Shown here: positions 1 to 64,000 of the stretch, one piece after another
How the letters are laid out: every line of letters starts with the position of its first letter
How positions within the stretch are numbered: position 1 is the first letter of the stretch
NCBI RefSeq assembly: GCF_001598055.1
Contig: NZ_CP014844.1
Location: 930,001-994,000 of the forward strand
Direction of reading: 5' to 3'
Length of the DNA stretch: 64,000 bases
From: Cupriavidus nantongensis
GTDB lineage: Bacteria > Pseudomonadota > Gammaproteobacteria > Burkholderiales > Burkholderiaceae
The notes under the pieces: model-generated
What the model was told of the DNA's origin: nothing
The model's input: the letters and a program-made list of their open reading frames with translations, nothing else
Database searches by the model: none
Program-made: the position numbers and the translations under genes

Positions 1-168
1 CGCGGCAATGCGGTTGGGCGAGTAGTGCAGGTCCTGCGCCGCCTTCAGCACGCGCGCCACCAGTTCGTCGCCGATGCGGTGGCGGGTCTGCGGGTTGAGC
101 ACGCGCGATACCGTCGACGGATGCACGTCGAGCGCCTGGGCAATCTGCTTGATGGTGGGTTTGCTCAT
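1..168 (-). CDS. LacI-family transcriptional regulator, N-terminal part (cut by window edge)
   Basis: Only the first 56 codons lie in the window, reading leftward off the edge. The protein opens with a classical LacI/GalR helix-turn-helix (TIKQIAQALDVHPSTVSRVL) followed by the hinge-side sequence ALHYSPNRIA-like, diagnostic of the family. The missing part would be a sugar-type periplasmic-binding-like effector domain. It is divergent from an MDR oxidoreductase, and a palindrome with a central CpG typical of LacI operators lies between the two genes (303-316), so autoregulation and control of the neighbour are plausible. The effector cannot be read from what is visible. Confidence 0.9.
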   Translation of the reverse strand, partial: MSKPTIKQIAQALDVHPSTVSRVLNPQTRHRIGDELVARVLKAAQDLHYSPNRIAA

Positions 169-302
169 CGCTTGCTGCAAGCGTGCGGCAGGCGCCACGC
201 CATACCTCCTGGTTATCGGAATACCGGCAAAAAGTGGATTGGACGCAAGGCCGCGGCACTTCCTACAATCGGCCCGGATGCCACCAGGCCTTGCGCTTGT
301 CG

Positions 303-316
303 TGCAATCGATTGCA
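303..316. promoter_or_regulatory. Palindromic LacI-type operator candidate
   Basis: TGCAATCGATTGCA is a perfect 14-bp palindrome with the central CG found in LacI/GalR operators. It lies in the divergent region (169-382) between the lacI-type gene and the MDR gene, 67 bp before the latter's start. A second dyad, CGCTTG-CTG-CAAGCG at 169-183, abuts the regulator's start codon. Assignment to this regulator is inference from position and symmetry. Confidence 0.55.
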
Positions 317-382
317 TTGTAATCTGCCCGGACGGCAATGCCAAGCGCAGCCGGCCCCGGGCCAGCAACAGGAGAGACAGAG

Positions 383-1324
383 ATGAAAGCAGCGGTATCG
401 CTCGCCGGCCAGGCGCCGGTGTACCAGGAGTTCGACGACCCGGTCGCCGAACCCGGCAAGGTGGTGGTCAAGGTTGCCGCGTCTGCGCTGACGCGGCTCG
501 ACATGGCAATTGCCGAAGGCCGCCACTACATCAAGCCGGGCGCGGGCAGGTTCGTGGTGGGGCGCGAGGGCGTGGGGCGGCTCGCCGACGGGCAGCGGGT
601 CTACTTCAACGTCAATGCGCCGCGCGCGCCGTACGGCTCGATGGCGCAGCGCGCGCTGGTCGACCCGGCGCTGACCTTCCCCGTGCCGGACGGCATCGAC
701 GACGCCCGCGCGGCCGCGCTGGGCAACGCCGGCCTGGCGGCATGGCTGCCGCTGTCGTGGCGCGCACGCATGCAGCCGGGCGAGACCGTACTGGTGCTTG
801 GCGCGACCGGCATTTCCGGACTGCTCGCGGTGGCCGCTGCCAAGCTGCTCGGCGCCGGCCGGGTCATTGCCGCCGGGCGCGACGTACGCGCACTGCAGCG
901 CGCGCGCCGGCTGGGCGCGGACGCGGTGGTGCCGCTCGACCAGCCCGGCGACCTGGTCGCCGCGTACCGCAACGCAGCCGACGGCAACGTCGATATCGTG
1001 CTCGACTACCTGTGCGGCGCGCCCGCCGAAGCCGCGTTGCTGGCGCTGGGCCACGGCGGCCGGCTGGTCCATATCGGCACCACGGTCGCGCCCACCATCA
1101 CCTTTGCCGGCGCCGCCGCGCGCCAGGCGTGCTTCGACATCATGGGCTTTGCCTACTACCACGCGCCCATCGAGGCGCAGGCGCAGGCCTATGCCGAACT
1201 GTGCCGGCATACCGCTGCCGGGCGCATGGAGATCGATATCCTCGCCGAGCCGCTGGAAGCGGTCGGCCGCGTGTGGGCGGCGCAGGCGCAGGGCGCGCGC
1301 CAGCGCTTCGTGCTGATGCCCTGA
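383..1324 (+). CDS. MDR-superfamily NADPH:quinone oxidoreductase-like / zinc-free alcohol dehydrogenase
   Basis: 313-residue protein of the medium-chain dehydrogenase/reductase superfamily. The N-terminal half is a GroES-like fold, and a Rossmann segment near residue 136 carries VLVLGATGISGLLAVAAAKL with the AxGxxG-type nucleotide loop. The usual catalytic-zinc Cys/His ligands are not apparent, which favours a quinone reductase or enoyl reductase-like NADPH enzyme rather than a true alcohol dehydrogenase. The ATG at 383 is preferred over upstream starts because it follows a purine-rich GGAGAGACAG stretch and begins the conserved fold. It is probably controlled by the divergent LacI-type regulator. 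Substrate unknown. Confidence 0.8.
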   Translation: MKAAVSLAGQAPVYQEFDDPVAEPGKVVVKVAASALTRLDMAIAEGRHYIKPGAGRFVVGREGVGRLADGQRVYFNVNAPRAPYGSMAQRALVDPALTFPVPDGIDDARAAALGNAGLAAWLPLSWRARMQPGETVLVLGATGISGLLAVAAAKLLGAGRVIAAGRDVRALQRARRLGADAVVPLDQPGDLVAAYRNAADGNVDIVLDYLCGAPAEAALLALGHGGRLVHIGTTVAPTITFAGAAARQACFDIMGFAYYHAPIEAQAQAYAELCRHTAAGRMEIDILAEPLEAVGRVWAAQAQGARQRFVLMP

Positions 1325-1330
1325 AGACGA

Positions 1331-1714
1331 TCAGCGCGCCTTGGAGTCCGGCACGCGGGTCTGGTCGATCGAGGCCCCGCCGCTGCCCGTGCGCGGCTTG
1401 CCGTGCAGGCCGTCGCGGTCGACCTTGCCGGCGCTTTCCGAGGCGGGCTTGGGTTTGTCTCGGCCGGGCAGGCCGCCTGCGGTGTGCGGCTCCTTGGGCA
1501 CGTCGCCGAGATCCCTGGCGAGGCCGCCGGGGTTGGTCGGGGTGGCGCCCGGCGTGCTTGCCGGCGCCACGCTGGCCCCGGGCGGCGGTATGGTCTGGCT
1601 GCCCTTGGGGCCCTTGTCGGTACGCACGCCGGTTTCGGGCGGCTGCGCCAGGGTGCCGCCGGCGAGCGCGCACAGCAGCGCGACGGCCGCGGCGCGAGGG
1701 AGGATGGATCGCAT
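1331..1714 (-). CDS. Small secreted hypothetical protein, Pro/Gly-rich
   Basis: 127 residues. The start at 1714 gives a clean Sec signal peptide (Arg-containing n-region, hydrophobic AAAVALLCALAGGTL, cleavage near A-Q), which the longer upstream start would bury. The mature part is low-complexity, rich in Pro, Gly, Thr and charged residues, with no recognised domain and no Cys, suggesting a disordered periplasmic or surface protein. Convergent with the preceding oxidoreductase (6-bp gap). Function unknown. Confidence 0.6.
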   Translation of the reverse strand: MRSILPRAAAVALLCALAGGTLAQPPETGVRTDKGPKGSQTIPPPGASVAPASTPGATPTNPGGLARDLGDVPKEPHTAGGLPGRDKPKPASESAGKVDRDGLHGKPRTGSGGASIDQTRVPDSKAR

Positions 1715-1976
1715 CTGGGTTCTCCTGATTAGCGCGAGCATGCTGGTACGGCAAAAGCATTTGCCGGGCCATCTCGCTTGCTGCGGCGCGGGGCCGGGCG
1801 GCGCCCCGGCGCAGCGCACTTTCTACAAGCGCCGGTGGTTGTTACAAGGACGCGGCGGCGACAGGCGCTGCGATGCCGGCATGCTCGGGCCGCGGCCGCC
1901 GACAGTGCCGCGGGAACGGAAGTTGCGCGCACTTCAGCGTTGGCCAGCGATGGCGGCCCACCTCAGCGGAGGCGTC

Positions 1977-2258
1977 ATGAAGCACAGCAAGCACGACACG
2001 TCGAACGATCCGGCGCTGGACCGGCGCCAGGGCCTGGATGACCGTGAACTGAAGGAAAACGCCGCGGACAACCAGCGCGCGCGAGCGCGCGCCCGTGCCG
2101 ATTGGGAGCATGCGGCATCACACCGCAAGGACGCGGAGAAGGGGCGCAAGCCGGGCCAGGCCGGCAAGGGCGAGATGCCGCCAGGCGTGGGCTCGCGTGA
2201 CCTGCACGATCCCGGCAGCCGCGATCCCGATGCGCCGCCGACCGTAAACCGTTCCTGA
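1977..2258 (+). CDS. Small highly charged hypothetical protein
   Basis: 93 residues, extremely hydrophilic (Lys, Arg, Asp, Glu, Gly rich), no hydrophobic core, Cys or signal peptide, so probably disordered in the cytoplasm. The start at 1977 is supported by AGCGGAGG about 4 bp upstream. Convergent with the UdgX gene (4-bp gap). No recognised domain. Small charged proteins of this kind are often stress-related, but nothing here proves that. Confidence 0.5.
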   Translation: MKHSKHDTSNDPALDRRQGLDDRELKENAADNQRARARARADWEHAASHRKDAEKGRKPGQAGKGEMPPGVGSRDLHDPGSRDPDAPPTVNRS

Positions 2259-2262
2259 CCGG

Positions 2263-2871
2263 TCAGTCCTTCGCGCCGCGCGCCAGCCGCGCGGCCGCCT
2301 GCAGGCTGCGCACGATGCGGTCGAAGGCCGCGGCACGCGCCTCGTCGCTGCGCTGGCGCAGGGCAAACGAGGGGTGGTAGGTGGCGATCACCAGCCGTCC
2401 CTCGTGCTCGACCGGCGTCTCCATCATGCCCGCCAGCGTCACGCTCTTGCGGCCCAGCACCGCGCGCGCCGCGGTGGCACCGAGCGCGACCACCACCGTC
2501 GGGTGCACTTTTTCCAGCTCCCGCTCCAGCCACAGGTTGCAGGCCTCGATCTCCTGCTGCGCCGGCGATTTGTGCAGCCGGCGCTTGCCGCGCCACTCGA
2601 ACTTGAAATGCTTGACCGCGTTGGTCATGAAGAGCTTGTCGCGGTCCAGGCCCGCGGCCTGCAGCGCTTCATCGAGCAGATGCCCGGCCGGCCCGACAAA
2701 GGGCGAGCCTTGCAGGTCTTCCTGCGAACCGGGCTGCTCGCCCACCAGCATGATGCGCGCGTGTGCCGCGCCGGCGCCGGGCACGCCCTGGGTGGCGTTG
2801 CGCCACAACGGGCAGCGCCGGCATTCATTCAGTTCGCCGCGGCTGACAGGCGGCTTGTTGCGCTCGGGCAT
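2263..2871 (-). CDS. udgX: UdgX-type uracil-DNA glycosylase superfamily protein
   Basis: 202 residues from this start. The family-4-like UDG pattern is complete: a Cys pair near the N-terminus (CRRCPLW) expected to help bind a 4Fe-4S cluster, motif 1 GEQPGSQEDLQGSPFVGPAG, LFMTNAVKHFKFE, and a C-terminal TYHPSFALR motif. Between them sits KRRLHKSP, matching the KRRIH loop that distinguishes UdgX. In characterised UdgX that loop's His becomes covalently linked to the abasic site after uracil excision. This protein should therefore bind uracil-DNA irreversibly. In-frame ATGs at 2976 and 3024 would add a low-complexity Ala/Ser-rich tail, and the start is uncertain. Divergent from the ABC fusion gene. 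Confidence 0.85.
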   Translation of the reverse strand: MPERNKPPVSRGELNECRRCPLWRNATQGVPGAGAAHARIMLVGEQPGSQEDLQGSPFVGPAGHLLDEALQAAGLDRDKLFMTNAVKHFKFEWRGKRRLHKSPAQQEIEACNLWLERELEKVHPTVVVALGATAARAVLGRKSVTLAGMMETPVEHEGRLVIATYHPSFALRQRSDEARAAAFDRIVRSLQAAARLARGAKD

Positions 2872-3047
2872 GGCGGTTGACGGTGGCGCAGCGCGCGCAG
2901 GTGCTGCTGCCGATCTGCTGCAGGTTTCGCGCCATGGCGCCGCGTTGCCATCGGTATGGAATTTGCCTCCTTCCATGACCGCGCGCCGGCCACGCCACCG
3001 CGCGGCTTGCCCTGCCACACCCAACGACTGACGCCTGAACCGCGCGC

Positions 3048-5792
3048 ATGCCCCAGACCATCCGTCCCGCCTCCCGCCGCCGCATCGCCGCCGAACTGTT
3101 CCGCGCGATCTGGCGCTTCCGCGCGCGCGTGCTGGTCGCGGTGTCCTTGCTGCTGCTGGCCAAGGCCTGTGCCGTGGCGGTGCCGCTGATGCTCAAGCTG
3201 GTGGTCGACGAGGTCACGCCCGCCGCGGCCGGCACCGATGCCGCGCGCCTGGGGCTGGTGGCGATGCCGGTGTTCCTGGTACTGGCCTATGCCATCCTGC
3301 GGCTGCTCGGCAACGCCTTCAGCGAGCTGCGCGACGTGGTCTTTGCCTATGTGACGCAGAGCACGGTGGCGGCCTTCATGGAACGCGCCTTCGCGCACCT
3401 GCATGCGCTGGGCGCGCGCTTCCACGCGCAGCGCGCCACCGGCAGCGTGATCCGCGACCTGGAGAAGGGCACCGCGGCGATCGGCTTCCTGCTGGGCGTG
3501 GCGGTCTTTACCATCGTGCCGACGCTGATGGAGATCGTGTCGGTGCTGGCGATCATGATCGGCGCCTATGGCGCCGCCTTCGCCGCGATCATCCTGGGCG
3601 TGTTCGTGCTGTACGCCGGCTTTACCTATGTCTTTACGCAGCGGCGCATGCGCGTGCAGCGCCAGGTCAATGCGGTCGAGGCCACCACCAACAGCAAGGT
3701 GGTCGACAGCCTGCTCAACTACGACACCGTCAAGTTCTTCGCGCGCGAGTCGTTCGAGACCCGGCGCCTGTCCGAGATGCTGCAGCGCTGGGTCGGCATC
3801 AGCGTGGAAAACCAGTATGCGCTGTCGGCGCTGCATATCGGGCAGAGCGTGTGCATCGCGGTGGGGGTCGGCGCGGTGATGCTGCTGGCCACGCAGCGGG
3901 TGATCCAGGGCTCGCTGTCGGTGGGCGACCTGGTGCTGATCAACGCTTACATCATCCAGGTGGTGCTGCCGCTCAACACGCTGGGCTTTATCTTCCGCGA
4001 ATCGAACGACGCCATGACCAATGTCGAGCGGCTGTTCGCGCTGCTCGACGCGCATGGCAAGCCCGGCGAGGACCGCGACGCGCCGGCCGCGCGCCCGTTG
4101 CGCGTAAGCCGCGGCGAAATCGTGTTCGACCGTGTCAACTTCAGCTACGACCCCAGCCACCAGACCCTGTGGGACGTCAGCTTCCGCGCCGGCGCCGGCC
4201 AGACCGTGGCGGTGGTGGGCGGCAGCGGCTCGGGCAAGTCGACGCTGGCGCGGCTGCTGTTCCGGCTGTACCAGCCCGACAGCGGCAGCATCAGCATCGA
4301 CGGCCAGGACCTGCGCCTGGTGACGCAGCGCAGCCTGCGCGAACTGATCGGCATCGTGCCGCAGGACACCATCCTGTTCAACGACACCATCGCCTACAAC
4401 ATCGGCTATGGCCGGGAAGGCGCCACCCGCGCCGACATCGTCGCCGCGGCGCGCGCGGCGCAGCTCGACGCCTTTATCGACCGCCTGCCCGACGGCTACG
4501 AAACCCAGGTGGGCGAGCGCGGCGTGCGGCTGTCGGGCGGCGAGCGCCAGCGCGTGGCGATTGCGCGCGCGATGCTGAAGCGCCCGCCCATCGTGGTCTT
4601 CGACGAGGCCACCTCGGCGCTGGACACGCGCTCGGAGCGCGCGATCCAGCAGGAGCTGTCCGCAGTCGCGCGCGGGCGCACCGCACTGATCATCGCGCAC
4701 CGGCTCTCGACCATCGTCGATGCCGACCGCATCCTGGTGATGGAGCACGGCCGCATCGTCGAAGACGGCAACCACGCCACGCTGCTCGAGCGCGGCGGCA
4801 TCTACACCCAGATGTGGCAGTTGCAGCAGCAGCAGCGCGAGCTGGAACGCGCCGAACGGCGCCTGGCGCTGCAGCCGGTGCGCCTCGAGATCCTGCTGGC
4901 CAGCGTGGTCGACGGGCTGCGCGAGCTGATCGCCGAGCGGCATATCAACCTGTTCACGGTGCAGAGCGAGTCGGAGCTGCGCGTCACCGGCGATCCGGGC
5001 GTGCTGCAGAAGGCGATCTGGGAGCTGTGCCAGCACATGATCGCCACCATCGAGCCGGGCGGGCGGCTGGAACTGCGGCTCGAGCGGCTGGACGGCCAGG
5101 CCGGCCTGCGGCTGTCCGCCACGCCGGGCGACCTGCCGTTGCCGGATGTGCAGGGCCTGCACGAATGGCTGGCCGAGCACGGCGTTACGCTGAGCGCCGA
5201 CGGACCCGCGCACGCCTATCAGCTGCTGATGCCGATGCGCGCCGTGCAGGAACCCGAGCCGCGCCGCGCGCCGGGCGCTGGCGCGGCCGCCGCCGCGGGT
5301 GCCGCGCCAGGCGCCGGGCCCGTAGCGGAGGCGGCCGAGGCGCCCGAGGCGCCCGATGCGCAGGCGCTCAAGGGCCTGCGCGTGCTGCTGCTGGACGACG
5401 ACGAGCCCACGCGCGAGGTGCTGAGCGCCTCGCTCGAAGACTATGGCGCCCACGCCATCGCGCAGCAGCGCGGCGACGACGTGATTGCGCTGCTGGCCGG
5501 CACGCATCCCGGGCAATGGCCGCAGGTGCTGCTGTGCGACCTCGCGCTCGAGGAGGAGGACGGCTACACCGTGCTGCGCCGGGTGCGGCGGCTCGAGGCG
5601 CAGATGCAGGTGCCGCTGGGCAAGCGCATGACGGCGATCGCGCTGTCCGGGCACGCCGAGCCGCAGGACCGGATGCGCGCGCTGATGGCGGGATTCCAGC
5701 TGCACCTGTCCAAGCCGGTGCGGGTGGGCGAGCTGGTGGCGGCGATCCGTTCGCTGGCGGTGCGCTCCACGCCGGACGCGCAGCAAGCGTAG
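3048..5792 (+). CDS. ABC exporter (ATM1-like) fused to a degenerate kinase-like region and a receiver domain
   Basis: 914 residues. Residues 1-330 form a six-helix ABC exporter membrane domain of the ATM1/HMT1 type. Residues about 360-590 are the nucleotide-binding domain, with Walker A GGSGSGKST near 390, signature LSGGERQR near 495 and Walker B VVFDEATSALD near 513. A charged coiled-coil-like stretch follows (LQQQQRELERAERRL). Residues about 610-730 resemble a histidine-kinase dimerisation/ATPase region (a VLQKAIWELCQHMI helix like an N-box) but have no His phospho-acceptor or G-boxes. After an Ala/Pro linker, residues about 775-910 are a complete receiver: acidic LLDDDEP, phospho-acceptor Asp in LLCDLAL, Ser in ALSGHA and Lys in HLSKP. 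A normal ATM1 exporter would end near 600. Membrane half-transporter, presumably a homodimer. Confidence 0.88.
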   Translation: MPQTIRPASRRRIAAELFRAIWRFRARVLVAVSLLLLAKACAVAVPLMLKLVVDEVTPAAAGTDAARLGLVAMPVFLVLAYAILRLLGNAFSELRDVVFAYVTQSTVAAFMERAFAHLHALGARFHAQRATGSVIRDLEKGTAAIGFLLGVAVFTIVPTLMEIVSVLAIMIGAYGAAFAAIILGVFVLYAGFTYVFTQRRMRVQRQVNAVEATTNSKVVDSLLNYDTVKFFARESFETRRLSEMLQRWVGISVENQYALSALHIGQSVCIAVGVGAVMLLATQRVIQGSLSVGDLVLINAYIIQVVLPLNTLGFIFRESNDAMTNVERLFALLDAHGKPGEDRDAPAARPLRVSRGEIVFDRVNFSYDPSHQTLWDVSFRAGAGQTVAVVGGSGSGKSTLARLLFRLYQPDSGSISIDGQDLRLVTQRSLRELIGIVPQDTILFNDTIAYNIGYGREGATRADIVAAARAAQLDAFIDRLPDGYETQVGERGVRLSGGERQRVAIARAMLKRPPIVVFDEATSALDTRSERAIQQELSAVARGRTALIIAHRLSTIVDADRILVMEHGRIVEDGNHATLLERGGIYTQMWQLQQQQRELERAERRLALQPVRLEILLASVVDGLRELIAERHINLFTVQSESELRVTGDPGVLQKAIWELCQHMIATIEPGGRLELRLERLDGQAGLRLSATPGDLPLPDVQGLHEWLAEHGVTLSADGPAHAYQLLMPMRAVQEPEPRRAPGAGAAAAAGAAPGAGPVAEAAEAPEAPDAQALKGLRVLLLDDDEPTREVLSASLEDYGAHAIAQQRGDDVIALLAGTHPGQWPQVLLCDLALEEEDGYTVLRRVRRLEAQMQVPLGKRMTAIALSGHAEPQDRMRALMAGFQLHLSKPVRVGELVAAIRSLAVRSTPDAQQA

Positions 5793-5822
5793 CGCGGCCA
5801 CATTGACCGCAGCGGCAGCGCC

Positions 5823-6743
5823 TCAGGCGCGCGGCTCGCGCAGCCTGCGGCGCAGCATCAGCACTTCCGGCGGGATCACGCGCCGCTCCTGCCATACCCA
5901 TGGCATGCCGCCCAGCACTTCGGCCAGGCCGCGCCATCCCTGGCAGCGCCACAGCTGCGGCAATGCCGCGGCGGTCTCGCCCAGCGCCACATGCCATGGC
6001 AACCTCAGCCAGGCCGACCAGATCGCATTGCGCGCCAGCAGCGAGCGGCGCTGCGCGGGATTGCGCAGCGGACTGGGATGGTGATGCACCACCAGCTGCG
6101 GCGCGTACACCAGCTGCCATCCATGCGCGGCCAGGTCCAGCGCCAGCAGCGTTTCCTCGCCGCCGAGGAAGAAGCGCGGATGGTAGCCGCCGGCCTGGCG
6201 GAAGGCATCGGTGCGGAACGCGGTGGCGCCCGCCATCAGGCCCAGGATCGCACGGCCGGGCAGCATCGCCGAGGGCAGCGGGCTGGCCGCCATGCGCGTG
6301 CAGGTCGGGTCTTCGCCGCGGTGCTCGCCGACCAGGATGCGCGCCGTCAGCGCGGCCACGCGCGGATGGCGCTCGAACATGGCGCACGCCGCCGACAGCG
6401 AACCGGGCGCCCACCAGCAGTCGTCGTCGCAGAAGGCGACGTAGCGGGTGCGGGCCCAGTCCGCGCCCAGGTTGCGGCCGGCGGCGCCGAGGTTGCGCGC
6501 GCTGCGCAGCAGCGCGGCGTGCGGGAATTCGCTGCGCACCATGGCGGCGGTGCCGTCGTCCGAGGCGTTGTCGACCACGGCGATGGGCGGGCGTTCCGGC
6601 AGCGCACTCAGGCGCGCCAGCGCGGTGCGCACCGAATCGCGCCGGTTGTGCGTCAGCACCACCACGCTGATGTCGCAAGCGCGGGTGCGCGCAGAAGGTC
6701 GGGGAACGTAAGCGGTGGTTGATATCGGCATGGGGATGGGCAT
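5823..6743 (-). CDS. Glycosyltransferase family 2
   Basis: 306 residues. GT-A fold: SVVVLTHNRRDSV, then AVVDNASDDGTA (nucleotide-sugar binding), AFCDDDCWWAPG carrying the metal-binding acidic motif, and a later GGEETLLALDL segment typical of rhamnosyl/glycosyl transferases of this family. It lacks C-terminal membrane helices, so it probably acts on the cytoplasmic face. It follows the PIG-L gene with a 3-bp gap and is last in the minus-strand half of the glycan locus. Several Met codons crowd the N-terminus, so the start may be a few codons downstream. Donor and acceptor unknown. Confidence 0.85.
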   Translation of the reverse strand: MPIPMPISTTAYVPRPSARTRACDISVVVLTHNRRDSVRTALARLSALPERPPIAVVDNASDDGTAAMVRSEFPHAALLRSARNLGAAGRNLGADWARTRYVAFCDDDCWWAPGSLSAACAMFERHPRVAALTARILVGEHRGEDPTCTRMAASPLPSAMLPGRAILGLMAGATAFRTDAFRQAGGYHPRFFLGGEETLLALDLAAHGWQLVYAPQLVVHHHPSPLRNPAQRRSLLARNAIWSAWLRLPWHVALGETAAALPQLWRCQGWRGLAEVLGGMPWVWQERRVIPPEVLMLRRRLREPRA

Positions 6744-6746
6744 GAA

Positions 6747-7508
6747 TCAGGCAGCGCCGGCGTCGGCCGGCTGCAGCATCCAGTAGCGCTCGGGCGCGCA
6801 CAGGTCGCACAGCCGGTCTTCGCTGAACAGCTGCAGCTGGCTCTGGTAGGCGTTGAGCGCATAGCTCTTCTGCGTCAGGTACTGCGCCACCGGCAGGTTG
6901 ACGGGCGTGGCGCGCAGGCCGCTGTCCCGGCATTGCACCAGCCGCTGCTGCAGCAGGCCCGGCATGCGGCGGTAGATCGCGTCTTCGTAGTAGAGCCACT
7001 GCACGGGCGGGGGTGCGGCTGTGGCTGCGACGGCATGCGGCGCGCTCCAGGCGGCGCCGCGCGCGTGCGCGGCCAGCATCAGCAGCCGGCAGGCGTCATG
7101 CACCAGCGCATGGTCGGAATGGAACAGACCGAGCGGGGCTACGACCACGCCGTCGGTCTGCGTCAGCAGCACGGTGTGCAGCGCGTCGGCAAGCTGCTGC
7201 GCGGTGTAGCGGCGCCCGTACTGGCTGTCCCAGAAGTCCAGCCACACCGCGTGCGCGCCCAGCATGGTCAGCGCGTGGTTGTCCTCGCGCCGGCGCGACA
7301 GCACCGCCTGCTCGGCACTGGCGAAGCCGGCGGCCTGGTCCCAGTCCGGGGCCGGCATGTCGGCCGGCGGCACGCCCGCGAACACGGTCACCACCCGCGC
7401 CGCGCGCGCGGCCGCGATCAGCCCGCCGCAGCTGAACACGCCATCGTCCAGGTGCGGCGAGATCACGGTCACCGCAGCGGCGAGATCGACCACCATCGCC
7501 GTGCCCAT
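6747..7508 (-). CDS. PIG-L family N-deacetylase
   Basis: 253 residues. The PIG-L/LmbE signature VISPHLDDGVFSCGG (zinc-binding H-x-D-D) lies near residue 15, with a further His in FHSDHALVHDA for the third metal ligand. Family members remove acetyl groups from N-acetylglucosamine-type residues on lipids or small glycosides. Between a GT2 and a UDP-glucuronate decarboxylase gene it would most simply deacetylate an amino-sugar of the glycan built here. That role is inference from context. Confidence 0.82.
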   Translation of the reverse strand: MGTAMVVDLAAAVTVISPHLDDGVFSCGGLIAAARAARVVTVFAGVPPADMPAPDWDQAAGFASAEQAVLSRRREDNHALTMLGAHAVWLDFWDSQYGRRYTAQQLADALHTVLLTQTDGVVVAPLGLFHSDHALVHDACRLLMLAAHARGAAWSAPHAVAATAAPPPVQWLYYEDAIYRRMPGLLQQRLVQCRDSGLRATPVNLPVAQYLTQKSYALNAYQSQLQLFSEDRLCDLCAPERYWMLQPADAGAA

Positions 7509-7535
7509 GCCGCCCCCTCGCGCGCTGGCACGCCG

Positions 7536-8564
7536 TCAACTGAGCGCGGCACGCGCTTCGCGCGCGGTGGCGGACACCGGCACCACATTGCCGGGCGCGC
7601 CTTCGGCATGCGCCTGCGCGGCCAGCCGCGCGGCAAAGTAATCGACGGTGCGGCGCAGGCCGTCTTCGAGCGCGGTGTGCGGCTCCCAGCCCAGCAGCTG
7701 GCGCGCCAGCGTGATGTCGGGGCAGCGCTGGTGCGGGTCGTCGGCTGGCAGCGGGCGCATCTCGATGCGCGATCGCGAGCCGGTGGCGCGCAGCACCGCC
7801 TGCGCGATCTCGAGCATGGTGGTCTCGCAGGGGTTCCCCAGGTTGACCGGGGTGCCGCCCGCGGGAGCTTCCATCAGCCGGACCAGCGCGTCGACCATGT
7901 CGTCGACATAGCAGAAGGCGCGCGTCTGCGAACCGTTGCCGTAGACCGTCAGCGGTTGGCCGGCCAGCGCCTGGGTGATGAAGTTCGAGACCACGCGGCC
8001 GTCGGCCGGGTGCATGCGCGGCCCATAGGTGTTGAAGATGCGCGCGATGCGCACGTCCAGCCCGTGCTGGCGATGGTAGTCCATGAACAGGGTCTCGGCG
8101 CAGCGCTTGCCTTCGTCATAGCAGGAGCGGATGCCTACCGGATTGACGTGGCCCCAGTAGCCTTCCTGCTGCGGATGGTGCTCGGGGTCGCCATAGACTT
8201 CGCTGGTCGAGGCCTGCAGGATGCGCGCCCTGAGCCGCTTGGCCAGTCCCAGCATGTTGATGGCGCCGTTGACGCTGGTCTTGGTGGTCTGCACCGGGTC
8301 GTGCTGGTAGTGCACCGGCGAGGCCGGGCATGCGAGGTTGTAGATCTCGTCGACTTCCACATACAGCGGGAAGGTGACGTCGTGCCGCAGCAGCTCGAAA
8401 TTGGTCCGGCCCAGCAGGTGCGCGATGTTCTCCTTGGTGCCCGTGTAGAAGTTGTCCACGCACAGCACGTCCTGCCCGGCGCGCACCAGCCGCTCGCACA
8501 GGTGCGAGCCGAGGAATCCCGCGCCGCCGGTGACCAGGATGCGCTTGCGATCGCTTTCCTTCAT
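7536..8564 (-). CDS. UDP-glucuronate decarboxylase (UDP-xylose synthase)-like NAD-dependent epimerase
   Basis: 342 residues, extended SDR. Nucleotide-binding GGAGFLGSH near residue 12, the typical UXS segments [11 protein letters not shown] and [21 protein letters not shown], and the catalytic SCYDEGKR (Tyr-x3-Lys). These conserved stretches match UDP-glucuronate decarboxylases, which make UDP-xylose from UDP-glucuronate, better than RmlB or GalE. It would supply a pentose donor to the neighbouring glycosyltransferases. The start ATG follows AAGGAGAGC, a good ribosome-binding site. Confidence 0.85.
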
Positions 8565-8625
8565 TTCTGCTCTCCTTGCATTGCTTGCTCATGCGGGCCG
8601 GTCGTGTCCGCCGCTCGTGTCTACA

Positions 8626-9897
8626 TCAGGCCGCGGCGCGGCGGGCCCCGGCCTGCAGCACGGGCGCGCCGGCGCAGACGCGCGCATAGACCGCCTCCAT
8701 CTGCCGCGCCACGCCGGCCCACGTGAAATGCGCCTGCGCACGGCGCCGGCCCGCTTCGCCCAGCCTGCGCGCCAGCGCCGGATTGGCCGCCAGCTGCGCC
8801 AGCCGCGCCGCCAGCGCCGCCGGCGCCTTGGGCGGCACCAGGAAGCCGGTGTGCCCGTCCACCACGGTGGAGCGGATGCCGCCGACGTCGGCGCCGATCA
8901 CTGGCGCGCCGCACGCCATCGCCTCCACCGGCGTGATGCCGAAGGGCTCGTACCACGGCGTGGTCACGAAGACATCGGCGGCGCTGTAGAACAGCCGCAA
9001 CGTGTCGCGCCCGCGCCGGCCGGTAAACACCACGCGTTCGGCCACGCCCTCGGCGCTGGCCACGTCCTGCAGCCGGCCGATTTCCGGCGTGGCCTGCACG
9101 CTGGGCTGTTCCGAGTTGCCGCCGACCACGTACAGGGTGGCGTCGAGGCCGGTGTCGCGGCGCAGGCAGCCCAGCGCACGGATCACGTTGTCGATGCCCT
9201 TGCGCGGCACCAGCCGGCCCAGCTGCAGCACGCGGAAGCCATGCTGCGGCCAGCCCAGTGCGCGCCGCGCCGCATCGCGCGGCACCGGCGCGAACTCGTC
9301 CGCGTCGAAGCCGCACGGCACGGTCTGCACGCGCGCGGGATCGGCGCTGTACAGGTTGACCAGGTCGTCCAGGTCCTGCGGGCACTCCGCCACCACACAG
9401 TCGGCCTCGCGCACCAGCGTGTCCTCGATGCCGAAGCGGTCGTCGGGGAAGCCGTCGGTGCTGCCCTGGTGCAACCGGCGCACCTTGCCCAGCGCATGGA
9501 AGGTCATCACCAGCGGGATGCCGAGGGTGTGGCGCGCGCGCAGCGCGGCCAGCCCGGACATGAAGAAGTTGGCATGGAGCACGTCGTAGCCGGTGGCATC
9601 GCCGCGCACGAAGTCGGCCAGGAACGCGCCGAAGTCCTCCATATACGGCAGCAGCTGTTCCTTGGGGATCTGCACCGGCGGCCCGGCGGTAACGTGGATC
9701 ACGCGCACATTGGGCGCGAACGACACCACCTCGGGCAACAGCGCCTTGTCGCGCCGGGTGAAGACATCGACCTGGTAGCCGCGGCTGCCAAGCTGCCTCG
9801 CAAGATGCGCCACATAGATGTTCTGGCCGCCGCAATCGGTGCTGCCGACACTGGCGAGTGGCGAGGCATGTTCGCTGATCAGCGCGATCTTGCGCAT
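8626..9897 (-). CDS. Glycosyltransferase family 4 (sucrose-phosphate-synthase-like)
   Basis: 423 residues. The N-terminal glycine-rich acceptor domain MRKIALISEHASP...GGQNIYVAHLA is typical of retaining GT4 enzymes related to sucrose synthase. The C-terminal donor domain has RLVPRKGIDNVI and the E-x7-E motif around EPFGITPVEAMACG. No signal or membrane segment is visible. The start at 9897 begins the conserved strand, and upstream in-frame Met codons would add Arg-rich junk. First gene of the minus-strand half of the locus, 61 bp before the UXS gene. Confidence 0.85.
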   Translation of the reverse strand: MRKIALISEHASPLASVGSTDCGGQNIYVAHLARQLGSRGYQVDVFTRRDKALLPEVVSFAPNVRVIHVTAGPPVQIPKEQLLPYMEDFGAFLADFVRGDATGYDVLHANFFMSGLAALRARHTLGIPLVMTFHALGKVRRLHQGSTDGFPDDRFGIEDTLVREADCVVAECPQDLDDLVNLYSADPARVQTVPCGFDADEFAPVPRDAARRALGWPQHGFRVLQLGRLVPRKGIDNVIRALGCLRRDTGLDATLYVVGGNSEQPSVQATPEIGRLQDVASAEGVAERVVFTGRRGRDTLRLFYSAADVFVTTPWYEPFGITPVEAMACGAPVIGADVGGIRSTVVDGHTGFLVPPKAPAALAARLAQLAANPALARRLGEAGRRRAQAHFTWAGVARQMEAVYARVCAGAPVLQAGARRAAA

Positions 9898-10291
9898 GGT
9901 GGGCTCCGGTATTTTTGTGGCCGTGCCCGCAACGCGGACAGGGGCCGGGAGGTGGTGGCCCCTGCAGCTAGCGTGCCAATGCAGGCGTCGCCGCCACACA
10001 CTTCGTTTCCGTGCACACGGAACCGATGGAGAAGCGATATAGCGGTTCTCGCCCTGCATGCATCACCGCATAGCGCAGAAGACGCACCGGGTGCGCCGGC
10101 ATGCAGTTTGGTCATTCTTACGCCGCCCCTTTGTAATTTGCGCTTACCGATCTTTCATTTGCCGTCCTGCATTGCGCAGCGTTGCAACCGGCCCGATGTT
10201 TGCTGTGTCGATGGCGCCCATGCAGGTCTTGCTGCACGCGCTGCGCGCGTTCCGGTGGCGGCCTGCCCTTCAACCATCGATGGAGTTGCCC
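9898..10291. promoter_or_regulatory. Divergent intergenic region of the glycan locus
   Basis: 394 bp with no convincing gene. It must hold promoters for the minus-strand GT4 operon and for the plus-strand half. An inverted repeat TTCCGTG-CA-CACGGAA at 10007-10022 could be an operator, and the stretch 10110-10165 is AT-richer than its surroundings (CTTTGTAATTTGCGCTTACC). No known regulator motif was recognised. Confidence 0.4.
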
Positions 10292-10810
10292 ATGCCCATG
10301 ACCCCCGATGCGGGCCAGCCGCCCCGCGCCTCCCATGCCGGCGCCAGCCGCTTCAGCGATCCCGCCGCGGCGCGGCGCGCGGTCGAGCTGGCGCTGCCGA
10401 TGCTGCAGGCCTCGCTGCGCGACAAGGCCGTCGGCGAAAGCGGCTGCATGCATGTGGTCGTGATGGATCCGACGCTGCAGCCGGGCGATTGCGCCTTCGA
10501 GGAGGCGATCCTCTATGAGCATTCGCTGCCGTCGCGCGAGGCCTGGGATGCCGACTACAGCCGCTATGCGCGCGCCAAGGCCAGCCTGAGCTGGCGCACC
10601 GGCATGGCCAGCGCGCAGGTGGTGCACTGCAGCCCGCACCGGCTGCGCAGCGACGACACCCTGCTCGGCGGCGCGGTCGTGGTGGATGGCATCGTCGTCG
10701 CCGTCAGCGGCGCCAACGCGTGGTACGACGAGGCCTTTGCCGGCTGCGTGGCGATGCTGCTGCGGGCCGTGGCGCAGGGGTCCTGCATGCGTGCGCAGCC
10801 GGCCGGCTGA
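10292..10810 (+). CDS. Unrecognised protein at the head of the plus-strand glycan genes
   Basis: 172 residues from ATG 10292 (GGAG 6 bp upstream; an in-frame ATG at 10280 is possible). The N-terminus is Pro/Ala-rich. The rest is compact, alternating helices and strands (ARRAVELALPMLQASLRDK, CMHVVVMDP, GGAVVVDGIVVAVSGANAWYDEAFAGCVAMLL). The last segment loosely resembles the closing strands and helix of GlcG/HbpS-type (DUF336) proteins, but the resemblance is weak and I do not assign the family. Four Cys residues are spread without a CxxC. No signal peptide or membrane helix. Confidence 0.5.
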   Translation: MPMTPDAGQPPRASHAGASRFSDPAAARRAVELALPMLQASLRDKAVGESGCMHVVVMDPTLQPGDCAFEEAILYEHSLPSREAWDADYSRYARAKASLSWRTGMASAQVVHCSPHRLRSDDTLLGGAVVVDGIVVAVSGANAWYDEAFAGCVAMLLRAVAQGSCMRAQPAG

Positions 10811-10932
10811 TGCCGGCCGCCGCGCGCTCGCCTGACTGTTGGCACACATTTCGCACCGGAAGCAAGCCTGCGCACCCGGCAATGCTCGCGCTGATCGCGG
10901 GTTGCCGCAGCCGACAGGGTGCCGGCACCGAT

Positions 10933-10980
10933 GTCCGATTCGTTGTCCGATTCGTTGTCCGATTCATCGTCCGAACCACA
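10933..10980. repeat. 12-bp tandem repeat upstream of the SDR gene
   Basis: GTCCGATTCGTT occurs twice perfectly (10933-10944, 10945-10956), followed by GTCCGATTCATC (10957-10968) and the decayed GTCCGAACCACA (10969-10980). It ends 32 bp before the SDR start codon, in the leader of the plus-strand operon. It could be a repeated protein-binding site or slippage-generated sequence. The repeat could be read as Ser-Asp-Ser-Leu units, but not in the SDR frame. Confidence 0.8.
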
Positions 10981-11012
10981 GTCCATCACACACCGATCGC
11001 CAGGGAACCACC

Positions 11013-11783
11013 ATGCCTACTTCGCATTCGCCACGACGCGCCGCGCATACCGAAGCCGCCACGCTGCTGCAGCACCGCACCTATCTCGTCAGCGGCGCGG
11101 GCCGGGGCCTGGGCGCAGCCATCTGCCGCACGCTGGGCGCAGCCGGCGCCGCCGTGATCGTGGCCGATATCGACGACAAGCTTGCGCGCGACAGCGCCGG
11201 CGTGCTGGCCGAGGCCGGCGCGCAGGCGTGGCCGCTGCACCTGGATGTCTCCGACCCCGCTTCCGTGCGCGCCGCCTTCGAAGCCGTGCGCGCGCGCGGC
11301 ACGCGCCTTGACGGCATCGTCAACAACGCCGCCATCGACATCACGCTGCCGGTGGACGAGGTCGATGCGGAGACCTGGCGCAAGGTGCTGATGGTCAACC
11401 TGTACGGCCCCTACCTGATGGCGCATGCCGCCGTGCCGGTGCTGAAGGCGCAGGGCGGGGGGCATATCGTCAACATCGCCTCGACCGCGTCCAAGCGCGC
11501 ATGGCCCAATGCCTCGGCCTACCACGCCACCAAGTGGGGCCTGCTGGGCTTCTCGCATGCGCTGCATGCGGAACTGCGGCCGCACGGTATCAAGGTGTCG
11601 GCGATCGTCGCGGGCGGCATGCGCACGCCGTTCCTGCTCGACCGCTTTCCCGATATCGACCAGGGCAACCTGCAGGATCCGGCCAATGTCGCCAACGCGG
11701 TGCGCTTCGTGCTGACGCAGCCGGAAGAAACCGTGATCCCCGAGGTGATGGTTCTGCCGATGAAGGAGACCTCGTGGCCATGA
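11013..11783 (+). CDS. SDR-family NAD(P)-dependent oxidoreductase
   Basis: 256 residues, classical short-chain dehydrogenase. Cofactor motif SGAGRGLGAA near residue 26, NNAAID (NNAG-like), catalytic Ser in NIASTASK and Tyr170-x3-Lys174 in AYHATKWG. An Asp after the second strand (VVADIDD) favours NAD(H). It starts the run SDR-HAD-GT9-carbamoyltransferase-GT2-GT9-GT1 and its stop overlaps the next start (ATGA), so translational coupling is likely. Probably reduces or oxidises a sugar intermediate; substrate unknown. Confidence 0.82.
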   Translation: MPTSHSPRRAAHTEAATLLQHRTYLVSGAGRGLGAAICRTLGAAGAAVIVADIDDKLARDSAGVLAEAGAQAWPLHLDVSDPASVRAAFEAVRARGTRLDGIVNNAAIDITLPVDEVDAETWRKVLMVNLYGPYLMAHAAVPVLKAQGGGHIVNIASTASKRAWPNASAYHATKWGLLGFSHALHAELRPHGIKVSAIVAGGMRTPFLLDRFPDIDQGNLQDPANVANAVRFVLTQPEETVIPEVMVLPMKETSWP

Positions 11784-12421
11784 GCCCCGCACCCCCGCTA
11801 CGCGCGGCCGTGCTGCTGGACAAGGACGGCACGGTGCTGGACGACGTCCCCTACAACGTCGATCCGGCGCGCATGCGGCTTGCGCCAGGCGCCGCCGCCG
11901 CGCTGCGGCTGCTGGGCGGCCTGGGCCTGCCGCTGGTGGTGGTGACGAACCAGCCCGGGGTGGCTCATGGCCTGCATACCGAGGCCGAACTGGTGCCGGT
12001 GCGCGAACGGCTGGCGGCGATGTTTGCCGAGCATGGCGCTACGCTGAGCGGCTTCCTGTACTGCCCGCACCATCCCGAGGGGAAAGTGGCGCCCTACGCG
12101 CGCGCGTGCCTGTGCCGCAAGCCCATGCCCGGCCTGCTGCTGCAGGCGGCTGTGGCGTGGCGGCTCGACCTGGCGCGGTGCTGGATGATCGGCGACATCC
12201 TCAATGACGTCGAGGCCGGCAACCGCGCGGGCTGTACCACCGTGCTGGTCGACTGCGGCAACGAGACCGAATGGCAGCTGTCGCCTGCGCGCCAGGCCGA
12301 CTACGTGGTGCCCGCGCTGGACGCTGCCGCGCGCCTGGTGGTTGCGCGCATCCGGGCCGCGCAGCAGGCCGGCGCAGCAGCATCGACGGCCGCATCACCA
12401 TGCCATGCGGAGGCGCCATGA
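11780..12421 (+). CDS. HAD-IIIA phosphatase, GmhB-like (heptose bisphosphatase family)
   Basis: 213 residues. HAD motif I LLDKDGTVLDD (Asp14, Asp16), motif II Thr in VVTNQPGV, a zinc-type Cys/His loop CPHHPEGK...ACLCRKP, and motif III/IV GDILNDVEAG. The zinc loop is the hallmark of D-glycero-D-manno-heptose-1,7-bisphosphate 7-phosphatases and the histidinol-phosphatase relatives. Two GT9 heptosyltransferase-like genes downstream make a heptose substrate attractive. It overlaps both neighbours by 4 bp (ATGA). A Gly/Ala-rich C-terminal tail is non-essential-looking. Confidence 0.8.
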   Translation: MSPAPPLRAAVLLDKDGTVLDDVPYNVDPARMRLAPGAAAALRLLGGLGLPLVVVTNQPGVAHGLHTEAELVPVRERLAAMFAEHGATLSGFLYCPHHPEGKVAPYARACLCRKPMPGLLLQAAVAWRLDLARCWMIGDILNDVEAGNRAGCTTVLVDCGNETEWQLSPARQADYVVPALDAAARLVVARIRAAQQAGAAASTAASPCHAEAP

Positions 12422-13659
12422 ACTGGCAATCCGCGCGCAGCGTGCTGTGCGTGCGCCTCGACAATATGGGCGACGTGCTGATGAGCACGCCGGCGATGCA
12501 GGCGCTGGCCGATGCGCTGCCCGGCCGCCGGCTGACGCTGCTGACTTCGCACAGCGCGGCGGCACTGGCGCCGCACCTGCCGATGGTCAGCCGCGTGCTG
12601 GCCTGGGACGCGCCCTGGGCAAAGCACGCCGAGTCCCACGCGGCACCGGCGCCCGGGCCGGAGATTGCCGCGTGCGCGCGCTGGCTGGCGCGCTTTCGTT
12701 TCGACGCGGCGGTGATCTTTACCGTCTACAGCCAGAGCCCCTTGCCCGCCGCGGTGCTGTGCGCGCTGGCGGGCATTCCGCTGCGGCTGGCCTGCTGCCG
12801 CGAGAACCCCTACACGCTGCTGAGCGACTGGGTGCCGGATACCGAGCCCGGCACGCAGCCTGGCCAGCGTCCGCGCCACGAGGCGCAGCGCCAGCTCGAC
12901 CTGGTGGCGCAGGTGGGAGCGATGCCACGCGATACGCGCCTGCGTTTTCGCGTGCTGGCGTCGGACCGCGGCGCGGTTGCCGGGCGCCTGGCCGCGATCC
13001 GCGGCGGCCGCAGCGGGCCGGTGGTGGTGGTGCATCCCGGCGCCAGCGCGCCGTCGCGGCGCTGGCCGCCGGCGCGTTTTGCCCAGGTGGCGCACGCGCT
13101 CGCGGTGAAGGCCGGCGCGCACGTGCTGGTGACCGGCGATGCCGCCGAGCACGACATCGTGCGCGCGGTCTGCGCCGCCGCCGGCCACGCGTGCGTGGTA
13201 CCGCTCGCCGGCGCCTTGCGCCTGGGCGAAATGGGCGCGCTGCTGGAAGCCGCCGACCTGCTGGTGTCGAACAACACCGGGCCGGTCCACCTGGCCGCCG
13301 CGCTGGGCACGCCGGTGGTCGACCTGTACGCGCTGACCAACCCGCAGCACACGCCGTGGCAGGTGCCGCACCGCACCCTGTTCGCCGATGTGCCGTGCCG
13401 CTATTGCTACAAGAGCATGTGCCCGCAGGGACACCATCGCTGCCTGGAAGACGTGCCGGCCGCCCACGCGGTGCAGGCCGCGCTGGCGCTGCTGGGCAGC
13501 ACGCCCGACAGCCTGCCCGCGGTCGAACTGCCGTGGCCGGGCGCGGGCGCGGCCGCAGCGGCGCCAGCCGGGTTCGATGCCCTGCCGGCGATGCCGGACG
13601 ACGGTGCAACCCGCCACCTCCCACACGACGAGGCCGACCATGTACACCCTTGGCATTAA
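12418..13659 (+). CDS. Glycosyltransferase family 9 (heptosyltransferase-like)
   Basis: 413 residues. GT-B enzyme of the ADP-heptose:LPS heptosyltransferase family: VLCVRLDNMGDVLMSTPAMQAL at the N-terminus, VVVVHPGASAPSRRWPPARFA in the donor half, and the NNTGPVHLAAALGTPVVDLY motif (family D-[ST]-G-x-x-H, here N-T-G-P-V-H). CRYCYKSMCPQGHHRCLE is a Cys-rich insertion shared with some GT9 members. About 60 residues longer than WaaC/WaaF because of a C-terminal extension. The final 20 bp overlap the next gene. Confidence 0.83.
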   Translation: MNWQSARSVLCVRLDNMGDVLMSTPAMQALADALPGRRLTLLTSHSAAALAPHLPMVSRVLAWDAPWAKHAESHAAPAPGPEIAACARWLARFRFDAAVIFTVYSQSPLPAAVLCALAGIPLRLACCRENPYTLLSDWVPDTEPGTQPGQRPRHEAQRQLDLVAQVGAMPRDTRLRFRVLASDRGAVAGRLAAIRGGRSGPVVVVHPGASAPSRRWPPARFAQVAHALAVKAGAHVLVTGDAAEHDIVRAVCAAAGHACVVPLAGALRLGEMGALLEAADLLVSNNTGPVHLAAALGTPVVDLYALTNPQHTPWQVPHRTLFADVPCRYCYKSMCPQGHHRCLEDVPAAHAVQAALALLGSTPDSLPAVELPWPGAGAAAAAPAGFDALPAMPDDGATRHLPHDEADHVHPWH

Positions 13660-15421
13660 CGCCGCCTACCATGACTCAGCCGCCTGCCTGGTGCGCGATG
13701 GCGAGGTCATCGCCGCGGCGGAGGACGAGCGCTTCACCCATATCAAGCACGGCAAGCGCCCGGTGCCGTTCACGGCGTGGGAGCTGCCGTTCCACGCCAT
13801 CGACTATTGCCTGGGCGAGGCCGGCATCGCGCTGCGCGATGTCGACCATGTCGCCTATGCGTTCGACCCCGCGCTGATGCTGGGCGCGCGCCGGCATGAC
13901 GCCACCGTGACGCTGCCGCTGGAGCCGTCGGCGCACGGCGCCGCCAGTGGGCACGAGTCGCCGTGGGATCCGCTGTTCCTGTCGTACGTGGTCAACGCGC
14001 CGCGGCAACTGGCCAGCGGCGCGCCGCACCACCTCGCCGCGCGCTTTCGCGGCGTGCGCCACGACGGGCCGTTCCGCTGGCATTTCGTCGAGCACCACAT
14101 GGGGCATGAAGCCAGCGCCTTCCTGGCGGCGCCGTTCGCGCGCTGCGCGGTGCTGACCATGGACGGCCGCGGCGAGCGCGCCACCACCAGCTACGGCGTG
14201 TTCGACGGCAAGGAGTACCGGCGCATCAAGCAGATCGACCTGCCGGACTCGCTCGGCCTGCTGTACGAACGCGTTACGCGCCACCTGGGCTTCCTGCATT
14301 CGTCGGACGAGTACAAGGTGATGGCGCTGGCCTCGTACGGCAAGCCTGCGCACCTTGGCGTGTTCCGCGACATGGTCCGGCGCGATGCCGAAGGCGGCTA
14401 CCGCGTGGCGCAGCCCGACCTGGAAGCGTTGCTTGGGCCGCCGCGGCAGCGCGGCGAGGCCTTCGGCGCCGCGCATTTCGATATCGCGCGCTCGCTGCAG
14501 GAGGTGCTGGAGGAAACCGTGGTCGGCATGACCACCTGGCTGGCCGAGGCCACCGGCGAACGGCAGCTGGCCATGGCCGGCGGCGTGGCGCTGAACTGCG
14601 TGATGAACGCGCGCGTGCGCGACCAGAGCCCGTTCGACGAGGTCTGGGTGCAACCGGCTGCGGGCGACGCCGGCACCGCGCTGGGCGCGGCGCTGTGGAT
14701 CGACTTCCTGCAGCGCGGACGCCCGGCGCGGCAATGGTCGATGGAACACGCCTACCTGGGGCCGGCGTATGGCGAAGACGAGATCGCGGCCTTCCTTGAC
14801 TGGGCCAAGCTGCCTTACCGCCGGCTCGACGACCTGGCCGGGCAGACCGCCGAGCTGCTGGCGCAGAACAAGATCATCGGCTGGTTCCAGGGCCGCATGG
14901 AGTTCGGCCCGCGCGCGCTGGGCGCGCGCTCGATCCTGGCCTCGCCGATCGATCCCGGCATGCAGCAGCGGCTGAACCAGATCAAGGACCGCGAAGACTT
15001 CCGCCCGGTGGCGCCGGTGGTGATGCAGGAGCGCGCGCCGGAGTGGTTCAGCGCGGCCAGGCCCGGCCGCGGCGAAGCGCCGTTCATGCTGTTCATCTAC
15101 GACGTTCGTCCCGAGCAGGCGGCCCGCATCCCCGCGGTCTGCCACGTCGACGGCACCGCGCGCGTGCAGACCGTGCGCCGCGAGCAGAACCCCGCCTACT
15201 ACGATTTGCTGGCCGCGTTCGAGCGCCGCACCGGCGTGCCGATCCTGGTCAACACCTCGTTCAACACGCGCGGCGAGCCCATCGTGTGCACGCCGCGCGA
15301 TGCGGTCGAGTGCTTCTGGACCTCGCCGCTGGACGCGCTGGTGATCGGCCCGTTCCTGCTGGAGAAACCCGGCGCCGCAGGCGCCCAGGGACAGACGGGA
15401 GGCGCCCATGGACAGGGCTGA
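13640..15421 (+). CDS. Carbamoyltransferase, NodU/CmcH family
   Basis: 593 residues. N-terminal YrdC/Kae1-like ASKHA fold begins TLGINAAYHDSAACLVRDG, with the metal-binding HHMGHEASAF (His-x3-His) and DGRGERATT. The C-terminal domain ends with LVNTSFNTRGEPIVCTP, the signature of O-carbamoyltransferases such as NodU, TobZ and CmcH. These use carbamoyl phosphate and ATP to carbamoylate a sugar hydroxyl. In this locus the acceptor is most likely the glycan product. Full length for the family. Starts 20 bp inside the preceding gene. Confidence 0.9.
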   Translation: MYTLGINAAYHDSAACLVRDGEVIAAAEDERFTHIKHGKRPVPFTAWELPFHAIDYCLGEAGIALRDVDHVAYAFDPALMLGARRHDATVTLPLEPSAHGAASGHESPWDPLFLSYVVNAPRQLASGAPHHLAARFRGVRHDGPFRWHFVEHHMGHEASAFLAAPFARCAVLTMDGRGERATTSYGVFDGKEYRRIKQIDLPDSLGLLYERVTRHLGFLHSSDEYKVMALASYGKPAHLGVFRDMVRRDAEGGYRVAQPDLEALLGPPRQRGEAFGAAHFDIARSLQEVLEETVVGMTTWLAEATGERQLAMAGGVALNCVMNARVRDQSPFDEVWVQPAAGDAGTALGAALWIDFLQRGRPARQWSMEHAYLGPAYGEDEIAAFLDWAKLPYRRLDDLAGQTAELLAQNKIIGWFQGRMEFGPRALGARSILASPIDPGMQQRLNQIKDREDFRPVAPVVMQERAPEWFSAARPGRGEAPFMLFIYDVRPEQAARIPAVCHVDGTARVQTVRREQNPAYYDLLAAFERRTGVPILVNTSFNTRGEPIVCTPRDAVECFWTSPLDALVIGPFLLEKPGAAGAQGQTGGAHGQG

Positions 15422-16394
15422 GCCCAGGGTCGCGGTGGTGGTGCCCACCTGGCGCCGGCCGGCGCTGCTGGCGCGCTGCCTGCAGGCGCTGTGCGCGCAA
15501 CGCCTGCCCGCGCAGGCATACGAGATCATCGTTGCCGACGATGGCTGCGAGGCTCGCATCGAACGGCTGGTGGCGCTGATGGCCGCGCAGCATCCGCACC
15601 ATGCGCTGCGCTATGTGCCGGTGCCGGGCACGCAGGGGCCGTCGGGCGCGCGCAATGCGGGCTGGCGCCGCGCGCGCGCGTCCGTGATTGCCTTTACCGA
15701 CGACGACACCGTGCCCGATCCGAGCTGGCTCGAAGCCGGCTGCGCCGCGCTCGCGGCGCAGCCGGAATGCTGCGCCGTGGCCGGCACCGTGCACGTGCCG
15801 CTGCCGGCGCGGCCGACCGACCACGAGCGCGATACCGGCGGCCTGGCGCACGCCGAGTTCGTCACCGCCAACTGCTTTGTCCGGCGCGACGCGCTGCTGC
15901 GCATCGGCGGCTTCGACGAGCGCTTTACGCGCGCGTGGCGCGAGGATTCGGACCTGCAGTTCCGGCTGATGCAGCAGGTCTGCCCGGTGGGGCGCGCGCC
16001 CGCGGCCGTGGTGGCGCATCCGGTCCGTCCGGCCGCATGGGGCAGCAGCGTCGCGGCGCAGGCTAAGGTGTACTTCGACGCGCTGCTGTACAAGAAGCAT
16101 CCGCGCCTGTACCGGCAGCGCATCCGCCGCGTGCCGCCCTGGCATTACTACGTGACGGTGCTGGCGCTGCTGGCCACGCCGATCGCATGGTTGGCGGGCG
16201 CGCCGGTGGTGGCCGCGGCGGCGGGCCTGCTGTGGCTCGGACTGACCGCGGCATTCTGCGCGCGGCGCCTGCGCGGCGCGGCGCTGACGCCGGCCCATGT
16301 GGCCGAGATGGCGTTCACCTCGATGCTGATCCCGCCGCTGTCGCTGTACTGGCGGCTGCGCGGCGCGCTGGCGTTCCGGGTGGTGTTCCTATGA
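15408..16394 (+). CDS. Membrane-associated glycosyltransferase family 2
   Basis: 328 residues. GT-A motifs VVVPTWRRPALLARCL, IVADDGCE, and FTDDDTVPDPSW (DxD-like), then GGFDERFTRAWREDSDL. The C-terminal 90 residues contain two to three hydrophobic segments (YYVTVLALLATPIAWLAG, VVAAAAGLLWLGLTAAF, then a less hydrophobic one), suggesting membrane anchoring. Overlaps the carbamoyltransferase end by 14 bp and the next gene by 4 bp. Confidence 0.85.
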   Translation: MDRAEPRVAVVVPTWRRPALLARCLQALCAQRLPAQAYEIIVADDGCEARIERLVALMAAQHPHHALRYVPVPGTQGPSGARNAGWRRARASVIAFTDDDTVPDPSWLEAGCAALAAQPECCAVAGTVHVPLPARPTDHERDTGGLAHAEFVTANCFVRRDALLRIGGFDERFTRAWREDSDLQFRLMQQVCPVGRAPAAVVAHPVRPAAWGSSVAAQAKVYFDALLYKKHPRLYRQRIRRVPPWHYYVTVLALLATPIAWLAGAPVVAAAAGLLWLGLTAAFCARRLRGAALTPAHVAEMAFTSMLIPPLSLYWRLRGALAFRVVFL

Positions 16395-17521
16395 ACGCAC
16401 GCGTCGAGCCGCTCACGGCCTTGCCCCTCGCCCGGCATCCGCAGCAAGCGGCGCGACGCCGTGCGGCGCCGGTGCGCGTGCGGCGCATTGCGGTGTTCCG
16501 CGCGCTGCAGCTCGGCGACATGCTGTGCGCGGTGCCGGCGCTGCGGGCGTTGCGCGCGGGCGAGCCCGAGGCCCGCATCACGCTGATCGGCCTGCCGTGG
16601 GCGCAGGAGTTCGTGTCACGCTTCAGCGCGCTGGTGGACGATTTGATGGTGTTTCCCGGCGCACCGGGTATGCCGGAACAACCTTGCACCGAGGCCGCCG
16701 CGGGCCCGTTCTACGCCGCGGCGCACGCGGCGCGCTTTGACCTGGCGATCCAGCTGCACGGCAGCGGCGCGCTCACCAACGCCGTGGTGCAGCGGCTGGG
16801 CGCCCGGCGCATGGCCGGCTTCTGTCCGGACCCCGCCGCGGCGCGCTGCAGCCGCGCCGGCGTGCTGGTGCCGTGGCCGCAGGGCCACGAGGTCGAGCGG
16901 CTGCTGGCGCTGATGCAGGCGCTGGGCTATCCGTGCGCGGACCGCAGCCTGGCGTTTCCGCTGCGCCCGCTCGACCACGCCAGCTGGCGGATGCTGGCCG
17001 CCGAGCATGGATTGGTTGCCGGCGAATACGTGTGCCTGCACGCGGGCGCGCGCATGCTGTCGCGGCGCTGGCCGGTGGAGCGCTTTGCCGAGGCCGGGCG
17101 CGCGCTGCGGCGCCACTGGAAGGTGGTGCTGACCGGTAGCCGCGACGAGGCCGCGCTGGTGGCGCAGCTGGCGCGGCGCCTGGGCAAGCCGGTGGTCAAC
17201 CTGTGCGGGCAGACCGCGCTGGGCACGCTGGCCGCACTGATCCGTGACGCGCGCCTGCTGCTGTGCAATGACACCGGCGCCTCGCATATTGCCGCGGCGG
17301 TGGGCACGCCCAGCGTGGTGGTCTCGTGCGGCAGCGACAGCGCGCGCTGGGCGCCGCTCGACACCACGCTGCATCGCGTGCTTGCGGACCAGCCGCCATG
17401 CCGCCCATGCATGCACCAGCGCTGCCCGCTGGCCGGTCATCCGTGCGCGTCGAATATCAGCGTGGCCAGCGTGGTGGAGGCCGCGCTGGCGCTGGCGGCC
17501 CGGGAGCGCGGCCATGGCTAG
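16391..17521 (+). CDS. Glycosyltransferase family 9 (second heptosyltransferase-like)
   Basis: 376 residues. IAVFRALQLGDMLCAVPALRALRAG at the start of the first Rossmann half and CNDTGASHIAAAVGTPSVVV (the GT9 D-T-G-x-x-H motif, intact here) in the second. YVCLHAGARMLSRRWP matches the donor-binding region. It also carries a Cys-rich segment near the C-terminus (CRPCMHQRCPLAGHPC), as its paralogue at 12418 does. The two are probably sequential transferases acting on the same chain. Confidence 0.85.
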   Translation: MNARVEPLTALPLARHPQQAARRRAAPVRVRRIAVFRALQLGDMLCAVPALRALRAGEPEARITLIGLPWAQEFVSRFSALVDDLMVFPGAPGMPEQPCTEAAAGPFYAAAHAARFDLAIQLHGSGALTNAVVQRLGARRMAGFCPDPAAARCSRAGVLVPWPQGHEVERLLALMQALGYPCADRSLAFPLRPLDHASWRMLAAEHGLVAGEYVCLHAGARMLSRRWPVERFAEAGRALRRHWKVVLTGSRDEAALVAQLARRLGKPVVNLCGQTALGTLAALIRDARLLLCNDTGASHIAAAVGTPSVVVSCGSDSARWAPLDTTLHRVLADQPPCRPCMHQRCPLAGHPCASNISVASVVEAALALAARERGHG

Positions 17522-18461
17522 GCGGCTGCGCATCCTGACCTGGCACGTGCACGGGAACTACCTGTATTACCTGTCGCAGATCCCGCACGAGCTGTACCTG
17601 GTCACGCGCGCTGACGGCACGCCCGGCTATGCCGGCGTCGGCGGCGCGTTGCCGTGGGGCGCCAACGTGCACGAGGTGCCCTACGACGCGGTCCCGGCCG
17701 GCCGCTTCGACTGCGTGCTGTACCAGCACCGGCACCATTACGAGCATGACCGCGTCGACCTGCTCAGCGCGGCGCAGCGCGCGCTGCCGGCGATCTACCT
17801 GGAACACGATCCGCCGCAGGAACACCCGACCAACACGCGCCATCCGGTGCAGGATCCGTCGATGCTGCTGGTGCACGTGACGCCGTTCAACGCGCTGATG
17901 TGGGACAGCGGGGTCACGCCGTGCCGCGTGATCGAGCACGGCGTGCTGGTCGACGAGGCGGTGCGCTACAGCGGCGAACTGGCGCGCGGCATCAGCGTGG
18001 TCAACCACCTGTCGCGGCGCGGCCGCCGGCTCGGCGCCGACCTGTTCGCGCGCGTGCGCGAGCAGGTGCCGCTCGACCTGGTCGGCATGGCGGCGCAAGA
18101 GGCGGGCGGACTGGGCGAGATACCCAACCCGCAACTGGCGGCGTTCGTCGCGCGCTACCGCTTCTTCTTCAACCCGATCCGTTACACCAGCCTGGGGCTG
18201 GCGGTGGTGGAGGCGATGATGCTGGGGGTGCCGGTGGTCGGCCTGGCCACCACCGAACTGGCCACGGTGATCCAGAGCGGCAACAACGGCTATGTCGATA
18301 CGCGCGTCGAGGTGCTGGTCAGCGTGATGCGCGAGCTGCTGGACGATCCGGAACTGGCGCGCGCCTGGGGCGAGCGCGGCTGCCGGGTGGCGCGCGAGCG
18401 CTTCGGCATCGGCCGCTTCGTGGCGGAGTGGGACGAGACCCTGCGCGCGGTCTGTGCGTGA
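17514..18461 (+). CDS. Glycosyltransferase, GT1/GT4-like, short form
   Basis: 315 residues. Begins RILTWHVHGNYLYYLSQIPHELYLV and ends with a typical GT-B donor segment (SLGLAVVEAMMLGVPVVGLATTE, then GYVDTRVEVL). The E-x7-E motif is reduced to a single Glu in VVEAMM. Related proteins occur in exopolysaccharide and aminoglycoside-like clusters. The start overlaps the preceding gene by 8 bp. It is the last gene of the operon; no strong terminator is seen before the convergent hypothetical gene (16-bp gap). Confidence 0.75.
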   Translation: MARRLRILTWHVHGNYLYYLSQIPHELYLVTRADGTPGYAGVGGALPWGANVHEVPYDAVPAGRFDCVLYQHRHHYEHDRVDLLSAAQRALPAIYLEHDPPQEHPTNTRHPVQDPSMLLVHVTPFNALMWDSGVTPCRVIEHGVLVDEAVRYSGELARGISVVNHLSRRGRRLGADLFARVREQVPLDLVGMAAQEAGGLGEIPNPQLAAFVARYRFFFNPIRYTSLGLAVVEAMMLGVPVVGLATTELATVIQSGNNGYVDTRVEVLVSVMRELLDDPELARAWGERGCRVARERFGIGRFVAEWDETLRAVCA

Positions 18462-18477
18462 CCGCACAACGCCCGCG

Positions 18478-18891
18478 CTAGCCCGGCCCGCCGTTGCCGC
18501 GCAGGCGCGCGCGGCTACCCGACGACGCCGTGCAGCACACCAGGTAGTAGGCGCGCTTGAACTGCAGCGCCGCTTCCAGCCGGCGTCCGGCGGCGGCTTC
18601 GGCAAACGCTGCCTGCAGGCAGCGTTCGATGCTGTCGGCGGTGCCGTCCTGCTCGAATAGCCCCGGCGCGCGCTGCTCCCATAGCCGCATCAGCACCGCA
18701 CGGCGCTGCGCCAGCGTATGCGGCGGCCAGCCGTGGTCGCGGCTGAGCAATTCCAGCCGCGTCGCCAGCAGCGTTTCGAGCAGCAGCGTGGGCCGGGCAA
18801 CGCGCGCGGGCAGCGCCGTGGCGTCGGGCGATCCGCTGGCATCGACCAGTGCCGCGGGCAGGTCGGCGGCGTTGGGCGGGCGATCGGTCAT
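18478..18891 (-). CDS. Hypothetical protein
   Basis: 137 residues, mostly helical by composition (LLLETLLATRLELL, LAQRRAVLMRLWEQ, IERCLQAAFAEAAAGRRLEAALQFKRAYYLV). No recognised domain, signal peptide or membrane helix. The start at 18891 removes an Arg/Pro-rich upstream extension. It lies 61 bp downstream of, and on the same strand as, the degenerate recombinase gene, so the two may be co-transcribed. Function unknown. Confidence 0.5.
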   Translation of the reverse strand: MTDRPPNAADLPAALVDASGSPDATALPARVARPTLLLETLLATRLELLSRDHGWPPHTLAQRRAVLMRLWEQRAPGLFEQDGTADSIERCLQAAFAEAAAGRRLEAALQFKRAYYLVCCTASSGSRARLRGNGGPG

Positions 18892-18952
18892 GGCAGCCAG
18901 CCGGATCTGGACGGGCGCGGCACGAGCGTGCCTCGCGTGGCGGCGGCGGGTT

Positions 18953-19600
18953 TCATTCCGTCGCCGTTTCGGTGGCGGATTCTTCGGCGTCGGCCAGGGC
19001 GATGGCGGCTGCGCGCTGCGCCAGTGGCTCGGCGGCACGGATGCGCAGCACGGTCTGGCGCGACGTGTTGAAGCGCCGCGCGGTCTCGCTGACCGAATAG
19101 CCTGCCGACAGCGCGCTCAGGATGGCGTGGCGCTGCTCGGGCGAGTGCTTGGGCGGACGGCCCACCTGGCGCCCCATGGCCTTGGCCGCGGCCAGGCTCT
19201 CGCGCACGCGCACGCTGCGGGTGGCGCCTTCGAGCGCGGCGACCGCGCGCAATACCTCGACCGCTTCGGGCGGCGTCGCGCTGGCAAGGTCAGCGCGCGA
19301 CAGCTGCACGCAGTACAGCGCCACGCCCAGCAGGCGAAAGCGCCGGACCGTGGCCAGCACTTCGGGCACGCTCCAGCCCAGGCTGCACAACCGCAGCGCA
19401 ACCACCGCGTCGCCCGGCTGCACCTGGTGCTGCAGCGCGCGCAGGCGCGGGCGCTGCAGTGCCGGCACCGAGGCGGGCGCGGCCTCCCAGTACACGTGTT
19501 GCGGGTCGACGCCATAGCCGGCGGCGCTGGCGGCCTGCAGTTCATCCTGGACCGCCGATGCGGCATCGGCGCAATTGGAGTAGAGGAAGGTGGTCGGCAT
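18953..19600 (-). CDS. Serine-recombinase (resolvase/invertase) homologue lacking the catalytic residues
   Basis: 215 residues. The fold pattern follows resolvases: a first strand TTFLYSNCADAASAV where the family has Y-x-R-V-S-T, then RLRALQHQVQPGDAVVALRLCSLGWSVPEVLATVR where it has the DRL-R-S helix, and a C-terminal KAMGRQVGRPPKHSPEQ...GYSVSETARRFNTSRQTVLRI helix-turn-helix like Hin. The nucleophilic Ser, the following Arg of strand 1 and the paired Arg residues of DRLGRS are all replaced (Asn/Ala, Cys-Ser, Trp). It should therefore bind DNA without recombining it. The start at 19600 is preferred; 19633 is possible. Confidence 0.75.
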   Translation of the reverse strand: MPTTFLYSNCADAASAVQDELQAASAAGYGVDPQHVYWEAAPASVPALQRPRLRALQHQVQPGDAVVALRLCSLGWSVPEVLATVRRFRLLGVALYCVQLSRADLASATPPEAVEVLRAVAALEGATRSVRVRESLAAAKAMGRQVGRPPKHSPEQRHAILSALSAGYSVSETARRFNTSRQTVLRIRAAEPLAQRAAAIALADAEESATETATE

Positions 19601-19975
19601 GATGGGGTCGGACGGCGCGCGCGCCGCACGCATTTGGGAGAGCGCTCCGGACAGTGGATTCTGTTCCGGCGGGTTGCGCGATCACGCAACGGTTACCGTG
19701 GCTGCCGCAACTTTCATGCCGCGCGGCCGGCCTGCCCTTCGTCTCCCCATCAAAGCGGCGCAACGTTATACCTGTGCGCAAAGACGATGCGCGCACGCCA
19801 TGCACGGCCCCACGCGCCGCCGCGGGCACAATTACAAGACTTCGCGCAGGAATTGCAATGCGTCGCAGGCCGCCCCGCCGCGCGCGCGCCACGGCGCCTG
19901 ATGCGGTGCGGGCACGGAACCTGCCTGCCTTGCGAGGCGAAGCCGGAGTGCCGGCTCCCCCACCAGGAGAGAACC
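19601..19975. other. Intergenic region before the hemerythrin gene
   Basis: 375 bp between the divergent recombinase-like gene and the hemerythrin gene. No gene was accepted: the reading frames there are shadows without ribosome-binding sites. An AT-richer patch around 19690-19790 (CAACGTTATACC) may hold promoters. No recognisable operator. Confidence 0.35.
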
Positions 19976-20443
19976 GTGGACAAATCCAAGATCCCCGCAG
20001 ACCAGGCCGAGGCACTCGGTGCCTTGATGGACGACCATCGCGCCGTCAAGAAGCAATTCAAGGCGTTCAAGGACACCGACGACCGCGACGAGAAGGAATC
20101 GATTGCGCTCGACGTGTGCCACCAGCTCACGGTGCACGCCACCATCGAGGAAGAAATCTTCTATCCGGCGTTGCGCGGCGTCAGCGATGAGATCGACAGC
20201 ATGCTGGACGAGGCCCAGGTCGAGCACCAGGTCGCCAAGGACCTGATCGCCGCGATCGAGGAAGATCCCGCCGGCGACATGCTCGAGGCCAATTTCACGG
20301 TGCTGTCGGAATATGTTTCCCATCACGTCGAGGAAGAGGAAGGCGAGCTGTTCAAGAACGTGATCAAGGAAAAGGTCGAGCTGCGCGACGTGGCGCAGAC
20401 CATGGCTGCGCGCAAGGAAGAGTTGATGCGCGAGACCGCTTAA
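19976..20443 (+). CDS. Hemerythrin HHE-domain protein
   Basis: 155 residues from a GTG start preceded by AGGAG at proper spacing. The HHE four-helix pattern is present: MDDHRAVKKQF, TVHATIEEEIFYPAL, VEHQVAKDLI and YVSHHVEEEEGELF supply the His/Glu ligands of a di-iron centre. Such proteins bind O2 or NO, or act in oxidative and nitrosative protection. Soluble and cytoplasmic. Monocistronic-looking, followed by a GC-rich hairpin. Confidence 0.88.
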   Translation: MDKSKIPADQAEALGALMDDHRAVKKQFKAFKDTDDRDEKESIALDVCHQLTVHATIEEEIFYPALRGVSDEIDSMLDEAQVEHQVAKDLIAAIEEDPAGDMLEANFTVLSEYVSHHVEEEEGELFKNVIKEKVELRDVAQTMAARKEELMRETA

Positions 20444-20455
20444 GGCTGCGGTACT

Positions 20456-20489
20456 GCGGCGGCGCGGGGCGTGCGCGGCGCCCCGCCGC
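20456..20489 (+). terminator. GC-rich hairpin after the hemerythrin gene
   Basis: An imperfect inverted repeat: GCGGCG-GCGCGGGGC on the left and GGCGCCCCGCCGC on the right around GTGCGC. It starts 12 bp after the stop codon. There is no T-run, so intrinsic termination is uncertain. Confidence 0.35.
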
Positions 20490-20589
20490 TTCAGCGGATT
20501 TGAAGAAGTCGCACAAGCCGGGGTGCACCACGCGCCCCGGCCGGCCGTTACCATCACGCACCGTTTCCCTGCCGTGCCGTGACTGCCCC

Positions 20590-20919
20590 ATGACCTTTGT
20601 CGTGACGGATGCCTGCATCCAGTGCCGCCATACCGACTGCGTCGAAGTCTGCCCGATGTCGTGTTTCCACGAAGGGCCGAACTTCCTGGCCATCGATCCC
20701 GACCAGTGCATCGACTGCTCGATGTGCGTGCCGTTGTGCCCGGTCGGCGCAATCTATTCCGAGCATGACCTGCCCGAGGAACAGCGCCATTTCCTTGCGC
20801 TCAACGCCGAGCTGTCGCGGCGGCCGGACTGGCTGCCGCTGACGAAGGCGAAGGGACCGCTGCCGGACCACCAGCAGTGGGCCGGCCACGCTGACCGCCT
20901 GTCGTTGCTGCAACGCTAG
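20590..20919 (+). CDS. fdxA: 7Fe ferredoxin (FdxA type)
   Basis: 109 residues, the usual FdxA length. Two cluster sites: CIQCRHTDCVEVCP (Cys9, 12, 17, 21, the 3Fe/4Fe pattern of Azotobacter-type ferredoxin I) and CIDCSMCVPLCPVGAI for a 4Fe-4S cluster. The C-terminal tail RPDWLPLTKAKGPLPDHQQWAG is typical of proteobacterial FdxA. Soluble electron carrier, partner unknown. Its end overlaps the convergent fdsR gene by 4 bp. Confidence 0.92.
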   Translation: MTFVVTDACIQCRHTDCVEVCPMSCFHEGPNFLAIDPDQCIDCSMCVPLCPVGAIYSEHDLPEEQRHFLALNAELSRRPDWLPLTKAKGPLPDHQQWAGHADRLSLLQR

Positions 20920-22016
20920 CGCGGCGGCGTGTCGCGGTAGTCCGGGAAGGCTTCGGCCAGGGTCTGCACGGTGCCGGTCAGGGTGCCGTCATAGCCGGGC
21001 AGCGCATTGACGCGCTGGCGGAAGGCCTCGCTGGTCAGCGCGCCGACCGCACCGGCGAGCGCTGCGCTGCGCAGCTTGGCGCGCTCGATCGCAAAGAAGT
21101 AGCGCTCCTTGATTACCGGCACGAAGGCCAGCCCGAAGCGGCGCGCCGCGGTCTCGACGCCGAAGCCGACGTCGGCCATGCCGCTGCCGATATAGGCCGC
21201 CACCGCCGCGTGGGTGAATTCCCCGTTGCTGTAGCCCTCGATGCGCGCGCCGTCGATGCCGCGCGCCGCCAGCATCAGGTCCAGCAGCAGCCGCGTGCCG
21301 GAGCCGACCTGCCGGTTGACGAAGCGCACTTCGCGCCGGGTCAGGTCCTCGAGCGTGTGGATGCCGAGCGGGTTGCCCGGCCGCACGAACAGTCCCTGGC
21401 TGCGCACCGCGAGATGCACCAGGCAGTGGGTCTCGGGCTTGAGCCAGGTGGTGAAGTGGCGCCACATGCCGTGCTCGAACTCGCCCACCGGCACATGGAA
21501 GCCGGCGATGTCGCAGGCGCCTTCGGCCAGCGCCGCCACGGCCTCGACGCTGCCGCAGTACTTCAGGTCGTGCCGCACCTGCTGCTCGTCGAGGAAGTCG
21601 CGCAGCGCCGCCACCGCGAAGCCGTGGCTGGCATGCAGCCGCGCCGTGGCCTCGGGCTGCGCCATCAGCTTCTTCAGCTCGATCTCCAGCTCGGACGCCA
21701 GGCTGTCCAGTGTCGGCGACAGCCGCGCGCCGATCCGCTTGCTGGCCCACACCAGCTGCTGCGCCAGCGGCGTCAGCGCGCTGCCGCGCCCGCGGGTCTT
21801 GTCGATCAGCGGGCCGCCGAACAGCGCCTCGGCATCGCGCAGGATGCCCCAGGCATAGCGGTACGACAGCGACACCGCCTGGGCCGACTGGCTGATGCTG
21901 CCGGATTCGCCGATATGGCCGAGCAGGGCCACCAGGCGCGACACGTCCAGCGACTCGGCGCCCGGCCGGGCGTCGTCCCGGATCTGCAGGTGGGGTTGGA
22001 TCGAGATGCGGATCAT
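20916..22016 (-). CDS. fdsR: FdsR, regulator of the formate dehydrogenase operon
   Basis: 366 residues. Residues 1-115 form a ModE/LysR-type winged helix (GHIGESGSISQSAQAVSLSYRYAWGILRDAE) closely patterned like the ModE encoded at 37029. The rest is a periplasmic-binding-protein-like domain (FVNRQVGSGTRLLLDLML, YIGSGMADVGFGVETAARRFG) of the kind that binds oxyanions or small ligands. In Cupriavidus necator the gene in this position, fdsR, controls the divergent fds operon in response to formate. Context and orientation are the same here. No membrane segment. Confidence 0.88.
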   Translation of the reverse strand: MIRISIQPHLQIRDDARPGAESLDVSRLVALLGHIGESGSISQSAQAVSLSYRYAWGILRDAEALFGGPLIDKTRGRGSALTPLAQQLVWASKRIGARLSPTLDSLASELEIELKKLMAQPEATARLHASHGFAVAALRDFLDEQQVRHDLKYCGSVEAVAALAEGACDIAGFHVPVGEFEHGMWRHFTTWLKPETHCLVHLAVRSQGLFVRPGNPLGIHTLEDLTRREVRFVNRQVGSGTRLLLDLMLAARGIDGARIEGYSNGEFTHAAVAAYIGSGMADVGFGVETAARRFGLAFVPVIKERYFFAIERAKLRSAALAGAVGALTSEAFRQRVNALPGYDGTLTGTVQTLAEAFPDYRDTPPR

Positions 22017-22176
22017 ATGTAGAAAATAGCTTATTGAAGGGCCGCTGTCACTCTCATATAGTCCGCCTAACGGGCAAAACGGCGAAGCGGTAGCCCGGAA
22101 ATAGGAAAAAAATAGCATATAAGCGGGACCCGGCAGGCACTTTGGCCGGTCCTGGCGAGCCCTCACAGGAGACGCC
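22017..22176. promoter_or_regulatory. fdsR-fdsG divergent control region with repeated AATAGC-TAT elements
   Basis: 160 bp. Two related AT-rich elements stand out from the GC-rich background: AATAGCTTATT at 22025-22035 and AATAGCATATAAGC at 22111-22124. A third CATATA lies at 22055-22060. They are natural candidates for FdsR binding, one near each gene, and the second also contains a possible -10 (TATAAG) for fdsG. The ribosome-binding site CAGGAGAC precedes fdsG. Confidence 0.5.
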
Positions 22177-22734
22177 ATGCCAGACATCGCCCCCCACGCA
22201 CCCCGTGCCTCCGGTGCCGCGGCATCGCCCGATGCCGCGCACATCGCCGCCATCGTCGCGGCACGCCAGCACATGCCGGGCGCCTTGCTGCCGATCCTGC
22301 ACGAGATCCAGGACACCCAGGGCTTTATTCCCGACACCGCCGTGCCCGTGATCGCGCGCGCGCTGAACCTGTCGCGCGCCGAGGTGCATGGCGTGATCAC
22401 CTTCTACCATCACTTCCGCCAGCAGCCCGCCGGCCGCCACGTGGTGCAGGTGTGCCGCGCCGAGGCGTGCCAGGCGGTCGGCGCCGAGGCGCTGGCCGAG
22501 CACGCGCAGCGCGCGCTGGGCTGCGGCTTCCATGAAACCAGCGCGGACGGGCAGGTGACGCTGGAGCCGGTCTATTGCCTGGGCCAGTGCGCCTGCGGCC
22601 CGGCAGTGATGGTCGGCGAGCAACTGCACGGCTATGTCGATGCGGCGCGCTTCGACGCGCTGGTGCGCGCGCTGCGCGCGTCGCCCAACCCGGCCACCCC
22701 GGCCACCCCGGCAGAAACGGAGGCGCAGGCATGA
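22177..22734 (+). CDS. fdsG: NAD-dependent formate dehydrogenase gamma subunit
   Basis: 185 residues, homologue of the 24-kDa NuoE subunit. The helical N-terminal part (LLPILHEIQDTQGFIP, VHGVITFYHHF) precedes a thioredoxin-like domain with the four [2Fe-2S] ligands in CRAEAC and YCLGQCACGP. First gene of fdsGBACD, and its stop overlaps the fdsB start (ATGA). Passes electrons between FdsB and the catalytic subunit in the cytoplasmic complex. Confidence 0.94.
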   Translation: MPDIAPHAPRASGAAASPDAAHIAAIVAARQHMPGALLPILHEIQDTQGFIPDTAVPVIARALNLSRAEVHGVITFYHHFRQQPAGRHVVQVCRAEACQAVGAEALAEHAQRALGCGFHETSADGQVTLEPVYCLGQCACGPAVMVGEQLHGYVDAARFDALVRALRASPNPATPATPAETEAQA

Positions 22735-24293
22735 GCAAGGTCACCACTCTCTTCGTGCCGCGCGATTCCACCGCGCTGGCGCTGGGCGCAGACGAGGTCG
22801 CGCGCGCGATCGCCAGCGAAGCCGCCGCGCGCGGCGAAGCCGTGCGCATCGTGCGCAACGGTTCGCGCGGCATGTTCTGGCTCGAGCCGCTGGTCGAGGT
22901 GCAGACCGATGCCGGCCGCGTGGCCTATGGTCCGGTCGGCGCGGCCGACGTGCCGGGGCTGTTCGATGCCGGCCTGCTGCAGGGCGGCGCGCACGCGCTG
23001 GCGCACGGCCCGACCGACGAGATCCCGTTCCTGCAGCGGCAGGAGCGCCTGACCTTCGCCCGCGTCGGCATCACCGACCCGCTGTCGCTGGACGACTACC
23101 GCGCGCACGAGGGCTACGCCGGCCTGGAACGCGCGCTGGCGATGCCGCCCGCCGCGATCGTGCAGGAGGTCACCGACTCCGGCCTGCGCGGCCGCGGCGG
23201 CGCGGCGTTCCCGACCGGCATCAAGTGGAAGACCGTGCTCGGTGCCCGGTCCGCAACCAAGTACATCGTCTGCAACGCCGACGAAGGCGACTCCGGCACG
23301 TTCTCCGACCGCATGGTGATGGAAGACGATCCCTTCATGCTGATCGAAGGCATGACCATCGCCGGCCTGGCGGTGGGTGCGGAGCAGGGCTACATCTACT
23401 GCCGCTCCGAGTACCCGCATGCGATCGCCGTGCTGGAAAGCGCGATCGGCATCGCCAGCGCCGCGGGCTGGCTCGGCGACGACATCCGCGGCAGCGGCCG
23501 GCGCTTTCATCTCAAAGTGCGCAAGGGCGCCGGCGCCTATGTCTGCGGCGAGGAAACCGCGCTGCTGGAGAGCCTGGAAGGCCGGCGCGGCGTGGTGCGC
23601 GCCAAGCCGCCGCTGCCGGCGCTGAAGGGCCTGTTCGGCCAGCCCACGGTGATCAACAACGTGATCTCGCTGGCCACGGTGCCGGTGATCCTGGCGCGCG
23701 GCGCGCAGTACTACCGCGACTTCGGCATGGGCCGCTCGCGCGGCACGCTGCCGTTCCAGCTGGCCGGCAACATCAAGCGTGGCGGGCTGGTGGAGAAAGC
23801 GTTCGGCGTCACGCTGCGCGAGCTGCTGGTCGACTACGGCGGCGGCACCCGCAGCGGCCGCGCGATCCGCGCGGTGCAGGTGGGCGGGCCGCTGGGCGCC
23901 TACCTGCCCGAGTCGCGCTTCGACGTGCCGCTGGACTACGAAGCCTATGCCGCGTTCGGCGGCGTGGTCGGCCACGGCGGCATCGTGGTGTTCGACGAGA
24001 CCGTCGACATGGCGAAGCAGGCGCGCTACGCGATGGAGTTCTGCGCGATCGAATCGTGCGGCAAATGCACGCCGTGCCGGATCGGCTCGACCCGCGGCGT
24101 CGAAGTGATGGACCGCATCATCGCCGGCGAGCAGCCGGTGCGGCATGTGCAGCTGGTGCGCGACCTGTGCGACACCATGCTCAACGGCTCGCTGTGCGCG
24201 ATGGGCGGCATGACGCCGTACCCGGTGCTGTCCGCGCTGAACGAATTCCCCGAGGACTTCGGCCTCGCATCCAATCCGGCCAGGGCCGCCTGA
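22731..24293 (+). CDS. fdsB: NAD-dependent formate dehydrogenase beta subunit (diaphorase)
   Basis: 520 residues. The N-terminal thioredoxin-like part is followed by the NuoF-like domain: GLRGRGGAAFPTGIKW (NADH/FMN glycine loop), CNADEGDSGTFSDRM (FMN), GAGAYVCGEETALLESLEG and the 4Fe-4S motif ESCGKCTPCRIGS with a later distal Cys (LCDTMLNGSLCAMGG). It reduces NAD+ with electrons from formate. Length and motif order match FdsB of C. necator. Confidence 0.95.
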   Translation: MSKVTTLFVPRDSTALALGADEVARAIASEAAARGEAVRIVRNGSRGMFWLEPLVEVQTDAGRVAYGPVGAADVPGLFDAGLLQGGAHALAHGPTDEIPFLQRQERLTFARVGITDPLSLDDYRAHEGYAGLERALAMPPAAIVQEVTDSGLRGRGGAAFPTGIKWKTVLGARSATKYIVCNADEGDSGTFSDRMVMEDDPFMLIEGMTIAGLAVGAEQGYIYCRSEYPHAIAVLESAIGIASAAGWLGDDIRGSGRRFHLKVRKGAGAYVCGEETALLESLEGRRGVVRAKPPLPALKGLFGQPTVINNVISLATVPVILARGAQYYRDFGMGRSRGTLPFQLAGNIKRGGLVEKAFGVTLRELLVDYGGGTRSGRAIRAVQVGGPLGAYLPESRFDVPLDYEAYAAFGGVVGHGGIVVFDETVDMAKQARYAMEFCAIESCGKCTPCRIGSTRGVEVMDRIIAGEQPVRHVQLVRDLCDTMLNGSLCAMGGMTPYPVLSALNEFPEDFGLASNPARAA

Positions 24294-24328
24294 GCCAGGT
24301 CCAGCACAGACACGGGAGACAAAGCGCC

Positions 24329-27217
24329 ATGAATGCCCGCAACGAGATTGATTTCGGCACACCCGCCAGCCCATCGGCCGAACTGGTCACCCTGGAGGTC
24401 GACGGCGTCAGCGTTACCGTGCCGGCCGGCACCTCGGTGATGCGCGCCGCGATGGAGGCGCAGATCGCCGTGCCCAAGCTGTGCGCCACCGACAGCCTGG
24501 AAGCCTTCGGCTCGTGCCGGCTGTGCCTGGTCGAGATCGAGGGGCGGCGCGGCTATCCGGCCTCGTGCACCACGCCGGTGGAAGCCGGCATGAAGGTCAA
24601 GACCCAGAGCGACAAGCTCGCCGACCTGCGCCGCGGCGTGATGGAGCTGTATATCTCCGACCACCCGCTCGATTGCCTGACCTGCCCCACCAACGGCAAT
24701 TGCGAGCTGCAGGACATGGCCGGCGTGGTCGGCCTGCGCGAGGTGCGCTACAACGACGGCGGCCCGCAGGCCGCATCGAGCGTGCCGACCGCGACGCACA
24801 CGCGGATGGAGAAGGACGAGTCCAATCCTTACTTCACCTACGATCCCTCCAAGTGCATCGTCTGCAACCGCTGCGTGCGCGCCTGCGAGGAAACCCAGGG
24901 CACCTTCGCGCTGACCATCAGTGGACGCGGCTTCGATTCGCGCGTCTCGCCCGGCACCAGCCAGCCGTTCATGGAGTCGGACTGCGTCTCGTGCGGCGCC
25001 TGCGTGCAGGCCTGCCCGACCGCGACGCTGACCGAGACTTCCGTCATCAGGCTGGGCCAGCCCTCGCACAGCACCGTGACCACCTGCGCCTATTGCGGCG
25101 TGGGCTGTTCGTTCAAGGCCGAGATGAAGGGCAATGAAGTGGTGCGCATGGTGCCGTACAAGGACGGCAAGGCCAACGAGGGCCACGCCTGCGTCAAGGG
25201 CCGCTTTGCCTGGGGCTACGCCACGCACAAGGACCGCATCCTCAAGCCGATGATCCGGGCGAAGATCACCGACCCGTGGCGCGAGGTGTCGTGGGAAGAG
25301 GCGATCGACTATGCCGCGTCCGAATTCAAGCGCATCCAGGCACAGCACGGCAAGGACTCGATCGGCGGCATCGTGTCGTCGCGCTGCACCAACGAAGAAG
25401 GCTACCTGGTGCAGAAGCTGGTGCGCGCCGCGTTCGGCAACAACAACGTCGACACCTGCGCGCGCGTGTGCCATTCGCCGACCGGCTACGGGCTGAAGCA
25501 GACCCTGGGCGAATCGGCCGGCACGCAGACCTTCAAGTCGGTCGAGAAGGCCGACGTGATCATGGTGATCGGCGCCAACCCGACCGACGGCCACCCGGTC
25601 TTTGCCTCGCGCATGAAGAAGCGCCTGCGCGCGGGCGCCAGGCTGATCGTGGTCGACCCGCGCCGCATCGACCTGGTCGATTCGCCGCATATCCGCGCCG
25701 ACTTCCACCTGCAGCTGCGCCCCGGCACCAACGTCGCGCTGGTGACGTCGCTGGCGCACGTGATCGTCACCGAAGGGCTGCTCAACGAAGGCTTTATCGC
25801 CGAGCGCTGCGAGGACCGCGCGTTCGGGCAGTGGCGCGACTTTGTCGCGCTGCCGGAGAACTCGCCCGAGGCCATGGAGAGCGTGACGGGCATTCCCGCC
25901 GACCAGCTGCGCGGCGCAGCGCGCCTGTACGCGACCGGCGGCAACGCCGCGATCTACTACGGCCTGGGCGTGACCGAGCATGCGCAAGGCTCGACCACCG
26001 TGATGGGCATCGCCAACCTCGCCATGGCCACCGGCAATATCGGCCGCGAGGGCGTGGGCGTGAACCCGCTGCGCGGGCAGAACAATGTGCAGGGCTCGTG
26101 CGATATCGGCTCGTTCCCGCATGAACTGCCGGGCTATCGCCATGTGTCGGACTCGACCGTGCGCGGCCTGTTCGAAGATGCCTGGAAGGTCGAGATCAGC
26201 CCCGAGCCTGGCCTGCGCATTCCCAACATGTTCGAGGCCGCGCTGGCGGGCAGCTTCAAGGGCCTGTACTGCCAGGGCGAGGACATCGTGCAGTCGGACC
26301 CGAACACGCAGCACGTGTCCGAGGCGCTGTCGTCGATGGAATGCATCGTGGTGCAGGACATCTTCCTGAACGAGACCGCCAAGTACGCGCACGTGTTCCT
26401 GCCGGGCTCATCCTTCCTGGAAAAGGACGGCACCTTTACCAACGCCGAGCGCCGCATCTCGCGCGTGCGCAAGGTAATGCCGCCCAAGGCGCGCTATGCC
26501 GACTGGGAGGCCACCATGCTGCTGGCCAATGCGCTCGGCTATCCGATGGACTACCAGCATCCGTCCGAGATCATGGACGAGATCGCGCGGCTGACGCCGA
26601 CCTTCGCCGGCGTCAGCTACCAGCGCCTGGAGGAGTTGGGCAGCATCCAGTGGCCGTGCAATGCCGACGCGCCCGAAGGCACGCCGACCATGCATATCGA
26701 CGCCTTCGTGCGCGGCAAGGGCAAGTTCATCATCACCAAATACGTGCCCACCACCGAGAAGGTCACGCGCGCCTTCCCGCTGATCCTGACCACCGGTCGC
26801 ATCCTGTCGCAGTACAACGTCGGCGCGCAGACGCGGCGCACCGACAACGTCCACTGGCATGCCGAGGACCGGCTCGAGATCCATCCGCACGACGCCGAAG
26901 AGCGCGGCATCAAGGACGGCGACTGGGTCGGGGTGCAGAGCCGCGCCGGCGACACCGTGCTGCGCGCCATCGTCAGCGAGCGCATGCAGCCGGGCGTGGT
27001 CTACACCACATTCCACTTCCCCGAGTCGGGCGCCAACGTGATCACCACCGACAACTCCGACTGGGCCACCAACTGCCCCGAGTACAAGGTCACCGCGGTG
27101 CAGGTGCTGCCGGTGGCGCAGCCGTCGGCATGGCAGCGCCAGTACCAGGACTTCAACGCCACGCAGCTGCGGCTGCTGGAGGCGGCCAGCGCCGACCCGG
27201 CGCAGGCCGCGGGCTGA
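24329..27217 (+). CDS. fdsA: NAD-dependent formate dehydrogenase alpha subunit (molybdenum catalytic subunit)
   Basis: 962 residues. The N-terminal NuoG-like iron-sulfur part has a [2Fe-2S] site (SCRLCLVEI, ASCTTPV), the His-type segment CLTCPTNGNC, and two ferredoxin-like 4Fe-4S motifs (CIVCNRCVRACEE, CVSCGACVQACP). Then the bis-MGD domain begins with the proximal cluster CAYCGVGCSF. The molybdenum ligand is Cys, about residue 381 in CARVCHSPTGYGL, followed by the catalytic His; it is not selenocysteine. The C-terminal MopB-type domain (TGRILSQYNVGAQTRR) is complete. Oxidises formate to CO2, reversibly in characterised homologues. Confidence 0.96.
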   Translation: MNARNEIDFGTPASPSAELVTLEVDGVSVTVPAGTSVMRAAMEAQIAVPKLCATDSLEAFGSCRLCLVEIEGRRGYPASCTTPVEAGMKVKTQSDKLADLRRGVMELYISDHPLDCLTCPTNGNCELQDMAGVVGLREVRYNDGGPQAASSVPTATHTRMEKDESNPYFTYDPSKCIVCNRCVRACEETQGTFALTISGRGFDSRVSPGTSQPFMESDCVSCGACVQACPTATLTETSVIRLGQPSHSTVTTCAYCGVGCSFKAEMKGNEVVRMVPYKDGKANEGHACVKGRFAWGYATHKDRILKPMIRAKITDPWREVSWEEAIDYAASEFKRIQAQHGKDSIGGIVSSRCTNEEGYLVQKLVRAAFGNNNVDTCARVCHSPTGYGLKQTLGESAGTQTFKSVEKADVIMVIGANPTDGHPVFASRMKKRLRAGARLIVVDPRRIDLVDSPHIRADFHLQLRPGTNVALVTSLAHVIVTEGLLNEGFIAERCEDRAFGQWRDFVALPENSPEAMESVTGIPADQLRGAARLYATGGNAAIYYGLGVTEHAQGSTTVMGIANLAMATGNIGREGVGVNPLRGQNNVQGSCDIGSFPHELPGYRHVSDSTVRGLFEDAWKVEISPEPGLRIPNMFEAALAGSFKGLYCQGEDIVQSDPNTQHVSEALSSMECIVVQDIFLNETAKYAHVFLPGSSFLEKDGTFTNAERRISRVRKVMPPKARYADWEATMLLANALGYPMDYQHPSEIMDEIARLTPTFAGVSYQRLEELGSIQWPCNADAPEGTPTMHIDAFVRGKGKFIITKYVPTTEKVTRAFPLILTTGRILSQYNVGAQTRRTDNVHWHAEDRLEIHPHDAEERGIKDGDWVGVQSRAGDTVLRAIVSERMQPGVVYTTFHFPESGANVITTDNSDWATNCPEYKVTAVQVLPVAQPSAWQRQYQDFNATQLRLLEAASADPAQAAG

Positions 27218-27232
27218 GCGGAGGGCCACGCG

Positions 27233-28108
27233 ATGATGCGCTGCATGCAGTCGCCGCAACGCGATCCGGCCGCGGCCGAGGACGCCGCAACCGTGACCCA
27301 CAGCACCTTCGCCGTCAACCGCTGGCGCGGCGGCGAGCTGATGCTGGGGCCCGACGAAGTGGCCGAGGAGGTGCCGGTGGCGCTAGAGTACAACGGCATC
27401 TCGCATGCGGTGATGCTGGCGACGCCGGCCGACCTGGAAGACTTCGCGCTCGGCTTCAGCCTGAGCGAAGGCATCGTCGGCAGCGCGGGCGAAGTCTATG
27501 ACATCGAGATCGACGCGCGCGAGCACGGCATCGCGGTGCAGCTCGAGATTGCATCGGAAGCCTTCATGCGGCTCAAGGGCCGGCGTCGCGCGCTAGCGGG
27601 GCGCACCGGCTGCGGCTTGTGCGGCACCGAATCGCTGGAACAGGTGATGCGGACCCCCGCGCCGGTACACAGCACCGCGAGCTTCCATACCGACGTGATC
27701 CAGGCCGCCTTCGTCCAGCTGCAGCTGCGCCAGGCCCTGCAGCGCCATACCGGCGCGACCCACGCCGCCGCCTGGCTGCGCGCCGACGGCCATGTGTCGC
27801 TGGTGCGCGAGGACGTGGGCCGCCACAACGCGCTCGACAAGCTGGCCGGCGCGCTGGCCCGCAGTGGTGAGGACATCGCCGGCGGCGCGGTGCTGGTAAC
27901 CAGCCGCGCCAGCTATGAAATGGTGCTGAAAACCGCCGCGATCGGCGCGGGCGTGCTCGCGGCCGTTTCAGCACCGACCGCGCTGGCCGTGCGGCTCGCC
28001 GAACAGGCCAATATCACGCTGGCAGGCTTCGTGCGCGCCGGCGCGCACGTGGTCTACGCCCACCCCCAACGACTGCAGCACGGCAGCACCCAGGAGAGCC
28101 TGGCATGA
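27233..28108 (+). CDS. fdsC: FdhD-family maturation factor of formate dehydrogenase
   Basis: 291 residues. FdhD fold: EVPVALEYNGISHAVMLATPADLEDFALGFSLSEGIV, the Cys loop RTGCGLCGTESLEQ (Cys-x2-Cys, sulfur transfer), VREDVGRHNALDKLAG and LVTSRASYEMV. FdhD/FdsC proteins bind bis-MGD and deliver the sulfurated cofactor to the apo-enzyme. The start may be the second Met. Overlaps fdsD by 4 bp. Confidence 0.93.
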   Translation: MMRCMQSPQRDPAAAEDAATVTHSTFAVNRWRGGELMLGPDEVAEEVPVALEYNGISHAVMLATPADLEDFALGFSLSEGIVGSAGEVYDIEIDAREHGIAVQLEIASEAFMRLKGRRRALAGRTGCGLCGTESLEQVMRTPAPVHSTASFHTDVIQAAFVQLQLRQALQRHTGATHAAAWLRADGHVSLVREDVGRHNALDKLAGALARSGEDIAGGAVLVTSRASYEMVLKTAAIGAGVLAAVSAPTALAVRLAEQANITLAGFVRAGAHVVYAHPQRLQHGSTQESLA

Positions 28109-28329
28109 AGATCGACAACCTCGTCACCATGGCCAACCAGATCGGCAGCTTCTTCGAAGCCATGCCGGATCGCGAGGAAGCCGTTTCGGATATCGCCGGG
28201 CATATCAAGCGGTTCTGGGAACCGCGCATGCGCCGGGCGTTGCTGGGGCATTTCGATGCCGAGGCCGGCAGCGGGCTGCTGGAGATCGTGCGGGAGGCGC
28301 TGGGCCGGCACCGGGCCATGCTGGAGTAG
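28105..28329 (+). CDS. fdsD: Formate dehydrogenase delta subunit
   Basis: 74 residues, all-helical. Matches the small FdsD family: KIDNLVTMANQIGSFFEAMPDREEAVSDIAGHI then FWEPRMRRALLGHFD. Required for an active, stable complex in relatives. Last gene of fdsGBACD, start coupled to fdsC. No T-run terminator is visible before the convergent gene 22 bp away. Confidence 0.92.
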   Translation: MKIDNLVTMANQIGSFFEAMPDREEAVSDIAGHIKRFWEPRMRRALLGHFDAEAGSGLLEIVREALGRHRAMLE

Positions 28330-28351
28330 CAGGCGAGCTTGCCGGCGTCGC

Positions 28352-29047
28352 TCAGCGCAGCCGCAACGGCTCCAGCAACGCCCCGTCATACTCGCCCCGC
28401 GAAATCCGCCCCAGTTCCAGCATCCGTTGCAGGATATACACCTGCCGCTGGCGCGCGCGCCGGGGATTCGCCACCGGGTTGTTCGCCGACGGTGCCTTCG
28501 GCAGGCCCGCCAGCATCGCGCACTCGGCCAGCGTCAGCTGGTCCAGCCGCTTGCCGAAGTAGGTCCGCGCGGCATCGGCAAAGCCGTAGGCGCCCTGTCC
28601 CAGGTAGATCTTGTTCAGGTACAGCTCGAGGATCTCGTCCTTGCTCAGGGCCTTTTCGATGCGGTAGGACAGCAATACCTCGTACAGCTTGCGCGTGTAG
28701 GTCTTCTCGCGCGACAGGTAGAAATTGCGCGCGACCTGCATGGTGATGGTCGAAGCCCCCTGCGACAGTTCGTCCGACAGGTTGGCTACGCCGGCGCGGA
28801 TCACGCCGACATAGTCGATGCCGTCATGCAGGTAGAAGCGTTCGTCCTCGATCGCCACCACCGCCTCGGTCAGCGCGCGCGGCATCCTTTCGATGGGCAC
28901 GTAGTCCGGCGTATTGCGAAAGGCGGTGAGCGCGTCGAGCGACGGCAGCTGCCGGTTGGCGGCGAGGATGGCGATGGCGGCCAGCAGCGCGCCGCCGATC
29001 GCGGCGAGCAGCAGCAGCTTGAGCAGGGCGGAGCACAGGCGTTTCAT
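28352..29047 (-). CDS. Peptidoglycan glycosyltransferase (GT51) without transpeptidase domain, PBP1A-like
   Basis: 231 residues. One N-terminal membrane anchor (LLKLLLLAAIGGALLAAIAILAA), then the GT51 domain: AVVAIEDERFYLHDGID (catalytic Glu), QGASTITMQVARNFYLSREKTYTRKLYEVLLSYRIE, LELYLNKIYLGQGAYGFADAA, MLAGLPKAPSANNPV. The wording of these motifs is that of bifunctional PBP1A rather than MtgA, yet the protein stops just after the glycosyltransferase domain. It could be a monofunctional polymerase derived from a PBP1A. Catalytic residues look intact. Confidence 0.85.
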   Translation of the reverse strand: MKRLCSALLKLLLLAAIGGALLAAIAILAANRQLPSLDALTAFRNTPDYVPIERMPRALTEAVVAIEDERFYLHDGIDYVGVIRAGVANLSDELSQGASTITMQVARNFYLSREKTYTRKLYEVLLSYRIEKALSKDEILELYLNKIYLGQGAYGFADAARTYFGKRLDQLTLAECAMLAGLPKAPSANNPVANPRRARQRQVYILQRMLELGRISRGEYDGALLEPLRLR

Positions 29048-29099
29048 GGCGCGTATTGTGCCAGCCGCCGCGCGCCCCGCGCGAGCCCGCGGGTTTTGC

Positions 29100-30662
29100 C
29101 TATATCCAGCCCAGCCAGCGCCAGTAGGTCGCGGCGAACAGCAGCATCATGGCGTAGCCGACGATCGTGACCGGGATGCCGATGCGCGCGAACTGCCGCC
29201 CGTTGAAGGTCTCGGTGCCCAGGCACACCATGTTCTGCGGGGCGTTGATCGGCAGGATAAAGCCGAAGCTGACGGTAAAGCCCAGCAGCATGGTGATGCC
29301 GACGCGGTTGATGTCGCCGGGCAGGGTCTGCAGCACCGAGATCAGGATCGGCAGCAGCGCCGCGGTCAGCGCGGTGGCGCTGGCAAAGCCCAGGTGGATC
29401 AGGATCAGGAAGGCCGACAGGATCGCAAACACCAGCAGCGCCCCGTGCGCCGCCAGCCCCGAATGCGTGACCACGAACTGGCCCAGCCACTGTCCGGCCT
29501 GGGTCGACAGCAGCGCGGTGCCCAGGCTGATGCCCACCCCGAACACGATCAGCGTGCCCCACGGCGTGCGCTGCTGCATGGTCTTCCAGTCCATCACGCC
29601 GAGGCGCGGCAGCATCAGGCTCACCAGACCGACGAAGGTCACGGTGGCGGTGTCGAAGCTGTGCAGCTTGCCCTCGGTGGCCCAGAACAGCAGCAGGCCC
29701 AGCGACACCGCGGCCAGCCGCTTCTGCGGGCCGCTCATCGGGCCGAGCGCCGACAGCTCGCGCTGCACCGCCTCCTTGCCGCCGGGAATGGCCTCGGTCT
29801 CGGCCGGCAGCAGCCAGCGCACCAGCACATAGAGCACCACCGACATCGCCACCGCCCATGGCGCGCCCGCGATCAGCCATTGCAGCCAGGTGACGCGCTC
29901 GCCCAGCAGCTTGTCCATGAAGCCGACCGTCAGCAGGTTCTGCGCGGCGGCGGTCTGGATGCCGACGTTCCAGATGCTGGTGGCCTGCGCCACCGTGATC
30001 ATGATGCCGGCGGCGATATTGGACTTCTTGTCGACGCCGAACGCTGCGATCACGCCCATCATGATCGGCACCACGCAGGCGCTGCGCGCGGTGGCGCTCG
30101 GCACCACCAGGCTCAGCGCGATGGTGACGGCGATGGTGCCGATCAGGATGCGGCGCGTGCTGGTGCCGATTGCCGACAGCGTCACCAGCGCGATGCGCCG
30201 GTCGAGTCCGGTCACTGTCATCGCCGCGGAAATAAACAGCGCCGCCGCAACCAGCGCCAGCGCGGTGTTGGAGAATCCGGCCAGCGCCATGCCCAGTGCC
30301 TTCGACGTGCCGTATTGCACCGAGGGGTCATTCACGGTCGGCGCAAAGCCGATCAGCCCGGCCATCAGCGAGGTGATCATGATGGCGCTGGTTTCGTACG
30401 ACACCGCCTCGGTGATCCACACCACGATGGCGAACGCCAGGATCGCCAGCATGCGCTGGCCGGCAATGGTGAGGCCGTCGGGCTGCGGCATCGCCAGCAC
30501 CGCGATCAGCGCGGCGGCGGCTGCGAACAGGCCCCAGTGCAGGGTCAGCCTGGGTGTGGCGGCGGGTGCTGGTGTGGGCACTGGTGTGCCAGCTGGTGTG
30601 GCCACGGCAGGGGTGGCAGGGGCGGGCGGCTGGGAGGCGGGAAGTTCTGGCATTGCCGACAT
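29100..30662 (-). CDS. DASS/SLC13-family sodium-coupled anion symporter
   Basis: 520 residues with about 11-13 membrane segments. Family motifs: AIVVWITEAVSYETSAIMITSL near the N-terminus, VPSATARSACVVP, and the C-terminal SFGFILPINAPQNMVCLGT, an S-N-x-x-like substrate/sodium site. A Pro/Ala/Thr-rich 38-residue N-terminal extension is unusual and presumably cytoplasmic. Transports dicarboxylates or other anions (tartrate, succinate, sulfate in relatives). Substrate unresolved. Confidence 0.85.
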   Translation of the reverse strand: MSAMPELPASQPPAPATPAVATPAGTPVPTPAPAATPRLTLHWGLFAAAAALIAVLAMPQPDGLTIAGQRMLAILAFAIVVWITEAVSYETSAIMITSLMAGLIGFAPTVNDPSVQYGTSKALGMALAGFSNTALALVAAALFISAAMTVTGLDRRIALVTLSAIGTSTRRILIGTIAVTIALSLVVPSATARSACVVPIMMGVIAAFGVDKKSNIAAGIMITVAQATSIWNVGIQTAAAQNLLTVGFMDKLLGERVTWLQWLIAGAPWAVAMSVVLYVLVRWLLPAETEAIPGGKEAVQRELSALGPMSGPQKRLAAVSLGLLLFWATEGKLHSFDTATVTFVGLVSLMLPRLGVMDWKTMQQRTPWGTLIVFGVGISLGTALLSTQAGQWLGQFVVTHSGLAAHGALLVFAILSAFLILIHLGFASATALTAALLPILISVLQTLPGDINRVGITMLLGFTVSFGFILPINAPQNMVCLGTETFNGRQFARIGIPVTIVGYAMMLLFAATYWRWLGWI

Positions 30663-30918
30663 TCCTTGTAGTTCGACCTGTCTTAAATTTTCCGGCGCGC
30701 AGCGGGCGATGTCGAGGACGGCGAAGGGATAGTTACGCCCGTCATGCGCAAGATCAAGGCAATGGCAGATCGCCGGATTCTCCGGCCGCCGCGCGCGTCA
30801 TACCAGTGAGAGGCTCGCCACACAAGGCCTGGGCAGCAGTCCGCATGATCCGATATCGGCGCCGCGCCGGGCCGCATGAGGCACGAGCCGGAGTGATCTG
30901 AAATAATTGGAGCCGACC

Positions 30919-31164
30919 ATGAAGGTTTTAGTACGCGGTCTCAAGGCCGGGCTGGAGCCGGCGGCGCTGCGCAACGCGCTGGCACGGTATGCGAAGATCC
31001 GTTCGGTGGAACTGGTGAAGGAAGGCGACCCCGCGCATCCCTGGGCGTGGGTCGATATCGACGCCGGCGCACTGACGGTATGGAAGCTGGTGGCGCGGCT
31101 GGACCGGCGCTATATCGCCGGCTGCCACCTGCGCTGGCACGTGCCGGCGTATCGCGAGCGCTGA
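30919..31164 (+). CDS. Small RRM-like RNA-binding protein
   Basis: 81 residues with beta-alpha-beta-beta-alpha-beta layout of an RNA recognition motif. KVLVRGL is RNP2-like and HPWAWVDID occupies the RNP1 strand, with the aromatic position kept only as Trp. ATG 30919 has GGAG 6 bp upstream. Lies 50 bp before the phosphatase gene and may be co-transcribed. RNA binding is inferred from the fold pattern only. Confidence 0.65.
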   Translation: MKVLVRGLKAGLEPAALRNALARYAKIRSVELVKEGDPAHPWAWVDIDAGALTVWKLVARLDRRYIAGCHLRWHVPAYRER

Positions 31165-31214
31165 AGCGCCGCACCGGCACCGGCGCGCCTGCCAACGACA
31201 AACTGGAAAGAACA

Positions 31215-32048
31215 ATGCTCAAGTGGCTTCAACGCGCGGCATGCCCGCATGCCCTCGCGGCCATGCCGCCAACGCCGGCGGCGACCGGTCCCGCGCCGGA
31301 CATGCAAGACGTGCCAAACCTGGTGTTCGAGCGCATCAGCAATGCGCGCGACCTGGGCGGACTGGTGGGCGCGGAAGGGCGCCGCGTGCGCCACGGCAGG
31401 CTCTACCGCAGCGGCAACCCGGCGCTGGCGAGCGATGCCGACCTGCAGCGGCTGCAGGCGCTGGGGCTCGACATGGTGGTGGACTTCCGCTCGCCCGGCG
31501 AGAAGTCGCCGGACGAAGCGGCCTTCGGCCAGCGCTTCCGCTGGCAGGCGGTGCCGGTGCTGGAAGGCAGCATGGCGATGGATGTGCTGATGCCGCGCCT
31601 GCGCGCCAGCACGCCGGCGCAGATGGATGCCTTCATGCTCGAGGTCTACCGCGATTTCCCGGTGCGCTATCGCGCCGCCTTCGGCGGCTTCATGCAGACC
31701 GTGCAGGGCGGCCAGACGCTGCTGTTCCACTGCACCGCGGGCAAGGACCGCACCGGCTTTGCCGCGCTGCTGCTGCTGGCGGCGCTGGGTGTGGGGCAGG
31801 ACGATATCCTCGCCAACTACCTGGAATCGAACCAGCGCAACGCGCAGTTCAATGCGGCCGCGCTGGCGCAGATGCGCGGGCTTGGCATCGATGCCGCGGT
31901 GATGATGCCGCTGCTGGAAGTCCGGGCCAGCTATCTCGAGGCGTCGATGCAGGCCATCGACGCGGGCTGGGGCAGCGTCGGCAACTACCTGCGCGACGCA
32001 CTGCAGGTCGACGTCGCGCAGCTGCGCGCGCACTACCTGGCCGATTGA
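31215..32048 (+). CDS. Tyrosine-protein phosphatase, dual-specificity-like
   Basis: 277 residues. Y-phosphatase3 family: NARDLGGL and RLYRSGNPALASDADLQRL at the N-terminus, VVDFRSPGEK, and the P-loop HCTAGKDRTGFAALLLL (Cys-x5-Arg) near residue 175. An AGKDRTG loop with Lys/Asp is typical of MptpB-like bacterial phosphatases that act on phosphotyrosine and sometimes phosphoinositides. No signal peptide. Convergent with ackA (1-bp gap). Confidence 0.88.
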   Translation: MLKWLQRAACPHALAAMPPTPAATGPAPDMQDVPNLVFERISNARDLGGLVGAEGRRVRHGRLYRSGNPALASDADLQRLQALGLDMVVDFRSPGEKSPDEAAFGQRFRWQAVPVLEGSMAMDVLMPRLRASTPAQMDAFMLEVYRDFPVRYRAAFGGFMQTVQGGQTLLFHCTAGKDRTGFAALLLLAALGVGQDDILANYLESNQRNAQFNAAALAQMRGLGIDAAVMMPLLEVRASYLEASMQAIDAGWGSVGNYLRDALQVDVAQLRAHYLAD

Positions 32049-32049
32049 T

Positions 32050-33285
32050 CTACAGCTTGCCGCTGTCGCGCAGGATGCGCGCGGTGCTGAGTGCGATCAT
32101 CCCTTCTTCATCGGTCGGCAGCACCAGCACCGGCACGCGGCTGTCGTCGCGGCTGATGCGCTGGCTGTTGTTGCCGTTGGCGCCGGCATCGAGCGTGATG
32201 CCGAACAGGCCCGCCAGGTGTTCGCAGATGCGCGCGCGCACCGGCGGCGAATTGGCGCCGATGCCCGCGGTGAATACCAGCGCATCGAGGCCGCCCAGCG
32301 TGGTGGCGAGCTTGCCGATTTCCTGCGCGGCGCGATAGGCGTAGAAATCCACCGCCAGCCGCGCGCGCGGCGCATCGCTGGCCAGCAGCGCGCGCATGTC
32401 GCTGCTGACGCCGGACAGTCCCTTCAGCCCCGATTCCTGGTACAGCATCGCCTGGATTTCGGCGGCGCTCATGCCTTGCTGCGCCAGCCACAGCAGCGCG
32501 CCCGGATCGACCGCGCCGCAGCGCGTGCCCATCGGCAGGCCATCGAGCGCGGTCAGGCCCATGGTGCTGTCGACGCTGCGCCCGTCGCGCATGGCGCACA
32601 GGCTGGCGCCGTTGCCCAGGTGCGCCACCACCACGCGGCCTTCGGCCAGGTCGGGCGCGACCTGGCGCAGCCGGCGCGCGATGTACTCGTAAGACAGCCC
32701 ATGGAAGCCATAGCGCCGGATGCCGCGCTCGAAATACGCATAGGGCAGCGCCATCAGCTGCGCCAGCACGTCGTGGCCGGCGTGGAAGGCGGTGTCGAAG
32801 CACGCCACCTGCAGCAGCTCCGGCATGGCCTGGCGCACCGCGCGGATCGCGGTCAGGTTGTGCGGCTGGTGCAGCGGCGCCAGCGGCACCAGTGCTTCCA
32901 GGTTTTCCAGCACGGTGTCGTCGATGCAGACCGCTTGCGCGTAGGCCGCACCGCCATGCACCACGCGATGGCCGATCGCCACCGGCGGATGGTCGCGCAG
33001 GCCCACGCTCAGCACCAGCCGCACCAGGCGGAAGGCGGCATCGTGGTCGGCCACCTGCGCCTGCGGGAAGGTCTCGTCGGCCACCACGCGGCCGTCGGCC
33101 ATGGTGGCGCGCAGCCGCGGCGCGACACCGATGCCTTCGATCTGGCCGTGCGCGCTCAGCACCGGGTTGATGTCGGCATTGCCGTGCGCGGCCTCGGGCA
33201 CGGCGTAGACCGAGACCTTGACGCTGGACGAGCCCGCGTTGACGACGAGGATGACGGCGGGCGCGGCGGTGTGGAGGGGGGTCAC
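32050..33285 (-). CDS. ackA: Acetate kinase
   Basis: 411 residues, full length. Signature VVNAGSSSVKVSVY at the N-terminus, IGHRVVHGG, FDTAFH, RRYGFHGLSYEYIA, HLGNGASLCA and DALVFTAGIGANSPPVRARI. Interconverts acetate + ATP and acetyl phosphate. Forms a pair with the upstream pta-like gene (40-bp gap), together an acetyl-CoA/acetate (or propionyl/butyryl) module. Confidence 0.94.
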   Translation of the reverse strand: MTPLHTAAPAVILVVNAGSSSVKVSVYAVPEAAHGNADINPVLSAHGQIEGIGVAPRLRATMADGRVVADETFPQAQVADHDAAFRLVRLVLSVGLRDHPPVAIGHRVVHGGAAYAQAVCIDDTVLENLEALVPLAPLHQPHNLTAIRAVRQAMPELLQVACFDTAFHAGHDVLAQLMALPYAYFERGIRRYGFHGLSYEYIARRLRQVAPDLAEGRVVVAHLGNGASLCAMRDGRSVDSTMGLTALDGLPMGTRCGAVDPGALLWLAQQGMSAAEIQAMLYQESGLKGLSGVSSDMRALLASDAPRARLAVDFYAYRAAQEIGKLATTLGGLDALVFTAGIGANSPPVRARICEHLAGLFGITLDAGANGNNSQRISRDDSRVPVLVLPTDEEGMIALSTARILRDSGKL

Positions 33286-33325
33286 GCGGGAAAGCTCCGT
33301 TGTCAGTGCAGAGGGGGCGGGCCGG

Positions 33326-34327
33326 TCAGACCTGCGCCGCGGCTTCGGCGCCGCGGCGCGCGTGCGCCAGCAGCACGGCGATGGCGCAGCTGCCGATGCG
33401 CGCGCGCACGCTGTCGGCCCGGCTGGTCAGGATCACGGGCACGCGCGCGCCCAGCACGATGCCGGCGGCTTCGGCCCCGGCCAGGAAGGTCAGCTGCTTG
33501 GCCAGCATGTTGCCGGCTTCCAGGTCCGGCACCAGCAGGATGTCGGGGTCGCCGGCGACGTCCGAATCGATGCCCTTGGTGAGCGCGGCCTCGCGGCTGA
33601 TGGCGTTGTCGAAGGCGAGCGGGCCGTCGAGCACGCCGCCGGTGATCTGCCCGCGCCGCGCCATGGTGCACAGCGCGGCGGCGTCGATGGTCGAAGGGAT
33701 CTTGTCGGTGACGGTCTCGACCGCGGACAGGATCGCCACCTTGGGCCGCTCGATCCCGAGCGTGCGCAGCAGGTCGATGGCGTTGCGGCAGATATCGGCC
33801 TTCTCGTTCAGCGTGGGGAAGATGTTGACCGCGGCGTCGGTGATGAACAGCGGCTTGTGGTAGCGCGGCACGTCCATCGCGAACACATGCGACAGGCGCC
33901 GCCCGGTGCGCAGCCCGCTGGCCGACGCGGTGACCTCGTGCAGCAGCTCGTCGGTATGCAGGCTGCCTTTCATCAGCAGTTCGGCCTCGCCGGCGCGCAC
34001 TGCCTCGACCGCGCGTGCGGCCGAGGCATGGCTGTGCGGCGTGTCGATGATGACGGTGTCGCCCAGCGCCATGCCGTGCTCCGCCGCGACCTGCCGAATG
34101 CGCGCCGCGGGGCCGACCAGGATCGGCACGATCAGGCCGAGCTGCGCGGCCTGCAGCGCGCCGCCCAGCGACGCCGCATCGCACGGATGCGCCACCGCGG
34201 TCGGGATCGGCGGCAGCCCGGCGCAGCGCGCCAGCAGCGTGGCGTATTTGTCCGGCGCCGGCGCGGCAGGCGCGGCAAGGTCGGACATGGCGGACATGGC
34301 GGACATGGCAGGCGAGGCAGCAGTCAT
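33326..34327 (-). CDS. pta: Phosphate acetyl/butyryltransferase
   Basis: 333 residues. PTA_PTB domain: VAHPCDAASLGGALQAAQLGLIVPILVGP, LLMKGSLHTDELLHEV, HVFAMDVPRYHKPLFITDAAVNIFPTL, ALTKGIDSDVAGDPDILLVPDLEAGNMLAKQL and GIVLGARVPVILTSRADS. The short length without N-terminal DRTGG domains is like phosphotransbutyrylase, so chain-length specificity is open. The N-terminus contains a MSAMSAMSD run encoded by three perfect 9-bp repeats, giving several in-frame ATG choices. Divergent from a DUF3141 gene. Confidence 0.88.
   Translation of the reverse strand: MTAASPAMSAMSAMSDLAAPAAPAPDKYATLLARCAGLPPIPTAVAHPCDAASLGGALQAAQLGLIVPILVGPAARIRQVAAEHGMALGDTVIIDTPHSHASAARAVEAVRAGEAELLMKGSLHTDELLHEVTASASGLRTGRRLSHVFAMDVPRYHKPLFITDAAVNIFPTLNEKADICRNAIDLLRTLGIERPKVAILSAVETVTDKIPSTIDAAALCTMARRGQITGGVLDGPLAFDNAISREAALTKGIDSDVAGDPDILLVPDLEAGNMLAKQLTFLAGAEAAGIVLGARVPVILTSRADSVRARIGSCAIAVLLAHARRGAEAAAQV
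34282..34308. repeat. 9-bp triplicate repeat inside the pta start region
   Basis: CGGACATGG is present three times without mismatch. On the coding strand each unit supplies an in-frame ATG (Met-Ser-Ala), so slippage would add or remove start codons without shifting frame. Confidence 0.85.
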
Positions 34328-34660
34328 GACGATGTTCCGTGCGATGTTCTGTGCGATGGTTCGTGGCTGGCGCAGCGGTCAGGGTACCGGCCTTGCGGGC
34401 AGGCGTCGAGCCCGCGCCGGTGCTTGCGTGGACGCCGGTTGCTGCAATGCGCAAGGCGCCGTGCCCCAGTATAGGCGCGAATTGAGGCAGGCCGATGAAC
34501 GGCGAGGGCGCCGGCGGCGCGGCCGTCCGTCCCGACCCCCCGCGGGTTGCACCGTGCCGCCGCCGCTGCTAGGCTTGTTTTTGTTGCAGGGCAACAAGCG
34601 TCACGCCGGCCGCGCGCCACGCGCGCGGAATCCCGGCATGGCGCCCACCAGGGGATCGCC
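34328..34660. promoter_or_regulatory. Divergent control region of pta-ackA and the DUF3141 gene
   Basis: 333 bp, no gene accepted. The notable element is an inverted repeat TTGTTGC-AGG-GCAACAA at 34581-34597, about 64 bp before the DUF3141 start. TGC/GCA-type dyads are bound by PHB-responsive PhaR regulators in other bacteria, which would fit the metabolism here, but this is only resemblance. AGGGGA precedes the ATG at 34661. Confidence 0.45.
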
Positions 34661-36979
34661 ATGACCGCACGCGAACGCGCCGTCCTGCCGCAGGACGGCA
34701 CTGCCACCTCGAGTTCCGCGCCTGACACGCCAACGCGCGGGCTGGCTTCCAACGTCGATCAATATGCAGACCCGATCGGCGCACTGGCCCAGCCATTTCT
34801 CGAGTACGCCCATGACGCCTGGCAGCGCCACGTGCTGCTGCTCGACATCCTGCGCCAGCGCGGCAACCTGTCGGCCGAGCATGAGCGCGAGGGCATGCCC
34901 CCGGTGCTGGTGTTCGAGCATGAATTGCTGGCCGATGGCCGCCAGTTGCCGGAGCCCGCCAACTACGCGCTGCTGCGCATCGTGCCGCCCACCGGCAGCC
35001 CGACCGATCCCGCCAAGCGCCCCTTCGTCGTGATCGATCCGCGCGCCGGCCATGGCCCCGGCATCGGCGGCTTCAAGGCCGACAGCGAGATCGGCATCGC
35101 GCTGCGCACCGGCCATCCGTGCTACTTCATCACCTTCTTCCACGAGCCCTGCCCCGGCCAGACCATCGAGGCCGTGGCGCGCGCCGAGGCCGCGTTCCTG
35201 CGCATCGTCGGCGAGCGGCATCCGGATGCGCCCGGCAAGCCCTTCGTCATCGGCAACTGCCAGGCCGGCTGGGCGCTGATGATGCTGGCCGCGGTGGCGC
35301 CCGAGCGCACCGGCCCGCTGCTGCTGGCCGGCGCGCCGCTGGCGTACTGGTCCGGCGTGCGCGGGCGCAACCCGATGCGCTACAGCGGCGGGCTGCTGGG
35401 CGGTTCGTGGCTGGCATCGCTGGCGGCCGACCTGGGCAATGGCAGGTTCGACGGGGCCTGGCTGGTGCAGAACTTCGAGCAGCTCAATCCCGCCAACACG
35501 CTGTGGAAGAAGCTCTACGACGTCTATGCGCGCGTCGACACCGAAGGCCCGCGCTTCCTTGACTTCGAGCGCTGGTGGGGCGGCCATTTCCTGATGAACC
35601 GTGCCGAGATCGACTGGATCGTGCAGCAGCTGTTTGTCGGCAACCGGCTCACGGCGGGCGCGGTGCGCAGCAGCGACGGCAACACCGTGGTGGACCTGCG
35701 CAACGTGCGCTCGCCGGTGATCATCTTTGCCTCGTGGGGGGACAACATCACGCCGCCGCAGCAGGCGCTGAACTGGATCCCGGACCTGTATGCGAGCGAC
35801 GACGAACTGGTCGCCAACGACCAGGTCATCGTCTACTGCCTGCACCCGACCGTGGGCCACCTGGGCATCTTCGTCTCCGCCGGCGTGGCTAACCGCGAGC
35901 ACAGCGAACTGTTCTGCGCGCTGGATTTGATCGACGTGCTGCCGCCGGGGCTGTACGAGGCCAGGATCGAAGACATCGCCCCGGACCTGCCGCATCGCGA
36001 GCTGGTCGAAGGGCGCTACCTGGTGCGCTTCGAGCGCCGCGGCATCGCCGACATCCTGGCGCTGGACGATGGCCGCGACGACGAGTGCGCCTTCGAGGTG
36101 GTGCGGCGCGTGGCCGAGATCAACCAGCACATCTACGATACCTTCGCCTCGCCGTGGGTGCGCGCCGTTTCCAGCGAGTTCAGCGCGCAATGGTTGCGCG
36201 CGCTGCATCCCGCGCGGCTGGAACGCACGCTGGCGACCGACATGAACCCGTGGATGGCGTGGATCGGCGCGCTCGCGCCATGGGTGCGCGAGCATCGCGC
36301 GCCGGTCGCGCCGGACAATCCGCTGCTGACGCTGGAGCAGGCGGCCTCGGCGCAGATCATCCGCGCGCTCGACCAGTTCCGCGACTGGCGCGATGCCTGG
36401 TACGAGCAGGTGTTCGAGGCGATCTACCAGGCGCCCGCGATGGCAGCGCTGGTCGGGCTGCAGGCGCAAGCGCCGGCCAACGTGGAATCGCCCGTCACGG
36501 TGGCGCTGCGCCGGGAACTGGCTGCGCGGCGCCTGCGCGATGCCGAGGCGTCGATCGCGCAGGGCGGCACGCTCGAAGCCTTCGTGCGCGTGCTGGCCTA
36601 TGTCGCGGAACGGTCCAGCGCGATCGAGGAGCGGCCCTTCAACCTGCTGCGTCGTATCGCGCGCGAGCAGCAGCAGGCCACCGAAACCAACGGCGCCCAT
36701 GCCGACCTGGCCGCGTTCAAGACCGCGGTGCGCCAGCAGAGCTTTATCGTCAGGCTCGACCCGCAGCGCGCGATCCGGGCCCTGCCGGCGCTGGTGCCGG
36801 ACCGCGAGACCCGGCGCAAGCTGATGGCGGCGGCGCATCGCGTGATGACCGTCAGCGGCCCGCTGGCGGGCGAGCGGCTGGCGCGCTATCGCGAGGTCGC
36901 GCAGATCCTGGGCACGGGCGATGCGCCGGAGGCAGAACAGCCCGGTGGCGGGGCGGAGCCGGAAATCGGATTACCATAA
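34661..36979 (+). CDS. DUF3141 protein, alpha/beta-hydrolase-like
   Basis: 772 residues, large soluble protein. Residues about 90-400 look like an alpha/beta hydrolase of the PHA-synthase/depolymerase type: FVVIDPRAGHGPGIGGFK, CYFITFFHEPCPGQTIE, FVIGNCQAGWALMMLA (nucleophile elbow G-N-C-Q-A-G with Cys in place of Ser), VIIFASWGDNITPPQQAL (acid) and HPTVGHLGIFVS (His). The C-terminal 350 residues are helical and specific to DUF3141. The Cys elbow is what PHA synthases use. DUF3141 genes are often next to pta/ackA-type genes, as here. Exact activity is unknown. Confidence 0.85.
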   Translation: MTARERAVLPQDGTATSSSAPDTPTRGLASNVDQYADPIGALAQPFLEYAHDAWQRHVLLLDILRQRGNLSAEHEREGMPPVLVFEHELLADGRQLPEPANYALLRIVPPTGSPTDPAKRPFVVIDPRAGHGPGIGGFKADSEIGIALRTGHPCYFITFFHEPCPGQTIEAVARAEAAFLRIVGERHPDAPGKPFVIGNCQAGWALMMLAAVAPERTGPLLLAGAPLAYWSGVRGRNPMRYSGGLLGGSWLASLAADLGNGRFDGAWLVQNFEQLNPANTLWKKLYDVYARVDTEGPRFLDFERWWGGHFLMNRAEIDWIVQQLFVGNRLTAGAVRSSDGNTVVDLRNVRSPVIIFASWGDNITPPQQALNWIPDLYASDDELVANDQVIVYCLHPTVGHLGIFVSAGVANREHSELFCALDLIDVLPPGLYEARIEDIAPDLPHRELVEGRYLVRFERRGIADILALDDGRDDECAFEVVRRVAEINQHIYDTFASPWVRAVSSEFSAQWLRALHPARLERTLATDMNPWMAWIGALAPWVREHRAPVAPDNPLLTLEQAASAQIIRALDQFRDWRDAWYEQVFEAIYQAPAMAALVGLQAQAPANVESPVTVALRRELAARRLRDAEASIAQGGTLEAFVRVLAYVAERSSAIEERPFNLLRRIAREQQQATETNGAHADLAAFKTAVRQQSFIVRLDPQRAIRALPALVPDRETRRKLMAAAHRVMTVSGPLAGERLARYREVAQILGTGDAPEAEQPGGGAEPEIGLP

Positions 36980-37028
36980 CCGCGTTTCGGACTTCATTGC
37001 GGTGCCGGCCAGCGGCGCCCGACCCCCA

Positions 37029-37823
37029 ATGCTTGAACTCCAGGGAGCCATCTGGTTCCGCTCCGGCTCGCAGGACTGGGGCGGCAAGGACCGCATCGCG
37101 CTGCTCGCCGCCATCGGCGCGCACGGCTCGATCACGGCCGCCGCGCGCGCCGTCGGCATCAGCTACAAGGCGGCGTGGGACGCCATCGACGCGATGAACA
37201 ACAGCGCCGGCGAGCCGCTGGTGGTGCGCGCCGCGGGCGGCAAGGGCGGCGGCGGCACGCGCCTGACCGCGCGCGGCGAACAGCTGATCCGCACCTATCG
37301 CGCGCTCGAGGACGAGCACCGGCGCTTTGTCGCGCAGCTGTCGCGGCTGGGCGAGGGCGTGGCCGACGATATCCACCTGATGAGGCGAATGATGATCAAG
37401 ACCAGTGCGCGCAACAAACTGTTCGGACGCGTGGCCAGCGTCAAGGGCGGCGCGGTCAATGACGAGGTCGAGCTGGAACTGGCCGGCGGGCAGCGCATCG
37501 TCGCCACCATCACGCACGAGAGCGTCGAGACGCTGGAACTGGCCGAGGGCGTGGAGGCGTTTGCACTGATCAAGGCGTCGTCGGTGCTGGTGGGGCTGCC
37601 CGAGCCGGGCTTGCGGCTGTCGGCGCGCAACCAGCTGGCGGGCGTGGTCGCGCGCGTGATGCCCGGCGCGGTGAACGCCGAAGTGGTGATCGAACTCGAC
37701 GGCGGCGGCACGGTGGCCGCCATTGTCACCAACGGCAGCGTCGAGGCGCTGGGGCTGCAGGCCGGCGTGGCTGCGGTGGCGATATTCAAGGCCTCGAGCG
37801 TGATCCTTGGCGTGGTGGGATGA
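37029..37823 (+). CDS. modE: ModE-type molybdate-responsive regulator
   Basis: 264 residues. N-terminal LysR-like winged helix (AAIGAHGSITAAARAVGISYKAAWDAIDAMN) followed by two Mop/TOBE domains (ARNKLFGRVASVKGGAVNDEVELEL, ARNQLAGVVARVMPGAVNAEVVIEL), each about 65 residues with the molybdate-binding SARN start. Full-length ModE. Expected to bind the dyad upstream of modA (41326-41349) when loaded with molybdate. The start at 37029 lies 49 bp after the DUF3141 stop. Confidence 0.93.
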   Translation: MLELQGAIWFRSGSQDWGGKDRIALLAAIGAHGSITAAARAVGISYKAAWDAIDAMNNSAGEPLVVRAAGGKGGGGTRLTARGEQLIRTYRALEDEHRRFVAQLSRLGEGVADDIHLMRRMMIKTSARNKLFGRVASVKGGAVNDEVELELAGGQRIVATITHESVETLELAEGVEAFALIKASSVLVGLPEPGLRLSARNQLAGVVARVMPGAVNAEVVIELDGGGTVAAIVTNGSVEALGLQAGVAAVAIFKASSVILGVVG

Positions 37824-37875
37824 TTGCCGCGGCGTGCAATAATAGCCGCCCCCAAAGCATGTCGTTCCCCCCGCA

Positions 37876-38475
37876 ATGCACGCCGCGCTGGCTGGTTTTT
37901 CCCTCGGTCTTTCCCTGATTCTTGCCATCGGTTCCCAGAATGCCTTCGTGCTGCGGCAAGGCCTGCGGCGCGAGCATGTGTTCTGTGTCTGCCTGGTATG
38001 CGCGCTGTCGGACGCGCTGCTGATCCTGCTGGGCGTGTCCGGCTTTGCCGTGATGATCCGCACGCTGCCGTGGCTGGGCGAGGCGATGCGCTATGGCGGC
38101 GCTGCCTTCCTGGTCTGGTATGGCGCGCGCAGCTTCATCGCGGCGTGGCGCTCGAACGCGGTGCTCGATCCGAGCGATGCCGCGCCGCGCCCGCTGGCGC
38201 CGACGCTCGCCGTATGCCTGGCCTTCACCTGGCTCAATCCGCATGTGTATCTCGACACGGTGATGCTGATCGGCTCGGTATCGACCCAGTTCGCCGACCA
38301 CGCGCGTGAATTCGCCGCGGGCGCCATGACTGCCTCGTTCCTGTTCTTCTTCGCGCTGGGCTATGGCGCGGCGCTGCTGCGGCCGGTGTTTGCGCGGCCG
38401 CGGGCGTGGCAGGTGCTGGAGGTGGTGATCGGCATCACCATGTGGGTGATCGCCGCGCGTTTGCTGATGGCTTGA
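37876..38475 (+). CDS. LysE/ArgO-family amino-acid exporter
   Basis: 199 residues, six membrane segments. Family signature LGLSLILAIGSQNAFVLRQGLRREH near the N-terminus and TWLNPHVYLDTVMLIGS in the middle, matching ArgO/LysE rather than RhtB proteins. Exports basic amino acids (Arg, Lys) in characterised relatives. Inner membrane. No LysG-type regulator adjacent; modE is upstream and unrelated. Confidence 0.9.
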   Translation: MHAALAGFSLGLSLILAIGSQNAFVLRQGLRREHVFCVCLVCALSDALLILLGVSGFAVMIRTLPWLGEAMRYGGAAFLVWYGARSFIAAWRSNAVLDPSDAAPRPLAPTLAVCLAFTWLNPHVYLDTVMLIGSVSTQFADHAREFAAGAMTASFLFFFALGYGAALLRPVFARPRAWQVLEVVIGITMWVIAARLLMA

Positions 38476-38490
38476 ACCGAAGGAGCACCG

Positions 38491-39030
38491 ATGCCGAGAA
38501 ACGTCGAGATCAAGGCCCGTATCGACAGCGTCGAGGCGCTGCTGCCGCGCGCCGCCGCGCTGGCCGACCACGGGCCCGAATACATCCGCCAGGACGATAC
38601 CTTTTTCCGCTGCGCCAACGGGCGGCTCAAGCTGCGCGAGTTCGCGCCGGACCGCGGCGAACTGATCTTCTATGCGCGCGCCGACGAGGCCGGGCCGAAG
38701 GAGAGCTTCTACATCCTGTCGCCGACGCCTTCGCCCGGCACGCTGCGTGCCGCGCTGGCCGCCGCGCACGGCGAGGGCGGCCGGGTGCGCAAGCTGCGCA
38801 CGCTGTACCTGGCCGGACGCACGCGCGTGCACCTGGACCGGGTCGAGGCGCTCGGCGATTTCCTGGAGCTCGAAGTGGTGCTGGCCGATGCGGAGAGCGT
38901 GGCGGACGGCGTGGCCGAGGCCCACGCGCTGCTGGCCCGCCTCGGCGTTCCCGCGTCCGCGCTGATCGAAGGCGCGTACGTCGACCTGCTGCGCGCGGCT
39001 CAGGCCACGCGCGCCGGCACCGGCGCGTAG
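38491..39030 (+). CDS. CYTH-domain protein (class IV adenylate cyclase/ThTPase-like)
   Basis: 179 residues. CYTH tunnel-fold residues: N-terminal EIKARID (E-x-E-x-K variant, NVEIKARI), RQDDTFFRCANGRLKLRE, LIFYARADEAGPKESFY, RTLYLAGRTRVHLDRVEALGDFLELEVVL. Related bacterial proteins hydrolyse inorganic triphosphate or thiamine triphosphate, or make cAMP. The sequence does not decide which. Follows the exporter by 15 bp; its last 31 bp overlap the convergent modC gene. Confidence 0.85.
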   Translation: MPRNVEIKARIDSVEALLPRAAALADHGPEYIRQDDTFFRCANGRLKLREFAPDRGELIFYARADEAGPKESFYILSPTPSPGTLRAALAAAHGEGGRVRKLRTLYLAGRTRVHLDRVEALGDFLELEVVLADAESVADGVAEAHALLARLGVPASALIEGAYVDLLRAAQATRAGTGA

Positions 39031-39722
39031 ACCGGCGGGTGGTGGCGGCTGGTGCCGCTGCCGAAGATGCGGCCTTCGCGGATTTCGAGCACGTGGTCGC
39101 CTAGCGCCTCGACATCGGCGGGGTCGTGCGAGATCACCAGCATCGGCACGTCGAGGCTGGCCTGCAGCGTGCGCAGCTCTGCCCGCATGCGCGCGCGCAG
39201 CGCGGGGTCCAGCGCCGAGAACGGTTCGTCCAGCAGCACGATGTCGGGCTGCGCCACCAGTGCGCGCGCCAGCGCCACGCGCTGTTTCTGGCCGCCGGAA
39301 ATCTCCGCCGGGTAATTGCCGGCGATATCGGCCAGGCCGAAGGCATCGATCCAGCGCTGCGCCTGCGGATGCACCGCGCCGCGGCGCGGATTGCGCCAGC
39401 CGCGCGCCAGGCCGAAGCCGATGTTCTGGCCCACGGTCAGGTGCGGGAACAGCGCATATTCCTGGAACAGGTAGGCCACCCGGCGCTGCTGCGGGCGCAC
39501 GTCGATGCCGGCATCCGCGTCGAACAGGGTGCGGCCGTTCAGCACGATGCGGCCGCTGTCCGGGGTCAGCAGGCCGGCGATGGCGCGCAGCGTCAGGCTT
39601 TTGCCCGCGCCCGAGGGGCCGAACAACGCAATGCGCCGGCTGGCCGAATCAAATTCGATATCCAGCGCGAAGTGGCGGTCGGCCGAGACCATCTGCTTGC
39701 GGATGCTGACGTGCATGCTCAT
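39000..39722 (-). CDS. modC: Molybdate ABC transporter ATP-binding protein
   Basis: 240 residues. Walker A FGPSGAGKSLTLRAIAGLL, signature EISGGQKQRVALARAL, Walker B DIVLLDEPFSALDPALR. Lacks the C-terminal Mop domain present in E. coli ModC, so it is the short form. Third gene of modABC, 22 bp after modB. Confidence 0.9.
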   Translation of the reverse strand: MSMHVSIRKQMVSADRHFALDIEFDSASRRIALFGPSGAGKSLTLRAIAGLLTPDSGRIVLNGRTLFDADAGIDVRPQQRRVAYLFQEYALFPHLTVGQNIGFGLARGWRNPRRGAVHPQAQRWIDAFGLADIAGNYPAEISGGQKQRVALARALVAQPDIVLLDEPFSALDPALRARMRAELRTLQASLDVPMLVISHDPADVEALGDHVLEIREGRIFGSGTSRHHPPVYAPVPARVA

Positions 39723-39744
39723 GGCGATATGCGTGGCCCAGGCG

Positions 39745-40455
39745 TTAGCGGACGCGCGGACGCAAGCGCCGGCGTTCGTAGAGTTCAGCGGGATTGCGCG
39801 CGGCCGCCGGCACCAGGCGTCCGGCGATCACCAGCAGCAGCACGCAGGTGACGGAGGTCACCAGCACCAGCAGGTTGGCGGTATTGTCGTCGCCGGCCTG
39901 GACCGCCTCGTAGATGGCCACCGACAGCGTCTGTGTGCGCCCGGGCAGGTTGCCCGCGATCATCAGCGTGGCGCCGAATTCGCCCAGCGCGCGCGCAAAC
40001 GCCAGCAGCACGCCGGCGATGATGCCGCGCGCCGCAAGCGGCAGCGTGACGCGGAAGAAAATGCCGGCCTCGGGCACGCCCAGCACGCGCGCGGCGTTTT
40101 CCAGCTGGTGATCGACGCCTTCAAAGGCAGCGCGCGCGGACTTCAGCACCAGCGGGAAGGCGACGATGGTCGAGGCCAGCACCGCGCCCTGCCAGGTAAA
40201 GACCAGTTCGATGCCCAGTCGTGCCAGCCACTCGCCGAACACGCCACGGCGCCCCACCAGCACCAGCAGGTAATAGCCCAGCACCGTCGGCGGCAGCACC
40301 AGCGGCAGCGTCAGCACCGCATCGACCACGTCGCGCAGCGGCGAGCGCCAGCGCGCCAGCGCCCAGGCCGCGCCGACGCCGAGCACGGCGTTCAGCGCGG
40401 TGGCCCAGCCCGCGACCTTCAGCGACAGCAGCAGCGGTACCCAGACGGCATCCAT
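39745..40455 (-). CDS. modB: Molybdate ABC transporter permease
   Basis: 236 residues with five to six membrane segments. The permease EAA loop is ENAARVLGVPEAGIFFRVTLPLAARGIIAG. It carries LTLPLVLPPTVLGYYLL, typical of ModB/CysT permeases. Lies 27 bp after modA. Confidence 0.92.
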   Translation of the reverse strand: MDAVWVPLLLSLKVAGWATALNAVLGVGAAWALARWRSPLRDVVDAVLTLPLVLPPTVLGYYLLVLVGRRGVFGEWLARLGIELVFTWQGAVLASTIVAFPLVLKSARAAFEGVDHQLENAARVLGVPEAGIFFRVTLPLAARGIIAGVLLAFARALGEFGATLMIAGNLPGRTQTLSVAIYEAVQAGDDNTANLLVLVTSVTCVLLLVIAGRLVPAAARNPAELYERRRLRPRVR

Positions 40456-40482
40456 GGCGTGCGGGGGTTTGGGGGCGGGGCC

Positions 40483-41253
40483 TCAGGGCTTGTGAAAGCC
40501 GAAGCGCGACAGGATCGCCTGGCCGTCCGGCGAGGCGACATAGTCGACGAACTGCGCCGCTTCCTTCGGCTGGCGCGCCTGATTGGTGATAGCGATCGGG
40601 TAGGTCACCGGCGTGCGGCTGGGCACGCGCACCGCCACCTTGACCTTGTCGGGCATCACGGTGGCGTCGGTGGCGAAGACGAAGCCGGCCTCGACCTCGC
40701 CGCGCGCGACGTAGTCCAGGCTCTGGCGCACGTTCTGCGCCGGCACGCCCTTGGCGGCGACCGCGTCCCACAGCCCCGCCGCTTCCAGCGCGCCGCGGGT
40801 ATAGCGGCCCACCGGCACCGAGACCGGATTGCCGTAGGCGATGCGCCGGACTTCCGGTCGCGTCAGGTCCTGCAGCGAGGCGATCGGCAGCTTGCTGTCG
40901 GCCGGCACGATCAGCACCACCTGGTTGGCGGCGAAGTTGCGGCGCGAGGCCGGCGCGATCACCTTCTCGGCCTCGGCCTTGTTCATCGCCTCCTGGTCGG
41001 CCGAGGCGAACACATCGGCCGGCGCACCCTTGACGATCTGCTGCATCAGCACGTCCGAGGCGCCGAAGTTCAGCACCACGTGCGTGCCGGGGTGGGCGCG
41101 CTCGTAGGATTCGGCCAGCGCCTTGAAGGCGTTGGTCAGGCTGGCTGCGGCGGACACCACCAGGTCGGCGGCGAAGGCGGGCGGGGTGGCCAGCGCCAGC
41201 ACCGTGGCGGCGGCCAGCAGCAGCCCGCGGCGGCGGGAACGGAAGGCAGGCAT
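40483..41253 (-). CDS. modA: Molybdate-binding periplasmic protein
   Basis: 256 residues. Start 41253 gives a Sec signal (RSRRRGLLLAAATVLALATPPAFAADL). The mature protein begins LVVSAAASLTNAFKALAESYE with the Ser-Ala-Ala-Ser oxyanion pocket, followed by FGASDVLMQQIVKGAPADVFASAD and NQVVLIVPADSKLPI. First gene of modABC. A ModE-type dyad lies about 73 bp upstream. Confidence 0.93.
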   Translation of the reverse strand: MPAFRSRRRGLLLAAATVLALATPPAFAADLVVSAAASLTNAFKALAESYERAHPGTHVVLNFGASDVLMQQIVKGAPADVFASADQEAMNKAEAEKVIAPASRRNFAANQVVLIVPADSKLPIASLQDLTRPEVRRIAYGNPVSVPVGRYTRGALEAAGLWDAVAAKGVPAQNVRQSLDYVARGEVEAGFVFATDATVMPDKVKVAVRVPSRTPVTYPIAITNQARQPKEAAQFVDYVASPDGQAILSRFGFHKP

Positions 41254-41325
41254 CGGAATCCTCGGGAAGCGGCCGCCGGCATGCAAGGGCACGCGCGGCA
41301 CGGCCGGAGCGGGTGGACTGTCAGG

Positions 41326-41349
41326 CGCAATATACGTCTGTATATAGCG
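41326..41349. promoter_or_regulatory. ModE box upstream of modABC
   Basis: CGCAATATA-N6-TATATAGCG is a near-perfect dyad (one mismatch) matching the ModE consensus CG-n-TATATA-N6-TATATA-n-CG. It sits 73 bp ahead of the modA start codon in an otherwise GC-rich region and would overlap the promoter. A modE gene lies 3.5 kb away. Confidence 0.8.
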
Positions 41350-41477
41350 CGGCGTCAATGATGCGCCATGACGGGCGTCAGGGGTATTCCAACCGGCATA
41401 AGTGCTGTATCAGGGGCTGCGAATGAGCCCTCGGGCGGGAAACGGCTGGCGCCTGCGCGGCGCCAGCCCTGCCGGCT

Positions 41478-41672
41478 TCAGGCCGGCGGCGTGCCTTCCT
41501 TGAACATGGATTTCAGCTGGCTGCGCAGCTCAGGCGTGTCCTGATGCTTGTGCACCGCCACCGCGTGCTGGACCGCGGCTTCGAGCAGTTCGTCCTCGCT
41601 GTCGGCGCTCAGCGCGACAGTGCAGTGGGTGTCGCTCGGGAACTCGCGGCAATCGATAAACTTGCGTGCCAT
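41478..41672 (-). CDS. DUF1059 small protein
   Basis: 64 residues. Starts ARKFIDCREFPSDTHCTVALSADSEDELLEAAVQHAVAVH and matches the DUF1059 family in length and pattern, including the two Cys residues near the N-terminus. Soluble. Role unknown in the family. Stands alone between modA and the dehydrogenase. Confidence 0.8.
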   Translation of the reverse strand: MARKFIDCREFPSDTHCTVALSADSEDELLEAAVQHAVAVHKHQDTPELRSQLKSMFKEGTPPA

Positions 41673-41753
41673 GATGCCTCCTGACGCCGGCCCGCAGGCT
41701 GGGCTGGAGCCGGTGCCTCCAGTATAGGCACGCGGTCCTTGGCGGTTGTTGCC

Positions 41754-42695
41754 CTAGAGCACCGGCGTCAGCACCTTGCCGCCGGCCAGGAACGCGTCGA
41801 GGTTCTGCAGCGTCAGCGCGGTCATGGCGGCGCGCGTCTCGTGCGTGCCGCTGGCCATGTGCGGCGCCAGCACGACTTGGTCCATCGCCAGCAGCGCCGG
41901 CGGCACGTTGGGCTCATGCTGGAACACGTCGAGCCCCGCGCCGCCCAGCCGGCCTTCGGTCAAGGCGGCGACCAGCGCCGCCTCGTCGACCACGCTGCCG
42001 CGCGAGACGTTGACCAGGATCCCGCGCGGGCCCAGCGCATCGAGGGTCTCGCGCGACACCAGCCCCGCGGTCGAGGGCCCGCCGACGGTGGCCACCACCA
42101 GGAAATCCGCCCACGTTGCCAGCGCCTTCAGGTCGGCTTCGAAGCGCCACGGCGCACCTTCGCGCGGACGGCGGTTGTGGTAGGCGATCTCCATGTCGAA
42201 GCCCTGCGCGCGCCGCGCCACGATCTCGCCGATGCGGCCCAGGCCGACGATGCCCAGCTTCTTGCCGGAGACGCGCGTGGTCAGCGGGAAGCCGCCCTGC
42301 GGCCAGCGCCCGGCGCGCACGAAGCGGTCGCCATGGGCGATGCCGCGTGCCGCGTCGAGCAGCAGCCCGAAGGCGAGGTCGGCGACGCAGTCGTTGAGCA
42401 CGTCGGGGGTGTTGCTGACCTGGATGCGGCGCGCGCGGGCGGCGTCCAGCGCGATCGCGTCGTAGCCGACGCCAAAGCTGACGATGGCTTCGAGGCGCGG
42501 CAGCGCATCGATCAGCGCGGCACTGCAGCCGTGGCGCGCCGAGGTCACCACCACGCGCACCTGCTGGCCCTCGCTGCGCGCCCAGGCCAGCGCATCGGCC
42601 TGCTGCCACAGCGGCGCGGCGCCGTATTGTTGCTGCAGGGTGGCATTGGTCTGCGGCGCGAGCGGACCGACCTGGACGATCTGGGGAGCGGACAT
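41754..42695 (-). CDS. D-isomer-specific 2-hydroxyacid dehydrogenase (glyoxylate/hydroxypyruvate reductase type)
   Basis: 313 residues. Rossmann motif LGIVGLGRIGEIVARRAQGFDMEIAYHNRRPR, catalytic Arg in VNVSRGSVVDEAALVAAL, Glu in DVFQHEPNVPPAL, and His in VVLAPHMASGTHETR. The pattern NRRPR after the second strand favours NADPH. Cytosolic. Divergent from the deoxyribosyltransferase-like gene. Confidence 0.88.
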   Translation of the reverse strand: MSAPQIVQVGPLAPQTNATLQQQYGAAPLWQQADALAWARSEGQQVRVVVTSARHGCSAALIDALPRLEAIVSFGVGYDAIALDAARARRIQVSNTPDVLNDCVADLAFGLLLDAARGIAHGDRFVRAGRWPQGGFPLTTRVSGKKLGIVGLGRIGEIVARRAQGFDMEIAYHNRRPREGAPWRFEADLKALATWADFLVVATVGGPSTAGLVSRETLDALGPRGILVNVSRGSVVDEAALVAALTEGRLGGAGLDVFQHEPNVPPALLAMDQVVLAPHMASGTHETRAAMTALTLQNLDAFLAGGKVLTPVL

Positions 42696-42854
42696 GGGGA
42701 TGAGGAGGTCGAGGCGTGACCGGCAATGTTAGCGCAAGGGCCGGCCCCGCGCCGGCGCCCGGCCGGACGCGGGCGCGCAAGCTGTGCGATGTTCGGGCGG
42801 CGGGTTATGCTGCAAGCCTCGCGGCCCGGCGCCGCGCCACTGCTTCCACGAGCC

Positions 42855-43385
42855 ATGACCACCATCTACCTCGCCGGCTTCGACGTGTTCCGCAAGGACG
42901 CGCGGGCCTGGGGCGAGCAGCTCAAGGCGCTGTGCGCCGCGCACGGCTTCACCGGCCTGTATCCGCTCGACCAGTCCGCGCCCGAGGGCCTGTCCGGCCC
43001 CGACACCGCACGCTGGATCTATGACGCCAACATCGCGCTGCTGCGGCGCGCCGACCTGGTAATGGCCAACCTGGATGACTTCCGCGGCCCCGGCGAAGCG
43101 GATTCCGGCACGGCGTTCGAGGTCGGCTTTGCGGTGGCGCTGGGCAAGCCCGTGTGGGCCTACAGCGCCGATGCCGGCACGCTGCGCGAACGCGTCACCG
43201 TGGCCACCGATGCCGACGGCACGCCGCTGGATGCGCGCGGCTTTACCGTCGAGGACTTCGGGCTGGGCAAGAACCTGATGCTGGCGTGCGCGGTGCGGCT
43301 GGTGCAGGGTGGGGCGGCCGAATGCCTGGCGGCCATGGCGGCCGCCAGGCAAGAGATCGACGCGGCTGCCCGCAGCGGCGGCTAG
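42855..43385 (+). CDS. Nucleoside 2-deoxyribosyltransferase family protein
   Basis: 176 residues. Family features: IYLAGFDVFRKDA at the N-terminus, a nucleophile-type Glu region DSGTAFEVGFAVALGKPVWAYSAD, and ADLVMANLDDFRGPGEADSGT. Enzymes of this family exchange or hydrolyse the base of deoxynucleosides. A start at 42855 gives the usual length. Overlaps the convergent pqiC end by 4 bp. Role probably nucleotide salvage or hygiene. Confidence 0.82.
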   Translation: MTTIYLAGFDVFRKDARAWGEQLKALCAAHGFTGLYPLDQSAPEGLSGPDTARWIYDANIALLRRADLVMANLDDFRGPGEADSGTAFEVGFAVALGKPVWAYSADAGTLRERVTVATDADGTPLDARGFTVEDFGLGKNLMLACAVRLVQGGAAECLAAMAAARQEIDAAARSGG

Positions 43386-44008
43386 CGCCGCAGCGCCTGC
43401 ACCCCGGCCGCGATATCGTTGGCGGTACTCGCGACGATCTGGCGATACGCCGCGACCACGCCGTCGACCTCGCCCGGCGCCGGCAGCTCGGCCTGGGTCC
43501 TGCCGCTGACCACCTTGCCATCGGGCAGCCGGCGCACGGTCCAGTTGATGGTGGCGCCGGCACGCTGGCCGACGTCGGCGTCCAGGCGCAGCACTTCGGT
43601 GGTGATGCGGTACAGCGGCTGCACGTCGGACAGCCCCTGCTGGTAGGTGTCGACCGCGCCCAGCGTGGCCTGCAGGCGCTGCGACAGCGCATCGCGCAGC
43701 TCGTCCGGCAGCGGCGACGACCAGCGCGACAGGTCGAGCAGGCGCACGCCGGCATCGCTGCCGCCGTCGTTGCCGCTGCGGCCATCGCGCACCACCAGCT
43801 GCGGCCGGTTGAGGCGCTCCGGCACGCGCACCGGGGCGACTTCCAGCCATAGCGTATCCGTCGACGGCGCCGCTGCCGGCGCCGGCGCGGCTACGGCGCC
43901 CGGGCCCTGCGCCAACGTGTAGTAGCGCGGCTCGGGCGAGGCGCAGCCTGCCAGCACCGCCGCGGCGGCGCTGGCGCAGACCAGGGTGAGCAGAAGGCGC
44001 TTCATCAT
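43382..44008 (-). CDS. pqiC: PqiC-type outer-membrane lipoprotein
   Basis: 208 residues. Lipoprotein signal with lipobox LAGC near residue 22, then SPEPRYYTLAQ typical of the ABC-transport auxiliary component family (PqiC/YmbA). The mature domain contains LWLEVAPVRVPERLNRPQLVVRDG. Last gene of the pqi set; its start overlaps pqiB by 4 bp. Expected to be anchored in the outer membrane and to dock the PqiB tunnel. Confidence 0.88.
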   Translation of the reverse strand: MMKRLLLTLVCASAAAAVLAGCASPEPRYYTLAQGPGAVAAPAPAAAPSTDTLWLEVAPVRVPERLNRPQLVVRDGRSGNDGGSDAGVRLLDLSRWSSPLPDELRDALSQRLQATLGAVDTYQQGLSDVQPLYRITTEVLRLDADVGQRAGATINWTVRRLPDGKVVSGRTQAELPAPGEVDGVVAAYRQIVASTANDIAAGVQALRR

Positions 44009-45699
44009 TCTTTCTCCGGCTTGCCGCGCAGCAGCGCTTCGGGGTGGCGTTCAAGGTAGTCGGTCAGCGTGCGCAGCGACGTGGCGGTGCGCGTCAGCTC
44101 CTGCAGCATGCGGCGCGTGTCCTGCTGCAGCGGCGCGTCCGACGCCAGCGTGCCGTTGGCCGCGGTCAGGGTCTTGCGCGCGTCCTGCAGCGCGGCCAGC
44201 ACCTGCGGCGCGACATCGCCGTTGAGCTGCTGCACCAGCTTGTCGGCGGTGGCCAGGGTCTTGTTCAGGCTTGCCACCGTGGTGCGCAGGTCCTGGCCGA
44301 TCTGGTCGAACGGCACCTTGTCGATGCGGTTGACGATGTCGCCCACCTGCGCCTGCAACTGGTCGAAGGTGCCCGGCGTGGTGGCGAATTCCGGAATCGG
44401 CGCGTCCAGATCGACCTTGACCGGCGCCGCCTTGGGGAAGAAGTCGAGCGCCACGTACAGCTGGCCGGTGAGCAGGTTGCCGGTGCGCAGCTGCGCGCGC
44501 ATGCCCCGCTGCAGCAGGCCCTCGATGATCTTGCGTGCGCGTTCGCGGTCCTGGATGTCGCGTTCGCGGAAACCCATGCGCGACGGGTACAGCTCGACCA
44601 CCACCGGCATGCGGAAGGCGCGCTTCTCGCGCTGGAACTCGATGCCGATCGAGCGCACCTGGCCCACCACCACGCCGCGGAAGTCCACCGGCGCGCCCGG
44701 CGACAGCCCGCGCACGGACTGGTCGAAATTCAGCACCGCCAGCGTCGGCGCCAGTTCTTCCGGCTCCTTCATCGCCTCGGTCTGGTCGCCGGCCAGCAGG
44801 AACTGCGTGTTCTCGGCGGCGGCGTCGGTGGCGGTGGTGTGGTCCGGCGCCTGGAACGCGACGCCGCCCAGCAGCACCGTCACCAGCGATTGCGTCGACA
44901 GTTTGAGGCCGCCGGCATCGAGCTTGAGGTCGACCCCGCTGGCATGCCAGAAGCGCGTGTCGGCGGTGACCAGCTTGTCGTAGGGCTTGTTGACGAACAC
45001 GCGCAGCGTGATGTCGCGGCCGTTGGGGTCGAGCTGGTAGGCCACCACCTGGCCGACCAGCACGCGCCGGTAGTAGACCGGCGAGCCGATATCGAGCGAA
45101 CCCAGCTCTGACGCGCGCAGCACGAACTGCTTGCCGGAAGCGTCGGTGGTCACCACCGGCGGCACTTCCAGGCCCTTGAACTCGCGCGCGGATTCCTTCG
45201 ACTTGCCCGCGTCGACGCCGATATAGGCGCCGGACAGCAGCGTTTCCAGCCCCGACACGCCGCTGGCCGCGAAACGCGGGCGCACCACCCAGAAACGGGT
45301 GTCGGCGACGGCGAAGTTCTCGGCGTCCTTGGTCAGGTCGATCGACGCCACCACGTGCGAGCGGTCGCGCGCCAGGCGCACCGACTTGACCAGGCCGATG
45401 TCGACGTCCTTGTAGCGCACCGCGGTCTTGCCCGGGATCAGGCCTTCGGCGGTGCGGAAGCTGACGGTGATCTCGGGCCCGCGCGAGGCCAGCGTGTGCA
45501 TCAGCAGCGAGATCCCGACCACCGCGGCGACGATCGGGATCAGCCATACCAGCGACGGCAGCCAGCGCGCGCGGCGCCGGCGTTCGGGGCGGGGCAGGCC
45601 GGACGGAGGGGGCGAAGGCGGAGCGGGCGGAGAGGGCGGCGAGGGCGGTGGAGAGGGCGGCATGGCACCCGCCGGGGCTTGGTTGTCAGTGTCGGGCAT
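44005..45699 (-). CDS. pqiB: PqiB intermembrane transport protein (MCE repeats)
   Basis: 564 residues. A Pro/Ser-rich cytoplasmic N-terminus (residues 1-40) precedes one membrane helix (LPSLVWLIPIVAAVVGISLLM) and three MlaD/MCE domains, beginning ITVSFRTAEGLIPGKTAVRYKDVDIG, GSPVYYRRVLVGQVVAYQL and GAPVDFRGVVVGQVRSIGIEF. A helical C-terminal part follows (VASLNKTLATADKLVQQL). Forms a periplasm-spanning tube for lipid transport in E. coli. The proline-rich head is longer than in E. coli PqiB. Confidence 0.92.
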   Translation of the reverse strand: MPDTDNQAPAGAMPPSPPPSPPSPPAPPSPPPSGLPRPERRRRARWLPSLVWLIPIVAAVVGISLLMHTLASRGPEITVSFRTAEGLIPGKTAVRYKDVDIGLVKSVRLARDRSHVVASIDLTKDAENFAVADTRFWVVRPRFAASGVSGLETLLSGAYIGVDAGKSKESAREFKGLEVPPVVTTDASGKQFVLRASELGSLDIGSPVYYRRVLVGQVVAYQLDPNGRDITLRVFVNKPYDKLVTADTRFWHASGVDLKLDAGGLKLSTQSLVTVLLGGVAFQAPDHTTATDAAAENTQFLLAGDQTEAMKEPEELAPTLAVLNFDQSVRGLSPGAPVDFRGVVVGQVRSIGIEFQREKRAFRMPVVVELYPSRMGFRERDIQDRERARKIIEGLLQRGMRAQLRTGNLLTGQLYVALDFFPKAAPVKVDLDAPIPEFATTPGTFDQLQAQVGDIVNRIDKVPFDQIGQDLRTTVASLNKTLATADKLVQQLNGDVAPQVLAALQDARKTLTAANGTLASDAPLQQDTRRMLQELTRTATSLRTLTDYLERHPEALLRGKPEKE

Positions 45700-46429
45700 T
45701 GTCAGGTTCCAGCGAATCCCACAGCAGGCGCGGATCGAAGCTGAGCGAGGCCAGCATGGTCAGCACCACGACCGCGCCGAAGGCGAGCGCGCCGCCGCCG
45801 GGGATGATGGTGGCCAGCGCCCCGGCCCGCACCAGCGAGGCCAGCAGCGCCACCACGAAAATATCGAGCATCGACCAGCGGCCGATCACCTCGACCAGGC
45901 CGTACAGCCGGGTCTGCTGCCGGATCCGCCAGCTCGAGCGGAGATGCACCGACAGCAGCAGGAAGGTCAGGATCACCATCTTCAGCAGCGGCACCACGAT
46001 GCTGGCGATCAGCACCAGCACGGCCAGCATGTGCGAGCCGGACAGCCACAGGTAGATCACGCCCGACAGGATGGTGTCCTGCTGCGTGCCGAGGATGGAC
46101 TGGGTCACCATCACCGGCAGCAGGTTGGCAGGAATATAGAGGATGTACGCGGCCAGCAGGAAGGCCCAGGTGCGCGCCAGGCTGTCGGGCTTGCGATGGT
46201 GCAGGGTGGCGCCGCAGCGGGGGCAGGGCGTGCCTTCCAGCGTGCGCGGGCTGACCAGGTCGCACGCGTGGCACGACACCAGCCCGAGTCGGCTGGCGGT
46301 GGGCACCTGCGGCAGCGGGGTGTTTTCGTCGTCGTCGGTCAGTTCTGCGACCAGCTCGCGCGCGAGCTGGCGCGGACGGGCCAGGCGGCCGGCGGGCTGG
46401 GGCGGTCGCTGCGGTTGCTGCGGCGTCAT
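45686..46429 (-). CDS. pqiA: PqiA-like inner-membrane protein, copy 2
   Basis: 247 residues. Zinc-ribbon-like CHACDLVSP...CPRCGATLHHRK precedes four membrane helices (TWAFLLAAYILYIPANLLPVMV, MLAVLVLIASIVVPLLKMVILTFLLL and others). One PqiA half-module per protein: E. coli PqiA has two ribbon-plus-helix modules in one chain, whereas here they are encoded by two genes. Overlaps pqiB by 14 bp. Confidence 0.88.
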   Translation of the reverse strand: MTPQQPQRPPQPAGRLARPRQLARELVAELTDDDENTPLPQVPTASRLGLVSCHACDLVSPRTLEGTPCPRCGATLHHRKPDSLARTWAFLLAAYILYIPANLLPVMVTQSILGTQQDTILSGVIYLWLSGSHMLAVLVLIASIVVPLLKMVILTFLLLSVHLRSSWRIRQQTRLYGLVEVIGRWSMLDIFVVALLASLVRAGALATIIPGGGALAFGAVVVLTMLASLSFDPRLLWDSLEPDNARH

Positions 46430-47124
46430 CGGCGCTCCCCGTCGGCCGCGGCGGCCTGGTCATCGGGCGTTTCCAGGTGGCGCCACAGGTCGCGCGGATC
46501 GAACGACAGCATCGCCGCCAGCACGATCACCAGCGCGGCGAACGACCACAGCGCAATGCCGGGCAGCACGCGCGCCATGGTCGAGAGCTTCACCAGCGTC
46601 ACCAGCACGCCGATCATGAAGACCTCGATCATGCCCCACGGGCGGGTCTGGCGGATGCCGCGCACGATGCGGTCGAAGCCGGCCGGCATGCGGTGCCGCG
46701 CCATCGGCACCAGCAGGTAGATCATCATCAGCAATTCGGACAGCGGGAACAGGATGGTGGTGGCGAACACCAGCGCCGCCACCAGCGCCATCTGGTCCGC
46801 ATACAGCGCCTGCACCGCGCCCAGCAGCGTGGTCTGGGTGCGCACCCCTTTCAGGTCCATCTCGACGATGGGGTAGGCGTTGGAGATCAGGAACAGGATC
46901 AGCGCGGTGATCACCAGCGGCAGCAGCCGGTGGTAGTGGCGCCGGCTCTCGCGGTAGAGCTGGCCGCCGCAGCGCAGGCACAGCGCGCGCTCGCCGGGCG
47001 AGATCGGCGTGCGCTCGTAGACGGCGTCGCAGTATTCGCACGCCACCAGCCGGTGCAGCGCGGCCGGCGAGGTGTCGGGCAGCGCGGTGTCCGGCGCGGC
47101 CGGGGGTACGTCGTGTGCCGCCAT
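46426..47124 (-). CDS. pqiA: PqiA-like inner-membrane protein, copy 1
   Basis: 232 residues. Ribbon CEYCDAVYERTPISPGERALCLRCGGQLYRE then four membrane helices (LLPLVITALILFLISNAYPIVEMDL, ALVAALVFATTILFPLSELLMMIYLLVP, MIEVFMIGVLVTLVKLS, VLPGIALWSFAALVIVLAAML). Probably pairs with the following PqiA to reconstitute a full-length PqiA. Starts at 47124 where the upstream permease ends (TGATG junction) and overlaps the next gene by 4 bp. Confidence 0.88.
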   Translation of the reverse strand: MAAHDVPPAAPDTALPDTSPAALHRLVACEYCDAVYERTPISPGERALCLRCGGQLYRESRRHYHRLLPLVITALILFLISNAYPIVEMDLKGVRTQTTLLGAVQALYADQMALVAALVFATTILFPLSELLMMIYLLVPMARHRMPAGFDRIVRGIRQTRPWGMIEVFMIGVLVTLVKLSTMARVLPGIALWSFAALVIVLAAMLSFDPRDLWRHLETPDDQAAAADGERR

Positions 47125-48290
47125 CAGCCGGATCGCTTGCCGGTGGCCGCCGGCGGCACATCGGGGTTGTCGACCACGGCGGGGGCCGGGGCGGGTGTGG
47201 ATGCGGATGCCAGCGCCGCGCCCTGCTGCAGGTCGCGCTGCAGCTCGCCCTGCGAGCCGATGGTCCAGTCGCGCAGCAGCGCATAGGCCACCGCCAGCAG
47301 CGTCGGGCCGATAAACACGCCCAGGAAGCCGAACGCCAGCGCGCCGCCGAGCACGCCCAGCATGATCCATATCAGCGGCATGCCGGTGCCCTTGCTGATC
47401 AGCAGCGGCTTGACGATGTTGTCGGCCATGCTGACCACGCCCACGCCCCACACCACCAGGAAGATGGCCCAGCCGGTGGCGCCGGTGTGGTACAGCCACA
47501 GCGCCGCCGGCAGCCACACCAGCGGCGGCCCGACCGGCACCACCGACAGGAAGAAGGTGACGAAGCCGAGGATGGCGGCGCCGGGCACGCCGGCGATCCA
47601 CAGGCCGATGCCGGCCAGCACGGCCTGGATGAAGGCGGTGCCCAGCACGCCGTAGACCACGCCCTTGACGGTGCTGCCCGCCAGCTCCAGCAGGTGGTCG
47701 GCGCGCTCGCCGGCGATGCGGCGCATGCCGGCGCGCAGCCAGGCAATGGCGAACTCGCCGCCGGTGTAGAAGAAGAACGCCAGGATGATCGACAGCGCCA
47801 GCTGTCCCAGCCCGGCACCGATCGACAGCCCCGCGCCCAGCAGCACGTGGCCGACCGGCGCGATCAGCTTGCGCAGGTTGGCGACCATCTCGGAATCGGC
47901 ATTGATCAGGCTGTCCCACGAGCTTTGCAGGTAGCCGCCGACATAGGGCAGGCTGCTCAGCCACAGCGGCAGCTGCGGCAGGCCGTGCTCCATATAGCGA
48001 TCGACCAGCGCGGCGAGGTCATCCAGGTGCGCGGAGAAGCTGGCGCCGGCATAGACGAACGGGCCCAGCACGATCACCGTCGCCAGCAGCACGCAGATCA
48101 GCGCGGCCAGCCCGCGGCGGTTGCCGAGCCAGCGCGACAGCACGGTGTAGGGGTGCCACGAGCTGAACGCCAGGATCGCGCCCCACAGCAGCGCCGTGGT
48201 AAACGGCGCCAGGACCAGCAGCGAGCCGCCGATCAGCACGATCAGCGCGAACACGGCGGCGATTTTCTCGATCAACTGGCCGGAACTCAT
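47124..48290 (-). CDS. AI-2E family transporter (permease)
   Basis: 388 residues with about eight membrane segments. Family patterns: FALIVLIGGSLLVLAPFTTALLWGAILAF, LLELAGSTVKGVVYGVLGTAFIQAVLAGIG, and VVPVGPPLVWLPAALWL followed by VVSMADNIVKPLLISKG. The C-terminus has a Pro/Ala tail. Members include YdiK and TqsA; substrates differ and quorum-signal transport is not assured. Heads the operon with the pqi genes. Confidence 0.88.
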   Translation of the reverse strand: MSSGQLIEKIAAVFALIVLIGGSLLVLAPFTTALLWGAILAFSSWHPYTVLSRWLGNRRGLAALICVLLATVIVLGPFVYAGASFSAHLDDLAALVDRYMEHGLPQLPLWLSSLPYVGGYLQSSWDSLINADSEMVANLRKLIAPVGHVLLGAGLSIGAGLGQLALSIILAFFFYTGGEFAIAWLRAGMRRIAGERADHLLELAGSTVKGVVYGVLGTAFIQAVLAGIGLWIAGVPGAAILGFVTFFLSVVPVGPPLVWLPAALWLYHTGATGWAIFLVVWGVGVVSMADNIVKPLLISKGTGMPLIWIMLGVLGGALAFGFLGVFIGPTLLAVAYALLRDWTIGSQGELQRDLQQGAALASASTPAPAPAVVDNPDVPPAATGKRSG

Positions 48291-48857
48291 GGTGGGTCTC
48301 CGTTTTGTCCCCTGGGGGGTTGGGTGTGACGGGGACGGCGTAAATATAGCTTATGGACGGGTGGGGGCTTTGAAAGGGGGTGTTTGGGGTGGTGTCGTGC
48401 TTGGCGGGCGTGGCTGTTTCGCCGGCGTAGCCGGCGACCTCCTTTCTGGTGCGCCCGGCAGGGCGCACTTACTTGGGGGTGCAAGTCCCCTACACACCCG
48501 GCAAGGGGAAGTGTTAGCCAAAGACAAGGGTTTCCCGGGCGACTGGGAGTCTGAAGGAAGTCCGAGGCAAAGCGCTGGCCTGACGAACAGGAAGCGGATA
48601 TGAGGCGACGCATCGGGGTGAGGCGGCCAGAGTAGCCAAAGCCCAGTACTTGCACGGAACGATGCGGCGTAAATCCGACAGGCATAAGCGTGAAGGTGAG
48701 TGCGTCATACCCGGGGAGATCTGCATCGCTGCCATGGTGCTACTGACGTCGAGAGGCGTCGGGATGGCGGTGCAGAAGTCAGCAGAGGCCATAGTAGGTG
48801 CGCGGTTGGCACTGAAGGGCCGAACATGAACGAGCGCGATTAGGACGACAGACCTCG

Positions 48858-50255
48858 ATGCTTACCGACGAAGCCCAAATGCACGAACGAGTGCAGCCCA
48901 CAGCGGAGGAAGGCGGGCGGAACCTGCTTGGCGCCGATGGGGGTGCGGAGGATGGCACGGCGGCTGTCGGGCAAACGAAAGCGCAGGCGCCATCGCTGAT
49001 GGAGGCGGTGGTTGAGAGAAGCAACATGTGGCTGGCGTACCGGAGGGTGGTCGGCAATGGCGGCGCCGCTGGGGTGGATGCCCTGGAGGTGACGGCGTTG
49101 CGCGACTGGCTGAAGGTGAGTTGGCCAAGCGTCAGGGCGGCGTTGCTGGCCGGCCAGTACATCCCGCAGGCGGTGCGCGCGGTGGACATCCCCAAGCCTG
49201 CGGGCGGGATAAGGACACTGGGCATCCCGACGGTGGTGGACAGGCTGATCCAGCAGGCGCTGCTGCAGGTACTCCAACCGCTCTACGAAACGGGGTTCTC
49301 CGAGTCGAGCTACGGCTTCAGGCCGGGGCGCAGCGCTCAGCAGGCGGTCTTGCAGGCACAGCGGTACGTGCAGGAAGGCCGGCGCTGGGTGGTGGATATC
49401 GATCTGGAGAAGTTCTTCGATCGGGTCAACCACGACATCCTGATGTCGCGGGTGGCCCGGCAGGTGAAGGACGCCCGGGTGCTCAAGCTGATCCGGCGGT
49501 ATCTGGAAGCGGGGCTGATGCGCGGCGGGGTGGTCGAGGCGAGGAGGCAGGGCACGCCGCAAGGCGGGCCGCTGTCGCCGCTGCTGTCGAACATCCTGCT
49601 GACGGATTGGGACCGCGAACTGGAGAAGCGGGGGCTGGCGTTCTGCCGTTATGCCGACGACTGCAATATCTACGTCCGAAGCAGAACGGCGGGGCAATGG
49701 CTGTTGGCCGGGATGACGGCGTTCCTTGCGGAGCGCTTGAAGCTACGGGTCAACGAGGCCAAGAGCGCATGCGAGCGGCCGTGGAAGCGCAAGTTCCTGG
49801 GCTACAGCCTGTCCTCTCATCATCAGGCGAAGCTGCGCATCGCTCCGGAAAGCCTGCAGAGGCTGATTGGACGCATCAAGGACGTGGTGCGCAAAGGTCG
49901 AGGAAGAAGCCTGGCTCACACGATCGCGGTGCTGAATCCGGTGCTGCGCGGGTGGATTGGGTACTTCCAATACACGCAGAGCAAGCGGCCACTGGAGAAC
50001 TTGGACGGATGGGTGCGCCGACGGCTACGCTGTCTGATATGGCGGCAAGCCAAAGCATGGCGAACGCGACTGGCGCTTATGCGGCGCCAGGGGCTGGAGG
50101 CCAAGCGGGCAGCCAGGACTGCGCTGAACGGGCGCGGACCATGGTGGAACGCCGGAGCCCCACCCATGCGCGAAGCCTTCCCTAAACGCTACTTCGATGC
50201 CATGGGGTTGATCTCGCTGCTGGATACACAGCGGCGCCTGCAGTCTCGTTCGTGA
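48858..50255 (+). CDS. ltrA: Group II intron reverse transcriptase/maturase
   Basis: 465 residues. RT domains: GIRTLGIPTVVDRLIQQALLQVLQP, ESSYGFRPGRSAQQAVLQA, WVVDIDLEKFFDRVNHDIL, RQGTPQGGPLSPLLSNILL and FCRYADDCNIYVRS (Y-A-D-D, catalytic). A maturase domain X follows (LNPVLRGWIGYFQYTQSKR). No HNH endonuclease domain follows, as in endonuclease-less intron proteins. Frame is intact, so splicing and retrohoming could be functional. Starts about 410 nt inside the intron. Confidence 0.92.
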   Translation: MLTDEAQMHERVQPTAEEGGRNLLGADGGAEDGTAAVGQTKAQAPSLMEAVVERSNMWLAYRRVVGNGGAAGVDALEVTALRDWLKVSWPSVRAALLAGQYIPQAVRAVDIPKPAGGIRTLGIPTVVDRLIQQALLQVLQPLYETGFSESSYGFRPGRSAQQAVLQAQRYVQEGRRWVVDIDLEKFFDRVNHDILMSRVARQVKDARVLKLIRRYLEAGLMRGGVVEARRQGTPQGGPLSPLLSNILLTDWDRELEKRGLAFCRYADDCNIYVRSRTAGQWLLAGMTAFLAERLKLRVNEAKSACERPWKRKFLGYSLSSHHQAKLRIAPESLQRLIGRIKDVVRKGRGRSLAHTIAVLNPVLRGWIGYFQYTQSKRPLENLDGWVRRRLRCLIWRQAKAWRTRLALMRRQGLEAKRAARTALNGRGPWWNAGAPPMREAFPKRYFDAMGLISLLDTQRRLQSRS

Positions 50256-50326
50256 ACCGCCGTATGCGGACCCGCATGTACGGTGGTGTGAGAGGGCTGA
50301 GGGGGTAACCCCTCACCCTACTCGAT
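50252..50326 (+). ncRNA. Group II intron domains V and VI
   Basis: Domain V folds as ACCGCCGTATGC...GCATGTACGGTGGT, and its 5' end overlaps the RT stop codon. Domain VI stem is AGGGCTGAGGGG and CCCCTCACCCT around GTAA, followed by the 3' splice site. The position of the branch-point A is not resolved by eye. Confidence 0.75.
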
Positions 50327-50737
50327 TCCGAGCGACAGAAAGGAGGCAAAGAGCGCGTCGCCTAAGCGGCTGGCTAAGGCGGCGCTGGCGGTTCCAATGG
50401 TGGTGACTTGCGGTCAGGCGCTTGGTGGTTCCACCCTGCTGACGCTACCTGGAGGTGCCTGGCGTTCGGGGTCGGATGGACGAACCCGACTTTAGGTCGG
50501 TGGCAGCCTACTAACGGCGCTATTGGTGGGACGCCTTCGGCTGCGCTGCGCGCGCGCCCTATCTCAGGTCTGCTGCTCTGGCACGGAGTGCGTCGCTGCG
50601 CTCGCACACGCTATCGCTGGCGAGCCCAAAGGACTTTCCCCTTCCGCTTGTTTTCTCCCCTCGCGCTCGCGGGAGAGAGGCGGGGGTGAGGGCCGGGCGT
50701 ATCAACGCAGTCAGGCCTCCGAATCCAGGAACCAACC
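50327..50737. other. Non-coding stretch right of the intron
   Basis: 411 bp with no gene supported. It contains small hairpins (GGTGGTTCCACC at 50423-50434) and a CTCCCCTCGCGCTCGCGGGAG palindrome (50655-50675), the kind of intergenic inverted repeat common in this family, which could terminate transcription of the minus-strand HPP gene. Composition is slightly lower in GC than the neighbouring genes. Looks like repeat-rich intergenic DNA. Confidence 0.4.
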
Positions 50738-51874
50738 TCAATCCGGTACCGCCATCACCCCACTCTTCAGCAACGCCGCCACCAGGTCAGACTGCGTCAC
50801 CATCCCCACTACGCGCCGCTGGTCATCGATCACCGGCGCATGATGCAGTCCGCCGTCGGAGAAGGCCTGCGCCAGTTCCACCATCGGCTGCTCGGGCCGC
50901 GCCGTGACCACGGCATGCGTCATCAGGTTGCGCACGGTGCCGGCCAGGCGCCGCGCGCCGGTATCGCGCTGCGCCGCAAAAAAATCGCTCTGCGTGACGA
51001 TCCCCACCAGCTTGCGCGTCGCATCGACCACCGGCAGCGCCTTGATGCGGTGCCGCGACAGCAGGTGCCCGGCCTCATGGGCGGGCTGGTCGGGTGTCAC
51101 CGTGATCACGTCCCGCGACATGATTTCGCCGCACAGCACGTTGCCGAAATGACGGCGATACGCGCGCAGCTGCGCCGCCACCAGGATCTGCTCGAGGTCG
51201 TCTTCCTCGATATCCAGGAATTCGCCGCGTACCTTCAGGGCCGCATCCAGGTCCGCTCGGGTTACGCCGACGCGCTGGGTGGGTGGTACGTCCCGGGTGC
51301 CATGCTGCACCGCGGGCTCGGGTGGACGATGGGGGTAGCGCCGCCGCGACAGGTTGTTGAAGGCCAGCGCCATCATCAGCAGCAGCATCGAGTTGAACAG
51401 CACCGGCACCGCCACGAAGCCGAAGCCCAGCGCACTGACCGCCGGCCCGCCGAACACGGCGGTGATGGCCACCGCACCGCTGGGCGGATGCACGCAATGG
51501 AACTGGAACATCAGCGCGATGGCGACGGCCACCGCGACGGCGGCGGCGAGGCCGGGATCGGGAATCCAGCGCGCGCAGGCCACGCCGACGACCCCGGCGA
51601 TCAGGTTGCCGCCGATGATCGACCACGGCTGCGCCAGCGGTGATGCCGGCACCGCGAACAGCAGCACCGCCGAGGCGCCCATTGGCGCGACAAACCAGGG
51701 GTTGAAGCCGCCCAGCGTCTGGTGGCTGATCCATTCGGTGCAGAGCAGGCCCAGCAGCGCGCCGAAGCAACTCTTGAGGCGCTCCTTGCGGCTGGCGGCA
51801 ACGGGCAACGGAACAAAGGTGCGCAGCCAGGCACGGGCGTTATGCGCCAGGGCGGAGACGGGGGCGGTTGGCAT
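50738..51874 (-). CDS. HPP-family membrane protein with two CBS domains
   Basis: 378 residues. Residues about 20-190 form four to five membrane helices with the HPP signature FQFHCVHPPSGAVAITAV (His-Pro-Pro) and FNPWFVAPMGASAVLLFAVP. Residues about 250-375 hold a CBS pair (EIMSRDVITVTPDQPAHEAGHLLSRHRIKALPVVD, NLMTHAVVTARPEQPMVELAQAFSDGGLHHAPVID). HPP proteins are linked to nitrite or other anion transport in plants and cyanobacteria. The CBS pair suggests nucleotide control. Divergent from the ClC-CBS gene and sharing a palindromic operator with it. Confidence 0.87.
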   Translation of the reverse strand: MPTAPVSALAHNARAWLRTFVPLPVAASRKERLKSCFGALLGLLCTEWISHQTLGGFNPWFVAPMGASAVLLFAVPASPLAQPWSIIGGNLIAGVVGVACARWIPDPGLAAAVAVAVAIALMFQFHCVHPPSGAVAITAVFGGPAVSALGFGFVAVPVLFNSMLLLMMALAFNNLSRRRYPHRPPEPAVQHGTRDVPPTQRVGVTRADLDAALKVRGEFLDIEEDDLEQILVAAQLRAYRRHFGNVLCGEIMSRDVITVTPDQPAHEAGHLLSRHRIKALPVVDATRKLVGIVTQSDFFAAQRDTGARRLAGTVRNLMTHAVVTARPEQPMVELAQAFSDGGLHHAPVIDDQRRVVGMVTQSDLVAALLKSGVMAVPD

Positions 51875-51909
51875 TCTTGTGACGGGGGGCGCTTTGGAAT
51901 GGTGCGCGT

Positions 51910-51932
51910 AATATATCACGGGGTGATATATT
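51910..51932. promoter_or_regulatory. Perfect dyad between the HPP and ClC genes
   Basis: AATATATCAC-GGG-GTGATATATT is a 10-bp perfect inverted repeat with 3-bp spacer in a GC-rich region, 36 bp before the HPP start and 83 bp before the ClC start. It would overlap the -10 region of promoters in either direction and looks like an operator for a dimeric repressor. No adjacent regulator gene matches it; the factor is unknown. Confidence 0.7.
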
Positions 51933-52014
51933 TGGCCGCCTTTGGTGCAGCGCAATCCCGGTGATGGGGCATGTCGCACCGCACCAGAGCATAGAACTGC
52001 AAGGAGCCCCCGAG

Positions 52015-53772
52015 ATGTCGTCTGTCATGCCGGTCGAGAAACGCGACTATGCCGTCAACCGCCGCCTGCTGCTGCTGTCGGTGATCGCGCTGGGGATCGG
52101 CGCGCTCAGCACCGTGGCCGCGGATGTGCTGGTGAACCTGATCCGGTTTTTCACCAACCTGTTTTTCTACCAGACGCTGTCGCTGGCGGAGCGCTCGCCG
52201 GCGGGCCATGCACTGGGCGCGTGGGTGATCGCGGTGCCGGTGGTGGGCGGCCTGGTGGTCGGCCTGATGGCCCGCTATGGCAGCGACAAGATCCGCGGCC
52301 ACGGCATCCCCGAGGCGATCGAGGCGGTGTTGTTCGGCAAGAGCAGGATGTCGCCGCGGGTGGCGGTGCTCAAGCCGCTGTCGTCGGGCATCGTGATCGG
52401 CAGCGGCGGTCCGTTCGGTGCCGAAGGGCCGATCATCATGACCGGGGGCTCGCTGGCGTCGCTGCTGGCCCAGTACCTGCACCTGACCGCGGGCGAGCGC
52501 AAGGCGCTGCTGGTCGCGGGCGCGTGCGCCGGCATGACGGCGATCTTCGGCACCCCGGTGGCGGCGGTGCTGCTGGCGGTGGAGCTGCTGCTGTTCGAGC
52601 TGCGCCCCCGCAGCCTGCTGCCAGTGGCGCTGGCATGCGCGGTGGCGGGTTTCCTGCGACCGCTGGTGTTCGAGGCCGGACCGCTGTTCCCGCTGCAGAC
52701 CGCGGCGGCGGGTACCCCGGCGCTGCTGTCGTGCGTGCTGGCCGGCCTGCTGTGCGGCGTGCTGGGCGCGGCGCTGACGCTGGCGCTGTACCGCACCGAG
52801 GATGCGTTCGCGCGCCTGCCGCTGCACTGGATGTGGTGGCCGGCGCTGGGCGGGCTGGTGGTCGGCATCGGCGGCTATTTCGAGCCGCGCGCGCTGGGCG
52901 TCGGCTATGACGTGATCGGCGACCTGCTCAACAACCGCATCGCCATCGAGATCGCGCTGGCGCTGCTGGCGGTCAAGGCCGTGATCTGGATCGCGGCGCT
53001 GGGCTCGGGCACCTCGGGCGGCGTGCTGGCGCCGCTGCTGATGCTGGGCGCGGGGCTGGGCGTGGTGCTGGCGCCGTGGCTGCCCGGCGGTTCGCCGCAG
53101 CTGTGGGCGCTGGTGTGCATGGCAGGGGTGCTGGGCAGCGTGCTGGGCGCGCCGCTGACCGCGATCGTGTTCGCCTTCGGGCTCACCCATGACACCGAGG
53201 CGCTGTTGCCGCTGCTGCTGACCACCGCGGTGGCGTACGGCTTCTCGGTGCTGGCAATGAAGCGCTCGATCATGACCGAAAAGATCGCCCGGCGCGGCCT
53301 GCATATCTACCGCGAATACAGTGTCGATCCGCTCGAGCGCGCCCATGTCGACGAACTGATGACGCGCGAGGTGGTGGCGATCGACGCCGACCTGCCGGTC
53401 GCGGACGCCATGGTGCGCTATTTCGGCGAACACGCCGCGCATCGCGCCTACCCGGTGGTGGCCGATGGGCGCGTGCTGGGCATGCTCGAGCGTGCCGCCA
53501 TTCGGGGCCTGGCCGCCGGCGAAGTGCCGCCCGGCCTGCGCTGCCGCGACCTGCTCGGCGCCCCCGTGCATGTACTGCTGCCGGGCCAGACCGCGCGCGC
53601 CGCCGCCGGCAGCATGGCGGCGCTGAGCGTGGCGCGCCTGCCGGTGGTGGAAAGCGTGGAAACCATGCGCCTGGCGGGCATCGTGTCGCTGCGCGACCTG
53701 CTGCGCCCGAGCGGCCATGTATTCCATGAGGAGTCGCGCCGCGAGCGCCTGCGCGGCCGCGCCGCCGCCTGA
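52015..53772 (+). CDS. ClC-family chloride/anion channel with CBS domains
   Basis: 585 residues, about ten to twelve membrane helices then a CBS pair (residues about 445-570). Selectivity-filter regions: GHGIPEAIEAV (usual G-S-G-I-P; here His replaces the central Ser), GAEGPIIMTGGSLASLL (gating Glu kept, preceding Arg replaced by Ala) and GTSGGVLAPLLMLGAGLG. Probably an anion channel or H+/anion exchanger whose selectivity could differ from chloride. The CBS domains VDELMTREVVAIDADLPVADAM bind nucleotides in relatives. Start ATG follows AGGAG. Divergent from HPP-CBS. Confidence 0.87.
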   Translation: MSSVMPVEKRDYAVNRRLLLLSVIALGIGALSTVAADVLVNLIRFFTNLFFYQTLSLAERSPAGHALGAWVIAVPVVGGLVVGLMARYGSDKIRGHGIPEAIEAVLFGKSRMSPRVAVLKPLSSGIVIGSGGPFGAEGPIIMTGGSLASLLAQYLHLTAGERKALLVAGACAGMTAIFGTPVAAVLLAVELLLFELRPRSLLPVALACAVAGFLRPLVFEAGPLFPLQTAAAGTPALLSCVLAGLLCGVLGAALTLALYRTEDAFARLPLHWMWWPALGGLVVGIGGYFEPRALGVGYDVIGDLLNNRIAIEIALALLAVKAVIWIAALGSGTSGGVLAPLLMLGAGLGVVLAPWLPGGSPQLWALVCMAGVLGSVLGAPLTAIVFAFGLTHDTEALLPLLLTTAVAYGFSVLAMKRSIMTEKIARRGLHIYREYSVDPLERAHVDELMTREVVAIDADLPVADAMVRYFGEHAAHRAYPVVADGRVLGMLERAAIRGLAAGEVPPGLRCRDLLGAPVHVLLPGQTARAAAGSMAALSVARLPVVESVETMRLAGIVSLRDLLRPSGHVFHEESRRERLRGRAAA

Positions 53773-53780
53773 GGCGGCGG
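53762..53780 (+). terminator. Hairpin across the ClC stop codon
   Basis: CCGCCGCC-TGA-GGCGGCGG, an 8-bp perfect stem whose 3-nt loop is the stop codon, followed after 13 bp by TTCTT. Serves the convergent ClC and Lrp genes (24-bp gap). Weak T-tract, so only a candidate terminator. Confidence 0.4.
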
Positions 53781-53796
53781 GGCCCGGGCGGCCTTC

Positions 53797-54216
53797 TTAC
53801 TTGTAGGTCGACAGCAGGATGCTGGTCTCGGTGGCGCTGATGCCGTCGATCAGCCGGATCCGGTCGAGCGCGCGATCGAAGGCCTCGAGCGTGTCGGCGC
53901 GCAGCTCGGCGATGATGTCCCAGCGGCCGTTGGTGGTATGCAGCGCCTGCACGTTGGGCTCGCCGCGCAGCGCCTGCAGCACGGCGCGGGTCTTGTTGCC
54001 GTCGACCGCGACCGTCATCCAGGCGCGGATGCGGTGCGCCTCGGCTTCGGGCCGCAGGCGCACGGTGTAGCCGACGATCAGCCCTTCCTGTTCCAGTTTG
54101 TCGATGCGGTTCTGCACGGTGGCGCGCGATACGCGCAGCGCCTGCGCCAGTGCCGTCACCGGCGTGCGCGCGTTGTCGCGCAGGAGGGCTATCAGCTGCT
54201 GGTCGGTGGCATCCAT
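53797..54216 (-). CDS. Lrp/AsnC-family transcriptional regulator
   Basis: 139 residues. N-terminal HTH (DQQLIALLRDNARTPVTALAQALRVSRATVQNRIDKLE) and C-terminal RAM ligand-binding domain (WMTVAVDGNKTRAVLQALRGEPNVQALHTTNGRWDIIAEL). Shorter than global Lrp. Divergent from the amidinohydrolase and ornithine cyclodeaminase genes, which it most likely controls in response to an amino acid. Two dyads lie in the shared promoter. Confidence 0.92.
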   Translation of the reverse strand: MDATDQQLIALLRDNARTPVTALAQALRVSRATVQNRIDKLEQEGLIVGYTVRLRPEAEAHRIRAWMTVAVDGNKTRAVLQALRGEPNVQALHTTNGRWDIIAELRADTLEAFDRALDRIRLIDGISATETSILLSTYK

Positions 54217-54246
54217 GGGGCGGTAGGGCGCAGGGTGGGCGATTTG

Positions 54247-54306
54247 GCAAAACGGCAGCGTGGTCTGGCGTTTTGCTCAATGGTAGGCGCAAACCGGCCA
54301 GTTTGC
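54247..54306. promoter_or_regulatory. Putative Lrp binding region: four GCAAA(A)C half-sites
   Basis: Two inverted repeats: GCAAAACG (54247-54254) with CGTTTTGC (54269-54276), spacer 14; and GCAAAC-CGGCCA-GTTTGC (54289-54306). All four half-sites share GCAAA(A)C, as expected for an Lrp-type oligomer. They lie between the divergent Lrp and amidinohydrolase genes. Inference from position and symmetry. Confidence 0.6.
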
Positions 54307-54404
54307 TGGCTATTGGCTAACGCGTGCCTGCACCAGAATTCAGTCGACGGATGGATTTCCCTGACGGGATGCCGTCGAACCCGCCATGCCAACCAGGAGC
54401 CGCC

Positions 54405-55283
54405 GTGATCCAGACCCCCACCATCTTGCTGGTCGAGCCGACCTACTACGATGTGTCGTACAGCATCAATCCGTGGATGGACCCGGCCGCCTGGGCGCGC
54501 GATCCGCACGGCATGCATCGCAATGCGATGCAGTCGTTCCATGCGCTGCGCGACGCGCTCGGGCGCGCGGGCTTCGCGGTGGAGCTGGCGCCCGGCGCGC
54601 CGGGGCTGCCCGACATGGTGTTCCCCGCCAACGCCGCCGTGGTGCTGGACGGGCGCGCACTGCTGGCGCGCTTCCGCTATCCGCAGCGGCGCGGCGAGGA
54701 AGCGCCGTTCGCCGACATCTTCGGCAAGCTGCGCGAGCGCGGCCTGCTCGACGAAGTCGCGCTGCTGCCGGAAGGGTGCTACCAGGAAGGCGCCGGCGAT
54801 TGCATCTGGGACGCGGGGCGCGGCCATTTCTGGGCCGGCTTCGGCCCGCGTTCGTCGCACCAGGCGGCGCAGGCGGTGTCGCGCTATTTCGGCAAGGACG
54901 TGGTGGCGCTGGAGTTGGCCACCGAGCAGAGCTATCACCTCGACGTATGCTTCTGCCCGCTGTCGGGCGGCGAGGTGCTGTACTACCCGCCGGCGTTCAG
55001 CGCAGTGGCGCTGCGCGAGCTGCGCGCGCGCGTGCCGGCGCGGCTGCGCATCGAGGCCAGCGCCGACGACCTGCGCCATTTCAGCGTCAACGCGGTCAAC
55101 CTCGATGACCAGGTGGTGATGACGCGTACCACGCCGCACCTGCGCAGCGAGCTGGGACGGCGCGGCTACCAGCTGCATGAGGTCGACCTGTCGCCGTTCA
55201 TGCTGTCGGGCGGCGGCGCCTATTGCATGACGCTGCGGCTGGACCGCAGCAGCGGAGGCGGCGTCGCCGCGGCGGCGGCCTGA
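54405..55283 (+). CDS. Amidinohydrolase-fold enzyme (dimethylarginine/arginine hydrolase family)
   Basis: 292 residues from a GTG with AGGAG 5 bp upstream; ATGs further upstream lie in the promoter. Pentein-fold motifs: YSINPWMDP, MVFPANAAVVLDG (substrate Asn), GDCIWDAGRGHFWAGFGPRSS, QSYHLDVCFCPL (catalytic His), and GGGAYCMTLRL (nucleophilic Cys near the C-terminus). Such enzymes hydrolyse dimethylarginine or arginine to citrulline or ornithine. Next to an ornithine cyclodeaminase the simplest pathway is arginine (derivative) to ornithine to proline, but the exact substrate is not determined. Confidence 0.83.
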   Translation: MIQTPTILLVEPTYYDVSYSINPWMDPAAWARDPHGMHRNAMQSFHALRDALGRAGFAVELAPGAPGLPDMVFPANAAVVLDGRALLARFRYPQRRGEEAPFADIFGKLRERGLLDEVALLPEGCYQEGAGDCIWDAGRGHFWAGFGPRSSHQAAQAVSRYFGKDVVALELATEQSYHLDVCFCPLSGGEVLYYPPAFSAVALRELRARVPARLRIEASADDLRHFSVNAVNLDDQVVMTRTTPHLRSELGRRGYQLHEVDLSPFMLSGGGAYCMTLRLDRSSGGGVAAAAA

Positions 55284-55299
55284 ACGCGGGGAGAGGGTC

Positions 55300-56385
55300 A
55301 TGAAGAACACTGTCCGCACCTTGTTTCTCGACGCTACCGACGTCGCCCGGCTGGTGGCCGCAATCGGCCCGCAGGCGGCCATCGTCGACCTGGCCGCGCA
55401 GGTGCGCCAGGCCTTTGCGCGCTGGGCCGATTTCGACAAGTCGGCGCGGCTGGCCAGCCATTCGGCGCGCGGCGTGATCGAGCTGATGCCGGTCAGCGAC
55501 GGCAGCCAGTATGCGTTCAAGTACGTCAACGGCCATCCGCGCAATGCGCAGCACGGCATGCCCACGGTGATGGCATGCGGCCTGCTGGCCGAGGTGGAAA
55601 CCGGCTTCCCGCTGCTGCTGGCGGACCTGACACTGGCCACCGCGCTGCGCACCGCGGCCACCTCGGCGCTGGCGGCGCGCGCCATGGCGCGGCCGGGCGC
55701 GGCGACCATGGCGCTGATCGGCAATGGCGCGCAGGCGGAGTTCCAGGTGCTGGCGTTCCACGCGATGCTGGGCGTGCGCGAAATCGCTGCCTATGACATC
55801 GATCCCGCCGCCACTGCACGGCTGATGCGCAATCTTGCCGCGGTGCCCGGCCTGGCGATCCGGCGTGCCGATTCGATCGGGGCCGCGCTGGCCGGCGCCG
55901 ATATCGTCTCGACCGTCACCGCCGACAAGACCCGTGCCACCATCCTGACGCCGGCCATGGTGCGGCCCGGCATGCACCTGAACGCGGTCGGCGGCGACTG
56001 CCCCGGCAAGACCGAGCTGCATGCCGAGATCCTGCGCCGCGCGCGCATCGTGGTGGAGTACGAACCGCAGACCCGCATCGAGGGCGAGATCCAGCAACTG
56101 CCCGCCGACACGCCCGTGACCGAGCTGTGGCAGGTGCTAGCCGGCCAGGCCACGGGCCGCGCCGCAGCGGACGAGGTGACCGTATTCGATTCGGTGGGGT
56201 TTGCGCTGGAAGACTATGCCGCGCTGCGCTGGCTCTACGCCGCTGCGCAGGCGAATCGCGCCGGCACCGCGGTGGAACTGGTGGCGATGCCGCCCGATCC
56301 GCGCAACCTGTACGGCTGGATGCTGGCGCAGGCCGAAGGCGGCGGCGCCGGGCGGACAGCGCCACGGCCGGCGGCCGTGGCCTGA
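55300..56385 (+). CDS. Ornithine cyclodeaminase / mu-crystallin family
   Basis: 361 residues. Motifs: SHSARGVIELMPVSDGSQYAFKYVNGHP (substrate Lys/Arg region), LADLTLATALRTAATSALAARAMARP, Rossmann ALIGNGAQAEFQ and NAVGGDCPGKTEL (catalytic Asp). Closest in motif pattern to ornithine cyclodeaminases that convert L-ornithine to proline and NH3 with NAD+. 16 bp after the amidinohydrolase, likely co-transcribed. Confidence 0.88.
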   Translation: MKNTVRTLFLDATDVARLVAAIGPQAAIVDLAAQVRQAFARWADFDKSARLASHSARGVIELMPVSDGSQYAFKYVNGHPRNAQHGMPTVMACGLLAEVETGFPLLLADLTLATALRTAATSALAARAMARPGAATMALIGNGAQAEFQVLAFHAMLGVREIAAYDIDPAATARLMRNLAAVPGLAIRRADSIGAALAGADIVSTVTADKTRATILTPAMVRPGMHLNAVGGDCPGKTELHAEILRRARIVVEYEPQTRIEGEIQQLPADTPVTELWQVLAGQATGRAAADEVTVFDSVGFALEDYAALRWLYAAAQANRAGTAVELVAMPPDPRNLYGWMLAQAEGGGAGRTAPRPAAVA

Positions 56386-56412
56386 AGCATCACCGGAGTG
56401 TGGCCTGAAGGC

Positions 56413-57009
56413 TCAGCTGGCGCGGCCCATCATCAGCTGCGCGCGCAGGAAGCCCTTGACCTCTTCGAGCGAGGGCGTCTTCAGGAACACCATGATGCCC
56501 CAGTGCTGCAGGGCATCGGCCACGCCGTCATAGGCCTGGCGGTTGGTGATGACGGCAAAGATCACGTGCTGGCTGGCAAAGAAGTTCTGCAGCTTCTCGA
56601 CCGTGGCCGACTCGGCATCGTTGAGCTCGTCGACGTAGTAGAGCACCACGCGCGGATGCTCGCTGACCGAGGTGATGACGGTGTCGAGCACATCGTCCAC
56701 CACCACGCTCTTGAGCGGCAGGCCCCACTTGGCGAGCTGGCTGTGGATGCGCTGCGCCTCCTGGTGGTTGGGGTGGAACACCACCAGGTCGAGCCCGTGC
56801 GGCGACGCTGACTCGGGCCCGATGCGCGTCGCCAGCAGGCGATGCACGGTTTCCTTGTGGATGCGCCGGTGGCCGCCGTTGGTCTTCCAGGCCCCCAGTT
56901 CGCCGCGCTCGACCATCTTCTGGACGGTGCCCAGTGAGACGTTGAGCAGTTTTGCCGCTGTCCGCGTGCTGTAGTAAGGCTTTTCAGCCAGTGCCGGATC
57001 AAGTTTCAT
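56413..57009 (-). CDS. HTH (excisionase/MerR-type) protein with receiver-like C-terminal domain
   Basis: 198 residues. Residues 10-60: YYSTRTAAKLLNVSLGTVQKMVERGELGAWKTNGGHRRI, a winged-HTH of the excisionase type. Residues 72-195 look like a CheY-like domain: LDLVVFHPNHQEAQRIHSQL, PRVVLYYVDELND (phospho-acceptor position not a canonical Asp in context), ITNRQAYDGVADAL and WGIMVFLKTPSLEEV (Lys-x-Pro). If real this is a pseudo-receiver regulator. Its upstream region is AT-rich and contains dyads; the target is unknown. Confidence 0.72.
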   Translation of the reverse strand: MKLDPALAEKPYYSTRTAAKLLNVSLGTVQKMVERGELGAWKTNGGHRRIHKETVHRLLATRIGPESASPHGLDLVVFHPNHQEAQRIHSQLAKWGLPLKSVVVDDVLDTVITSVSEHPRVVLYYVDELNDAESATVEKLQNFFASQHVIFAVITNRQAYDGVADALQHWGIMVFLKTPSLEEVKGFLRAQLMMGRAS

Positions 57010-57173
57010 CCCATCACCCGTAGTCCATAGGCAGTCGCGCCGTCATGGCGCACGCGGCCCCTGGCACTGGCGCCGCGCGTTTGTCACTGCCAACAGTTGA
57101 CTGACCCTGTGTGCCCGGCCCGCTCCCCCGCTGGCCAGGCTGCTTTTTGTGGTTGTTTTGATCTTTTATGCAT

Positions 57174-57234
57174 TTCCAGCAAGCGCAGCGCGATCCCAAT
57201 GTATTGGAATGTCTCTATGCTGGATTTGCTGGAA
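57174..57234. promoter_or_regulatory. Nested dyads upstream of the HTH gene
   Basis: Outer inverted repeat TTCCAGCAA (57174-57182) / TTGCTGGAA (57226-57234), 9-bp perfect arms, around an inner palindrome CCAAT-GT-ATTGG (57196-57207). The two centres are within 3 bp. They lie 165-225 bp upstream of the HTH gene in an AT-rich block (57130-57310), a plausible autoregulatory region. Confidence 0.55.
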
Positions 57235-57420
57235 CCTAATAATATGCCGCAAACGACAAAGTATCTGTAGGAAAAAACATAAATCTGGGGGGCTTTTGTT
57301 TCATAACGCACATTGAGCGCATTGTGATGACAACAGGAGTGTCAGTGCAGACCCGCTCGCGTCGCCATGGTTCCCATGACCGGCAATGTCAGCGCGTGCT
57401 GAATTCAGCGGGCGCTTCAC

Positions 57421-57524
57421 AGTTCCGCATGACGGGTCCGCTTGCCGGTTCCATTTAACGGTACCGCCGCCTGGTTCCGCTTCATGGTTCCGCTCCCAGG
57501 TTCCGTTCAGCGGTACCGCTTCAA
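57421..57524. repeat. Eight phased 13-bp repeats (GGTNCC core) after dctD
   Basis: GGTTCC/GGTACC-type hexamers begin exactly every 13 bp at 57421 (AGTTCC), 57434 (GGGTCC), 57447, 57460, 57473, 57486, 57499 and 57512, most followed by GCT or GC. A further GGTTCC at 57369 is four periods upstream. The unit averages GGTTCCGCTTCA. The array ends 20 bp beyond the dctD stop codon, so it lies in the dctD 3' region. Regular spacing with variable intervening bases suggests binding sites rather than plain slippage. Confidence 0.75.
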
Positions 57525-57543
57525 ACACGCGTTACCGTGTGTT

Positions 57544-60850
<3,307 letters not shown>

Positions 60851-60959
60851 CAGGTGTTGGGCGAGGCAGGTGGCATAGCCGCCGCGCCGGCAATGGCTGC
60901 AGCCGGGCGCGGGAGCCTACTTTTACCACACCAACGGGGGGTGCCGGCCGCCACCATGC

Positions 60960-60993
60960 AAAAAGGCCCGGCCGCCTGATCGGCAACCGGGCC
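60960..60993 (-). terminator. Rho-independent terminator of dctA
   Basis: On the minus strand GGCCCGGTTGCC - GATCA - GGCGGCCGGGCC forms a 12-bp stem (two G-T wobbles) with 5-nt loop, followed directly by TTTTT. It begins 23 bp after the dctA stop codon and ahead of dctB, so dctA is expected to be mainly transcribed apart from dctBD. Confidence 0.85.
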
Positions 60994-61015
60994 CTGGCAC
61001 GCCTGGCGGACGGTG

Positions 61016-62326
61016 TTACTTGGCCGCCAGGACCTGGGCAGGTGCCAGGCCGGTGGTGGTATCCGCGGCGGGTTCATCCTCCTCGGACGGTACCGGCGCG
61101 CCGATGGCGCCTTCGCTTTTGGCGACGACGGCGGTGGCAATCGCATTGCCAAGCACATTGGTCACGGTGCGACCCATGTCGAGTACGTGGTCGATGCCCA
61201 GCACCAGCAGGATGCCGGCCTCGGGCAGGCCGAACATCGGCAGCACGGCGGCGACCACCACCAGCGAGGCGCGCGGCACGCCGGCGATGCCCTTGCTGGT
61301 GACCAGCAGCACCAGCAGCATGGTGATCTGCTGGGTCAGCGACAGCTCGATGCCGTACACCTGCGCCACGAACAGCGCGGCAAACGAGGTGTACATGATC
61401 GAACCGTCCAGGTTGAACGAGTAGCCCAGCGGCAGCACGAAGTTGGTGATGCGCTCCTTGACGCCGAAGCGGGTCAGCTGGTCGATCACCTTGGGGTAGG
61501 CCGATTCGCTGCTGGCGGTGGCGAAGCCGATCATCAGCGGCGCGCGCATCAGCTTGAGCAGGCGGAACACGTCACGGCCCAGGAAGCAGTAGCCGCCGGC
61601 GATCAGCGCCACCCACAGCAGCGCCAGCGCCAGGTACAGGCTGCCCAGCAGCTTGGCGTAGACCACCAGCACGCCCAGGCCCTGCGCGGTGATCACCGCC
61701 GCGATCGCGCCGAACACGCCCACCGGGGCGAACGCCATCACGTAGTTGGTGACCTTCAGCATCACGTCGGCCAGGCCCTCGATGCCCTGCAGCACCGGCT
61801 TGCCGACGCCGTCCTTGACGGTGCCCAGCGCAAAGCCGAAGAACAGCGAGAACACCACGATCTGCAGGATCTCGTTGTTCGCCATCGCCTCGACGAAGCT
61901 CTTGGGGAACATGTGCGCGATGAAATCGCGCAGGTTCAGCGCCCCGGTCTTCAGGTTCGAGCTGGCGTCCGCCGCGGGCAGCGCCAGGTTCATGCCGTGA
62001 CCGGGCTGCAGCAGGTTGGCCATGACCAGGCCGAGCAGCAGCGAGGTGACCGAGGCGCCGATGAACCACATCATCGCCTTCATGCCGATGCGGCCGACGG
62101 CGCGGCCGTCGCCCATGCTGGCGATGCCGGCTACCAGCGTCGCGAACACCAGCGGGCCGATGATCATCTTGATCATCCGCAGGAAGATGTCGGTCAGGAT
62201 GGACAGGTGGTTGGCAATCGATTTGGCGGTGTCGGCGTCCGGCGCCAGGTTGTGCGCGGCGGTGCCGGCCAGCACGCCTAGCAGCATCGCAATGAAGATC
62301 AGGGTGGGCAGTCGATTCAGTTTCAT
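61016..62326 (-). CDS. dctA: DctA, C4-dicarboxylate/H+ symporter
   Basis: 436 residues, eight or more membrane helices plus hairpin loops. DAACS family signatures: IKMIIGPLVFATLVAGIASMG, a Ser-rich region VLPLGYSFNLDGSIMYTSFAALFVAQVYGI, IAGVPRASLVVVAAVLP and GIDHVLDMGRTVTNVLGNAIATAVVAK. Takes up succinate, fumarate and malate. The proper ATG has a weak ribosome-binding site, while a small upstream ORF has a strong one. Confidence 0.95.
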   Translation of the reverse strand: MKLNRLPTLIFIAMLLGVLAGTAAHNLAPDADTAKSIANHLSILTDIFLRMIKMIIGPLVFATLVAGIASMGDGRAVGRIGMKAMMWFIGASVTSLLLGLVMANLLQPGHGMNLALPAADASSNLKTGALNLRDFIAHMFPKSFVEAMANNEILQIVVFSLFFGFALGTVKDGVGKPVLQGIEGLADVMLKVTNYVMAFAPVGVFGAIAAVITAQGLGVLVVYAKLLGSLYLALALLWVALIAGGYCFLGRDVFRLLKLMRAPLMIGFATASSESAYPKVIDQLTRFGVKERITNFVLPLGYSFNLDGSIMYTSFAALFVAQVYGIELSLTQQITMLLVLLVTSKGIAGVPRASLVVVAAVLPMFGLPEAGILLVLGIDHVLDMGRTVTNVLGNAIATAVVAKSEGAIGAPVPSEEDEPAADTTTGLAPAQVLAAK

Positions 62327-62425
62327 CGTGGATCAGGCCTGTGCGACCGTTCCCGGGAAGGGACGGGCGACTGTATTGCAGGAAGGCTGGGCGACGTCGG
62401 GGCGCCGGGCCGGCCGTGTCAGGGT

Positions 62426-62494
62426 TCAGCGCGGCAACAGGTGCCGGGGGTGCGCCGGGATGGCGGCGGGGGTGGGCAAGGCAGGGTCGGTCAT
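62426..62494 (-). CDS. Short leader ORF upstream of dctA
   Basis: 22 codons (MTDPALPTPAAIPAHPRHLLPR then stop) on the strand of dctA, between the sigma-54 promoter and the dctA start. AAAGGAGG sits 8 bp before its ATG, much better than any Shine-Dalgarno sequence before dctA. Pro and Ala rich. A leader peptide or translational coupling element is possible. Below the usual length cut-off for gene finding, so conservation must decide. Confidence 0.4.
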   Translation of the reverse strand: MTDPALPTPAAIPAHPRHLLPR

Positions 62495-62584
62495 GGGTGT
62501 GTCCTCCTTTGTTTTTTCGGCATCGGCCGGGACGCTGGGAGCGTGCCGGCGTACCTGTTGGGCGCTGTGAGCGGCGGCCTATAT

Positions 62585-62600
62585 TGCACGTGCCGTGCCA
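62585..62600 (-). promoter_or_regulatory. Sigma-54 promoter of dctA
   Basis: On the minus strand TGGCAC-GGCAC-GTGCA: the -24 TGGCAC is perfect and the -12 is GTGC in place of TTGC, with the GG-N10-GC invariant spacing kept. About 260 bp upstream of the dctA ATG and 33-107 bp from the two dyads upstream. DctD, an NtrC-family activator of sigma-54, is encoded nearby. Confidence 0.7.
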
Positions 62601-62670
62601 GCGCGAAGGGTTCGCCGGGGCTATGCAAGCCGTTGAATACAAAGGGGAAAATGATGTGATTCCGGCGCCT

Positions 62671-62724
62671 GGTTCGGGAAACCGGATCAGGTGGGAGGAG
62701 CGCCGTTCGGGATTCCGAACGGCG
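62671..62724 (-). promoter_or_regulatory. Two DctD-type activator sites upstream of the dctA promoter
   Basis: TTCGG-GAAA-CCGGA (62673-62686) and TTCGG-GATT-CCGAA (62706-62719, extended to 10-bp perfect arms CGCCGTTCGG/CCGAACGGCG at 62701-62724). Their centres are 33 bp apart, three helical turns, on the same face of the DNA, as for tandem enhancer sites. They lie 70-125 bp upstream of the -24 element. Confidence 0.65.
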
Positions 62725-62791
62725 TTCTAGGTGTAAACCCGAGGTTTTGTGGGTGTACGGAGGGGGATGGTTTGCCGTCAGTGGCGGCGTT

Positions 62792-63763
62792 TCAGCCGCC
62801 GAGGAGGCGGTAGCACAACCTTGCCGCCACCCGCGCGCCGCAGCCGTCGCGGTCGTACCGCGGGTTGAACTCGGCAAGGTCCGCCACGCGCAGCTTGCCG
62901 CTGTCGCGCAGCAGCGTAGCGATGGCCTCGACCACTGCCAGCGGCACGCCGTAGGCGGCCGGCGCCGACACCCCGGGCATGACCGCGGCCGGCAGCACGT
63001 CGAGGTCGATGGTCAGGTAGACGTGGTCGGCATCGGCGACCCAGCGCTCCAGTTCGGCCAGGCGCGCGTCTAGGTGGCGCTCCTGCATCTCGGTGTCCTC
63101 GACATGGCGCACGCCCAGCGCATGCGCGCGCGCGAACAGCGCGGCGGTATTGGCCAGCCGGCTCACGCCCAGGCAGGCGTAGTCGAACGGCAGGCCGCGC
63201 CGGCGGCAATCGGCGGCGATCTGGTCGAAGGGCGTGCCGGAGCTGCCGGGGCGGCTGGCACGCAGGTCGAAATGCGCGTCGAGGTTGACGATCAGCACGC
63301 GGCCGCGGTCGCCGTGCGCGTCCAGGTGCATGCGCAGGCCTTGCCACGTGCCCCAGGCCACTTCGTGCCCGCCGCCCAGCACCAGCGGCCAGGCGCCGAC
63401 CGCCAGTTCGGCGGCCACGGCCTGTGCGAGGCGCTGCTGCGCGGCCTCCAGCGCATCGCCTTCGCAGTGGATGTCGCCGCCGTCGATCAGCCGGCCGATG
63501 CCGTGCGCCGGCACGCCGGCCAGCGCGCGGCGGATCTCGCGCGGCCCCGCGGCGGCGCCGGGGCGGCCCTGGTTGCGCACCACGCCGGCGTCGCAGCAGA
63601 AGCCCAGCAGCACCGGCACGCCGGGCGTGCGCGGCGTGGCAGGGCCGGCGACGATATCGAACAATCGCCGGGTGTCGCCGGCCTCGCCGGTATCGCGGCG
63701 GCCGCGCCAGACCGTATCGTGGTCGGCGTCAGTCGCTCGCGCGAACTCTGCCAGGTCGCTCAT
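62792..63763 (-). CDS. hutG: Formimidoylglutamase
   Basis: 323 residues, arginase/agmatinase fold. Metal-ligand motifs [24 protein letters not shown], and [16 protein letters not shown], all with the canonical Asp/His residues. The GSSGTPFDQ segment after DLR is typical of HutG. Converts N-formimidoyl-glutamate to glutamate and formamide in histidine breakdown. Its start overlaps the stop of the transporter upstream (ATGA). Confidence 0.9.
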
Positions 63764-64000
63764 TTCAGCCGGCGCCCCAGCGTCTCGGGCACCATCAGCA
63801 GGCCGAGCAGCGACACCACGCCGCAGCCGATCACGTACAGCGCCGGGGCGTTGGCGTTGCCGGTGGCCTGGATCAGCCGGGTCGAGAAGTACTGCGCAAA
63901 GCCGCCGAAGATGGCGATGGCGACGCAGTAGGCGATCGACAGGCCGGTGGCGCGCAGGCGCCTGGGCAGCACCTCGCTGACCAGCACCATCGACGCCGGC
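63760..64000 (-). CDS. MFS transporter, C-terminal fragment (cut by window edge)
   Basis: About 80 codons of the C-terminus lie in the window. Three hydrophobic segments and the motif [30 protein letters not shown] match the metabolite/H+ symporter (MHS) branch of the MFS, where P-x-R-x-R-x-x-G-x-S is conserved. Overlaps hutG by 4 bp, so it may carry a histidine-pathway compound. Full-length identity depends on the sequence outside the window. Confidence 0.8.

Follow-up and report, generated by a model that had tools for sequence, protein, structure and literature searches.

Two-component systems are known mainly for the control of transcription, enzymes and motility. The SLC5/STAC histidine kinases carry a transporter and two-component domains in one chain, as described in the available part of PMC9100948. 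The structures of ScAtm1 and human ABCB7 showed ATPase domains interacting via their C-terminal extensions (available text of PMC9329353), and in a model of PexA the C-terminal helices were predicted to stabilize the inward-facing state (available text of PMC6424863). Atm1 homologues largely share the polar residues of the glutathione site, and none of 410 surveyed AtAtm3 homologues had a Cys in TM6, both according to the accessible portion of PMC9000953. The gene described here joins an exporter of this type to the end of a hybrid histidine kinase and lies beside a set of sugar genes. Its architecture and setting suggest an export pump that would be switched by a signaling phosphate.

Architecture of the fusion protein and its receiver site

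The window (the whole stretch of DNA analyzed, 64,000 nucleotides of Cupriavidus nantongensis) harbors at 3048..5792 (+) one uninterrupted frame with an ATG start. The single frame, the Pfam matches and the relatives showed that the encoded protein of 914 residues begins as an ATM1-type half-exporter, continues into a degenerate CA region of the histidine-kinase kind and ends in a receiver, and the source genome carries a single copy of this fusion. The exporter membrane domain (residues 29–308; 3132..3971, +) matched PF00664 (ABC_membrane, E 6.6e-34), the ATPase domain (residues 376–523; 4173..4616, +) matched PF00005 (ABC_tran, E 4.2e-32) and the receiver (residues 779–901; 5382..5750, +) matched PF00072 (Response_reg, E 7.5e-15), all three above the Pfam cut-off. 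The Response_reg score of the window protein was 55.5 bits vs. a curated cut-off of 30.2, and the profile search matched this domain in 39/39 homologues. The ATPase domain has complete Walker A, Q-loop, LSGGE, Walker B DE and H-loop motifs, which were conserved in 39/39 homologues, with Ser at Walker A position 392 in two of them. An earlier note, made from the letters of the gene, had read the single chain as an ATM1-like half-exporter followed by a worn-out kinase region and a receiver, and the Pfam and solved-structure matches are in agreement with this reading.

The receiver contains the acidic pair D783/D784, the putative phospho-acceptor D831 (codon at 5538..5540, +), S867 and K889 (codon at 5712..5714, +), all conserved in 39 homologues. 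Over 81 aligned rows, D783 was retained in 78, D784 in 79, D831 in 81, Ser/Thr867 in 80 and K889 in 79. The acidic pair, phospho-acceptor Asp, Ser and Lys had been pointed out in the earlier note as parts of a receiver; the row counts (81/81 for the Asp, 79/81 for the Lys) and the Response_reg match bear this out.

In the middle region (about residues 597–733; 4836..5246, +), the window protein did not reach E 1 against the HATPase_c profile, and 16/39 homologues reached it at E ≤ 1 (best 1.5e-6). Owing to these matches in the homologues, though not in the window protein, the region looks like a decayed CA domain. In an alignment with seven true kinases, the G1 box was complete in 0/81 rows and both N-box Asn were present in 0/81, which fits the worn-out kinase core proposed previously. 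The column of the phosphorylatable His of the H box was a gap in 81/81 rows, with no HisKA remnant, in a test whose rows began at residue 590 of the window protein, where the ATPase domain is about to end. Judged from these motifs, the middle region is hardly a kinase. With no H box, no complete G1 box and no row with both N-box Asn, the tail plausibly accepts phosphate and would hardly donate it. A search of solved structures with the tail gave 62 matches; all 60 listed cover the receiver, and none covers the CA part alone.

Relatives of the fusion and evolution of its parts

The 80 loci compared are the best 80 of 111 relatives confirmed by a scan of genome contigs; many are close kin and not independent. 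Exporter and tail lie in one frame in 78/80 relatives, and the other two (L045 and L104) are partial, being counted in the 81-row figures and omitted from the 79-row figures. The single frame speaks against a frameshift or annotation artefact, which the earlier note had raised against its own reading, and an assembly artefact was rejected on the same count. An inner TAG had been flagged in one congeneric row, which in fact ends at its own stop. By record title, 78 loci belong to Betaproteobacteria and two to Gammaproteobacteria, with 71 assigned to Burkholderiales; the titles name 20 genera and give none for 10 loci.

A protein search with the tail, in which only the 8000 candidates with most words in common were scored, gave 80 matches. 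The precomputed Pfam list showed ABC and receiver domains together in 42 of these (P0002–P0043, two of them partial); almost all of the remaining 38 are kinases that carry receivers. The public record P0002 names the receiver in its description; hence, the architecture had already been noticed by an annotator. The fusion is present in 14/36 congeneric genomes (the window's own included). The tail was found in 3 of 300 genomes drawn from the order, where scoring was limited to the seven leading first-look candidates of each genome and a diverged tail could escape. In 274 genomes drawn from the whole class, there were two hits besides the window's own. One of them was set aside as a hybrid-kinase-like frame with no exporter signature motif in the stretch examined, and the other sits in a 2259-aa frame.

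A crude estimate of dN/dS against the four nearest of the relatives tested was 0.016–0.115 for the receiver, 0.060–0.094 for the CA region and 0.030–0.046 for the exporter; against seven more distant relatives, the corresponding values were 0.15–0.47, 0.22–0.49 and 0.11–0.28. The mean pairwise distance over 79 rows was 0.376 for the exporter, 0.605 for the CA region and 0.497 for the receiver. The CA region is the most variable of the three domains, and both tail domains evolve faster than the exporter. By these estimates, the constraint on the tail is real, yet looser than that on the exporter. A nonfunctional tail, either a relic in decay or an artefact of assembly, would account for a CA region that is degenerate and the most variable of the three domains, but it is scarcely credible given the single frame in 78/80 relatives, D831 in 81/81 rows, the receiver omega (0.016–0.115) against the four closest relatives tested and the conservation across genera.

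The exporter half has the type IV half-exporter fold with NBD motifs and is nearest to Atm1, the closest solved chain being the ATM1-type exporter of 4mrn over residues 24–596 (E 2e-145). Its best NCBIfam score was obtained with the lipid A flippase MsbA (415.7 bits). Identity with MsbA was rejected as this score falls below the curated equivalog cut-off of 602 and Atm1, rather than MsbA, provides the nearest solved chains. The source genome also encodes, at C1:756734-758479, an ordinary Atm1-type exporter that has no tail and shares 49% identity with the exporter part of the fusion.

Residues R210, N269, Y195, R206, Q272, G319 and R323 of NaAtm1 were taken by us as those of the glutathione pocket. 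The equivalent of R210 was R in 16/16 ordinary Atm1 exporters and Q, E or L in 79/79 fused exporters, and that of N269 was N in 16/16 and H in 78/79, respectively. The equivalents of Y195, R206, Q272, G319 and R323 were the same as in Atm1 in 79/79 fusions; the fused exporters thus retain the glutathione pocket in part, not in full. A Cys was found two residues before the TM6 proline in 63/79 fusions, with Val at this position in the window protein. The pocket changes favor a changed substrate, although they are no proof of it.

The fusion could also be an ordinary exporter like Atm1, with substrates of the glutathione or metal-thiol type, which simply stands beside the sugar cluster, its receiver tuning it to metal or redox stress. 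The Atm1 exporters as closest solved relatives and the five retained pocket residues (Y195, R206, Q272, G319 and R323 equivalents) agree with this. Such a role nevertheless appears quite improbable, since 79/79 and 78/79 fusions differ at the equivalents of R210 and N269, respectively, vs. 0/16 ordinary Atm1, the TM6 Cys of 63/79 fusions (Val in the window protein) contrasts with none in the 410 AtAtm3 homologues of the accessible portion of PMC9000953, an ordinary Atm1 is retained separately in the genome (C1:756734) and the fusion is linked to the sugar cluster.

A branch with SH-aLRT 100 separated the fused exporters from ordinary Atm1, from NaAtm1 and from two further ABC rows. The tree, built by a quick method without bootstrap, comprised 40/79 full fused rows (that of the window plus every second locus) together with 16 ordinary Atm1 exporters, NaAtm1 and an outgroup of two rows. 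Tail and exporter distances were correlated (r 0.90 for the CA region and 0.83 for the receiver), with 0/499 permutations as high. Tail and exporter, by this measure, diverged together. The single clade of fused exporters and the correlated distances would be explained best if an Atm1-type exporter had, once and long ago, captured the CA-receiver end of a hybrid kinase.

The adjoining glycan-type gene cluster

Neighbors of the fusion were counted across the 80 loci by blastp of the window genes (E 1e-10 and 70 bits) within a flank of ≤10 kb, shorter at contig ends. On the minus strand lie a GT2 glycosyltransferase (5823..6743, PF00535, homologue in 42/80 loci), a member of the PIG-L deacetylase family (6747..7508, PF02585, 31/80), a sugar-nucleotide epimerase/dehydratase that reached no NCBIfam equivalog (7536..8564, PF16363/PF01370, 35/80) and a GT4 glycosyltransferase (8626..9900, 56/80) whose nearest NCBIfam model is MshA, at 291 bits below the cut-off of 462.5. 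On the plus strand are a small, weakly HbpS-like protein (10280..10810, PF03928 in 3/18 members with best E 0.0022, 43/80), an SDR oxidoreductase (11007..11783, PF00106, 40/80), a HAD-IIIA phosphatase that is GmhB-like and below the GmhB cut-offs (11783..12421, 62/80), a heptosyltransferase-like GT9 below the equivalog cut-offs (12415..13659, PF01075, 62/80), a carbamoyltransferase (13640..15421, PF02543/PF16861, 62/80), a second GT2 (15408..16394, PF00535, 56/80), a second GT9 (16187..17521, PF01075, 51/80) and a second GT4-type glycosyltransferase (17244..18461, PF00534, 47/80), the starts of the last two not being refined. The GT4 nearest MshA beside the PIG-L deacetylase (6747–9900) presumably recalls the first two steps of a mycothiol-type pathway.

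At least three of the 12 cluster families were found near the fusion in 66/80 loci, and their order and orientation vary. The carbamoyltransferase was not found in the flank (≤10 kb) of 18/80 loci, about 8 of which show little or no cluster. Its orthologue (≥1094 bits) is present in the same 14/36 congeneric genomes as the fusion. In the 300-genome draw of the order, a clear carbamoyltransferase orthologue (≥842 bits, the rest being ≤418) was present in six genomes; three of these are the three with the tail, and the other three gave no tail match. Two of the latter, G093 and G260, contain a large part of the cluster and show no match to the fused exporter within ∼17 kb on either side of the carbamoyltransferase; in G176, only a GT2 and the epimerase lie near the carbamoyltransferase, along with a weak partial ABC match. 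The exporter is hence tied to the cluster and is not indispensable to it, as clusters without it occur in G093 and G260. In these two genomes (L118–L121), the cluster lies amid other genes: those of a hemerythrin, topoisomerase IB, BrkB, MFS and glucan enzymes in G260, where the frame matching MFS adjoins the cluster, and a two-component pair in G093.

Two further observations concern the neighborhood of the fusion. The likely start of the small protein overlaps the stop codon of the fusion in L051, L052, L059 and L079 (offset 0), which suggests translational coupling of the two in these loci. A nucleotide-sugar dehydrogenase lies near the fusion in 13/80 loci (L063, L073 and others), the L073 member being above the TIGR03026 cut-off; supply of a sugar acid would fit its presence.

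The substrate of the fused exporter is most likely the product of the adjoining cluster, and this product is probably a carbamoylated glycan or glycolipid. A conserved sugar cluster, mainly of Burkholderiales, thereby gains a candidate exporter.

Candidate kinase partners, the proposed switch and known systems

A histidine kinase was found within the flank (≤10 kb) of the fusion in 14/80 loci with a home-made profile (E 1e-8), and no kinase is regularly linked to the fusion among the 80 loci. In four congeneric genomes, a CheB-CheR-PAS hybrid kinase lies 1.2–1.4 kb from the fusion, and in two more it lies ∼13.4 kb away. In L046 (2685–6938), it is a 1418-aa CheB-CheR-PAS-HisKA-HATPase-receiver protein at 1.2 kb. 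The orthologue in the source genome (70% identity) is unlinked, being on another contig at C2:1509067-1513191. The kinase was matched in 20/60 genomes searched, nine with the fusion and 11 without. It was not accepted as the cognate partner as it is linked in 6/14 fusion-bearing congeneric genomes and shows matches at E 1e-250 in 11 genomes without the fusion and no match in five with it. It is a lead, not an established partner. The statement in the earlier note that the kinase partner is not encoded next door holds for the window, and some relatives depart from it in having the hybrid kinase close by. That note had taken in neither the sugar cluster nor the changed exporter pocket nor the hybrid kinase 1.2–1.4 kb from the fusion in four congeneric relatives.

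It had also offered the option that the exporter reports flux, the receiver serving as a phosphate sink or relay for a signaling chain such that the transport state controls the outward flow of phosphate. The receiver is intact and the hybrid kinase lies 1.2–1.4 kb away in four congeneric genomes, as this option would have it. With the H box absent and no complete CA motifs in 81/81 rows, however, the chain would be without its own sending part, and the nearby kinase is also present in 11 congeneric genomes without the fusion. Hence, while the domain reading of the earlier note stands, the flux option is weakened, as the tail can receive phosphate and would hardly donate it; we consider it very improbable.

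Phosphorylation-gated transport is the best fit to the sequence data. Two copies of the protein, each an ATM1-type half-transporter, would pair into a homodimeric ABC exporter of the inner membrane that is dedicated to the cluster product. About 320 residues would have been taken once from a hybrid histidine kinase, starting just after the phosphorylated-His helix, and this kinase-derived tail would hang below each ATPase domain; as half-exporters work as homodimers, two receivers would lie beneath two ATPase domains. The CA part, its kinase motifs lost, may act as a scaffold, and D831 of the receiver would take phosphate from a kinase encoded elsewhere. Phosphorylation would alter receiver pairing in the homodimer and with it the approach of the two ATPase domains, by which export would be switched after translation. 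Such pairing could act at the place where ScAtm1 and ABCB7 have their C-terminal contacts between ATPase domains. The homodimer, the substrate, the phosphorylation, the direction of the switch and the identity of the kinase are the parts of this explanation that we infer.

An inner-membrane exporter of the cluster product, whose ATPase dimer is gated by a receiver phosphorylated by a kinase in trans, is in our judgment evenly poised between right and wrong. The broader proposal of an exporter family under direct post-translational two-component control, in which the receiver switches the export of a carbamoylated glycan and the dead kinase domain is the transmission piece, is tentative and falls a little short of that. 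Several observations count against the main explanation: the exporter is not indispensable to the cluster, 18/80 loci are without the carbamoyltransferase in the flank, no kinase is a regular neighbor, the Y195, R206, Q272, G319 and R323 equivalents are unchanged from Atm1 and the tail domains evolve faster than the exporter. In a rival reading, the tail would clamp the ATPase domains structurally or serve as their docking module, with the receiver fold used for dimerization or partner binding and phosphorylation irrelevant. The decay of the adjoining CA part, the C-terminal helices that already join the ATPase domains in ScAtm1/ABCB7 (available text of PMC9329353) and the lack of a kinase regularly beside the fusion are consistent with such a clamp. 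Conservation is, however, strongest at the residues of phosphorylation chemistry (D831 in 81/81 rows, K889 in 79/81) while the adjacent CA motifs have decayed, and a purely structural tail is therefore unlikely, if credible.

If phosphorylation-gated transport is true, a receiver inside an exporter makes transport itself the response output, and the fusion would be a clean test case for the control of an ABC ATPase by aspartyl phosphate. In the searches of open-licence papers, no description was found of the fusion architecture or of the sugar cluster. The exporter half and the tail half are each of known kinds; what these searches did not find described is the two joined in one chain, with the kinase region dead, the receiver site conserved and a sugar cluster linked. 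The zinc-linked ABC transporter in the available part of PMC7912956 was set aside, being a six-gene uptake-type system unlike the fusion.

Residues 24–596 of the fusion align with NaAtm1, and the fused clade branches among betaproteobacterial Atm1 rows. Compared with the ATM1-type exporters (NaAtm1, Cupriavidus AtmA and ABCB7/Atm1), the fusion has ∼320 extra residues (CA remnant and receiver), a changed pocket and linkage to a sugar cluster. It shares with hybrid histidine kinases the order of CA region and then receiver; its tail resembles them end to end (P0044 onward), and a hybrid kinase in the source genome matches fusion residues 598–904. Unlike these kinases, it has no HisKA/H box and no complete N or G1 box (81/81 rows), and an exporter replaces the sensor. 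Compared by description, as given in the available part of PMC9100948, the SLC5/STAC proteins join an uptake symporter to an active kinase as a sensor, whereas the fusion joins an ABC exporter to a receiver, with no active kinase.
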